From NCBI GenBank assembly GCA_016781505.1, contig JADDQF010000023.1:1-38030 (forward strand): a stretch of DNA of 38,030 nucleotides. The letters run 5' to 3'. Each line of letters opens with the position of its first letter. Within the stretch, counting starts at the first letter, position 1. The notes under the pieces are model-generated. The model saw only the letters and a program-made list of their open reading frames with translations. It ran no database searches and had not been told where the DNA came from. Both the position numbers and the translations under genes were made by a program. Below, piece after piece: positions 1-38,030 of this stretch. Origin of the DNA: a bacterium (GTDB taxonomy: Bacteria > Chloroflexota > Chloroflexia > Chloroflexales > Kallotenuaceae).

Positions 1-1008
1 CCGATTACGCGCGGCATTGTGATCCAGCGCCAGGTCGGAGCCGTCAAGGCCGTTGACGGGATCAGCATGACGATCAAGCGCGGCGAAACGTTGGGCCTGG
101 TCGGCGAGTCCGGCTGTGGCAAGTCGACGGCCGGCCGTGCGATCTTGCAGCTGTACAAGCCCACGTCCGGCGAAGTGATCTTTGAAGGCCGCGACTTGAC
201 CAAGCTCAGCGGGGCCGACATGCGGCGCACGCGGCGCGATATACAGATGATCTTTCAAGATCCGTATGCCTCGCTCAATCCGCGCATGACGGTGGGTGAC
301 ATCATCGGCGAGCCGATCCAGGTGCATAACCTGCGGCAAGGCAAGAAAGCCGTGCGTGAACGCGTGCAGGAGCTGCTGCAGGTGGTCGGTCTCAACCCGT
401 ACTTTATCAACCGCTACCCCCATGAGTTTTCGGGCGGTCAGCGCCAGCGCATCGGGATTGCCCGCGCGCTCGCGGTCGAGCCGGATTTTGTGGTCTGCGA
501 CGAGCCGGTCTCGGCTCTGGACGTGTCGATCCAGGCGCAGGTGATCAACCTGCTGGAAGACTTGCAGGACCAGCTGGGCTTGACCTATCTCTTTATCGCC
601 CACGGCCTGAGTGTGGTGAAGCATATCAGCGACCGCGTGGCGGTGATGTATCTGGGCCGGATCGTGGAATTAGCCGACAGCGACGATCTGTACCGGCAAC
701 CTCTGCACCCCTACACCCAGGCGCTGCTGTCGGCGGTACCGATCCCGGACCCACAGATCGAGAAGAAGCGCCAGCGCATCATTCTGCAGGGCGACGTGCC
801 CAGCCCGATTAATCCACCCCCAGGCTGTCGCTTCCACACGCGCTGCCCGATCGCCATCGACATCTGCCGGGTCGAAGATCCGGCGTTTGTGGATTATGGC
901 GGCGGGCACTTCGCGGCCTGCCACCGTGCCCGCGAGGTCAACGAGCTGCTGCCGAACCAGGCAGAGCAAGCCGACGTGCCAGTCAAGACGGGTGCGCCGG
1001 TCGCTTAG
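1..1008 (+). CDS. Oligopeptide/dipeptide ABC transporter ATP-binding protein (OppF/DppF type), 5' truncated by window edge
   Basis: ATPase of a peptide (Opp/Dpp) importer; it would hydrolyse ATP on the cytoplasmic face of a two-permease complex. The frame is open from base 1 (P-I-T-R-G-I-V...) and a GTG lies at 19, but the residues before it fit the usual N-terminal 'F-P-I..G' stretch of this family, so the true start is probably upstream of the window. Visible: Walker [10 protein letters not shown], signature [15 protein letters not shown], Walker [14 protein letters not shown], the switch His in FIAHGLSV, and the C-terminal oligo_HPY region with [13 protein letters not shown] and a following Cys-rich stretch. 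The partner OppD, permeases and binding protein would lie to the left. A strong terminator follows at 1041-1078, so this is the last gene of its operon. Confidence 0.95.
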
Positions 1009-1040
1009 CGCATAACGACAAAAGATTCCGAGTTGAAGAG

Positions 1041-1078
1041 CCGAGCAGCGAGAACAAAACGTTCTCGCTGCTCGGTTG
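1041..1078 (+). terminator. Rho-independent terminator after the peptide ABC operon
   Basis: A perfect 15-bp stem (1041-1055, CCGAGCAGCGAGAAC, with 1061-1075) closes a 5-nt AAAAC loop and is followed by TTGTT. It lies 33 bp after the stop of the ABC ATPase and before the sbcC-like gene, so it separates the two transcription units. Confidence 0.85.
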
Positions 1079-1094
1079 TTGGTGCGCGATTTGT

Positions 1095-1100
1095 TATAAT
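1095..1100 (+). promoter_or_regulatory. Possible -10 element (TATAAT) for the sbcC-like gene
   Basis: A consensus TATAAT lies 50 bp before the ATG at 1150 and just after the terminator hairpin. I see no good -35 at 16-18 bp upstream (that position falls inside the 3' arm of the hairpin), so this is only a candidate. Confidence 0.4.
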
Positions 1101-1149
1101 ACAAATCGCACACCTTTTCACCGCCCACAAACAGACAGCAAGGAAGATC

Positions 1150-4100
1150 ATGGTTCCAGAACAGCTCCAGGTTCGTAATTTTATGTGTTATGGCGAGGAC
1201 GTGCCCCCGTTGCACTTTTCTGGCCTGCATGTTACCTGCTTATCCGGCCATAACGGCGCGGGTAAATCGGCGCTGCTGGATGCATTTACCTGGGCGTTGT
1301 GGGGCAGAGCACGGGCGAAAAGTGATGACGACCTGATCACGCTCGGCCGTGAAGAGATGGAGGTTGTGCTAGACTTTCTGCTGGATGAACAGCTGTATCG
1401 CGTGATTCGGCGGCGCAAGCGGGGCAAACGAGCCGGCATAACGACGCTGAACTTTCAGGTACTGACCCCCGACGGCGGCTGGCGTAATCTTTCGGGCGAC
1501 ACGATTAACGAGACTCAGGCAGCCATCAATCGGGTGTTGCGGATCGAGTTTGAAACGTTTGTTAATTCAGCGTTCCTGGTGCAGGGCCGGGCAGACGAGT
1601 TTACGGCGCGCAGGCCGGCCGAGCGTAAACAAGTGCTGGCCGATATTTTGGGCTTGGCGGGCTATGAAGAGCTGGAAGCGCGCGCCAAACACGAGGCTAA
1701 CCGGCTCACCAAAGAGTTTGATATTGTTCGGGCCGATGTGGAGCGGCTGCAAGTCAGTGTGATCATGCGCGATCAGCTGGAGCAGCAGCTTGCGGAGGCG
1801 CGAGACCGGGCCGCGGAGGCCGAGGATCAGCTCAAGGATCACGAGGCTACTATCCAGCAGCTGCGCGAGCAGGCTGTGCAGCTGCGTGAGCTCAGCGCTA
1901 CCCGCTCGGCCTTGGCCCAGGCAATAGCGCAGCAGGAGCAGGCGCAGCGCGAGCTTGACGAGCGCATCGTGGATTTGCGCACGACCATCGTAGCATTGGA
2001 AGATGTGGTGGCGCGGCGTGACGCGATTGAGCAAGGCTGGGCACTGCTGCAGGCGACCGAGGCCGAGCTAGCCGCCATGGAGACCCGGCGCGACGAGGCC
2101 TATCGCCTCAACGACGAATACAAGTCTTGGAAAGGCAAGCTCGACGACCAGCGGCGGAGCCTCGAAACCGAGCAGCGGATCGCCGGTGAGCGAGTCGCGC
2201 AGGTCGATGCACAGCTCGCGCGGCAAGCAACCTTGCGGGCCGAGCGCGAAGCGCTTGGGGACCGGCTTGCCGAAAGCCAGGCTCTGCAAGCCGAGCTGGC
2301 TGAGCTGCGGGTGGAAGAAAGCTTGGTCGCCGAGCAGCAGACCCGGCTACTTGAGCTCCAAGTGCGGGCGGCGGAGCTGCACGGCAAGATCAATGTCGAG
2401 CGCGATTCGCTGCTGGGGGCACAGCAAGACACCCAACGCCAGATTACACAGCTTGGAAGCCAGGTCGCGACGTTGCCGGATGTTGAGCGCCGGCTGCAAG
2501 AAACGCGGTCCGAGCTTTTGCATTTCCAGTCGCTTGAGGATGAGCTGGCGACGCGGCGTGATGAGCTCAATGCGTTGATGCAGCGGCTGGGTGAGCTCCA
2601 GGCTGAGGATAAAGCGGTCGAGTCGGCCGGCAAAGAGCTGAACGAAAAGCTGCACCTGCTTGAGCAGGGCGAGGGCTGCTGTCCGGTGTGTGAAAGCGAG
2701 CTAGGCGTGGACGGCCTGGCGCAGCTGGCGGAAACCTACAGCCTACGCCGCGCGGAGCTGCGGGAGCAGATAACGGCACTCCGCCGTGAGCGCCGCACCA
2801 ACGAGGCCATGTGTTCCGACCATCGCACGGCGATGGCACAGCTAGAACAAACGCTCGCTAATCGCGCCAAAGCCCAAAATCGGTATGCCAAGCTTGAGCT
2901 GCAGCGTGCTCAGGCCAGCGAAGCCGGCGCCCAGCGGGCCGATCTCCAGGTGACGTGGCAAACCCTTGAAGACCAGCTGCAAAGGTTGGAGTATGCCCAG
3001 GACGAGCAGCGTGAGCTGCGCAAGGTGCAAGCGCAGCTGGCGGAGCTGGGCGAGCTCCCCACAATCAGGCAAGCGCTATCGACACTGCGCACACGGATCG
3101 CCACCACCGAACGGCAGTTGGAACAGACGCGGACGATTCAGCAACAGGTTGCGCGCCTTGATGCCGAGCTAGCAACGGTAGCCGCGGCCGAAGCCCAACG
3201 CCCGGCGTTGTGCGCTCACTACGACGCTTTATGCGAGCAGATCGAGCAGGAGGCTTACGGAGCGGAAGAGCGCGCCCAGATGGAGGTGATCTTCGCGGCG
3301 GGCCAGGCGCTTGGGTATCACAAGGAAGAGCACACGGCGCTGCGTGAGCGCCTGGAGACACTTAAGCCCTGGGAGCGGGAGTTGTTGGAGCTAGAGCGGG
3401 CGCTGGCGGCTATCGAACCTACGCGCGCGCAGCTGCAGCTCAGCGAAGAGCGATCAACCCGTAACCTGGCCGATTTACATGAGCAGCGACAGCAGGTAGC
3501 AGCCTTGGCGGTGCAGCTGGTGATGCAGCCGCGCGTTGAACAGCTGCTGCGCGATGCAGAGCTGCGTGCCCAACAGCTACGTAACCAGCACCTTGTTGCC
3601 CAGCGTGCGCTGGTAAGCGCTGAGGAAAGTCTGCGGGCGTGTGAGCGGGATTGTTTGCGACTTGATGAACAGCAGTCCAAAGCGGCAGCGTTGAATGACG
3701 AGCGCGCGGTCTATGAAGAGCTGGCCCACGCTTTTGGCAAGAAAGGCATTCAAGCCATGCTGATCGAGACGGCGATCCCTGAGCTTGAGCACGAGGCCAA
3801 CGAGCTGCTCGGGCGCATGACCGACCATCAGTTCCATTTGTCGTTTGAAACGCAGCGCGACACCAAAAAGGGCGATAACACGATCGAGACGCTTGATATT
3901 CGGATCGCGGATGGCCTGGGCACGCGGGATTACCAGATGTACAGCGGCGGCGAAGCGTTCCGGATCAATTTCGCCATTCGCATAGCGCTGTCAAAGCTAT
4001 TGGCCCGGCGGGCGGGAGCGAGCCTAAAAACGCTGATCATCGACGAAGGGTTTGGCTCGCAGGACGGCAAAGGCCGCGACCGGCTGGTCGAAGCGATCAA

Positions 4101-4230
4101 TTCAATCGAGCCCGACTTTGACCGAATCCTGGTGATTACGCATATCCAAGAGCTCAAAGATATGTTTGAGTCCCAGATCGAAATTCAAAAAACGTTGGAT
4201 GGCTCGACCTGGTCGCTCGTGGGTCAGTAA
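1150..4230 (+). CDS. sbcC: SbcC/Rad50-type exonuclease subunit (SMC-like ATPase with zinc hook)
   Basis: About 1026 residues. The family forms a complex with the SbcD/Mre11 nuclease that opens hairpins and processes DNA ends. Order: N-terminal ATPase half with Walker A GHNGAGKS (residues 33-40); a long Gln/Glu/Arg/Leu-rich coiled coil; zinc hook CPVC at residues 511-514, almost exactly central; returning coiled coil; C-terminal half with ABC signature YSGGEAFRINFAIR (about 930) and Walker B LIIDEGFGSQD (about 965). The frame is open from 1033, but ATG 1150 is preferred: it has AAGGA upstream, and the residues before it run through the terminator hairpin. No sbcD lies next to it in this window; the upstream neighbour is an unrelated transport gene. 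The stop lies within a 14-bp tandem duplication. Confidence 0.93.
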   Translation: MVPEQLQVRNFMCYGEDVPPLHFSGLHVTCLSGHNGAGKSALLDAFTWALWGRARAKSDDDLITLGREEMEVVLDFLLDEQLYRVIRRRKRGKRAGITTLNFQVLTPDGGWRNLSGDTINETQAAINRVLRIEFETFVNSAFLVQGRADEFTARRPAERKQVLADILGLAGYEELEARAKHEANRLTKEFDIVRADVERLQVSVIMRDQLEQQLAEARDRAAEAEDQLKDHEATIQQLREQAVQLRELSATRSALAQAIAQQEQAQRELDERIVDLRTTIVALEDVVARRDAIEQGWALLQATEAELAAMETRRDEAYRLNDEYKSWKGKLDDQRRSLETEQRIAGERVAQVDAQLARQATLRAEREALGDRLAESQALQAELAELRVEESLVAEQQTRLLELQVRAAELHGKINVERDSLLGAQQDTQRQITQLGSQVATLPDVERRLQETRSELLHFQSLEDELATRRDELNALMQRLGELQAEDKAVESAGKELNEKLHLLEQGEGCCPVCESELGVDGLAQLAETYSLRRAELREQITALRRERRTNEAMCSDHRTAMAQLEQTLANRAKAQNRYAKLELQRAQASEAGAQRADLQVTWQTLEDQLQRLEYAQDEQRELRKVQAQLAELGELPTIRQALSTLRTRIATTERQLEQTRTIQQQVARLDAELATVAAAEAQRPALCAHYDALCEQIEQEAYGAEERAQMEVIFAAGQALGYHKEEHTALRERLETLKPWERELLELERALAAIEPTRAQLQLSEERSTRNLADLHEQRQQVAALAVQLVMQPRVEQLLRDAELRAQQLRNQHLVAQRALVSAEESLRACERDCLRLDEQQSKAAALNDERAVYEELAHAFGKKGIQAMLIETAIPELEHEANELLGRMTDHQFHLSFETQRDTKKGDNTIETLDIRIADGLGTRDYQMYSGGEAFRINFAIRIALSKLLARRAGASLKTLIIDEGFGSQDGKGRDRLVEAINSIEPDFDRILVITHIQELKDMFESQIEIQKTLDGSTWSLVGQ

Positions 4231-4246
4231 CCGTGGGTCAGTAACC
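4219..4246 (+). repeat. 14-bp tandem duplication over the sbcC stop codon
   Basis: The unit GTGGGTCAGTAACC occurs twice back to back (4219-4232 and 4233-4246). The first copy contains the TAA stop; the second lies in the untranslated part. It looks like a local slippage duplication. Confidence 0.9.
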
Positions 4247-4340
4247 GTATCCCCAGCTTCCGGCTACGGACAGCGAAAGTTGGCTGAGCGACATTGTGAG
4301 GAAGCTTTGTAGGTAGGTGGGCCGATTGCTGGTGCGACTC

Positions 4341-4368
4341 TTGCGCAGGCATGCGCAACAAGGTATTA
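4341..4368 (+). promoter_or_regulatory. Putative sigma70-type promoter for the Fe-S carrier gene
   Basis: TTGCGC at 4341-4346 and TATTAT at 4363-4368 are separated by 16 bp and lie about 60 bp before the ATG at 4430. The gene also has a very strong ribosome binding site, AAGGAGGAGG, at 4412-4421. Confidence 0.55.
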
Positions 4369-4429
4369 TGTAAGAAGCGAAACTAATCGTTTTTGCACAT
4401 AACTCCTGTTCAAGGAGGAGGTACCAATC

Positions 4430-4849
4430 ATGGCAACGACCCCTTCGGTCGAGACTCAGACACTGATTAACCTTACGCCTGCCGCCAGCACCAAATTGCT
4501 TGGTTTGATGCAGGAAAAGCAGCTCGAAAACCAGGCGCTGCGCGTCTTTGTCGCAGGCGGCGGCTGCTCAGGCTTAACATACGGCATGACCTTTGACGAC
4601 GAAACCCACGAGGGTGACAGCGAGTTTGAAGTCAACGGCCTCAAGGTCCGGGTCGATCCGATGAGCCTGCGCTATGTGCAGGGCGCCAACATCGACTATC
4701 AGGACTCCTTGATGGGCGGCGGCTTCAAGATCGATAACCCGAACGCGGTTTCCGGCTGCGGCTGCGGCTCGTCGTTCCGGCCTCGCGAAGAGGAAGGCTA
4801 CGATGATTACGCGCCGGCAAGTGGTGGTGGCTGCGGCTGCGGCCACTAG
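4430..4849 (+). CDS. A-type iron-sulfur cluster carrier (IscA/ErpA/HesB family)
   Basis: 139 residues. The family carries or delivers Fe-S clusters to apoproteins in the cytoplasm. The three canonical cysteines are present: Cys46 in GGGCSGLTYGM and Cys110 and Cys112 in SGCGCGSSF. Unusually, about 25 more residues follow the usual end: an acidic/Tyr linker and then a Gly-rich tail ending GGGCGCGH, which adds Cys135 and Cys137 and a terminal His. The start is fixed by a near-ideal Shine-Dalgarno 8 nt upstream. The gene appears monocistronic: own promoter upstream and a terminator at 4875-4905. Whether it acts like IscA, ErpA or SufA cannot be told from sequence alone. Confidence 0.93.
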   Translation: MATTPSVETQTLINLTPAASTKLLGLMQEKQLENQALRVFVAGGGCSGLTYGMTFDDETHEGDSEFEVNGLKVRVDPMSLRYVQGANIDYQDSLMGGGFKIDNPNAVSGCGCGSSFRPREEEGYDDYAPASGGGCGCGH

Positions 4850-4874
4850 CGCCTATTCGACAACCGGTAGCGGC

Positions 4875-4905
4875 AAGCGGTCACCTGCATAGGTGGCCGC
4901 TTTTT
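4875..4905 (+). terminator. Rho-independent terminator after the Fe-S carrier gene
   Basis: A 12-bp stem, AAGCGGTCACCT (4875-4886) with AGGTGGCCGCTT (4891-4902), contains one G-T pair, has a 4-nt loop and is followed by a T run. It lies 25 bp after the stop. Confidence 0.9.
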
Positions 4906-5017
4906 GATCCGCGAAAGGGCCTACCTCCTACCTGTCCTAATGACCAGGGAGCATGTTGCAAAGCGTGGCACACTGCTTGTAAAGGTATAAATCAGTTAAT
5001 GTCGTAAGGGAACCGAG

Positions 5018-5620
5018 ATGGCACTGGGGCAGGGCAAACTACATGTCGTGGGGGTGGGCGGTACCCTTCGTGAACATTCAACAAGTCGCTGGGCTTTGGA
5101 GCGCGCGCTGCAATCGGCGGCGGAAGCAGGCGCGAGCACGGAGCTGCTCGCGCTCAATGATCTGCGGCTGCCGATGTATGAGCCAGGCAAACGGCTGGCC
5201 GAATATACTGCCTCGGTGCAGCGGTTTGTCGAAGCTGTCCGACGCGCGGATGCAATGATCTGGAGCACGGCTGGGTATCATGGCACACTGGCCGGTGTTA
5301 CCAAAAACGCGCTCGAATTTATTGAGTTTTTGTCAAAGGATGCGCGGCCCTATCTGAGCGAACGAACGGTCGGCTTGATTGCAACTGCCGGCGGCGATAT
5401 TGCGGCAGTGAATGCGATCGGGGCAATGGTGCACATGGTTCACTCGCTGCGCGGCAATGTTGCTCCACTGCTGGTGCCGATCCCGGTTGCACAGCAAGTT
5501 TTTGACACCAACGGCGAAATCTTGGATCCTAAGTGGCTGGGACGGCTTGATCAGCTGGGCAAGCTTGTCGTCACGTCAGCTCAGAAGTGGCAGCCGCTCG
5601 CAATTAAGCTGGGGGCCTAG
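5018..5620 (+). CDS. NADPH-dependent FMN reductase family protein (flavodoxin-like fold)
   Basis: 200 residues. The family uses NAD(P)H to reduce FMN or, in relatives, quinones, chromate or azo dyes; it is cytoplasmic. The FMN phosphate-binding loop is seen as GGTLREHSTSRWAL (about residues 14-27, the G-S/T-x-R-x-x-S pattern), followed by the second family motif STAGYHGTLAGVTKNALEF (about 87-105), equivalent to 'TPEYNGS.PG.LKNA.D' in known members. The substrate cannot be named. AAGGG precedes the ATG. The rhodanese gene follows 74 bp later behind a small hairpin, so the two may be separate units. Confidence 0.9.
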   Translation: MALGQGKLHVVGVGGTLREHSTSRWALERALQSAAEAGASTELLALNDLRLPMYEPGKRLAEYTASVQRFVEAVRRADAMIWSTAGYHGTLAGVTKNALEFIEFLSKDARPYLSERTVGLIATAGGDIAAVNAIGAMVHMVHSLRGNVAPLLVPIPVAQQVFDTNGEILDPKWLGRLDQLGKLVVTSAQKWQPLAIKLGA

Positions 5621-5638
5621 TGGTAGCGCGGCGCGGTG

Positions 5639-5678
5639 TGCTATGATGGAACGGGAGGCGTTTGAGCTATCTCCCGTT
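5639..5678 (+). promoter_or_regulatory. Extended -10 and hairpin before the rhodanese gene
   Basis: TGCTATGAT (5639-5647) fits an extended -10 (TGn-TATGAT). Immediately after, AACGGGAG (5650-5657) and CTCCCGTT (5671-5678) form a perfect 8-bp dyad. It would lie at the 5' end of a transcript from this -10, or act as a weak end signal for the FMN reductase gene. No T run follows. Confidence 0.4.
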
Positions 5679-5694
5679 AGCTAGAGGTTTGTAC

Positions 5695-6030
5695 GTGGAG
5701 CAAAAAAAGCCATTCAAGGAAGCCACTCCGCGCGAGATCAAAGAGCGCCTGGATGCCGGTGAGAAATTGACGCTGATCGACGTGCGGGAGCCGCAAGAAG
5801 TGATGACCGCGGCGATTGACGGCGCCAAAGAATATCCGTTGAGCCAGGCTATGTCCTGGATCGACACGCTGCCCAAAGACGAAGAGCTGGTGATCTTTTG
5901 TCACCATGGCGGCAGGAGCGCTCAAGTGGCGATGGCCTTGGCGCAGCGCGGTCATGACAACGTCACAAATATGACGGGTGGTATCGACCAATGGTCGCAG
6001 CAAGTTGATCCTTCCGTGCTGCAGTATTAG
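5695..6030 (+). CDS. Single-domain rhodanese-like sulfurtransferase
   Basis: 111 residues from GTG 5695. The family moves sulfane sulfur on an active-site Cys; single-domain forms are cytoplasmic. The CH2A-like LIDVREPQE motif is at about residues 27-35 and the catalytic loop is CHHGGRSA with Cys69; the C-terminal part has the usual GGIDQW. A TTG start at 5662 is possible, but it would sit inside the dyad at 5650-5678, whereas GTG 5695 has AGAGG at 5683-5687 with a 7-nt spacer. Two glycines and an Arg at the loop end favour persulfide chemistry over phosphatase activity. Its physiological sulfur donor is unknown; the Fe-S carrier 0.8 kb upstream may be only coincidental. Confidence 0.9.
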   Translation: MEQKKPFKEATPREIKERLDAGEKLTLIDVREPQEVMTAAIDGAKEYPLSQAMSWIDTLPKDEELVIFCHHGGRSAQVAMALAQRGHDNVTNMTGGIDQWSQQVDPSVLQY

Positions 6031-6058
6031 GCTGGCTCTGGTGCGGGAAAGCCGCTGC

Positions 6059-6082
6059 TTGATCGGATATGTCAGCGATCAA
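6059..6082. promoter_or_regulatory. Inverted repeat TTGATCG-N10-CGATCAA upstream of the DUF309 gene
   Basis: A perfect 7-bp dyad with a 10-nt spacer ends 14 bp before the ATG at 6097, just before the GAGGT ribosome site. It could be an operator or a weak hairpin ending the rhodanese transcript; no T run follows. Confidence 0.4.
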
Positions 6083-6096
6083 CATGAGGTACGGCC

Positions 6097-6438
6097 ATGA
6101 GCTACCCTGAGCAGTACCTGGCTGGGATTAATCTGTTCAATGACGGCCATTTTTGGCACGCCCATGAAGCCTGGGAAGCAGCCTGGCTTGCCGCCGACGA
6201 CGAGCAGGTGAAGCTGTTTTATAAAGGGATTATCCAAACTGCGGCGGCGCTGGTGCACTGGCAGAAGGGTAATCCAAAAGGTTTGCATCTGAACTGGGCA
6301 AAAGCGCGGGGCAAGCTGACGCAGCTGCCGACCGAAATGATGGGCCTGGGCTTGCGCCAGCTGATTGCGTACATGGATTACTTCGATAAAGTTGAAGGCA
6401 ACGGGCCCGAGCCGCCCCGGCTGATTCTGGTGCGCTAA
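6097..6438 (+). CDS. DUF309 family protein
   Basis: 113 residues, function unknown. The family hallmark is visible at the N terminus: an 'FN.G.F..AHE.WE..W' helix pair (FNDGHFWHAHEAWEAAW, about residues 14-30), followed by the second conserved block KGIIQTAAALVHWQKGN. The protein is all-helical with conserved His and Glu residues that could bind a metal, but I know of no established activity. GAGGT lies 6 nt before the ATG. A strong terminator follows at 6450. Confidence 0.88.
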   Translation: MSYPEQYLAGINLFNDGHFWHAHEAWEAAWLAADDEQVKLFYKGIIQTAAALVHWQKGNPKGLHLNWAKARGKLTQLPTEMMGLGLRQLIAYMDYFDKVEGNGPEPPRLILVR

Positions 6439-6449
6439 CGCAATGCTCG

Positions 6450-6473
6450 ACGCGGCCGGACGGCCGCGTTTTT
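6450..6473 (+). terminator. Rho-independent terminator after the DUF309 gene
   Basis: Stem ACGCGGCC (6450-6457) with GGCCGCGT (6462-6469), 4-nt loop, then TTTTG. It rules out extending the next gene upstream of this point. Confidence 0.85.
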
Positions 6474-6518
6474 GTTGCTCTGGCGAAAGCTGCCCGCCGC
6501 GACCTAGCCCTTGGTCCC

Positions 6519-6547
6519 TTGCGAGATGGGCCCCGTCTCCTTACACT
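6519..6547 (+). promoter_or_regulatory. Putative promoter of the ABC-2 exporter operon
   Basis: TTGCGA at 6519-6524 and TACACT at 6542-6547 with a 17-bp spacer, about 28 bp before the ATG at 6575 and directly after the upstream terminator. Confidence 0.55.
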
Positions 6548-6574
6548 CGTGGTACCAGCGAAACGAGAAACCAA

Positions 6575-7609
6575 ATGCCACCGATCGTCCAGGTAACGAA
6601 TCTGAGCAAAACATTCACCCGACGGGTCCGTGGAAGTGGTCTACGCGGTCTCCTGCGCTCCTACACACATCCCGAGGTCCAAACGGTTGCAGCGGTGCAC
6701 AACCTCAACTTAAGCATGGAGCCAGGCGACTCGCTGGCACTGATCGGGCCAAATGGCGCCGGCAAAAGCACCACGATCAAGATGTTGACCGGCATTATGC
6801 ATCCTTCCGGTGGCCAGGCCACGGTACTGGGCCTGGTGCCGTGGCACCAGCGGACGGAGCTGACCATGAACATCGCGACCGTGTTCGGCCAGCGCTCCCA
6901 GCTGTGGTATCACTTGCCGGCTGGAGAAACCTTTGATCTGCTGGCGCGGATCTATGAGCTGCCCGCTGCCGAGTATCGGGTTCGCCGCGCGGATCTGGTG
7001 CAGCGCTTTGAGCTTGAGCCATTGCTAAGCACGGCGGTGCGCAAGCTGAGTCTGGGCCAGCGGATGCGCTGTGAGATCGCTGCCTCATTGTTGCATCGGC
7101 CGCGGATTCTGTTTCTGGACGAGCCGACGATCGGTCTTGACGTGATTGCGAAGCAGCAAATTCGCACCCTGATCCGCGAGCTGAATCAGCAAGAGGGAGT
7201 ATCGGTGCTGCTGACGTCGCATGATGCGGGCGATATTGAGCACTTATGCAAGCGGGTCATCGTGATCAACCACGGCACGGCGATGTTTGATGATCGGGTC
7301 AGCACCCTGCGGCGGCGCTACCTGCGGCGCAAGGTTGTCAGCCTCCGGCTCAAGGAGGAGGTCGGGGAGCTAGGGGTGCCCGTGACGGGGCTGCCTGGCG
7401 TCGAGCTGGTCAAGGCCAAAGGCTTTGGCGTGAAGCTGGAGATCGATACCGACCAACAGCCAATCGAGCATGTGATTGCCCTGCTGATGGCGGGGCTGCC
7501 CATTGCCGATATCACCATTGAAGACCCGCCGATGGAAGAAATCATTGCGGCGATGTACCGGGACCAGACGCAAGCTCCGGCTCAGGCTACGCTGACGGAG
7601 GCTGTATGA
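6575..7609 (+). CDS. ABC-2 type transporter ATP-binding protein
   Basis: 344 residues. It is the ATPase of an exporter whose two permeases follow directly. Walker A GPNGAGKST is at residues 58-66, the signature LSLGQRMRCEIA at about 150, Walker B ILFLDEPTIGLD at about 175, and the switch His in LTSHDAGDIEH. The N-terminal region with RRVRGSGLRGLLRSY before the nucleotide-binding core, together with two permeases of the 260-290-residue type, is the arrangement of the uncharacterised COG4586/4587/3694 systems. ATG 6575 is chosen because upstream codons run through the terminator at 6450. Its stop overlaps the next start (ATGA, 7606-7609), implying translational coupling. The exported substrate is unknown. 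Confidence 0.93.
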   Translation: MPPIVQVTNLSKTFTRRVRGSGLRGLLRSYTHPEVQTVAAVHNLNLSMEPGDSLALIGPNGAGKSTTIKMLTGIMHPSGGQATVLGLVPWHQRTELTMNIATVFGQRSQLWYHLPAGETFDLLARIYELPAAEYRVRRADLVQRFELEPLLSTAVRKLSLGQRMRCEIAASLLHRPRILFLDEPTIGLDVIAKQQIRTLIRELNQQEGVSVLLTSHDAGDIEHLCKRVIVINHGTAMFDDRVSTLRRRYLRRKVVSLRLKEEVGELGVPVTGLPGVELVKAKGFGVKLEIDTDQQPIEHVIALLMAGLPIADITIEDPPMEEIIAAMYRDQTQAPAQATLTEAV

Positions 7610-8475
7610 GCCAGCTCAAGCCTACCACCACGCTGATCGAGCCACCAACCTTTGTGCTGCGCCGGCCAGGCGGATGGCTGGCGTCGCTGCGTAAGATGTG
7701 GGCTGTGCTGGGGATCACGCTTGCCTCGCGACTGGCCTACGTGGGCGAGCTGGTGATCCGCACGCTGTTTATGGTGTTGATCCTGTACACGTTTACCCAG
7801 CTCTGGCATACCACGAATCGCTCGCAGGATGTTGTTGCGGCGACCGGCTTCAGCATCGCTCAGCTGATCTGGTATCTGGCCTTTACCGAGGCGATTACGA
7901 TGTCGGCGACGCGCATTAACCAGGAGGTGGATCGCGAGGTAAAATCCGGCGATATCGCTTACCGCCTGGCCCGTCCGCTGCCATATCCGCTGTATCACCT
8001 GGGCGCGACCCTGGGTGAGCGGTTGCTGCGGTTCGGCATCAACCTCGTTGTGGGCGGCGCGGTCGCCCTGGTCTTTGTTGGCCCGGTGGAGTTGTCGCCC
8101 TTGGGCGTGTTGGCGGGCTTGTCCACTGCGCTGCTCGGCTTTGTGGTGGATTTTGTGTGGAGCTTTGCGATCTCGCTGCTGTCGTTTTGGGTGGAAGACA
8201 CCGACGGCCTGCATCTGCTGTACAGCCGCGCCTTGATGATCTTGGGTGGTCTGCTGATTCCGCTCGACGCGTATCCGGCCTGGCTCCAAAATATCACGCG
8301 GGCGCTTCCGTTCCAGTATTTGGTGTACCAGCCCGCGCGGCTGTTTGTGCAGGGCGATGCCGCGGTGTGGGTTGATGTGCTGCTCCGGCAGGCGCTGCTG
8401 GTGGGGGTGGGACTGGTGCCGATGCTGCTGCTGTATCATTACGGTCTGCGCCGCGTGAGCACGCAGGGTGGGTAG
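7606..8475 (+). CDS. ABC-2 type transporter permease (first of two)
   Basis: 289 residues, about six membrane segments, the first near residue 45-65 and the last near 265-282. It resembles the COG4587 permease type that pairs with the ATPase just upstream. The conserved amphipathic stretch NQEVDREVKSGDIAYRLARP (about 104-123), between the second and third segments, is the family's coupling-helix-like loop ('G.i...L..P'). Overlaps the upstream gene by 4 bp. Likely forms a heterodimer with the permease at 8528-9322. Confidence 0.9.
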   Translation: MSQLKPTTTLIEPPTFVLRRPGGWLASLRKMWAVLGITLASRLAYVGELVIRTLFMVLILYTFTQLWHTTNRSQDVVAATGFSIAQLIWYLAFTEAITMSATRINQEVDREVKSGDIAYRLARPLPYPLYHLGATLGERLLRFGINLVVGGAVALVFVGPVELSPLGVLAGLSTALLGFVVDFVWSFAISLLSFWVEDTDGLHLLYSRALMILGGLLIPLDAYPAWLQNITRALPFQYLVYQPARLFVQGDAAVWVDVLLRQALLVGVGLVPMLLLYHYGLRRVSTQGG

Positions 8476-8527
8476 CAAGGCAATCAAGACGGCACACGCG
8501 TGGGGCGGCTCGGCGATTGGAGCTTGT

Positions 8528-9322
8528 ATGCAACGGCTTGGGGCGATGCTCCGCTTTGGTTTGGGCTATCTGAGTGCAAACTTTCAGGGGGCACTCGAAT
8601 ACCGGCTGTCGTTTTTCACCCAAGTCTTCTCGATGCTGATCAACGACATCATGTGGATCGTCTTCTGGATCGCCTACTTCAGCCGCTTTCCGGTGGTGGG
8701 CGGCTGGGGGCGGGATGAGGTGGTAACGCTGTGGGCCGTGACGGCGGCCGGCTTTGGGCTGGCAACCGCAGTGTGCGGCAATCTGTTTCGGCTCGCGGGC
8801 ATGATTACCCGCGGCGAACTGGACTTTTATCTCGCGCTGCCCAAGCCGGTGCTGGCCCATGCTTTGATCAGCCGCATGAACTTGCCTGCGCCGGGTGATA
8901 TTTTGTTCGGGATGCTTGCATATGGCTTCTTGGTGCGGCCTACCAGCGTCCAATGGCTGTTGTTTGGGGTATTTGTCCTCACAAGCGCGATGATCTTTGT
9001 GGGCTTTGGCGTCCTGACGCAAAGTTTATCCTTCTGGCTTGGCAATGCCGAAGGGCTGGCGCAGCAGCTGGTCAACGCCCTGCTTGGCTTTTCGACCTAT
9101 CCCACCGTGATCTTCAACGGCGCGGTTAAGTTCGCGCTCTTCACGCTTATTCCGGCCGGCTTTATTGCGTATGTCCCGGTACAGCTCTTGCGAGAGTTTA
9201 GGCCAGCGCTGTTTATCGGATTGCTCGCCTTTGCCGCTGGCATCCTTGCGTTGGGCTGGTTTGTTTTTCGCATCGGCCTGCAGCGCTACGAGTCCGGCAA
9301 TCTTGTGCTGATGCGTGACTAG
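8528..9322 (+). CDS. ABC-2 type transporter permease (second of two)
   Basis: About 264 residues with six predicted membrane segments; resembles the COG3694/ABC2_membrane_6 permease type. The loop RLAGMITRGELDFYLALPKP is the equivalent of the 'G.id..L..P' loop of its partner, and FSTYPTVIFNGAVKFALFT is the conserved pre-C-terminal motif ('YP...F.g.....l.tiiP'). ATG 8528 has GGAG 5 nt upstream; a GTG at 8468 overlapping the previous gene's stop would add 20 residues that do not look like family sequence. It completes the exporter. Confidence 0.9.
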   Translation: MQRLGAMLRFGLGYLSANFQGALEYRLSFFTQVFSMLINDIMWIVFWIAYFSRFPVVGGWGRDEVVTLWAVTAAGFGLATAVCGNLFRLAGMITRGELDFYLALPKPVLAHALISRMNLPAPGDILFGMLAYGFLVRPTSVQWLLFGVFVLTSAMIFVGFGVLTQSLSFWLGNAEGLAQQLVNALLGFSTYPTVIFNGAVKFALFTLIPAGFIAYVPVQLLREFRPALFIGLLAFAAGILALGWFVFRIGLQRYESGNLVLMRD

Positions 9323-9337
9323 CAAAAGGAGTGGGAT

Positions 9338-9619
9338 ATGCAGACGGAACCAGAAACGCTTGAAGAGCGCATGGCACGTTTGGAGGGCCAATATCATGCC
9401 CTCAGCAAAGAGTTGACCGATAATTTCAAGACCGTGCAAGATACGCTCAACACCATGCAAAAGCAGGTCGAAGCGATCCATACGGTTAAGGGCGGCTTGC
9501 TCCGGAGCGAGACGCTGCCGGATGTGCTGAAGCGCATGGACGATCAGCTGCAGCAGATGAGCAAGCAGGTGGTTGCCATCAGCAATAACCTCCAGATCGA
9601 TCAATCCAAGATTCGGTAG
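9338..9619 (+). CDS. Small coiled-coil protein of unknown function
   Basis: 93 residues, highly charged, with heptad-like spacing of hydrophobic residues through residues 6-48 and 59-85 and no membrane segment or signal. A short Gly-containing break (VKGGLLRSETLP) splits two helices, so a helical hairpin is likely. AAAAGGAG sits 6 nt before the ATG, and the gene starts 15 bp after the permease stop and ends 10 bp before the adenosyltransferase, so it is almost certainly co-transcribed with both. I do not recognise the family. It might be an accessory factor, but nothing in the sequence proves that. Confidence 0.75.
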   Translation: MQTEPETLEERMARLEGQYHALSKELTDNFKTVQDTLNTMQKQVEAIHTVKGGLLRSETLPDVLKRMDDQLQQMSKQVVAISNNLQIDQSKIR

Positions 9620-9629
9620 GGAGGGCGGC

Positions 9630-10178
9630 ATGTTTTTTTCGCGACGGGGCGATGATGGCTTTACCGACCTACTCGGTGGCCAGCGGCTGGCCAAGGAAAG
9701 CCTCCGCATTCATGCGCTGGGCGACATGGACGAGGCGACGTCTGCGATTGGCTTGGCGCGAGCATTGGCGCTCGAAGCCGATACCAAAGCCGCGCTGCTG
9801 CATGTGCAAAAAGATTTGTACTTGCTGATGGCCGACATTGCCACCGTGGAAGGCCGGATGGCCGGTCAGCAGCGCCTGGCCGAAGACGCGGTGCAGCAGC
9901 TGGAAACCATCATCGCCAGCTTCGATCCACGCGTGACGATTCCCAAGGAATTTGTTGCCACGGGCGATAGTGTGCCCGGTGCCGCGCTGGATGTCGCTCG
10001 CGCCGTGGTGCGGCGAGCCGAGCGCACCGTTACGCATCTGTTTCATTCGGGCGAAGGCGCTAATCAAACCATGATCACCTATCTCAATCGGCTGTCGTCT
10101 CTGCTGTTCGGCCTGGCGCGCTTTGAAGATACAGCTGCCGGCACAGCTCCCACCATCAGCAAGACCATTACGCAGTGA
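9630..10178 (+). CDS. PduO-type ATP:cob(I)alamin adenosyltransferase
   Basis: 182 residues. The family transfers adenosyl from ATP to cob(I)alamin, making coenzyme B12. The N-terminal ATP-binding stretch is seen as FSRRGDDGFTDLLGGQR (family 'Y.(R)tGD.G.T.L..G.r'), followed by LRIHALGDMDEATSAIGLARA; the C-terminal part has VRRAERTV and LNRLSSLLFGLARF, the usual 'RRaER.v....N.YLNRLSdlLF.laR'. The start is ATG 9630, where GGGAGGG overlaps the preceding stop; an upstream start would overlap the coiled-coil gene. Its presence implies use of adenosylcobalamin. Being last in the ABC-2 operon suggests, but does not prove, a functional link. Confidence 0.92.
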   Translation: MFFSRRGDDGFTDLLGGQRLAKESLRIHALGDMDEATSAIGLARALALEADTKAALLHVQKDLYLLMADIATVEGRMAGQQRLAEDAVQQLETIIASFDPRVTIPKEFVATGDSVPGAALDVARAVVRRAERTVTHLFHSGEGANQTMITYLNRLSSLLFGLARFEDTAAGTAPTISKTITQ

Positions 10179-10247
10179 TAGCACATAGGCCTGATAGGGC
10201 TGCTGCGGGAGTGTTGGTAGCCAACAAGCATGGCGCGAGAGGATCTG

Positions 10248-10952
10248 ATGGAGCAGTTGCCCAACACCGCCGCCCATTCGCTTGAAGCCAAAGCTTGGGA
10301 GATGTACGAGCGTTTGCTCGCGCTGCATGGCCACCAGCCGAATATCCCACGGCGCGAGCCGATGCACGAGCTGATCTCGACAATTTTGTCGCATCGTACC
10401 ACGGGCCACAACGAGGACTTGGCCTACGAGCGGATGCTGCAGCGCTTTGGCAGCTGGGAAGCGATCCGCGATGCGCCCGTGGACGAGCTCGCCGCAGCGA
10501 TTGCGCCCGCCAACTATGCCGAGCAGAAGGCGCCGCGGATCAAGGAGGTGCTGCGGCGGATCATTGCTGAACAGGGTGCTGCCAACGTCGACTTTCTGCG
10601 CGATATGCCCCTTGACCAAGCGATGGCGTGGCTCACGGCGCTGCCCGGTGTCGGGCCGAAAACCGCCTCGCTGGTGCTGCTCTTTTGCTTCGCGCGGCCG
10701 GTGCTGCCGGTTGATACCCATGTGCATCGCGTGTCGCAGCGCGTCGGGCTGATCGGGCCCAAGGTCGATGCTACAGCCGCGCATCCGTTGCTGCTGGCTC
10801 TGTTTCCGGCCGATCCGCAGGTGCTGTACAACTTCCATATCAACACGCTGCGGCATGGTCAGCGGATCTGCGTGTGGGGCACGCCGCGCTGCCAGCAGTG
10901 TCCGTTGCCCACAATCTGTAACTGGTATCAGGCCAATCGGGCTCCACGCTAG
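10248..10952 (+). CDS. Endonuclease III-like DNA glycosylase with 4Fe-4S cluster
   Basis: 234 residues from ATG 10248. The HhH-GPD family removes oxidised or mismatched bases. The helix-hairpin-helix is LPGVGPKTASLVLL with catalytic Lys138; the catalytic Asp156 is in PVDTHVHRVSQRVGL. The C-terminal cluster motif is exact: Cys208-X6-Cys215-X2-Cys218-X5-Cys224. Both Lys and Asp are present, which indicates a bifunctional glycosylase/AP lyase of the Nth kind rather than MutY, whose Lys is absent. ATG 10230 is an alternative, but ATG 10248 has AGAGGA 4 nt upstream. The start lies about 70 bp after the adenosyltransferase. Confidence 0.92.
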   Translation: MEQLPNTAAHSLEAKAWEMYERLLALHGHQPNIPRREPMHELISTILSHRTTGHNEDLAYERMLQRFGSWEAIRDAPVDELAAAIAPANYAEQKAPRIKEVLRRIIAEQGAANVDFLRDMPLDQAMAWLTALPGVGPKTASLVLLFCFARPVLPVDTHVHRVSQRVGLIGPKVDATAAHPLLLALFPADPQVLYNFHINTLRHGQRICVWGTPRCQQCPLPTICNWYQANRAPR

Positions 10953-11008
10953 CTGCTGTTTGACCGCAGCCCTGATGCTGGCACCCTGGACGTGGCGCAG
11001 CAAAAGCG

Positions 11009-11037
11009 TTGCGTTTATCGCGTATCTACGTTATGAT
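11009..11037 (+). promoter_or_regulatory. Putative promoter of the PPC-domain secreted protein
   Basis: TTGCGT at 11009-11014 and TATGAT at 11032-11037 with a 17-bp spacer; about 84 bp before the ATG at 11121. Confidence 0.6.
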
Positions 11038-11120
11038 AAAGCACCGCTGCAGCCCTCGCGGGCAGGTACGGCAGCCTTCGCTATGTTCTCGTCGTTGCTC
11101 ATCAAGAGGAGACGGCCCGT

Positions 11121-13469
11121 ATGCGCCTCGCTCATCCGTTTAGCCGTGCACTGATCGCGCTGGGTTTCACCCTGGCCCTTGGCCTGCTATTTTTGGCTCC
11201 GCACCTGGGCGATGCGCCGGTGTTGGCGCGGCCGCTGCAGCAAACCCAACCGGTTGATCTGACGGTTGATAGCCCGACAAAATATGGCGATCCTAACGCC
11301 CTGATTACCTTTAACTTTACGGTAACAACTTCCCCTACCAACACCTGTGCGTCGCAGACCTACAATGTTTCGGTTACCGGTATTGGCTCCGGGTTTACGC
11401 TTGTCCCGCCGCCTGGCACCATCACCGTTGGCGCAGCCAGCACAACCACGTTTCAGGTCCAGATTCGCGTAGGGTCGACGACCCAGCCGGGAACGGCCGA
11501 AGATGCCGTCGTGCAGGTCGCTTGTCAGGGCGCCACAAGTATTTCGGATGCGGTCAGCATCCTGGTCGTGGCAACCGTGAATGGAGCTACGCCAACCGCG
11601 ACATTGCTGCCCACCGCCACGGCGACGCCCACCGGCATGGTTGGTCCCTCGCCGACGGCCGGTCCGATCTGCGCCGATGCGTTTGAGCCGGACAATGGGC
11701 CTTCACAGGCCAAGGAAATTCGGCCCGACCAGCCCCAAACGCATGTGATCTGTCCGCGCGGCGATGAAGACTTTTTGTACTTTGGCGGCGTCAGCGGCAA
11801 GGTCTTCACGATCGATGTGTCGGCGATGACCGAAGGGCTTGATTTGTCGTTGAGCTTGTACGATGCTGCCGGGAATTTGCTCGCCTTCAATGACGATTTT
11901 CCGCGCAACAACGACCCGTTTGATATCAAGCCGCGCATCCAGTCCTATCGCGTACCGGTTAACGGCCAGTACTTTATCAAGGTTCGTGATAATGCCGGTC
12001 GCGGCGACCGCAACCTGTCGTACGTTGTGGAGCTGCAAAGCGAGGCATACGGTCCCACGCCTACCCAGGTAGCTGAGCTGTGCACCGATTTATTCGAGCC
12101 AGACGGCGTGCCGGCCGAGGCCCGCTTGTTGGTGATTCGTGAAGTGCAGCCCAACCATCGTTTCTGTCCGGCAGGCGATGCCGACTGGGTGCGCTTCTTT
12201 GCCAAAGCCGGCCAGCGCTTTGTGCTGCGGGTCAATAGTCAAGGGCGGGCGGGCGCAGATCCGGTCATGATTCTGGTTGATCGCGATGGCGCGTCGATCC
12301 TGGATTTCGAAGATGATACCCAGAACTCGCTGGACCCGCAGATCGAGTTTGAGGTGCCCGTCGACGGCTTTTATTTTGCGCAGCTGAAGAACGTGGGCGA
12401 TATCGGTAACCAGTTTATCGCCTATGATCTCGCCTTTGAGCCACTTGGCCTGGCTGCGCCACCGGCCCAGCCAACCTCTACCGTGCCCACCACGGATGGC
12501 GCTACGGCAACGCCGACGGTGACCGGCACGAGTCCGACGGCAACAATCGAGCCGTTGCTGGATGAGAATGGCGACCCCTATCCCGCGCCGAGCCAAACCG
12601 CATTTGTGCGCCAAACGCTTACAGCGCTCCCGCAGACCAGCAGCCTGGGCGGCGTTAAGGGTGCGCCGGCGTTTGTTAACGGTCAGGCCCAAGGATTTGT
12701 CGATCCTGCCATGCAGCATGTGTGGTCGCGGACGGATCAGGTCGTGGCGTCACGGCAGGTGGACCGCTCGTGGATGTGGGGACCGGGCGGACTTGTTGCC
12801 CAGGCTGAAACCTACACCCAGTCAAATGGCGGCGCGCGGCAGGTGCAGTATTTCGACAAGGCACGGATGGAGATTAATGATTGGAAGCGAGACCGCTCCA
12901 ATCCATGGTTTGTTACCAACGGGCTGTTGGTCAAGGAGCTGATCGACGGTCAGCTGCAGATCGGCGATGTGGAATTTTTGAAACGTGCTCCGGCTGACAT
13001 CGCGATTGCCGGCGATGCCAACGATGCTAGTGGTCCGACGTATGCCAGCTTTGCCCAGCATACGGGTCGTGTTCCGAGCCGAGTCGGTCAGGTGGCAACC
13101 GAAACACTGCGCCGCGACGGAAGCACGGGCTCCGCTGCCGCCAACAATGCTGCGAAGCTGGTGGTGCATGTGCCAGAGACTGGTCATAATATTCCGCAGG
13201 TCTTCTGGGACTTTCTCAATACTCGCGGTCCAATCGGTGATGGCAAGCAAAGTGGCCAGTTAGTTGATTGGGTCTTTGCGATGGGCTATCCCATCAGCGA
13301 GCCCTTCTGGACCAAGGTGAAAGTCGGTGGAGTTGAACGGGATGTGCTGGTCCAAGCCTTCCAGCGGCGCGTGCTCACGTACACCCCTGGCAATCCGGAA
13401 GGCTGGAAGGTCGAAATGGGCAACGTTGGGCGGCACTACTACACCTGGCGCTACGGGAAGCAGCCGTAG
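11121..13469 (+). CDS. Secreted multidomain protein with two PPC-like domains and a Chloroflexota-type C-terminal module
   Basis: 782 residues, function unknown. Order: a signal peptide (residues 1 to about 38: Arg/His start, a hydrophobic run ALGFTLALGLLFLA, ending near VLARP); a beta-rich domain (about 45-150); a Thr/Pro linker; PPC-like domain 1 (about 185-310; DAFEPDN..., DEDFLYF, GQYFIKVRDN); PPC-like domain 2 (about 322-440; DLFEPDG..., DADWVRF, GFYFAQLKNVG); another Thr/Pro linker (about 450-480); and a C-terminal module (about 515-782) containing MGYPISEPFWTKVKVGG and RRVLTYTPGNPEG. PPC domains are usually accessory regions of secreted peptidases, but no peptidase domain is present. 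There is no lipobox, so it is probably released or held by the wall. AAGAGGAG precedes the ATG; terminator at 13491. Confidence 0.88.
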   Translation: MRLAHPFSRALIALGFTLALGLLFLAPHLGDAPVLARPLQQTQPVDLTVDSPTKYGDPNALITFNFTVTTSPTNTCASQTYNVSVTGIGSGFTLVPPPGTITVGAASTTTFQVQIRVGSTTQPGTAEDAVVQVACQGATSISDAVSILVVATVNGATPTATLLPTATATPTGMVGPSPTAGPICADAFEPDNGPSQAKEIRPDQPQTHVICPRGDEDFLYFGGVSGKVFTIDVSAMTEGLDLSLSLYDAAGNLLAFNDDFPRNNDPFDIKPRIQSYRVPVNGQYFIKVRDNAGRGDRNLSYVVELQSEAYGPTPTQVAELCTDLFEPDGVPAEARLLVIREVQPNHRFCPAGDADWVRFFAKAGQRFVLRVNSQGRAGADPVMILVDRDGASILDFEDDTQNSLDPQIEFEVPVDGFYFAQLKNVGDIGNQFIAYDLAFEPLGLAAPPAQPTSTVPTTDGATATPTVTGTSPTATIEPLLDENGDPYPAPSQTAFVRQTLTALPQTSSLGGVKGAPAFVNGQAQGFVDPAMQHVWSRTDQVVASRQVDRSWMWGPGGLVAQAETYTQSNGGARQVQYFDKARMEINDWKRDRSNPWFVTNGLLVKELIDGQLQIGDVEFLKRAPADIAIAGDANDASGPTYASFAQHTGRVPSRVGQVATETLRRDGSTGSAAANNAAKLVVHVPETGHNIPQVFWDFLNTRGPIGDGKQSGQLVDWVFAMGYPISEPFWTKVKVGGVERDVLVQAFQRRVLTYTPGNPEGWKVEMGNVGRHYYTWRYGKQP

Positions 13470-13490
13470 GCATGTACATCGGGACGAGCC

Positions 13491-13518
13491 AAGGGCACGG
13501 TGCGCCGTGCCCTTTTTT
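13491..13518 (+). terminator. Rho-independent terminator
   Basis: Perfect 10-bp stem AAGGGCACGG (13491-13500) with CCGTGCCCTT (13505-13514), TGCG loop, followed by a T run. It ends the secreted-protein gene and sets a left limit for the next one. Confidence 0.92.
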
Positions 13519-13559
13519 GTACCAGTTCGGCTGTGGTAGCTCATGCAGGCGCTCGTATC

Positions 13560-14750
13560 ATGTTCCGTCCCCCTCCTAAACCACCACTAGCTTCCTCCCC
13601 AGCGCCGGGCTATGCTGGCGGACGGCCGTTGCACGCGCGGATTGTCGAGACCCTGCGCTACTTCAGCGATGAGATCGATTCACGCCGGGCGGGTGGCTTA
13701 GGCGAGGCGCAGGCTGCAGGGTACATTGCTGGCCGACTTCGCCGGGCTGATTATGCTGCGGCTGTGCAATCATTTACGGCAGGTGTTAGCGAGAAGCTGC
13801 CCCTCGCTCTGTGTACGCTATTGGGCGCGGCGGGCGGGAGCATCGCTATCCTTGCCCGTAACACGCGTCTGGGGCCATTTTGGGGTGGCCTGGCGCTCCT
13901 GTTGCTGGCGGCTGCACTCGGGCTGTTGTTGGCCGAGGTGGACGTACTCCCGATCGGCACAACCACGCTGCGCCGTCTCGTGAAAGGCAAAACGAGTCAA
14001 AGCGTTATTGCTGGTCGGGCAGCGAAGGGCAAGAAGACGAAGTGGCGGGTACTGGTTGTGGCACCCCTGGACGGCCCCCTGCGATCGGTGCTCCATCGTC
14101 AAGGCCTGCTGGTGCTGTTCGGTGTGCTGGTGTTGGAAACAGTGGCCGTGGTAGCCTTGTTGTTTACCGCAGCGCCCTGGCTCCATGGTCTGGCAGCTGT
14201 TTGCGCAGTGGGAGTGGGGCTGCTCGGCGTTTGGATTGTGTTGCGGTTATGGGATCGTACTCCGCTGCCGGCGATCTATGGCGCGGGCGAGCTCACCACG
14301 CTGATGATGGTCGCCGAGGAATTGGAAGCATTGCATGCGGTGGAAGTCTGGATTGTGGCTCTGGGCGGCAGCACCATCGGCACTGAAAACATTCGGGCCT
14401 TGTTTGCGCAGTATCCTTTCTCGGCCGCCGATACATGCATCATTAATCTCCATGCCATCAATGGAGGTCAGCCGGTCTTTGTTACACGCGAAGGGCTGCT
14501 GCGTGAGCGTCGGTCTGACCGGATGTTGCTGGCCGCTGCTGCCGATGCCGACGCCGCAGACATCATGATCGATGCCGAGCCGCGCCGCATACGGGAACGA
14601 ACGCTTGCCCAGGCATTGGCTCACCGGCGATTGCGGACGATTACCATTTCCAGCCATAGCGATGTATCGCCGTTCGCAACACCCGAGCCGGCCACAATCG
14701 AGCGCTGTGTACGGCTCGTCGTCGGCATGATTCGTGGGCTTGACCTGTAA
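13560..14750 (+). CDS. Membrane protein resembling a degenerate M28-family peptidase
   Basis: 396 residues from ATG 13560; an earlier start would lie inside the terminator. The N-terminal part (about 20-75) has the M28 pattern 'SR..G..GE..AA.YI...L...Y....Q.F'. Two membrane hairpins follow (about 80-125 and 182-228). Between them lies KWRVLVVAPLDGPLR, where M28 enzymes have 'v.aHlDs': Asp171 remains but the His ligand is Pro169. The later M28 elements also appear degraded: IYGAGELTTLMMVAEEL replaces the 'N.sG....le.A..l' block and GGSTIGTENIRALF the 'g.EE.Gl.GS' block. I infer an inactive M28 relative; the alignment is by eye. Confidence 0.7.
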   Translation: MFRPPPKPPLASSPAPGYAGGRPLHARIVETLRYFSDEIDSRRAGGLGEAQAAGYIAGRLRRADYAAAVQSFTAGVSEKLPLALCTLLGAAGGSIAILARNTRLGPFWGGLALLLLAAALGLLLAEVDVLPIGTTTLRRLVKGKTSQSVIAGRAAKGKKTKWRVLVVAPLDGPLRSVLHRQGLLVLFGVLVLETVAVVALLFTAAPWLHGLAAVCAVGVGLLGVWIVLRLWDRTPLPAIYGAGELTTLMMVAEELEALHAVEVWIVALGGSTIGTENIRALFAQYPFSAADTCIINLHAINGGQPVFVTREGLLRERRSDRMLLAAAADADAADIMIDAEPRRIRERTLAQALAHRRLRTITISSHSDVSPFATPEPATIERCVRLVVGMIRGLDL

Positions 14751-14808
14751 AGTCGTTAACCGCTTAGTTGCCATCACTTCCCGTTGTCGTACCCAGGGAT
14801 AGATACAG

Positions 14809-15789
14809 ATGCAGCTTGAATTTATTCGCCAGGTACAGGATCTCCGGTTTCCAGCGCTGACCTTCTTTTTTGAAGTGATTACCAGTTTAGGCGGGCCGCA
14901 ATTTCTGATTGTGCTTATGCCGATATTGTTTTGGTGTGGCAGCACGCGCGTTGGCTTTCGCTTTTTGGCGGTCGTTTTAATCAGCGCATACACCAATAGC
15001 CTGCTCAAAGACCTTGGGCCGTATTTCATCGACGGGGACGGTCCCCTGCACACGTTGCGGCCCTTTGTGGCTCACCCACAGCAGGTCTGGACCTGTCGGC
15101 AAGCTCCGGGCTTCAATTCCCAAGCCTGGCTGGCACAGCTGTGCCGTGAAGAAGAAAGCTTGGCGTTTCCCAGCGGCCATGCGCAAATAACTTTGGTTGC
15201 GTGGGGCTACCTGGCCCGCGTCGTGCGGCGCCGCTGGTTTACGATCTTTGCGGTGGTGTGGGTGCTGCTGGTGGGCATCTCGCGGCTATACCTTGGGCAG
15301 CATTGGCCAACCGATATCCTGGGTGGCTGGCTTTTGGGCAGCCTCATGCTTATAACGGCTTTGGGTATCTTCTCGCTTTGGCAGCGACAGCCGGCGCGTC
15401 TTAACCGCGTTCTGCTGGCGACACTAGCGGTGCTGGTGCCGGTTCTGCTGCTGCTGGACAATGATCCCAGGTTTACGCGGTCAGGCTTGTTAGGTGTGCT
15501 GGCAGGCGCTAGCCTGGGCTATGTTTTACAGCAACGCTATGCATCCTTCCGCGTACGCACGTCATGGCCTACGCAGATCGCCAAGGTTTTGATCGGACTG
15601 CTTGGGATTGCCGTCGTGCAGCTAGGACTGCGCCAACTGTTGCCCGATACGCGTGTATGGGAGGTGCTGCTTGGCGGGTTGACCGGTGTGTGGGCCATCT
15701 ACGGCGCGCCATGGGTCTTTGGGCAGGTTTGGGGTAAAGCTCATGGTGAGCAACTGTTTTCACAACGACGCGAATACGTTGCGGATTGA
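14809..15789 (+). CDS. PAP2-family membrane phosphatase
   Basis: 326 residues with about eight membrane segments. The family removes phosphate from lipid phosphates or pyrophosphates (phosphatidate, undecaprenyl pyrophosphate, dolichyl-like carriers). All three PAP2 motifs are visible: Lys67 leading to Arg84-Pro85; PSGH with His124 (FPSGHAQITL); and SRLYLGQHWPTDILGG with Arg159, His165 and Asp169. The part after about residue 185 adds further membrane segments beyond the usual PAP2 core. AGGGA precedes the ATG at about 9 nt. Substrate not determinable. Confidence 0.92.
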   Translation: MQLEFIRQVQDLRFPALTFFFEVITSLGGPQFLIVLMPILFWCGSTRVGFRFLAVVLISAYTNSLLKDLGPYFIDGDGPLHTLRPFVAHPQQVWTCRQAPGFNSQAWLAQLCREEESLAFPSGHAQITLVAWGYLARVVRRRWFTIFAVVWVLLVGISRLYLGQHWPTDILGGWLLGSLMLITALGIFSLWQRQPARLNRVLLATLAVLVPVLLLLDNDPRFTRSGLLGVLAGASLGYVLQQRYASFRVRTSWPTQIAKVLIGLLGIAVVQLGLRQLLPDTRVWEVLLGGLTGVWAIYGAPWVFGQVWGKAHGEQLFSQRREYVAD

Positions 15790-15814
15790 ACTGATTGGAG
15801 GGCTATGGTATAGT
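15786..15814 (+). promoter_or_regulatory. Promoter of tRNA-Leu
   Basis: TTGAAC at 15786-15791 and TATAGT at 15809-15814 with a 17-bp spacer, ending 9 bp before the mature tRNA. It overlaps the last codons of the PAP2 gene. Confidence 0.8.
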
Positions 15815-15823
15815 ACGTCGTGC

Positions 15824-15909
15824 GCCGGAGTGGTGAAATGGCAGACACGGGGGACTTAAAATCCCCTCCTCGCAAGGGGGTGCGGGTTCGAGTCCCGCCT
15901 CCGGCACCA
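15824..15909 (+). tRNA. tRNA-Leu, anticodon TAA
   Basis: 86 nt. Acceptor GCCGGAG (15824-15830) pairs with CTCCGGC (15899-15905); discriminator A and an encoded CCA follow (15907-15909). The anticodon stem GGGGA/TCCCC closes the loop CTTAAAA with anticodon TAA at 15857-15859. A long variable arm (about 15867-15880) makes it class II, as expected for Leu. The T arm carries GGTTCGAGTCC. It has its own promoter and terminator. Confidence 0.98.
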
Positions 15910-15937
15910 ACGCGCTGTGCTCGCACAGCGCGTTTTC
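15909..15937 (+). terminator. Terminator directly after tRNA-Leu
   Basis: Perfect 11-bp stem AACGCGCTGTG (15909-15919) with CACAGCGCGTT (15924-15934), 4-nt loop, then TTCTTG. Its first base is the last base of the encoded CCA, so the 3' trailer is almost entirely the hairpin. Confidence 0.9.
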
Positions 15938-15947
15938 TTGTGCCTCC

Positions 15948-17243
15948 TTACCTGGTCCGATGACGGGCAAAGATCGCGGGAATGCGACTTTCAAGCTCAC
16001 GCTTTCCAGCCATACGGCGTTGCTCAGGCGCTGTCGCCCGCCCTTGGACCTCATCCTCCGTCTTGTCGAGCAGAGCATCCACACGCCGGAACATGCCTTC
16101 GATGGCGAGGTTGCGCTCGGGCTCGGTTGGCATCTGCGTTTGCAGCTTAACGATCCGCGCCCGCAGATCTTGCAGCTGGGTCGAATAGACCGAGTGCGTT
16201 GATGCGCGAGGCGCGGTATTGACCTGCACAAGCTGGCTCAAAACACTCTGCACTGCCGCGGCAAGCGGCAACGCCACCAACATGCCCAGAATACCGGCGG
16301 CTTCGCCAAGCATCATCAACGCCAAAACCGAGACGATCGGATGCACGATCCCTTGGACGCCCAGCCGGGGCTCGACGAACCGATCCATGAGCACGCCGGT
16401 CACAATAATCAGCACGATCGCTCCCAGCACAACCGGCAGCAGATCGGTGAGCAGCATCGGGAGTGCTGGCAACAAGGTGAGCGGTACCCCCACCCAGGGA
16501 ATAAGCTGGACCAGCGCGCCATACAAGGCCCACACTGCGGGATAGGGAACACCAAGCGCATTCAGCCCACCCCACAGCACAAGCAGCGTGAGCACAAACT
16601 GAACCGACTCAGAGCGGACAAAGGTGCCAACCCGTTCCTCGATGTCGTGCCAGGTGTTGCGCGCGACCATCCGTTGTTGTACCGGCAGGAGCATCAGCCA
16701 CAGCCGCACAAATCGGTCCTCGTCGACCAGCCAATAAAAGGTGAGCGTCAGAATAGCCAGCAGCGAGATCGCCACATTGAAGATGCCGTAGGTCAGTCCT
16801 GCTACCTGATAGGCCACCTGCGGCCCGCGCTCGCCGATGCTGCTTACAATCTGCTGGGTGCGCGGCAAAAGCCCGGCAATCGTTTGCTGCCATTGCTGAT
16901 CGCTGTTTTGCGCCCGCGTGATCAACGAGTCATAGATTTGGGGGAAGCGTTGGCCGGCCTGTCGTACTTCTGCTCCCAGTGGCTGGCCCAAAAAGTAAAC
17001 CAACCCGCTGAGCACAGCAAGCACCAGCACATACAACAGCAAGATCGCGCCGCTGCGAGGCACGCGCTGCCGTTGAAGCGTGAGCACCGGGCTGCGCAAC
17101 GCAGCGGCAACAATGATCGACAGCAAAAACAGGAGCACAACCTGGTTAAGTCGATAGGTGACATACAGCGTGGCCAGCGTGGCCAGCACGAGGGCGGTGT
17201 AGGCGGCGATACGTTTATAGGCGATTCGTTCAACTTGAACCAT
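15948..17243 (-). CDS. AI-2E/PerM family membrane protein (downstream copy)
   Basis: 431 residues. The family includes AI-2 exporter candidates and Na+/H+ antiporters; substrate cannot be assigned. Typical layout: two N-terminal segments (about 14-50), a third near 65-85, a soluble loop with QRFPQIYDSL, then a cluster of segments from about 155 to 335, including the family-typical PAVWALYGALVQLIPWVGVPL and FVEPRLGVQGIVHPIVSVLALM. A hydrophilic C-terminal tail (about 350-431) with helical, charged residues is longer than usual. It starts 30 bp after the stop of a paralogue (17274-18572) on the same strand, so the pair is likely an operon and possibly a heteromer. Confidence 0.92.
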   Translation of the reverse strand: MVQVERIAYKRIAAYTALVLATLATLYVTYRLNQVVLLFLLSIIVAAALRSPVLTLQRQRVPRSGAILLLYVLVLAVLSGLVYFLGQPLGAEVRQAGQRFPQIYDSLITRAQNSDQQWQQTIAGLLPRTQQIVSSIGERGPQVAYQVAGLTYGIFNVAISLLAILTLTFYWLVDEDRFVRLWLMLLPVQQRMVARNTWHDIEERVGTFVRSESVQFVLTLLVLWGGLNALGVPYPAVWALYGALVQLIPWVGVPLTLLPALPMLLTDLLPVVLGAIVLIIVTGVLMDRFVEPRLGVQGIVHPIVSVLALMMLGEAAGILGMLVALPLAAAVQSVLSQLVQVNTAPRASTHSVYSTQLQDLRARIVKLQTQMPTEPERNLAIEGMFRRVDALLDKTEDEVQGRATAPEQRRMAGKRELESRIPAIFARHRTR

Positions 17244-17273
17244 ACAATGTACTCACAGTTGTGGTTGGGTACA

Positions 17274-18572
17274 CTACACCGGGCGGACGGACGCTGCTTC
17301 CGGGAGTGGCGCAGCCATTGTTTGCAGCAGCGTATCGATCTCGCCGACGACTGCCTCCAGGTCTTCCTCAAGGAGGTTTTGCCCGGCTTCCTCATCGTGG
17401 TCCTTGATCCGTTCACGCAAATCGTTGGCCAGATCTTGCGCCTGATAGCGTAACAGTGCGACGTGATCCCGGCCCGTTATTTCAACCGCAGGCGGTGCGG
17501 GCGTGTTCAGCAGAAAGCGCTCCAGCAGCACCTGCACAATCACCGCCAGCGGAATTGCCATGATCGCGCCGCCAACGCCAAGCAGCGAGCCAAACGCAGC
17601 GATCGCGAGCAAGGTAACCACGGCATTGACGCCAACCGCACGGTCCATGATGCGCGGCACCAGGATCGCGTTTTCAATCTGCTGAATGACCACACACGCC
17701 CCGATCACCCACCAAATATTTTCGGGCGACTGGGCCAGCGTAAGCGAAACTGCCAACAGTGTGGTTGCGATCGGGCCGATATACGGCACAGCTTCAAGAA
17801 TGCCGGCTAGCACTGCAAGCAGCAGCGCGTTTGGCAGGCCGATGGCGAAAAACGCGATCGCCGACAGTGTGCCGATCGAAAGGCACAACAAGGCTTGGCC
17901 ACGGATAAACGCCCCAACCTTTTCTTCCAGCGTATCCCAAAGCTCGTGGGCTGCGCCGCGCTGATCGATCGGCACAACCAATAATCCGGCTCGCACGATC
18001 TGTTCACGGTCCACAATCCAGAAGAACGTAATCAACACAATCGCGATGGCCCCAAACGCACTCCACCCCAGGGCTCTAACGTAGCCGACAGCCTGCGCTA
18101 CCGCGTTGACTTGTTGGTCGCCTTGCGCGGCTGGCTGGGCCATATTCAGGGGAAACTCTGCGGGCAGCTGGTTGGCAAAGCTGCGCATCATTGGAATGGT
18201 TGTGCTGGCCAGCCATTCCCGGAAGCTCAGGTAGTACTGTGGCAGCTCAGCCGCGAGTGCCAACCCTTGACTGATCAACAGCGGCGCTACCACGGCGAGC
18301 ACCCCGACGGTAAAGCCGCCGATCAGCAGAAACATCAGCACGGCGCCGAGGCGCTGCGGAACGCCATGCTGTTCCAGCCATAACACAGCCGGCCGGATGG
18401 CTGTGGCAAGCACCGCCGCCACAAACAGAACGAATAAAACATTGGAGAAAAGATAGACCAGATAAAACGCCACGGTTACCAGCACGACCACCAGCGTCGC
18501 GGCGATGACCCGGCGAGGATACCAGCGACGCTCACTGCCCGCCGGCGAGGGTGTCAGGGTAGAAATTTGCAT
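17274..18572 (-). CDS. AI-2E/PerM family membrane protein (upstream copy)
   Basis: 432 residues from ATG 18572; the open frame runs to 18707, but those residues overlap a hairpin and look non-coding. Same fold as its neighbour: paired N-terminal segments (about 21-60), TMs around 70-95, a soluble segment, and the core cluster with NALLLAVLAGILEAVPYIGP and ILVPRIMDRAVGVNAVVTLLA. It diverges enough from the neighbour to be an old duplication. The C-terminal tail is acidic (DHDEEAGQNLLEEDLEAVVG), unlike the neighbour's basic tail. No strong ribosome site is visible. Confidence 0.9.
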   Translation of the reverse strand: MQISTLTPSPAGSERRWYPRRVIAATLVVVLVTVAFYLVYLFSNVLFVLFVAAVLATAIRPAVLWLEQHGVPQRLGAVLMFLLIGGFTVGVLAVVAPLLISQGLALAAELPQYYLSFREWLASTTIPMMRSFANQLPAEFPLNMAQPAAQGDQQVNAVAQAVGYVRALGWSAFGAIAIVLITFFWIVDREQIVRAGLLVVPIDQRGAAHELWDTLEEKVGAFIRGQALLCLSIGTLSAIAFFAIGLPNALLLAVLAGILEAVPYIGPIATTLLAVSLTLAQSPENIWWVIGACVVIQQIENAILVPRIMDRAVGVNAVVTLLAIAAFGSLLGVGGAIMAIPLAVIVQVLLERFLLNTPAPPAVEITGRDHVALLRYQAQDLANDLRERIKDHDEEAGQNLLEEDLEAVVGEIDTLLQTMAAPLPEAASVRPV

Positions 18573-18652
18573 GGTTTGGTCCAGCGCAAAGGTATCGATC
18601 AAGGAGCTTTTGGCTCTACATAACCATCTTGCAATTCGTGGACCACAACGAA

Positions 18653-18682
18653 GCCGTAGGGGGAGTATCTTCCCGCTACGGC
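18653..18682 (-). terminator. Hairpin between the 45-residue membrane protein and the AI-2E pair
   Basis: GCCGTAG (18653-18659) pairs with CTACGGC (18676-18682); an inner GGGA/TCCC adds pairs after one mismatch. On the minus strand it is followed by TTCGTTG. It could end or attenuate transcription from the small-protein gene. Confidence 0.5.
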
Positions 18683-18709
18683 TGCACCTATGTTTGACCA
18701 GAAGCAAAT

Positions 18710-18847
18710 CTAGACGATTGCCTCTCCCTCACTGTCCGGTTCCCCAAGTAGCTTATTGGTGAGGTAGACCGCCAGCCGCGTTGCAATGGCTCCCAGCACG
18801 ACGCTGAGCAAGCCATACACCAATCGGCGTTTTACATCATCATCCAT
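18710..18847 (-). CDS. Small (45-residue) membrane protein
   Basis: Starts MDDDVKRRL, then one hydrophobic helix (about residues 10-30, VYGLLSVVLGAIATRLAVYL) and an acidic end. TAAGGAG lies 10 nt before the ATG, which supports translation from here rather than from longer upstream frames. Function unknown. The palindrome at 18885-18900 and a possible promoter lie just upstream. Confidence 0.7.
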   Translation of the reverse strand: MDDDVKRRLVYGLLSVVLGAIATRLAVYLTNKLLGEPDSEGEAIV

Positions 18848-18884
18848 TGTGCAGCAACTCCTTATACAGGTCGGCCTATACACT

Positions 18885-18900
18885 GCCCCTTGCAAGGGGC
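18885..18900. promoter_or_regulatory. 16-bp perfect palindrome GCCCCTTGCAAGGGGC
   Basis: Lies about 38 bp upstream of the 45-residue membrane protein gene. On the minus strand a weak -35 (TTCGCC) and -10 (TATAGG) would flank it with a 17-bp spacer, so the palindrome would occupy the promoter spacer, as MerR-type operators do. This is inference from position only. Confidence 0.45.
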
Positions 18901-18956
18901 GAACAGCCACTAGTGTACACGATCTTCCAGGTATGCCCGGCTGTCGTCTTAAACCA

Positions 18957-18983
18957 CAACAGGACGCCCCAGGCGTCCTGTTG
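18957..18983 (-). terminator. Terminator after the zinc peptidase gene
   Basis: Perfect 12-bp stem CAACAGGACGCC (18957-18968) with GGCGTCCTGTTG (18972-18983) and a 3-nt loop. On the minus strand it is followed by TGGTTT. It lies 20 bp after the peptidase stop. Confidence 0.8.
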
Positions 18984-19003
18984 AGATATTGTTCCAATTC
19001 AGA

Positions 19004-19723
19004 TTAGTCGCGGCGTCCACCAAACAGAAGCATCGCAAAATACAGCAGCTGTGAGATCGACTGAGCGGCGGCGGCGACGTAGGTGAGCGCCGCGGCGTTC
19101 AACATCGCTGAAACACCCGCTGCCTCTTCCCGCGAAACCAACCCGTTCCGGATCAGCATCTGGCGTGCACGATTGGAAGCATTCAGCTCTACGGGCAGCG
19201 TGACGAGTGTGAAGGCCACGGCCCCGGCGAAGAGCAGCAAGCCGGCAAAGGCGACGTTCCAACCCAAGCCGCCACCGCGGGCTACACCACCAAGCAACAT
19301 GCCGACAAAAAACAACATCGTGCCCAGATTCGATCCAAGTTGAGCGATGCCGACGATGCTTGCACGAGCGCGCAGCCAGAAATAGCCCTGCTTGTCCTGC
19401 GCGGCATGACCGAGCTCATGCGCAACAATCGCCAGCGCGGCAATCGACGGCGCACGGGTCGAGCCATCAGATAGACTCATGGATTTGTCTGCCGGATTGT
19501 AAAAGTCGGTCAATTCGCCAGGTACGCGGTTGACTTGCAAATATTCAAGGCCCTCATTCCGCATCAGAATCCGCGCGACCTCAAGACCATTCAGGTTGTG
19601 CATGTTGCGCACCTGCGAATACTTTTTGAAGGTCGAGCGTACCTTATACTGCGCCCACAGCCCAAACAGCAGCGCGGGCATCGTCAACACAAAAAACATC
19701 GGGTCAAAATACAGAAATGGCAT
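19004..19723 (-). CDS. Membrane zinc metallopeptidase, YugP-like (Zn_peptidase_2)
   Basis: 239 residues. The family are membrane-anchored zinc proteases, poorly characterised. A first membrane segment at about residues 7-25, the zinc site HELGH (His102, Glu103, His106) at the start of the second, and two more segments (about 118-145 and 155-178). A third ligand is likely Glu179 in LPVELNASNRA, the family's 'VEfdAS.RA'. N-terminal NLNGLEVARILMRNEGL and LTDFYNPADKSMSLS are also typical. GGAGG is 7 nt before the ATG. A rhomboid protease lies 51 bp upstream on the same strand. Confidence 0.94.
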   Translation of the reverse strand: MPFLYFDPMFFVLTMPALLFGLWAQYKVRSTFKKYSQVRNMHNLNGLEVARILMRNEGLEYLQVNRVPGELTDFYNPADKSMSLSDGSTRAPSIAALAIVAHELGHAAQDKQGYFWLRARASIVGIAQLGSNLGTMLFFVGMLLGGVARGGGLGWNVAFAGLLLFAGAVAFTLVTLPVELNASNRARQMLIRNGLVSREEAAGVSAMLNAAALTYVAAAAQSISQLLYFAMLLFGGRRD

Positions 19724-19765
19724 ATTTATTCCTCCGCATGGACTGAGTCTATATGGTCATGCCCA

Positions 19766-19777
19766 TAGTATATACTA
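19766..19777. promoter_or_regulatory. 12-bp palindrome TAGTATATACTA
   Basis: A perfect palindrome that includes the stop of the rhomboid gene and lies about 43 bp upstream of the zinc peptidase start. Its TATACT halves could act as a -10 on either strand, though no good -35 is seen. Confidence 0.3.
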
Positions 19778-20497
19778 CGCAAACGTGCCCCGTCTAGATG
19801 TAGGCCGCTGTTCGGGCTGGCCAAGCGTGCCGCGCAAAACAATGGCTAACAGTAAGCCGACCACAAACCCACCGGCATGCGCGGCATAGGCAACGCCACC
19901 AGTGGTCTGCTCCGTGCTGGCAATCGTGCCATACGTTGCAATAAATTGCTGGGCAGCCCATAGCCCGATCATCATCCACGCGGGCACAACTGTGATAAAC
20001 CAGCCCAGCAGCACCCGAATTGGATTGCCGCCAAAAAACACAATATATGCGCCAAGAATACCGGAGATCGCGCCACTCGCGCCCACGCTGGGAATGGTCG
20101 AGTTTGGGTTAAGGAAAATATGTGCCGCGCTCGCCGCGAGGCCAGTCACCAGGTAAAAGACCAGGTATCCGAAGTGCCCAAAAGCATCCTCGACGTTGTC
20201 GCCAAAGACCCACAAAAAGGCCATGTTGCCGAGCAGATGCGCCCAGCCGCCGTGCAGAAACATGGACGTGAGCAGTGTAAAGACGTCTTGACCACGCATA
20301 ATTTCAAATGGACGGACGCCATACTGGCAGACGAAGCCTTGGACCGTTCCCGCCAGCGCTGCTTCACACGAGGCAACCTGCTGCGGGTCGGGCAGTCTGA
20401 TTTGGAACAAAAACACGGCGATGTTGATCGCAATCAATACGTAATTCACTGCGGGCGTGATATGCCCATGTCGATTTTGGTCTCCGATGGGAAACAT
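19775..20497 (-). CDS. Rhomboid family intramembrane serine protease
   Basis: 240 residues. Rhomboids cut substrates within or near the membrane with a Ser-His dyad. The catalytic Ser141 is in VGASGAISG and His207 in AYAAHAGGFVVG; the oxyanion-loop segment WAHLLGNMAFLWVFGDN with His87 and Asn91 is clear. About six membrane segments, the first at about residue 16-33. ATG 20497 is supported by AAAGGA upstream; the longer open frame to 20650 has no signal. Four Cys or other special additions are absent. Possibly co-transcribed with the zinc peptidase downstream. Confidence 0.93.
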   Translation of the reverse strand: MFPIGDQNRHGHITPAVNYVLIAINIAVFLFQIRLPDPQQVASCEAALAGTVQGFVCQYGVRPFEIMRGQDVFTLLTSMFLHGGWAHLLGNMAFLWVFGDNVEDAFGHFGYLVFYLVTGLAASAAHIFLNPNSTIPSVGASGAISGILGAYIVFFGGNPIRVLLGWFITVVPAWMMIGLWAAQQFIATYGTIASTEQTTGGVAYAAHAGGFVVGLLLAIVLRGTLGQPEQRPTSRRGTFA

Positions 20498-20637
20498 GGC
20501 CGACCTATCCTTTTGCTGATCGTTATCCAACACAATTAGCAAAGCATATGCCGGGGGACGATGCGGCGCAGAGGCCATGGAAGGTGCCAGCCACCTGGTG
20601 GCCAAAAACTGGTATCGGTCGTAAGGCGATTCAGGAC

Positions 20638-20666
20638 TTGACCAGCACACATGTTCGTACTATACT
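20638..20666 (+). promoter_or_regulatory. Promoter of the membrane-anchored protein at 20722, flanked by two ACATGT sites
   Basis: TTGACC at 20638-20643 and TATACT at 20661-20666 with a 17-bp spacer. ACATGT occurs at 20649-20654 (in the spacer) and at 20685-20690 (just after the expected start), 36 bp apart, which would suit a dimeric repressor. Confidence 0.65.
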
Positions 20667-20721
20667 GGCGACACTCAACCGAACACATGTGCGCAACCGT
20701 CAGCTAGGAAGGAGCTTGGTC

Positions 20722-21264
20722 ATGGCCGTCACAAGTCGCGATCTCCACAACAGCGGTACCCTTCGACGTCAAGTCTCGCATCCCATTCCAGTCGCACGCC
20801 CGTACCGGACGGCCGCCCGCGCCCCGTATCTGCTCACCGTGGCGCTGAGTCTCGTTGCTCTGCTGCTGATGGCGAACAGCATGCTGAACTGGACGCAAAC
20901 CAAGCTCGACGATCTGCGCTATGGCCGGCCACGCACTATGCAGCTGGCTGGCTTTGTTGGGCATAATGAAAATGCGGGCGTTCCAACGCAATTCGTGGCC
21001 ATGAACCTGAACCGGCGTGTGGTGGTCTTTGAGATCCCGGGCGGCGACGCTGCCCAGGCCCGAACACTTATCGGTCCATACTTGTTCGGGGCGAACGAGC
21101 ATCTAACGCCGGTGCGGCTGCGGCTGCAAAACATCAATGCGGACCAGAACGCCGATCTGGTGGTCAGTGTCAAGAACGAAGAAATTATTTATATCAATGA
21201 GGCTGGCAGTTTTCGGCTGATCAATGCTGAAGAGCGAGCCGCCTACGAGCGCACGCAGCGCTAG
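20722..21264 (+). CDS. Membrane-anchored protein of unknown function
   Basis: 180 residues from ATG 20722, where AAGGAG sits upstream. A short N-terminal cytoplasmic part (about 1-33), one membrane helix (about 35-52, APYLLTVALSLVALLLMAN), then a soluble beta-rich domain to the C terminus (TQFVAMNLNRRVVVFEIP; DLVVSVKNEEIIYINEAG). The final acidic/basic run ends EERAAYERTQR. No family recognised. The upstream frame to 20548 is open but lies upstream of the predicted promoter and overlaps the rhomboid region, so I exclude it. Confidence 0.7.
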   Translation: MAVTSRDLHNSGTLRRQVSHPIPVARPYRTAARAPYLLTVALSLVALLLMANSMLNWTQTKLDDLRYGRPRTMQLAGFVGHNENAGVPTQFVAMNLNRRVVVFEIPGGDAAQARTLIGPYLFGANEHLTPVRLRLQNINADQNADLVVSVKNEEIIYINEAGSFRLINAEERAAYERTQR

Positions 21265-21321
21265 GTGCTCGGACGAGCAGTGGCGCCCGTCTCCAGCAGA
21301 TCCCGACACGATGTACCGCGC

Positions 21322-22935
21322 CTACTGGACGACGGACTGAGGCACAGCTGGCTGTTGCTCGGTTGCTCCCGATGGTTGGTTCGTCCGCCAGTACGTGGTC
21401 CATAGCCAGAGGGCTAGTGGCAACGTGTAGATTACAACCACGTACAAAGCTTGTGCTTCCAGCGTTTGTCCGCCAAGCTTGAGTGTGGGCAGCACAATGT
21501 ATTGGAGTAGATAGCTAGCCTGCGCCATCAGCGCCCACGCGGTCAGCCAGATCCACATCCCAAAGGTTGGTCGTAGCGCAAAGATAGCCAGTATCCAGAC
21601 GATATACCAGGGTTGGAACCATTGGCTGCTGACGAGCACGTACCATAGGAGCAGGCCAAGGAACGCGGACACGAGCGGCCGGCGTCGAAACCAGATGTGC
21701 CAACATTGCCACAGCAGGCTCAGCCCTAACAAGATGGTGCCAAATGAGCTAACAGCTCCCTGCACATCCGTCTGCTCGGCGATGGGCTGTGTCAATGCTT
21801 GCATCACTCTGTTGATCAGGCGCAAGCTCCCATCGGTTTGCAGCAGGTAGCTGACGACGGCTAACGGCGACGCGTTCAAAAAGCCTTCGCGAACTGCCAG
21901 ATTGTGCAATGTCGTGGTACGGCCTTGCCAGATGGCCATGAGTTTGGCGTCAAGTGACAGGCTGGCGAAGGCCGGTGGCAGATCCCAAAAGGGCGCATAC
22001 AACACGCCGACGGGCACGCAAAAGAGTAGGCTGGCCAGCACGAGCGCTCGTCCGCGGCGCCACCATGTCGGTTCGCTGCGCAGCCAAGCGAGCACAACCA
22101 GCGGCAAAAAGATCGCCGGCAAAAACTTGATCAGCGCGCCGCCGGTCAACGCCAGCACCGCCAGCCAATAGCGATCATGCCGAACGGCGACCAACGCCAG
22201 CAGCAGCGTGATGATCATCAGGCCGTCGTTGTGTCCTACCGCCACCAGTTCCCATAAGGCTAGTGGGGAGAAGAGCCACAAATAAACGCTGAGCGTTCTT
22301 GTCCGCGCGTCGGTGACGAGTGTACCAATCAGCAGGCCGCATACGAGATGGGTAATGGCCGCCAGCGCCTTGTACAACAGCACATTGCGCAGCAGCGAGT
22401 CGCCGCCGAGCCACACGCTGCCATAGCTGAGGTATTCCCACAGGGGGCCATAGGCCGAGGGTGCATTAGGCCAGCCGATATAGCGCAAGAATGGGTCGGA
22501 TTTGAATTGATTCGGCAGTGCTAGGTAAGGATTAGCGTCGTACGTCACGGCCATCCGCGAGCGAAAAAAGTAATCGAAGACATCGGTGGAGGTGACAGGG
22601 TACGCCCACAGGAGCAGCATGCTTGCGGCGATGGCTCCCGTCCAGATCAGCTGTGTTTGTTGCCGAAAAACGGGTCGCCACCACAGGATCAGCGCTCCCA
22701 GGACGTACAAGGTGTACAACGTGATGCCAATTAACACGAGCAGCATCGTCCCGCTGGCACTGTTTTTGGTCACGGTGCCAATGCTGGTGCGCGGCGTTGG
22801 GATCCAGCTCGGCAGCCAGAATAGCCAGGTGAGCAAGGCGTACAACAGCAGCGCGCCGGTGACCGCAATCAAGAGCCACAGATAGGCGCGCAGGGCTGGC
22901 GCGGACTGAGGTGGTGTTGTCAACTCCTGTTTCAT
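21322..22935 (-). CDS. GT-C type integral membrane glycosyltransferase
   Basis: 537 residues, about 12-13 membrane segments. GT-C enzymes use polyprenyl-phosphate sugars at the outer face of the membrane. The typical first outer loop is visible: STDVFDYFFRSRMAVTYDANPY (about residues 117-138), with acidic pair Asp-Val-Phe-Asp, followed by SAYGPLWEYLSYGSVWL; this resembles the polyprenol-dependent mannosyltransferase group. VAVGHNDGLMIITLLLALVA and LIKFLPAIFLPLV are further family marks. The start overlaps the stop of the methyltransferase (ATGA), so the two are translationally coupled. The sugar and acceptor are unknown. Confidence 0.88.
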   Translation of the reverse strand: MKQELTTPPQSAPALRAYLWLLIAVTGALLLYALLTWLFWLPSWIPTPRTSIGTVTKNSASGTMLLVLIGITLYTLYVLGALILWWRPVFRQQTQLIWTGAIAASMLLLWAYPVTSTDVFDYFFRSRMAVTYDANPYLALPNQFKSDPFLRYIGWPNAPSAYGPLWEYLSYGSVWLGGDSLLRNVLLYKALAAITHLVCGLLIGTLVTDARTRTLSVYLWLFSPLALWELVAVGHNDGLMIITLLLALVAVRHDRYWLAVLALTGGALIKFLPAIFLPLVVLAWLRSEPTWWRRGRALVLASLLFCVPVGVLYAPFWDLPPAFASLSLDAKLMAIWQGRTTTLHNLAVREGFLNASPLAVVSYLLQTDGSLRLINRVMQALTQPIAEQTDVQGAVSSFGTILLGLSLLWQCWHIWFRRRPLVSAFLGLLLWYVLVSSQWFQPWYIVWILAIFALRPTFGMWIWLTAWALMAQASYLLQYIVLPTLKLGGQTLEAQALYVVVIYTLPLALWLWTTYWRTNQPSGATEQQPAVPQSVVQ

Positions 22936-23519
22936 GAGTGTTTACGACAAACAAACACAAGTGCTGGTGGCAGATTGCGCAGCACCAAACGGGTAATGCG
23001 TGTGGTGTCGAAGTAGCTGGCGAGCACGCGGCGCAGCAACGGTGTGTATTGATAGGTGACGAACACACCACCCGGCTTAAGCGTGGCGTAGGTCGCCTGC
23101 AAGATGGCGTGGGTTACCGAGCGCGGCAACGACGTAAAGGGGAGCCCGGAAACGATGCAATCAGGCGCTGACAAGCCCAGGCGCTCGATGTGGTAATCGA
23201 TTTCGGCCGCGGATGCGTGTAATACCTCAACCCGACCGTCGGTGATGCGCGCTTGCAAGTCGCGGTGAAATTCGGGGTTGATCTCGAAGACGAGCAGCCG
23301 TGCGTCCGGCCGTAGGCGCCGAAGCATGGCAAGGGTAAAGACACCTGTACCTGCACCAAATTCCACCACAACTTTGGCAGCCTCAACCTGTGCTTCGGCG
23401 AGCATTGCCTTTACCAGCCAACGTGACGACGGCGCGATCGACCCAACCGAGCGGGGCGACCGAATAAAGCCCTTAACAAAGCTGTACCAGGGGGTGAGCG
23501 AATTAGCCTTATGCGTCAT
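22932..23519 (-). CDS. Class I SAM-dependent methyltransferase, phospholipid N-methyltransferase-like
   Basis: 195 residues. The SAM-binding motif I is VVEFGAGTGVFT (about residues 51-62), followed by LLVFEINPEF (motif II) and VSGLPFTSLP in the place of the family's catalytic-loop motif. The N-terminal GFIRSPRSVGSIAPSSRWLVKAM is characteristic of COG3963, a group called phospholipid N-methyltransferases, although close relatives include rRNA dimethylases. TAAAAT lies only 6 nt before the ATG, so a leaderless transcript is possible. It is translationally coupled to the glycosyltransferase. Confidence 0.88.
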   Translation of the reverse strand: MTHKANSLTPWYSFVKGFIRSPRSVGSIAPSSRWLVKAMLAEAQVEAAKVVVEFGAGTGVFTLAMLRRLRPDARLLVFEINPEFHRDLQARITDGRVEVLHASAAEIDYHIERLGLSAPDCIVSGLPFTSLPRSVTHAILQATYATLKPGGVFVTYQYTPLLRRVLASYFDTTRITRLVLRNLPPALVFVCRKHS

Positions 23520-23572
23520 GGACCTATTTTACCATCATGCGCTAGGCAGCTTGATCTGGTTTAGGCTTTGAT

Positions 23573-23593
23573 TTGTGACGGTAGGTGTCACAA
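23573..23593. promoter_or_regulatory. 21-bp dyad TTGTGAC-N7-GTCACAA in a divergent intergenic region
   Basis: A perfect 7-bp inverted repeat with a 7-nt spacer, between the divergent methyltransferase (minus) and the gene at 23650 (plus). It is positioned to control both. The CRP consensus has a 6-nt spacer between TGTGA and TCACA; here it is 9, so this is not a plain CRP site. Confidence 0.5.
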
Positions 23594-23649
23594 GGTGCTG
23601 CTATTGTGAGGCTGAGCCGAGTGTGTACCATCAATCTGGAGGACGAAGG

Positions 23650-24063
23650 ATGCCGACAATTGCGCTACGTGTGCCAACGGCGATGCCTGGACAGGCGATC
23701 CTGCCACATGGCCAATGCTATATTTTGTTTCCCTGCGGCGAGGTCTCGGCGCGTGAGCTGATCGCGGCAAAGGTACGGGCAGAGCTACGCAAGGCGCGCG
23801 CGGGAGGGATGAGCACAACATCGTTGCCGCTGTTGTTGCCGGACGGCGCGCATATCGGGTTTGGCCCGCTGGACGAGCAACTCGCTATTGCCCAGGCGTG
23901 CCGAGCCTTTACCGCGGGGTTGTTCTTGCTGCTCTGCGATGGTCGTCCGCTGGTCGAGCTTGACGAGCAGGTTGAGCTGGCCCGGAACACCGCGCTGTTG
24001 TTTGTCCACGTGCCAGCGAACGTTGTTTCCACCGTCAATCGTCCGCTGGAAGACGCGGCCTAG
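23650..24063 (+). CDS. Conserved-looking protein of unknown function, 138 residues
   Basis: Starts MPTIALRVPTAM at ATG 23650, with GGAGG about 8 nt upstream; earlier codons lie in the dyad region. Compact alpha/beta composition without a signal or membrane segment: a C-rich-looking strand YILFPCGEV, a helix SARELIAAKVRAELRKARAGG, and a loop LLPDGAHIGFGPLDEQLAIAQ, ending in a LFVHVPANVVSTV strand. I do not recognise a family. It stands alone between a divergent methyltransferase and a promoter for the flavin reductase. Confidence 0.72.
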   Translation: MPTIALRVPTAMPGQAILPHGQCYILFPCGEVSARELIAAKVRAELRKARAGGMSTTSLPLLLPDGAHIGFGPLDEQLAIAQACRAFTAGLFLLLCDGRPLVELDEQVELARNTALLFVHVPANVVSTVNRPLEDAA

Positions 24064-24153
24064 CTACGGGGAGTTCGGCGGAGTCTAGGGGGATGGGCAA
24101 CCATCCCCTGTCTGTTTGTCGATACATGAGTCAGCACTGGCCAAATGGTCAAG

Positions 24154-24182
24154 TTGCGGTCATAGGTGCCCCTTTGTACAAT
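24154..24182 (+). promoter_or_regulatory. Promoter of the flavin reductase-like gene
   Basis: TTGCGG at 24154-24159 and TACAAT at 24177-24182 with a 17-bp spacer, about 32 bp before the GTG start at 24215. Confidence 0.6.
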
Positions 24183-24214
24183 GCTACCGTGCGGGTTTCA
24201 AGAGGGAGCAGCGC

Positions 24215-24688
24215 GTGGCTATCGACCAAGCTGAGTTTCGACGCGTCCTGGGTCATTTTGCCTCGGGGGTAACCGTGGTTACCGCTTGCCAGGCGGGCAT
24301 CTGTCATGGCATCACGGTCAGTTCGTTCGCCTCGCTTTCCCTTGAGCCGCCACTTGTACTGTTCTGCATCGACCAACATTCATCCTGCCATGACGCGATT
24401 GCTAACGCTGACGGCTGGGTGATTAATATTTTGGCTGAGGATGGTGAATGGTTGTCCCGACTCTTTGCCGGCCGCGATCCGGACAAGTTTGCCAAGGTAC
24501 GTTACCGCCTTGGCTTGGTCGAGGCGCCAATCTTGGATGATGCTTTGGCTGTGATCGAATGTCGGCTGCATAGTCAGCTGCCCGGCGGGGATCATACGAT
24601 CTTTGTTGGCGAAGTTGTGGCCATGGACGTGCGGCGGAACGCAAAACCATTGCTTTATTTTCGCAGCGGCTATGGCCAACTCGCTTAG
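24215..24688 (+). CDS. Flavin reductase-like FMN-binding protein
   Basis: 157 residues from GTG 24215. The family reduces free FMN or FAD with NAD(P)H for a partner oxygenase. Signature: FRRVLGHFASGVTVVTA (family 'fr..lg.fasGV.vvta'), then GITVSSFASLSLEPPLVLFCID, HSSCHDAIANADGWVINIL and DHTIFVGEVVAM. GTG is preferred because AGAGGGAG lies 6 nt upstream and the longer frame would start upstream of the promoter. No oxygenase partner is present nearby, so the target is unknown. Confidence 0.9.
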   Translation: MAIDQAEFRRVLGHFASGVTVVTACQAGICHGITVSSFASLSLEPPLVLFCIDQHSSCHDAIANADGWVINILAEDGEWLSRLFAGRDPDKFAKVRYRLGLVEAPILDDALAVIECRLHSQLPGGDHTIFVGEVVAMDVRRNAKPLLYFRSGYGQLA

Positions 24689-24810
24689 TGCGTCGCCCGG
24701 CGAGGGTTCGAGGTTGTCCCTCGATGATGTACCATCCTAAGGCTTCGAACAACTCCTGTTAAACCAAAAAGCTTCGTTGCTTATGCAATACGGAGTCGCA
24801 GCTGATCTTG

Positions 24811-24856
24811 GCAACGCAACAGCGCCCCGACGATTGTCGGGGCGCTGTTGCGTTGC
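24811..24856. terminator. Bidirectional 21-bp hairpin between convergent genes
   Basis: A perfect 21-bp stem (24811-24831 with 24836-24856) with a 4-nt GATT loop. It lies between the flavin reductase (plus) and purB (minus), the only notable structure in 24689-25016; the rest of that stretch shows no gene. No T run follows on either side, so it may end transcription in both directions or be something else. Confidence 0.7.
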
Positions 24857-25016
24857 TCTCGGTTAGCGCACGCGCAGAGGGCTCCCAGCGCTAAGTGCAA
24901 TGATCTGTACGTGCCCAGACCGAGAAGACACCATGTATCGTAACGCTTGGCCTGCACTTCGGCTATAGGAATGCAGATGCGAAGCCTAGTAGTACCGCCG
25001 ATGGCGTTCAGCCGAC

Positions 25017-26381
25017 CTAAGGTTGCAGTCGCGCAAGCGTAGCGGCAAGGCCGGTGTAGTTCTCGGGCGTGAGTGCCGCAAGCTCGGCCTTAACTGCAGG
25101 AGCGACATCCAGCGTTTGCACAAACTGCCGAATATCACCCAAGCTCGGCGTGCGGCCGCGCGTTAGCTGCTTCAGCACTTCGTAGGGCTCGGGATATCCT
25201 TCCCGCCGCAAAATCGTTTGAATCGCTTCGGCCAGGACCTCGGGATGAGCTTGCAGATCCGCCTGGAGGCGCTCAACGTTTGGCTCGATCTTGCCGAGCC
25301 CGCGGAGTGTTCGCCGATATGCCACCAAACTATGTCCAAACGCACTGCCAAGCGTACGCAGTACCGTGCTGTCGGAAAGGTCGCGCTGCAACCGCGAGAC
25401 CGGCAGCTTGCGGCTAAGCAATTCCAGCAGCGCATTCGCCACATGCAGGTTGCCTTCGCTGTTCTCGAAGTCAATCGGATTGATTTTGTGGGGCATTGTG
25501 GACGAGCCGACTTCGTTAGCCGCCATGCGCTGGCCAAAATAGCCATCGCTGATATAGCGCCACATGTCCATATCCAGATCGAGCAGAATCACATTGACGC
25601 GGCGAAGGGCATCGCACAGCTCGGCCAGCGTGTCATGGGGCTCGATCTGGGTCGTGAGCATGGTTGGCTCAAGCTCCAAGAACTTCAAAAAGGCCTGGCT
25701 GAAGCGTGGCCAGTCCACGGTTGGCAGCGCCGCGACATGCGCTGCATACGTTCCGGTCGCGCCGTTAAGCTTGCCGCTGAGCACAATTTGATTGACTGCA
25801 TCATTGGCTTTCCCTAGTCGATGCGCAAACACATTCAGCTCTTTGCCAACGGTGGTCGGCGTTGCGGGCTGGCCATGTGTGCGGGCTAGCATCGGTAGCT
25901 CGGCATACTCAACGGCGAGCTCGCGCAGCAGCGTATAAATATCGCGCACTGCCGGCACCAGCACATTGTCACGCGCGCCCCGCACCAGCAGGGCATACGC
26001 CAGGTTGTTAACATCCTCGGATGTGAGCGCCCAATGCAGCATTTCGTTCCATGCTCCCAGCTCCAACGCTGTCAGTCGCTCCCGCAGCCAATATTCAACC
26101 GCCTTTACATCATGGTTAACCCGGCGATCCCAGGCGGCAATGGCTGCCGCGTCCTCGGGCGTCCATTGGCGGTACAGCGCACGGAGCGCTCCTTGTTGGG
26201 CGGCATCCAATGCCGCGACAAACGGGATGCGCGGCGACCGTGCGAGGAAAATAAGATACTCAACCTCGACCTGAACGCGTGCCCGGTACAGCGCAGCTTC
26301 CGTTAAATAGCCGCGCAGCGGCGCAGTATCGGCCGCGTAACGTCCATCAAGCGGTGATAGCGCATCCAAGGGTGCAAGCAC
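25017..26381 (-). CDS. purB: Adenylosuccinate lyase
   Basis: 454 residues from GTG 26381. It cleaves adenylosuccinate and SAICAR in purine synthesis. The start SPLDGRYAAD and RVQVEVEYL match the E. coli-type PurB (456 residues); catalytic His169 is in THGQPATPTTVGKE, and Ser293-Ser294 sit in SSTMPHKINPIDFENSEGNL. An open frame reaches 26477 (TTG), but GTG 26381 has GGAGGAG exactly 6 nt upstream and gives the normal length, so it is chosen. Divergent from the LuxR-type regulator. The tetrameric fold is that of the fumarase superfamily. Confidence 0.94.
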   Translation of the reverse strand: MLAPLDALSPLDGRYAADTAPLRGYLTEAALYRARVQVEVEYLIFLARSPRIPFVAALDAAQQGALRALYRQWTPEDAAAIAAWDRRVNHDVKAVEYWLRERLTALELGAWNEMLHWALTSEDVNNLAYALLVRGARDNVLVPAVRDIYTLLRELAVEYAELPMLARTHGQPATPTTVGKELNVFAHRLGKANDAVNQIVLSGKLNGATGTYAAHVAALPTVDWPRFSQAFLKFLELEPTMLTTQIEPHDTLAELCDALRRVNVILLDLDMDMWRYISDGYFGQRMAANEVGSSTMPHKINPIDFENSEGNLHVANALLELLSRKLPVSRLQRDLSDSTVLRTLGSAFGHSLVAYRRTLRGLGKIEPNVERLQADLQAHPEVLAEAIQTILRREGYPEPYEVLKQLTRGRTPSLGDIRQFVQTLDVAPAVKAELAALTPENYTGLAATLARLQP

Positions 26382-26480
26382 AGCATACTCCTCCGCGAAT
26401 GTTGCGAGATATGGTAGCATACGCAACGGGGCTTTGGGCGGGAGCACTGCCGAGTCGCTTGCGTAGTGGTCGGACAATAG

Positions 26481-26510
26481 TTGCGGTACACTCTGTGATA
26501 GACGTATAAT
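26481..26510 (+). promoter_or_regulatory. Promoter of the LuxR-type regulator gene
   Basis: TTGCGG at 26481-26486 and TATAAT at 26505-26510 with an 18-bp spacer. The GTG start is at 26660, so a leader of about 145 nt is expected. Confidence 0.65.
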
Positions 26511-26659
26511 GGCGCTGCTTTCCGGTTCATGTCGCTCAGCAATGCTGTACGTACGGCCATTATTTATGCATTAGTTTGTTCTGCGAGGAACTGTTTGGCA
26601 GCTTCCGTTTGCCACAGCGTTTACCTGTTGCAGGATGCGCCGAGAAAGGTAGGATTGCG

Positions 26660-27352
26660 GTGAGCAAATCAGGCGTCGTTCTTGTTCATGCCCATCCGCT
26701 ATTTCGTCAAGGGTTGCGCTATCATCTGTCGGGCCATCCCGAGTTCCGCATCACCGGCGAGGCGGGCAATGGCCAGCAGGCAATTCAGCTCGTCGATTAC
26801 ACCGATCCCGATATTGTTTTGATCGAGATCAATCTGCCTGGCGTTAACGGTTTGGAGGTGGCGCGCGCCATCAAGCGTAGCCATCCGAATATCGGCGTCG
26901 TGCTGCTCAGCGTTGAGCAAGACGAGAAATTGATGATCAAGGCCCTGCGTGCCGGCGTGGCCGCGTTTATTCCCCACAATGTTCCCTGGGACGAGCTGCT
27001 CAAGGTGTTGCAAAACGTCCGCCGGGGCGATTATCCGATCAACGATTTAGTGCTGTCGGTTCCTGAAATGGCGGCTTCGGTGCTGGAAGAGTTCCGAATG
27101 TTGACCGCCGAAGAGCATGGCGACAATATTTATTCGCCGCTGTCGCCGCGTGAAATCGAGGTGTTGGAGCTGGTCGCGGCCGGGCGCACCAACAAGGAGA
27201 TCGCCGTCAAGCTTAACATCAGCAATCAGACCGTTAAGAATCATATATCCTCGATACTGCGCAAACTAGCGGTTAATGACCGGACGCAAGCAGTTGTTTT
27301 TGCGATGCGCCGCGGCTGGATCAAGGTCAACCAGCAAGGCGAACGGGCCTAG
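26660..27352 (+). CDS. LuxR/NarL-type response regulator with an atypical receiver
   Basis: 230 residues from GTG 26660, with AGGA upstream. An N-terminal receiver (about 5-120) and a C-terminal LuxR helix-turn-helix (about 155-225: LSPREIEVLELVAAGRTNKE, LNISNQTVKNHISSILRKL). In the receiver, the usual acidic pair is His10-Ala11 (VLVHAHPLFRQGL), the phospho-acceptor Asp is Glu56 (VLIEINLPG), and the conserved Lys is His106. The Thr/Ser at 84 remains. It probably cannot be phosphorylated; Glu may mimic a phosphorylated state. No sensor kinase is next to it. The lipoprotein gene begins 5 bp after the stop, so they are likely co-transcribed. Confidence 0.92.
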   Translation: MSKSGVVLVHAHPLFRQGLRYHLSGHPEFRITGEAGNGQQAIQLVDYTDPDIVLIEINLPGVNGLEVARAIKRSHPNIGVVLLSVEQDEKLMIKALRAGVAAFIPHNVPWDELLKVLQNVRRGDYPINDLVLSVPEMAASVLEEFRMLTAEEHGDNIYSPLSPREIEVLELVAAGRTNKEIAVKLNISNQTVKNHISSILRKLAVNDRTQAVVFAMRRGWIKVNQQGERA

Positions 27353-27357
27353 CACGC

Positions 27358-29124
27358 ATGAACAAGTGCTGGCTCGTGCTGTGTATGTGGGGCCTCATGC
27401 TGCTGGTGAGCTGCTCGGTCGACGCGCCGCCTGCATCCGTGCCGGTCAACCGCGAAACGGCGCTGGCGCTAACCCCGCAGGCAACTGCAACCCTGGCGCC
27501 AACCCGCACATCTGTGCCAACAGCTGCTGCGACCATCACGCCCACCCCGACGCTGGAGCCCACGGCAGCTCCGGAAGAGACCGCCACCACCCGAGCGTTG
27601 GTCGATGTGTCCTACTGTACCCGCTCCTTCGGTCCCGCCAACGGCGCACGGTTTAGCGCCCGCCTGGACCGCGTTCGCACCGATCAAACCGACGACTTTG
27701 AGCAAATAACATTTGTTTTTGCGGATACCAGCGGTGCGCTGCATGGCTCGGCAAGTTGTATGCTGGCCGCGGCCTGGCCGGCGGATGCCGATCTGGGTGC
27801 GAGCGCCGCGCCCGGTGCCAGAATCATCGCCGTTAGCTTGGATGATTGGGCGCACGATGACCTGTTTGCCGCCTCACCGCTCACCGAAACCGTTGAAATA
27901 ACTCCCAGTGATGTGCTGGAGCAGGTGTCGTTTGCGGCCGCCTCGCTCGACAGCCGCGGCGCCCTGCTTGGGATTGGCCTGCGCGAACCTCGGCCGTTCC
28001 GCGTCCGAGTCCAAGGCGATGAGCTGATCGTCGAGGTGGCTCGCGACGAGATCTTTCCGCCAGACGACGATCCACTGGGCTTAACCGCGGGCGACGCGCC
28101 TGCGGTTGAGCAACCGGTCTTCTTTTTGCAAGCTGGCGATGTATTTCGACTGCAGGGCGGCCGGGCGCAGGCGGTAGCGCGGACGCCGGAGCTGGAAACA
28201 GGTTTGGCGGTAAGCGCTGACGGGACGCTGTTGGCCGTGTGCCGCGCTCCGGCCGACGCGGAGCCCTTTGCGCTGCCCTATGGGGTACGCGCCACGCTGT
28301 GGACCATGCGCCCGGACGGCTCCGGGCAACAACAACTAGCCGATGTTGGCGGCTGTGCTGAGCCCGCGTTTGCCATGAGTGGCAAGACGATTGCCTTTAC
28401 CGCAAATGTTGCCCCAAGTCCCCCGGCCGTGCTGCAGGTATGGACCGTGCCCACCGTCGGCGGCGAGGCTAGTTCCGTAGCCCCCGCCGATGAATGGAGC
28501 CGATCGCTGCCACACTGGTTTGCCGATGGACGCCTGGTGTATCGGGCCAGTAATGGCAGCCAAACGATCATCTTTGTGCGCGGAGTCGATGGCCGAGAGC
28601 AAGAAGTGACGGCCCAAATGCTGACCGACGTTACCTATGATGGCGTGGGACAGTTTGTGGTCGATCCGGCCAACGGCCAGCTGGCGATTGAAGCGCTGCG
28701 TACCGCCGACGACGGTGCAGACCTTGTGGTTTTGCGGGCGGATGGCTCGTCCGTGGCGGTGGAGCAGCGTGGCTTTTGGCAGCGGCCACTTGCATTTACG
28801 CCGGATGGGTTGGTGTATCTGACGACCGAATGTCCGTCCGAAAGCGTGCTGCGCTACACCGTGCATCGCCGCCCGCCTCGCGGCTCGATCGAGACCATGT
28901 TTAGTGGCCAAACGGCCGATGGTATCGGGGCTGCGACGACGCAAGGTGATACGTTGCTGTATGTCCGCTCAACCTCCGATGCTCCTGGCGTGCGGGGGCC
29001 AAGCGTCGAGCCCGGCCTGGCTGATGAAAGCAGCATCTGGGCGATCTCCGTCGACGGCACTGCCCGAGCCCAGCTGTACACCAGCGATAGCGGCATCACG
29101 CAGCTGCAGTCGCGGGGGCCGTAG
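27358..29124 (+). CDS. Lipoprotein with AMIN-like domain and TolB-like beta-propeller
   Basis: 588 residues. Signal peptide with lipobox LVSC, Cys19; then a Thr/Pro/Ala linker (about 25-78). An AMIN-like beta domain follows (about 80-230: DDFEQITFVF...FRVRVQGDELIVEVAR), and then a region (about 245-588) of repeated blade-like motifs, such as ADGTLLAVCRAP, LWTMRPDGSGQQQLADVGG and IWAISVDGTARAQL, that resemble TolB-type propeller blades. It should sit on the outer face of the cytoplasmic membrane. Possibly regulated together with the atypical LuxR protein just upstream. No strong ribosome site is seen, consistent with coupling. Confidence 0.82.
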   Translation: MNKCWLVLCMWGLMLLVSCSVDAPPASVPVNRETALALTPQATATLAPTRTSVPTAAATITPTPTLEPTAAPEETATTRALVDVSYCTRSFGPANGARFSARLDRVRTDQTDDFEQITFVFADTSGALHGSASCMLAAAWPADADLGASAAPGARIIAVSLDDWAHDDLFAASPLTETVEITPSDVLEQVSFAAASLDSRGALLGIGLREPRPFRVRVQGDELIVEVARDEIFPPDDDPLGLTAGDAPAVEQPVFFLQAGDVFRLQGGRAQAVARTPELETGLAVSADGTLLAVCRAPADAEPFALPYGVRATLWTMRPDGSGQQQLADVGGCAEPAFAMSGKTIAFTANVAPSPPAVLQVWTVPTVGGEASSVAPADEWSRSLPHWFADGRLVYRASNGSQTIIFVRGVDGREQEVTAQMLTDVTYDGVGQFVVDPANGQLAIEALRTADDGADLVVLRADGSSVAVEQRGFWQRPLAFTPDGLVYLTTECPSESVLRYTVHRRPPRGSIETMFSGQTADGIGAATTQGDTLLYVRSTSDAPGVRGPSVEPGLADESSIWAISVDGTARAQLYTSDSGITQLQSRGP

Positions 29125-29135
29125 GAGCGCACCGG

Positions 29136-29384
29136 ATGGTGGTCGTAGGCTCGATCCTGGTTCTGGCTGCCGCCGTACTGGCACTGGCTGTCGCGGGGCT
29201 AACGCTTTGGAGCGGCTGGCGCGCTTTTCGCGATGAGCTATTGCCCGGCTTTCGCACCGTGCCGCCGCGTCCCCGCTCGCTTATTTTGACGGTGCTGGGC
29301 GTTGTGCTGCCGCTGGTGGCGATCGCCGCATTCACGCTTTACCTGGCCGGCGTATTAGTTCAGCTCAGCCTCGCCGGCTTGTAG
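29136..29384 (+). CDS. Small two-helix membrane protein
   Basis: 82 residues with helices at about 5-27 and 48-78, joined by a basic, Pro-rich loop (FRTVPPRPRS). AGGAG sits 8 nt before the ATG and the gene begins 11 bp after the lipoprotein stop, so it is part of that operon. Function unknown. Confidence 0.65.
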   Translation: MVVVGSILVLAAAVLALAVAGLTLWSGWRAFRDELLPGFRTVPPRPRSLILTVLGVVLPLVAIAAFTLYLAGVLVQLSLAGL

Positions 29385-29430
29385 CCCAACTCCACCGCAA
29401 GCATCTCTTTATCTGCTCTGCTTGGCCTTG

Positions 29431-29453
29431 GGTAAGCACAGCCTGTGCTTACC
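29431..29453. terminator. Bidirectional hairpin between convergent genes
   Basis: GGTAAGCACAG (29431-29441) and CTGTGCTTACC (29443-29453) form an almost perfect palindrome around one C. It lies between the small membrane protein (plus) and the gene at 29512 (minus), with no clear T run. Confidence 0.6.
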
Positions 29454-29511
29454 ACCGGTCTGTCCTGCTTGAGGGCGTAAAGGTCGAGATCGGCAGTGTT
29501 TGGCTGATGGC

Positions 29512-30099
29512 CTACGGTGTAGGCGTTGGCGCTACCTGGAGCAGCACAAGATTAATGACCGGTTGCCCTGGCTGCTCAACGGCCAGCGCCAAGCTGGAAG
29601 CATTGGCAATCGGCAGCGTGATGTCGAGCGGCACGGTCTGCTGGGGCTGCAGCTCCGTGGCAGGGCTGCCTGTGGAAGCATACACTGTGCCCGTCGCATC
29701 CGTAAACTTGAAGCTGTCGAGCGAGACTGGGATTGGAGCAGCGCCGATATTGGTGACGCTGCCTGCGAGCTTCAGCCCGTCCGCCACCGGCTCGATCCGG
29801 CTGATCTCGACTTGCATCACTTCGTTGCGACCGACGCGGTTGATGGGCGCGCTGGCCAAGCCTCCTAACACACGTGCCGTGGTCGTGCGGGCCAGAGCGA
29901 CCAGATTGGTTGGCACGGGTGGCAGCACAATTTGGCCGGCATTTGGAGCGGGTGGACTAGCCGCAAACTGGTGGTGCAGTGCGTCGGGCTGATTACCCGC
30001 GCGGCTTGCGATCTGAACGATCCCGATCAATACCACAAAAATCACCAGTGCCGTAACCAACGGTGGCCATCGTCCATCCGAACTGCCGTATGCGCGCAT
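29512..30099 (-). CDS. Membrane-anchored protein with a DUF4352-like Ig domain
   Basis: 196 residues from ATG 30099, which has an excellent ribosome site (GGAGGGGAGG). One membrane anchor at about residues 14-34, a Pro/Ala-rich stretch (about 45-75), then an Ig-like domain (about 90-190) with GLKLAGSVTNIGAAPIPVSL and FKFTDATGTVYAS, the pattern of extracellular DUF4352-type domains. It would face outside the cell. Divergent from the liv operon. Function unknown. Confidence 0.78.
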   Translation of the reverse strand: MRAYGSSDGRWPPLVTALVIFVVLIGIVQIASRAGNQPDALHHQFAASPPAPNAGQIVLPPVPTNLVALARTTTARVLGGLASAPINRVGRNEVMQVEISRIEPVADGLKLAGSVTNIGAAPIPVSLDSFKFTDATGTVYASTGSPATELQPQQTVPLDITLPIANASSLALAVEQPGQPVINLVLLQVAPTPTP

Positions 30100-30143
30100 T
30101 GCAAGCCTCCCCTCCGGCCGCAGTGTGCCATAGCTTTGCTTTC

Positions 30144-30173
30144 TTGACAATTATTTGACCGTCGTTGTACACT
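30144..30173 (+). promoter_or_regulatory. Strong promoter of the liv operon
   Basis: TTGACA at 30144-30149 (full consensus) and TACACT at 30168-30173 with an 18-bp spacer. The expected start near 30180 lies about 340 nt before livK, implying a long leader. Confidence 0.7.
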
Positions 30174-30179
30174 CTCTTC

Positions 30180-30519
30180 CAAAGTGTCCCGCAGAAGCAA
30201 TCTTGCTCATGGGGTCGCTGCCGGTGAAGATACGTATTGTTCAGCTTGGGAATAGGCGAAGACGTTGTTCTGTCACCGGCAGCGGTCGCTGATCTCAGCG
30301 AAAGTTCGCTTGTTTGTGGCACGTCACATATTGCGGGAAGCACCAGATCACAACCTTCCTTCGCTTTTGGTCCAGTCGTATCTCCACAGCAACCTGGCCT
30401 AACAAGGAGGTGTTCTGGCAAGAACAAGTCCAACTTAAGGATTGCGTGGCGCTCGGCCACGGCTATTCCTCGTAGGCTATGCCCGCATGGTTTGGATTAT
30501 TGAAGGAGTTCAGGAGTCC
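30180..30519 (+). promoter_or_regulatory. Long 5' leader of the liv operon with secondary structure
   Basis: No full gene is visible here. It contains: a mini-ORF at 30209-30292 (27 residues, see findings); a 12-bp stem, CGCTGCCGGTGA (30216-30227) with TCACCGGCAGCG (30273-30284), enclosing 45 nt; a full anti-SD complement AAGGAGGTG at 30404-30412 with no start codon in range, followed by hairpin GTTCT-GGCA-AGAAC (30412-30425); and hairpin CGTGGC/GCCACG (30445-30461). I do not recognise a known riboswitch class. Confidence 0.5.
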
Positions 30520-31947
30520 ATGAAACGTATCGCTTCATTTGTTATGCTGCTCGTTCTGCTGGCCTCGGCGCTGGCGGCGTGTGGCGCGGCCACACCAGCA
30601 ACGTCGACTGCACCGTCAACTGCAGCTGGCGGCACGCAAGCTTCGGTGGCGGCATCGGTCGCTGCCGCAACTACGGCGGCGTCTGCTGCCGCGTCTCCAT
30701 TGGCGGCGGCAACCACAGAAACAATGGCTACAGCCACAACCGACACGACGGCGACGACCACCGCCGGCACGGACGGAACCGCGGTTGCGGGTACGGACGG
30801 AACTGCCGTTGCGGAAGAAAACTTGCCCGACGTAAGCGCGCTCAATCTGAGCGGCATCCGTATCGGGTATCAGGGCCCGCTCTCAGGTCCGCAGGCGCAG
30901 TTCGGCACCACCGGCCTCAACGGGGCGCAGCTGGCTGTTGAGCAGCTCGGCGAGCAGATGGGCTTCCAGGGCGTGGAGATCGCGCAGTTCGACGACCAGG
31001 CAACCGAGACGGTCGGCGCCTCGAACGCCAACACCATTGCCGCCGATCAAAACATTATGTGTGTTGTCGGCCATATCAACTCGGGTGTTGCGCTGGCTGC
31101 GCTGCCGACGTACCGCGACGCCAACCTGGTGATGATCTCGCCGGCCAACACCAACCCGCGCGTCACGGAAGAATTTGACGGCACGGCGTATCGCTTGGTT
31201 GGTCGTGACGACGTGCAGGGCGTGGTCGCTGCCGACTTCGCGGTAAACGAGCTGCAGGCGAAGAATGCCTACGTGCTGCACGACCAGACGGCCTACGGCG
31301 AAGGTCTGGCGACGGTGTTCCGCGATACGCTTGAGGAACGGGGTGTCACTGTTGCCGGCTTTGCGGGCACGCAGGAACAATCCGTCTTTGACGCGGTGCT
31401 GACGCCAATCCAGGCGGCTAACCCTGACGTAATCTTCTTCGGCGGCATCTACAGCACAGTCGGCCCGTTCATTCAGCAGCTGCGTGAGCGTGGGATTGAG
31501 GCGACAGTGCTCGGCGGCGATGGTCTTGACTCGCCTGACCTGACCCGGCTGGCTGGCGAGACGGCAGTCGGCACGAACTATGTGTCGGTTTCCGGCCCGG
31601 CGAGCGCCTATCCACAGGCCGCGCAGTTCTCGGAGGATTACCAGTCTCAGTTCAACGCCCCGGCCGGCTATCCTGCCTTCCAGGCCTATGACGCGGCCAA
31701 GGCTTGTCTGCTGGCGATCGCCAACGCTGCTACAGAGGCGAACGGCAAGCCCACCCGCGAGCAAGTCGAGGCGGCGATGGAGGATGTCGATACGTTCCAG
31801 GGTGTGACCGGCACCGTTACCTTTGACGAGGAGGGCGACCGCTCGCCGGCCACCTACTACGTCTTCGAGGTCGTATCGGGCGATCCGGAGAACTGGGGCC
31901 AGAACACGGTGGCGGGTACGGTCGAAGCCGAACCGCCGGCGGAATAA
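30520..31947 (+). CDS. livK: Branched-chain amino acid ABC transporter substrate-binding lipoprotein
   Basis: 475 residues. Signal peptide with lipobox, Cys21 (LASALAACG); an unusually long Ala/Thr low-complexity linker (about 22-110, from ATPAT to TAVAEENLPD); then the periplasmic-binding fold: IRIGYQGPLSGPQAQFGTTG, VVGHINSGVALAALPTYRDA, LVMISPANTNP, YRLVGRDDVQGVVAADF, and PDVIFFGGIYSTVGPFIQQL. This matches type 1 amino-acid receptors. The substrate is inferred from the operon; Leu/Ile/Val is typical but not certain. Two ribosome sites, GAAGGAG and AGGAG, precede the ATG. A 16-bp hairpin separates it from livH. Confidence 0.93.
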   Translation: MKRIASFVMLLVLLASALAACGAATPATSTAPSTAAGGTQASVAASVAAATTAASAAASPLAAATTETMATATTDTTATTTAGTDGTAVAGTDGTAVAEENLPDVSALNLSGIRIGYQGPLSGPQAQFGTTGLNGAQLAVEQLGEQMGFQGVEIAQFDDQATETVGASNANTIAADQNIMCVVGHINSGVALAALPTYRDANLVMISPANTNPRVTEEFDGTAYRLVGRDDVQGVVAADFAVNELQAKNAYVLHDQTAYGEGLATVFRDTLEERGVTVAGFAGTQEQSVFDAVLTPIQAANPDVIFFGGIYSTVGPFIQQLRERGIEATVLGGDGLDSPDLTRLAGETAVGTNYVSVSGPASAYPQAAQFSEDYQSQFNAPAGYPAFQAYDAAKACLLAIANAATEANGKPTREQVEAAMEDVDTFQGVTGTVTFDEEGDRSPATYYVFEVVSGDPENWGQNTVAGTVEAEPPAE

Positions 31948-31965
31948 CCAGTTGCTGTAGGTTTG

Positions 31966-32000
31966 GCACAGGGGGACGAGCTTTGCTCGCCCTCCTGTGC
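31966..32000 (+). terminator. Intercistronic hairpin between livK and livH
   Basis: 16-bp stem (31966-31981 with 31985-32000) with one G-T and one A-C pair and a TTT loop. No T run follows. Likely a partial terminator or mRNA stabiliser that keeps binding-protein levels above those of the permeases. Confidence 0.6.
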
Positions 32001-32050
32001 TATCATAGGCAATCAATAAACCACGTGTTTTCCCGCAGCAGTTGTACGAA

Positions 32051-33229
32051 ATGGATAAAGCGCGTATGGCAGTGAAAGCCCAGGCTCAGCCGCTCGCGAG
32101 TAGACAGGCGTCCGTGGGGACGCTGCGCCAAGTGCTGGCGCCGATTGGTCAAATCTTTGTTTTTGTTGTCGGCAGCTCACTTATTCTTGGAGCGATCGTA
32201 CTGGTGCTGGCGCTGCTGTTGAGCCGGACGCAGGCGAATTTGCTAAGCGGCGTGCTGACGGTGCTGCCGCTGGTGATCATCGACGGCCTGGTGCTTGGCT
32301 TTCTGTATGCCACGATTGCCCTGGGCTACACCTTGGTGTATGGCGTTTTGGAGTTCATCAACTTTGCCCACGGCGAGATCTACATGGTCGGCGCATTCGT
32401 GGGCGGCGGGCTAGGTTTATGGCTCGCGTCACAGGGGCTGCTGGCGGCAATGCACCCGCTGCTCTTTGTGGTGTTTGCGTTGCTGGTCGCCATGACCGCC
32501 AGCGGTCTGCTGGCGGTGGGCATCGAACGCTTTGCCTACCGTCCGCTGCGCAACGCGCCGCGGCTAGTGCCGCTGATCTCGGCCATCGGGGTTTCGTTGG
32601 TGCTGCAAGACCTGGTGCGGCTGCTGGCCGGCCCTTCACGGTTCAATCTGCGCTATCCGCAGCTGGGGCTCAGCCGCCGGTTCCAGCTGCTTGAAATTCC
32701 CACTGCTGCCGGAGCGAACTTGCGCGTCGCAATCGATAGCCAGTCGCTGATCTTTATTGTTACCTCGCTGTTGATGCTGATCGCGCTCAACTATCTGATC
32801 AACGTCACCAAGTTGGGCAAGGCAATTCGTGCGGTAGCTCAGGATCGAGCGACCGCCAGCTTGATGGGCATTAATGTCAACCTGATCATCGCGATGACGT
32901 TTTTCATCGGCGGTGCATTAGGCGGCGGGGCCGGCGTGCTTTTTGGCGTCAAATACAGCACGGTAAATCCCTACATCGGATTTATCGCTGGCCTTAAGGC
33001 GTTTACCGCGGCCGTGCTGGGCGGGATCGGCAATATCACCGGCGCCATGGTCGGCGGGATCGTGCTCGGTTTGTTGGAGGCCTTTGTCTCAACCTACCTG
33101 ACGCTGTTTACCGGTGGCCGCTTTAGTGGTCCCGATTACGCGAGTGTTGCGTCGTTTCTGATCTTGATCGGCATTTTGATTTTCCGTCCGTCCGGCTTGT
33201 TGGGCGAGGCGACGACGCAGAAGGTCTAG
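32051..33229 (+). CDS. livH: Branched-chain amino acid ABC transporter permease LivH
   Basis: About 392 residues, with about nine to ten membrane segments. The LivH marks are EFINFAHGEIYMVGAF, GFLYATIALGYTLVYGVL and LGGIGNITGAMVGGIVLG. It is longer than the usual ~300: about 70 extra N-terminal residues include a hydrophobic helix (FVFVVGSSLILGAIVLVLALLL, about 37-58). The start is uncertain: TTG 32042, ATG 32051 and ATG 32066 are all in frame and none has a clear ribosome site. It forms the translocation pore with LivM. Confidence 0.92.
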   Translation: MDKARMAVKAQAQPLASRQASVGTLRQVLAPIGQIFVFVVGSSLILGAIVLVLALLLSRTQANLLSGVLTVLPLVIIDGLVLGFLYATIALGYTLVYGVLEFINFAHGEIYMVGAFVGGGLGLWLASQGLLAAMHPLLFVVFALLVAMTASGLLAVGIERFAYRPLRNAPRLVPLISAIGVSLVLQDLVRLLAGPSRFNLRYPQLGLSRRFQLLEIPTAAGANLRVAIDSQSLIFIVTSLLMLIALNYLINVTKLGKAIRAVAQDRATASLMGINVNLIIAMTFFIGGALGGGAGVLFGVKYSTVNPYIGFIAGLKAFTAAVLGGIGNITGAMVGGIVLGLLEAFVSTYLTLFTGGRFSGPDYASVASFLILIGILIFRPSGLLGEATTQKV

Positions 33230-33238
33230 GAGGGCACC

Positions 33239-34603
33239 GTGAGCACAAGCCAACAATCGCCGGCGCTTGGCAGCACTCTGCGCGAACGACTCGCAGCCTC
33301 GCTAGGCCAAGGTGTCACTCCGTATGTTGTTGTGGTCGGGTATGTTGTTATCGCCAGCTTCTGGCTCATAAGCAATCCGTTTTCGACCATCGCATTTTTG
33401 GTCTTTTTGTCATCACTGTTGGCGATCTATTACTTTCCGATCCCGACCTGGCTGCGGGTTGCGTTGGGGCTGATCGTGCTTGGCGGCGTGATGCCGTATG
33501 TTGGCAATCTGAACCAGGGCTTTCTTGATGTTGTAACCCAGGCCGCGATCTTTGTGGCTTTGGCCCTCGGTCTGAACGTGGTGGTCGGCTTCGCCGGGTT
33601 GCTCGACCTGGGCTATATTGCCTTTTTCGCGATTGGCGCGTATCTGTGGGCGATCTTCAGCACGCCGCAAGCTGCCAATATTTTTCCTGGTTTAGCCGCC
33701 TCATTTCCGCTGGGCAGCGCGTGGTTTTTTGTGTTTCTGATCCTGGGCGTCGTTGCGGCCGGGCTTTTTGGCGTGCTGCTGGGCTTGCCGGTGCTGCGGC
33801 TGCGTGGCGATTACCTGGCGATTGTGACGCTTGGCTTTGGCGAAGTGATTCGTCTGCTGGCCAACAATCTGAACCGGCCGGTTAACATCACCGGCGGCGC
33901 GCAGGGCATCACCAACATCGGCCAGCCGCCGCTCTTCTTTCAACCGGCACTGGATGCGCTCAACGTTCAGTCCAGCCCCGGCGCCGAATACCGTATGTAC
34001 TTTTACGCGCTGGCGCTGGTGATCGTACTGATCACGATCATGTCCGCGCGGCGGCTCAACGACTCGCGGGTTGGACGCGCCTGGACGGCGATTCGCGAAG
34101 ACGAGACTGCGGCGATCGCGATGGGCGTGCCCCTGGTGCGGATGAAGCTGCTGGCGTTCGCGGCAGGTGCAACGTTTGCCGGCGCGATGGGCGTGCTCTA
34201 CGCGGCCAAGCTGCGCTTTATCAGCCCGCCAACCTTTGACGTGGTCCAGTCGATCTCGATCCTGGCCATGGTGATTCTGGGTGGCATGGGTAGCATTCCC
34301 GGCGCTGTGCTCGGCGCAACGCTGATCACACTGCTCAACCTGCGCATCTTGCCGGACTTTGCCAATCAGCTGGTGTTGTGGCGACGAGCCGGCTTGCCAA
34401 TTCCGGCGAACTTCGACCCGGTGCAATACCAAAGGCTGTTCTTTGGCCTGGTGCTGATTCTGGTCACGATCTTTCGGCCCGAGGGGCTGCTGCCGGAACG
34501 GCGACGGCGCGCCGAGCTCAAAGCCGAGGGGTCCAAAGATACAGGTGAAGCGTTGGTGCAGGATGAACAAAATATGGTGCATCCCGACGTTGGCATCAAG
34601 TAG
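33239..34603 (+). CDS. livM: Branched-chain amino acid ABC transporter permease LivM
   Basis: 454 residues from GTG 33239, with AGGAGGG 5 nt upstream and a start 9 bp after livH. About ten segments; LivM marks are ALGLNVVVGFAGLLDLGYIA, VLRLRGDYLAIVTLGFGEV, GRAWTAIREDETAAIAMGV and ILAMVILGGMGSIPGAVLGA. A soluble C-terminal tail (about 420-454) has Arg/Glu-rich residues. Confidence 0.94.
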   Translation: MSTSQQSPALGSTLRERLAASLGQGVTPYVVVVGYVVIASFWLISNPFSTIAFLVFLSSLLAIYYFPIPTWLRVALGLIVLGGVMPYVGNLNQGFLDVVTQAAIFVALALGLNVVVGFAGLLDLGYIAFFAIGAYLWAIFSTPQAANIFPGLAASFPLGSAWFFVFLILGVVAAGLFGVLLGLPVLRLRGDYLAIVTLGFGEVIRLLANNLNRPVNITGGAQGITNIGQPPLFFQPALDALNVQSSPGAEYRMYFYALALVIVLITIMSARRLNDSRVGRAWTAIREDETAAIAMGVPLVRMKLLAFAAGATFAGAMGVLYAAKLRFISPPTFDVVQSISILAMVILGGMGSIPGAVLGATLITLLNLRILPDFANQLVLWRRAGLPIPANFDPVQYQRLFFGLVLILVTIFRPEGLLPERRRRAELKAEGSKDTGEALVQDEQNMVHPDVGIK

Positions 34604-34608
34604 GAACG

Positions 34609-34631
34609 TGGGGTTGAGCGGGCAAACCCCA
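34609..34631 (+). other. Hairpin between livM and livG
   Basis: TGGGGTT (34609-34615) pairs with AACCCCA (34625-34631), 9-nt loop. No T run. Lies in the 74-bp gap. Confidence 0.45.
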
Positions 34632-34677
34632 TTGCTGCGTGCGGGGCCGACATTACTTCTAGTGCAAGGATCAGACC

Positions 34678-35526
34678 GTGGCATTGTTTGAAGCAAAGGA
34701 TGTTAAGAAACGCTTTGGCGGCCTCGTGGCGGTTAACGAGGTGTCGCTAAGCGTCGACGAGCGCAGCATCGTCAGCGTGATTGGGCCGAACGGTGCCGGC
34801 AAAACGACCTTCTTCAACATTGTCACTGGAATCTACCAGCCGGACGAGGGCACGATTACGCTGAATGGTCGTTCGCTGGTAGGTCTCCGGCCGGATCAGA
34901 TCGCGGCGTTCGGCATCACGCGCACCTTTCAAAATATCCGGCTGTTCAACAACATGACCGTGCTCGAAAACGTGCTGGTGGGGATGCACACCCGGCTCAA
35001 TGCGTCGGTCTGGCAGATTTTGCTGCATGGCTCCGGATATCGACGCGAGGAACGGCAAGCGATTGAGCGCGGCCTGGATCTCCTTGAATTTGTTAATCTG
35101 CGGCATCGCGCCGATGATCTAGCCCGTAGTCTGGCCTATGGCGAGCAGCGCCGGCTCGAGATTGGCCGCGCCTTGGCCTCCGCGCCCAAACTGATCCTGT
35201 TGGACGAGCCCGCGGCGGGGATGAATCCCCAGGAGACGGAAGACGCGACGGATCTGATTCTGCGCCTGCGGGACCAACTAGGCATCACGGTGGTCTTAAT
35301 CGAGCACGACATGAGCCTGGTCATGGAGATATCGGAGCGCATCGCCGTGCTGGATTACGGTCGCATGATCGCCGAGGGGACGCCCAAGGAGATTCGCCAT
35401 AATCCGCGGGTGATCGAGGCTTACCTTGGGCAAGGTGCGGCGGGCACACGTGGCGACACTCCACGTGGAACGCTGCCAGCGCAAGCCGCCGCTGCCAATC
35501 CGGGAGCCCCAACCTCCTCGACCTAA
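34678..35526 (+). CDS. livG: Branched-chain amino acid ABC transporter ATPase LivG
   Basis: 282 residues from GTG 34678, with AAGGA 9 nt upstream. Walker A GPNGAGKTT at residues 36-44; signature LAYGEQRRLEIGRAL, the LivG form that replaces LSGGQ; Walker B LILLDEPAAGMNPQET; switch His in VLIEHDMSLVM. The C-terminal ~25 residues are Ala/Pro/Thr-rich and beyond the family core. Pairs with LivF. Confidence 0.95.
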   Translation: MALFEAKDVKKRFGGLVAVNEVSLSVDERSIVSVIGPNGAGKTTFFNIVTGIYQPDEGTITLNGRSLVGLRPDQIAAFGITRTFQNIRLFNNMTVLENVLVGMHTRLNASVWQILLHGSGYRREERQAIERGLDLLEFVNLRHRADDLARSLAYGEQRRLEIGRALASAPKLILLDEPAAGMNPQETEDATDLILRLRDQLGITVVLIEHDMSLVMEISERIAVLDYGRMIAEGTPKEIRHNPRVIEAYLGQGAAGTRGDTPRGTLPAQAAAANPGAPTSST

Positions 35527-35567
35527 CTGTACCGCTACGTCTGGCTGTACATGAGCTCGCCGGAAGC

Positions 35568-35582
35568 GCAGCTGCAAGCTGC
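35568..35582 (+). other. Small hairpin between livG and livF
   Basis: GCAGCT (35568-35573) pairs with AGCTGC (35577-35582), loop of 3 nt; no T run. Confidence 0.3.
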
Positions 35583-35624
35583 CAGGCTGATCCGCGGCGT
35601 GTGCGTTTAGAAGGAACGTAGATC

Positions 35625-36341
35625 ATGGCTTTGCTGGAGTTGCAGAACGTTCATACCTTTTACGGCAATATTCACGCGCTTAAAGGCATCTCACTTGCGG
35701 TCAACGAGGGCGAGATCGTGACGCTGATCGGCTCGAATGGCGCTGGCAAGTCGACGACCTTGCGCACCATCTCGGGGCTGCTGTCGCCGCGCCAAGGACA
35801 AGTGCTGCTGAATGGGCGGCGCATTGATACCATGCCTTCCCATGAGATTGTGAAGTTGGGTGTTTCGCAGTCGCCGGAAGGTCGGCGGATTTTCCCGCGG
35901 CTAACGGTGCTCGAAAACCTGGAGATGGGCGCCTACATTCATTCCCGCCGCGATCCGCAGTATCAGGCCGATCTGGAGCGGGTGTTGGATCTGTTTCCCC
36001 GGCTGCGGGAGCGTGTTGCCCAAAAGGGTGGTACGCTGTCCGGCGGTGAGCAGCAGATGCTGGCGATCGGGCGGGCGTTAATGTCGCGGCCACATGTGTT
36101 GTTGCTTGACGAACCCAGCATGGGACTCGCCCCGATTCTGGTCGATCAGATCTTTAGTATTGTTCAAGACATTAACAAGCAAGGGACCACAATCCTGCTG
36201 GTGGAGCAAAACGCCCTGATGGCGCTGGGCATAGCGCACCGCGGCTATGTGCTGCAAACAGGGCAGATCGTGCTCTCCGACTCAGCCAAGAGACTGAGCG
36301 AGAACGAAACAGTTCAAAAAGCGTACCTTGGTCTGGATTAA
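35625..36341 (+). CDS. livF: Branched-chain amino acid ABC transporter ATPase LivF
   Basis: 238 residues, the normal LivF length. Walker A GSNGAGKST at residues 36-44, signature LSGGEQQMLAIGRALM, Walker B LLLDEPSMGLAP, and the C-terminal ILLVEQNALMALGIAHRGYVL typical of LivF. GAAGGA precedes the ATG. It is the last gene of the five-gene operon; a hairpin follows. Confidence 0.96.
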   Translation: MALLELQNVHTFYGNIHALKGISLAVNEGEIVTLIGSNGAGKSTTLRTISGLLSPRQGQVLLNGRRIDTMPSHEIVKLGVSQSPEGRRIFPRLTVLENLEMGAYIHSRRDPQYQADLERVLDLFPRLRERVAQKGGTLSGGEQQMLAIGRALMSRPHVLLLDEPSMGLAPILVDQIFSIVQDINKQGTTILLVEQNALMALGIAHRGYVLQTGQIVLSDSAKRLSENETVQKAYLGLD

Positions 36342-36345
36342 CCCG

Positions 36346-36372
36346 ATGCATAGCCACGACCTCGTGGTGCAT
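36346..36372 (+). terminator. Terminator-like hairpin after livF
   Basis: ATGCA-(TAG)-CCACG (36346-36358) pairs with CGTGG-TGCAT (36363-36372), leaving a 3-nt bulge and a 4-nt loop. No T run. Between here and 36743 I see no convincing gene, only a 6-bp hairpin at 36426-36441 and the palindrome GTAGGCCTAC at 36679-36688, 55 bp before the next start. Confidence 0.45.
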
Positions 36373-36743
36373 TGGCCTCGTCGCTTGATGCCTAAGCGGC
36401 GCGCTCGCTCATTTCAGCCGACTGCCAGCGTTTGTACGCTGACACCCGGCCAGGCCGCTAGCCCCACTCGGATAGTACGGATTTCATGTTTCTGGTGTCT
36501 GTCATTCCGTGCATGCTCCATGTCGCCACCCTTCTCGTCTGCCGCGCAAAAGTCGTTCAGGGCATGGGCTGCTGCCGTGGGCGTTGCTGGCCCGATCAAT
36601 CGCTGTTGCTTCAGGCGGCCGTTGGGCGGAGGAATCACGGATCTGTGAATCCCGATGCGGCGTAAGGTTCACGGTAAGGTAGGCCTACTAGCATAACACT
36701 ACCCCCAGTCACGCTGCCATTAACTAGTGAAGGCTATCCTGTT

Positions 36744-37115
36744 ATGTCCGTGCCTACCTTCCTCATCGTCGACGATGACGCCATCATTCGCCTTGTCATC
36801 CGGCGAACGCTGGCTCGTCACGATCCGCATGCCCTGGTCTTCTCAGCGGGAAGTGTAGCGGAGGCGCGGCAGCAACTGACGCATACCACGCCCCACATTG
36901 TGATTACCGACTACCACCTCACGGACGGCACAGGCCTTGACGTTCTCGCCGCAGCGCAGGCGCTCGCACCCATGCCGGCAAGCGTCGTGATTTCGGGCGA
37001 TACGGCGCGCAAAGCTGCGGTATTGGCTGCGGGAGCCGTCGCCTTTCTAGCCAAGCCCTTCGGACCCAACGACCTGCTCGACCTGCTGGGCACGCTCGGT
37101 TTGCTGCCTACCTAA
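36744..37115 (+). CDS. Stand-alone receiver (CheY-like) response regulator
   Basis: 123 residues, a single receiver domain. The acidic pair is Asp10/Asp11 (FLIVDDDAII), acceptor Asp56 (IVITDYHLTDG), Ser84 (VVISGD) in the Thr/Ser place, and Lys104 (FLAKPF), so it can be phosphorylated. No output domain; it would act by binding a partner, or as a phosphorelay step. No kinase nearby. GAAGG lies before the ATG. A second receiver gene converges on it at 37384-37767. Confidence 0.93.
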   Translation: MSVPTFLIVDDDAIIRLVIRRTLARHDPHALVFSAGSVAEARQQLTHTTPHIVITDYHLTDGTGLDVLAAAQALAPMPASVVISGDTARKAAVLAAGAVAFLAKPFGPNDLLDLLGTLGLLPT

Positions 37116-37122
37116 GGTAGTG

Positions 37123-37160
37123 TTGCGCCACGGCTGCGTTGTCCGCCCCGCGTGGCGCAA
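37123..37160. terminator. Inverted repeat between the two convergent receiver genes
   Basis: TTGCGCCACG (37123-37132) and CGTGGCGCAA (37151-37160) form a perfect 10-bp stem with an 18-nt loop, 7 bp after the stop of the plus-strand receiver. Possible terminator. No gene seen from here to 37383. Confidence 0.45.
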
Positions 37161-37383
37161 ACCAATTTCTTGCTGTCCATCTGGTCGTCCGCCCTGGAGC
37201 AAAATGTTCTGTAACACCAGGCGTCAACCTACTGCGCTCCCATGATGTTGGCAGTGAGCCAGAGGCATCCTCCAACGAGGGCCTTCCCCATAGAACCGCA
37301 TCCCCCGGACGCGCCTCACCGGTCTCAGTGGGGCGCTGTGACATTTGGAGGCTGATCCGGCAAAGCGGATGAAGTGAAGGCCA

Positions 37384-37767
37384 CTATGGGGTTAAGCCGC
37401 AGATCCGATTCAATGTAGCAGTTATGTCGTTGAGGTGAAACGGTTTGGAGATGCACGCTGCGACGCCCAATTCTTTTGAGACCAGCTCCCCTGGGAAGTG
37501 GGCTGTCATGAGTACCACCGGTACTCGATCACACGGCCGTCAGCCCAGTTGGGCAGCCCGCACTTCCCGGGCTGTCATGTCCACCAGGTCGTAGTCGAGC
37601 AAAATCACATCGGGCGCACACGCGTTGGTAGCTAGCTGGGTGATAGCGTCGGTGCCGGAGGATGCGCTGATCACGCTGTACCCTTCCTCTTCCAGAACAA
37701 GCGCCACCAGGTTGCGTAGGGCGTCGTCATCCTCGACAAGCAGCACGCGGCGTGGGAGTCTCGCCAT
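37384..37767 (-). pseudogene. Stand-alone receiver response regulator interrupted by one in-frame TGA
   Basis: From ATG 37767 (AAAGGGA upstream), a receiver domain of 127 codons with TGA at codon 76 (37542-37540) and TAG at 37384-37386. The frame and the family pattern continue cleanly past the TGA: acidic pair Asp13/Asp14 (VLLVEDDDALR), acceptor Asp58 (VILLDYD), then after the stop Thr88 (VVLMTAHFPG) and Lys108 (CISKPF). No other stop or shift interrupts it. The simplest reading is a recent nonsense change (CGA to TGA) or a base error; recoding is a less likely alternative (see findings). The product ending at TGA would lack the last third of the domain and could not fold. Confidence 0.85.
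37510..37526 (-). other. Compact hairpin 13 nt after the in-frame TGA
   Basis: On the minus strand, GAGTACC-GGT-GGTACTC is a perfect 7-bp stem with a 3-nt loop starting with G. A second hairpin (GCCC-AACT-GGGC) ends right before the TGA, and an 8-bp inverted repeat (37493-37500 with 37561-37568) encloses both. Confidence 0.5.
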
Positions 37768-37894
37768 GCTTTCATCCCTTTCCCAGCACTTACAAACCGG
37801 CGGAGCGACCAATGGACGTAGCGCCTGGCTCCACTGCAGGTTACTGCTGGCCTCCCCAGGGCGTGGTCAAACAGCGGCTGGGGCTGTGTGGTGC

Positions 37895-37924
37895 AGTATA
37901 GGGCTTTAGGTGACCTGTCGTCAA
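37895..37924 (-). promoter_or_regulatory. Promoter of the minus-strand receiver gene
   Basis: On the minus strand, TTGACG (37919-37924) and TATACT (37895-37900) with an 18-bp spacer, about 128 bp before the ATG. No gene is visible between here and the window end at 38030. Confidence 0.6.
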
Positions 37925-38030
37925 TGGTGCCTTCCATCACAGCGAAAACTTGCCGAACCTGCCTAGCAATGCCAAAGGGTGGGGGGCCGCGCCAGCGTAT
38001 GAACGCTCACGGCAGGTTTGGATCTTGCCG

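Follow-up and report, generated by a model that had tools for sequence, protein, structure and literature searches.

The locus raises the question of how a single in-frame TGA in a gene for a stand-alone receiver domain is to be read: as a nonsense mutation or base error, as a site of functional readthrough, or as a codon for selenocysteine (Sec). The window (the whole stretch of DNA analysed, 38,030 nucleotides) is contig 23 of a draft genome of 4.18 Mb (159 contigs, 96% complete), and the gene lies near its end, the contig edge being 263 bases upstream of the receiver start codon.

The interrupted gene and its frame

37384..37767, minus strand: stand-alone receiver gene of 127 codons and a stop, broken by TGA at codon 76
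37767-37765 and 37386-37384, minus strand: ATG start and TAG stop of the receiver gene
37542-37540, minus strand: in-frame TGA, codon 76
37543..37767, minus strand: coding part before the TGA, 75 residues, beta1 to alpha3, D58 included
37387..37539, minus strand: part after the TGA, 51 codons, beta4 to alpha5, with T88 and K108
37775..37780, minus strand: SD-like AAGGGA, 7 nt upstream of the receiver ATG, found by inspection
37895..37924, minus strand: promoter-like TTGACG-18 nt-TATACT, a consensus match only

The TGA at codon 76, followed in frame by 51 sense codons, was confirmed on the minus strand, where the frame ends at the TAG; the landmarks VVLMTAH (T88) and ISKPF (K108) were found in the same frame of the translation, as had been described earlier. 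Neither a frameshift nor a second stop was found in the receiver frame besides the TGA of codon 76. A promoter, a start and a ribosome site had been proposed upstream; the ATG, the SD-like AAGGGA and one promoter-like site were located there, the latter as a single site with 10/12 consensus matches (0.3 expected from shuffling). The base after the UGA is C.

The protein obtained by reading through the TGA was compared with PF00072: E 4.8e-15, residues 8–119 of 127. The match spans the TGA, and the frame on both sides is therefore far beyond chance. The active-site D/D/T/K residues (acidic residues at the end of beta1, D58, T88 and K108) are present only with the TGA read through; coding of beta4 to alpha5 with the Thr and Lys is cut off from the start of the gene by the TGA at codon 76.

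Predicted structure (36 relatives; TGA read as Cys): mean pLDDT 92; beta1 7–11, alpha1 15–27, beta2 31–35, alpha2 38–47, beta3 54–58, alpha3 66–74, beta4 84–88, alpha4 93–100, beta5 104–107, alpha5 112–123. Codon 76 falls in the predicted alpha3–beta4 loop, opposite the phosphorylation site; in the receiver fold the active-site residues, here D58, T88 and K108, stand at the strand ends on the side opposite this loop.

Selenocysteine machinery of the genome

C80: SelA, E 1.9e-135
C148: SelB, above the family cut-off
C118: SelD, with its own in-frame UGA
C16: tRNA-Sec, 68 bits versus a cut-off of 47
C27 and C94: two formate dehydrogenase alpha genes, in-frame UGA in the context QARI-U-HSSTVPGL

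The earlier note had named absence of sel genes as a ground for dropping the Sec reading. This ground fell away, SelA, SelB, SelD and tRNA-Sec all being found. The full pathway is present, and at least three genes, SelD and both of those for formate dehydrogenase alpha, have an in-frame UGA where a Sec site is known; a UGA of this genome can thus be Sec, and with the sel genes in place the Sec reading needed a direct test. In the window itself, positions 15824-15905 (plus strand) matched the tRNA-Sec model weakly, the 40 bits falling short of the cut-off; they probably hold an ordinary tRNA whose variable arm is long.

The hairpin compared with SECIS elements

37510..37526, minus strand: hairpin GAGTACC-GGT-GGTACTC, 7 bp, loop GGU, beginning 13 nt past the TGA

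The perfect 7-bp hairpin with a GGU loop 13 nt after the TGA is present in the sequence as first described. Its distance had been held to suit a bacterial SECIS element; this holds against the loose bSECIS model, but not against the Sec genes of the order, in which nt 22–23 are GG in 24/24 and not CC. UGA contexts were read for 16 SelD and 8 formate dehydrogenase genes of the order, the U of UGA being counted as 1: nt 22 and 23 – G in 24/24; nt 24 – U or C in 23/24; in most of these genes nt 22–24 lie in a predicted apical loop of 4–5 nt. The candidate has C22, C23 and G24, with GGU at 24–26 in a 3-nt loop, and so falls outside the pattern of the order's Sec genes. Fixed positions of the E. 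coli element are U17 and the loop bases G23 and U24 (review, PMC8659212).

The candidate fits the wide published bSECIS model (PMC13188914): loop 3, stem 7, spacing 20, −8.1 kcal/mol. The same model was also satisfied by 8.9% of 9,479 codon positions in the genes of the window, by 5.7% of synonymous recodings of the candidate's downstream peptide, and by 17/20 known Sec genes. The fit is worth a likelihood factor of about 10–15 in favour of Sec, and is weak evidence because 6–9% of null sequences give it as well. Under a narrower criterion (7 or more pairs, loop containing GG[TC]), which was post hoc, having been chosen after the hairpin was seen, fits were rare (0.25–0.7%); of three true Sec contexts tested from this genome, two fell outside it.

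Stability of the fold around the UGA: z −1.3 (96 nt); for the UGA plus 48 nt, 9.5% of synonymous versions were at least as stable. No SECIS match was obtained in a Rfam scan of 37300–37900 at E ≤ 10. The hairpin covers the codons for R-V-P-V-V-L, a beta4 motif that is family-wide, and its core CCGGTGGT is accounted for by the codons of the V-P-V-V-L motif that underlie it. An inverted match GGGAAGTG ... CACTTCCC around the TGA was considered and set aside as unremarkable, 21% of synonymous versions being equally or more stable. An 11-nt direct repeat CATGACAGCCC flanks the TGA (37579-37569 and 37510-37500, minus strand) and is probably due to chance.

Relatives and column 76

The alignment column of codon 76 was read in 84 other receivers; no Cys and no other stop was found in it, and the commonest residues were D, L, S, N and R. 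It had been asked earlier whether homologues carry TGA, Arg or Cys at this codon: Arg is among the commonest residues, while Cys and TGA are absent in the 84 relatives. In the nearest paralogues of single-domain type this column holds D, H or N, mostly with Pro as the next residue; Cys79 is not typical of near relatives. No orthologue of the receiver was found in 82 searched genomes of the order (best match 39% identical), and when GTDB contigs were scanned at the peptide level for a closer match, only receivers of 25–44% identity over part or the whole of the domain came up. Receiver matches number 97 in this genome and 441 in four genomes of the genus.

One paralogue in a sister genome is interrupted as well:

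G002 C183:3014-3361, minus strand: paralogous receiver with a mid-domain TAG, directly after the phospho-acceptor Asp

Its TAG means that such receivers are interrupted by stops which no Sec machinery reads. Stops in other receivers of G000 and G005 (C146, C97 and G005:C3) were discarded as natural ends or as lying before the start, so that the one in G002:C183 is the only mid-domain case. The selD gene of the same sister genome is followed, some 1.2 kb downstream and on its own strand, by a stand-alone receiver (G002:C1, about 37.6–40.1 kb).

State of the gene

Profile scores against relatives: part before the TGA – 63 bits, lower in 4/40 relatives; part after the TGA – 27 bits, lower in 9/40 intact relatives. 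Both parts thus lie within the range of relatives; the protein has therefore not decayed preferentially after the TGA, and any decay of the receiver is recent at most. Codon score: 0.33 bits per codon before the TGA versus −0.18 after it; among 51-codon stretches of the window genes, −0.18 lies under the 0.5 percentile. The full codon score after the TGA is lower than in the matching segment of each receiver fetched from the genome; the score for synonymous choice only is near the worst of these receivers, some halves of intact paralogues being nearly as low, and 51 codons underlie the whole codon-usage signal. Upstream of the TGA, two residues present in 90% or more of relatives, Pro62 and Gly66, have already been replaced.

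The poor codon usage after the TGA and the loss of Pro62 and Gly66 are at most suggestive of a lightly constrained, fast-changing gene. It had been argued that a decayed gene would usually show more damage; this stands as far as the otherwise intact open frame is concerned, but not for the two lost residues and the atypical codon choice after the TGA.

Genomic setting

The last 47 bases of the window (37984-38030) are repeated in inverted orientation where contig 111 ends (21463-21509), which suggests that contigs 23 and 111 adjoin in the assembly graph. If they are joined, the upstream neighbour would be a divergently transcribed gene of 808 codons for a membrane protein, by appearance a putative glycosyltransferase. 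Downstream and tail to tail lies a second stand-alone receiver (36744-37115, plus strand), 34% identical over 73 residues; at this identity it was rejected as a parental copy, not being a recent duplicate. It has the atypical motif DYHLTDGTG, without Pro four residues past the phospho-acceptor Asp.

Explanations weighed

Very probably the TGA of codon 76 arose by one nonsense mutation, or reflects a base error, in a paralogue that diverges fast. The earlier ranking of this explanation in first place is borne out by the SECIS mismatch and by the complete lack of Cys in column 76 of the 84 relatives. The probabilities expressed here and below for the three main readings are judgements. The gene would be one of the large, fast-diverging set of stand-alone receivers in the genus, and one nonsense change would have arisen at codon 76, either by genuine, recent mutation of the strain sampled or through a miscalled base of the draft assembly. 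Ribosomes would presumably stop at the UGA and release 75 residues, beta1 to alpha3; this product would be without beta4, alpha4, beta5, alpha5, Thr88 and Lys108, should not fold as a working receiver, and would probably be inactive. The hairpin past the UGA would be a by-product of the V-P-V-V-L codons. What is observed directly is that codon 76 is TGA, that the frame is intact, that relatives have neither Cys nor Sec there, and that the hairpin departs from the SECIS elements of the genome. Counterweights to a nonsense change or error are the known Sec-site UGAs of the genome, the single stop in a frame free of shifts, and the profile score after the TGA, which is within range.

Functional low-level readthrough, in which a near-cognate tRNA would decode some of the UGA and yield a little full-length receiver beside the 75-residue form, is considered unlikely. 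UGA followed by C, as here, is a leaky context, and downstream of the TGA both T88 and K108 are retained, with a profile score like that of relatives; against this, the short form would be without half the fold, codon usage past the TGA is poor, and no orthologue that could show conservation was found in 82 genomes. Somewhat less probable still is decoding by SelB and tRNA-Sec through the hairpin at 37526-37510, which would place a Sec76-Arg-Pro-Cys79 redox pair on the receiver. The complete machinery (SelA, SelB, SelD and tRNA-Sec), the hairpin that satisfies the loose model and the Cys at +3 from the UGA codon speak for it; they are outweighed by the spacing and loop, unlike those of 24/24 Sec genes of the order, by the absence of any homologue with Cys or TGA at column 76, by the lack of conservation, and by the position of residue 76 in the alpha3–beta4 loop, away from the phosphorylation site. 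The 6–9% of null sequences that satisfy the loose model weigh in the same direction, as does the literature searched, in which no response-regulator selenoprotein was found. The more specific form of this proposal, a lineage-specific selenoprotein receiver with a Sec76 and Cys79 redox switch and a SECIS of shifted spacing, is held to be equally improbable. Genome-wide reassignment of UGA to an amino acid has a negligible probability: the in-frame TGA of the candidate is the only point in its favour, and it is refuted by four genes of the window that end normally in TGA; the known Sec genes, moreover, use UGA in a context-dependent manner.

Meaning and comparison with known systems

As it stands, the candidate is an ordinary interrupted paralogue, the result of a common kind of event. 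The useful outcome is a calibration: in this GC-rich genome, which decodes Sec, hairpins that pass for SECIS under the loose model arise by chance at about 1 in 11 codon positions, and true elements are told from chance ones much better by the UGA-to-GG spacing seen in the Sec genes of the genome itself. Were the Sec reading true, a receiver domain would take a redox input based on selenium, something that the literature searched does not describe.

Like single-domain PF00072 receivers, the candidate has on read-through the full domain, including D58, T88, K108 and the acidic residues that close beta1; unlike them, it has a stop at codon 76 and its motif residues Pro62 and Gly66 are replaced. 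With the receiver of G002 C183 it shares a single in-frame stop in an otherwise intact stand-alone receiver; in that paralogue, however, the stop is TAG, it follows the phospho-acceptor Asp directly, and no selenocysteine route exists for it. With SelD (C118) and formate dehydrogenase alpha (C27, C94) the candidate has in common a lone in-frame UGA and, behind it, a hairpin whose loop is of the GGU type; these Sec genes have GG at nt 22–23 in a small loop and conserved Sec homologues, whereas the candidate has CC at nt 22–23, a triloop, and homologues with neither Sec nor Cys.
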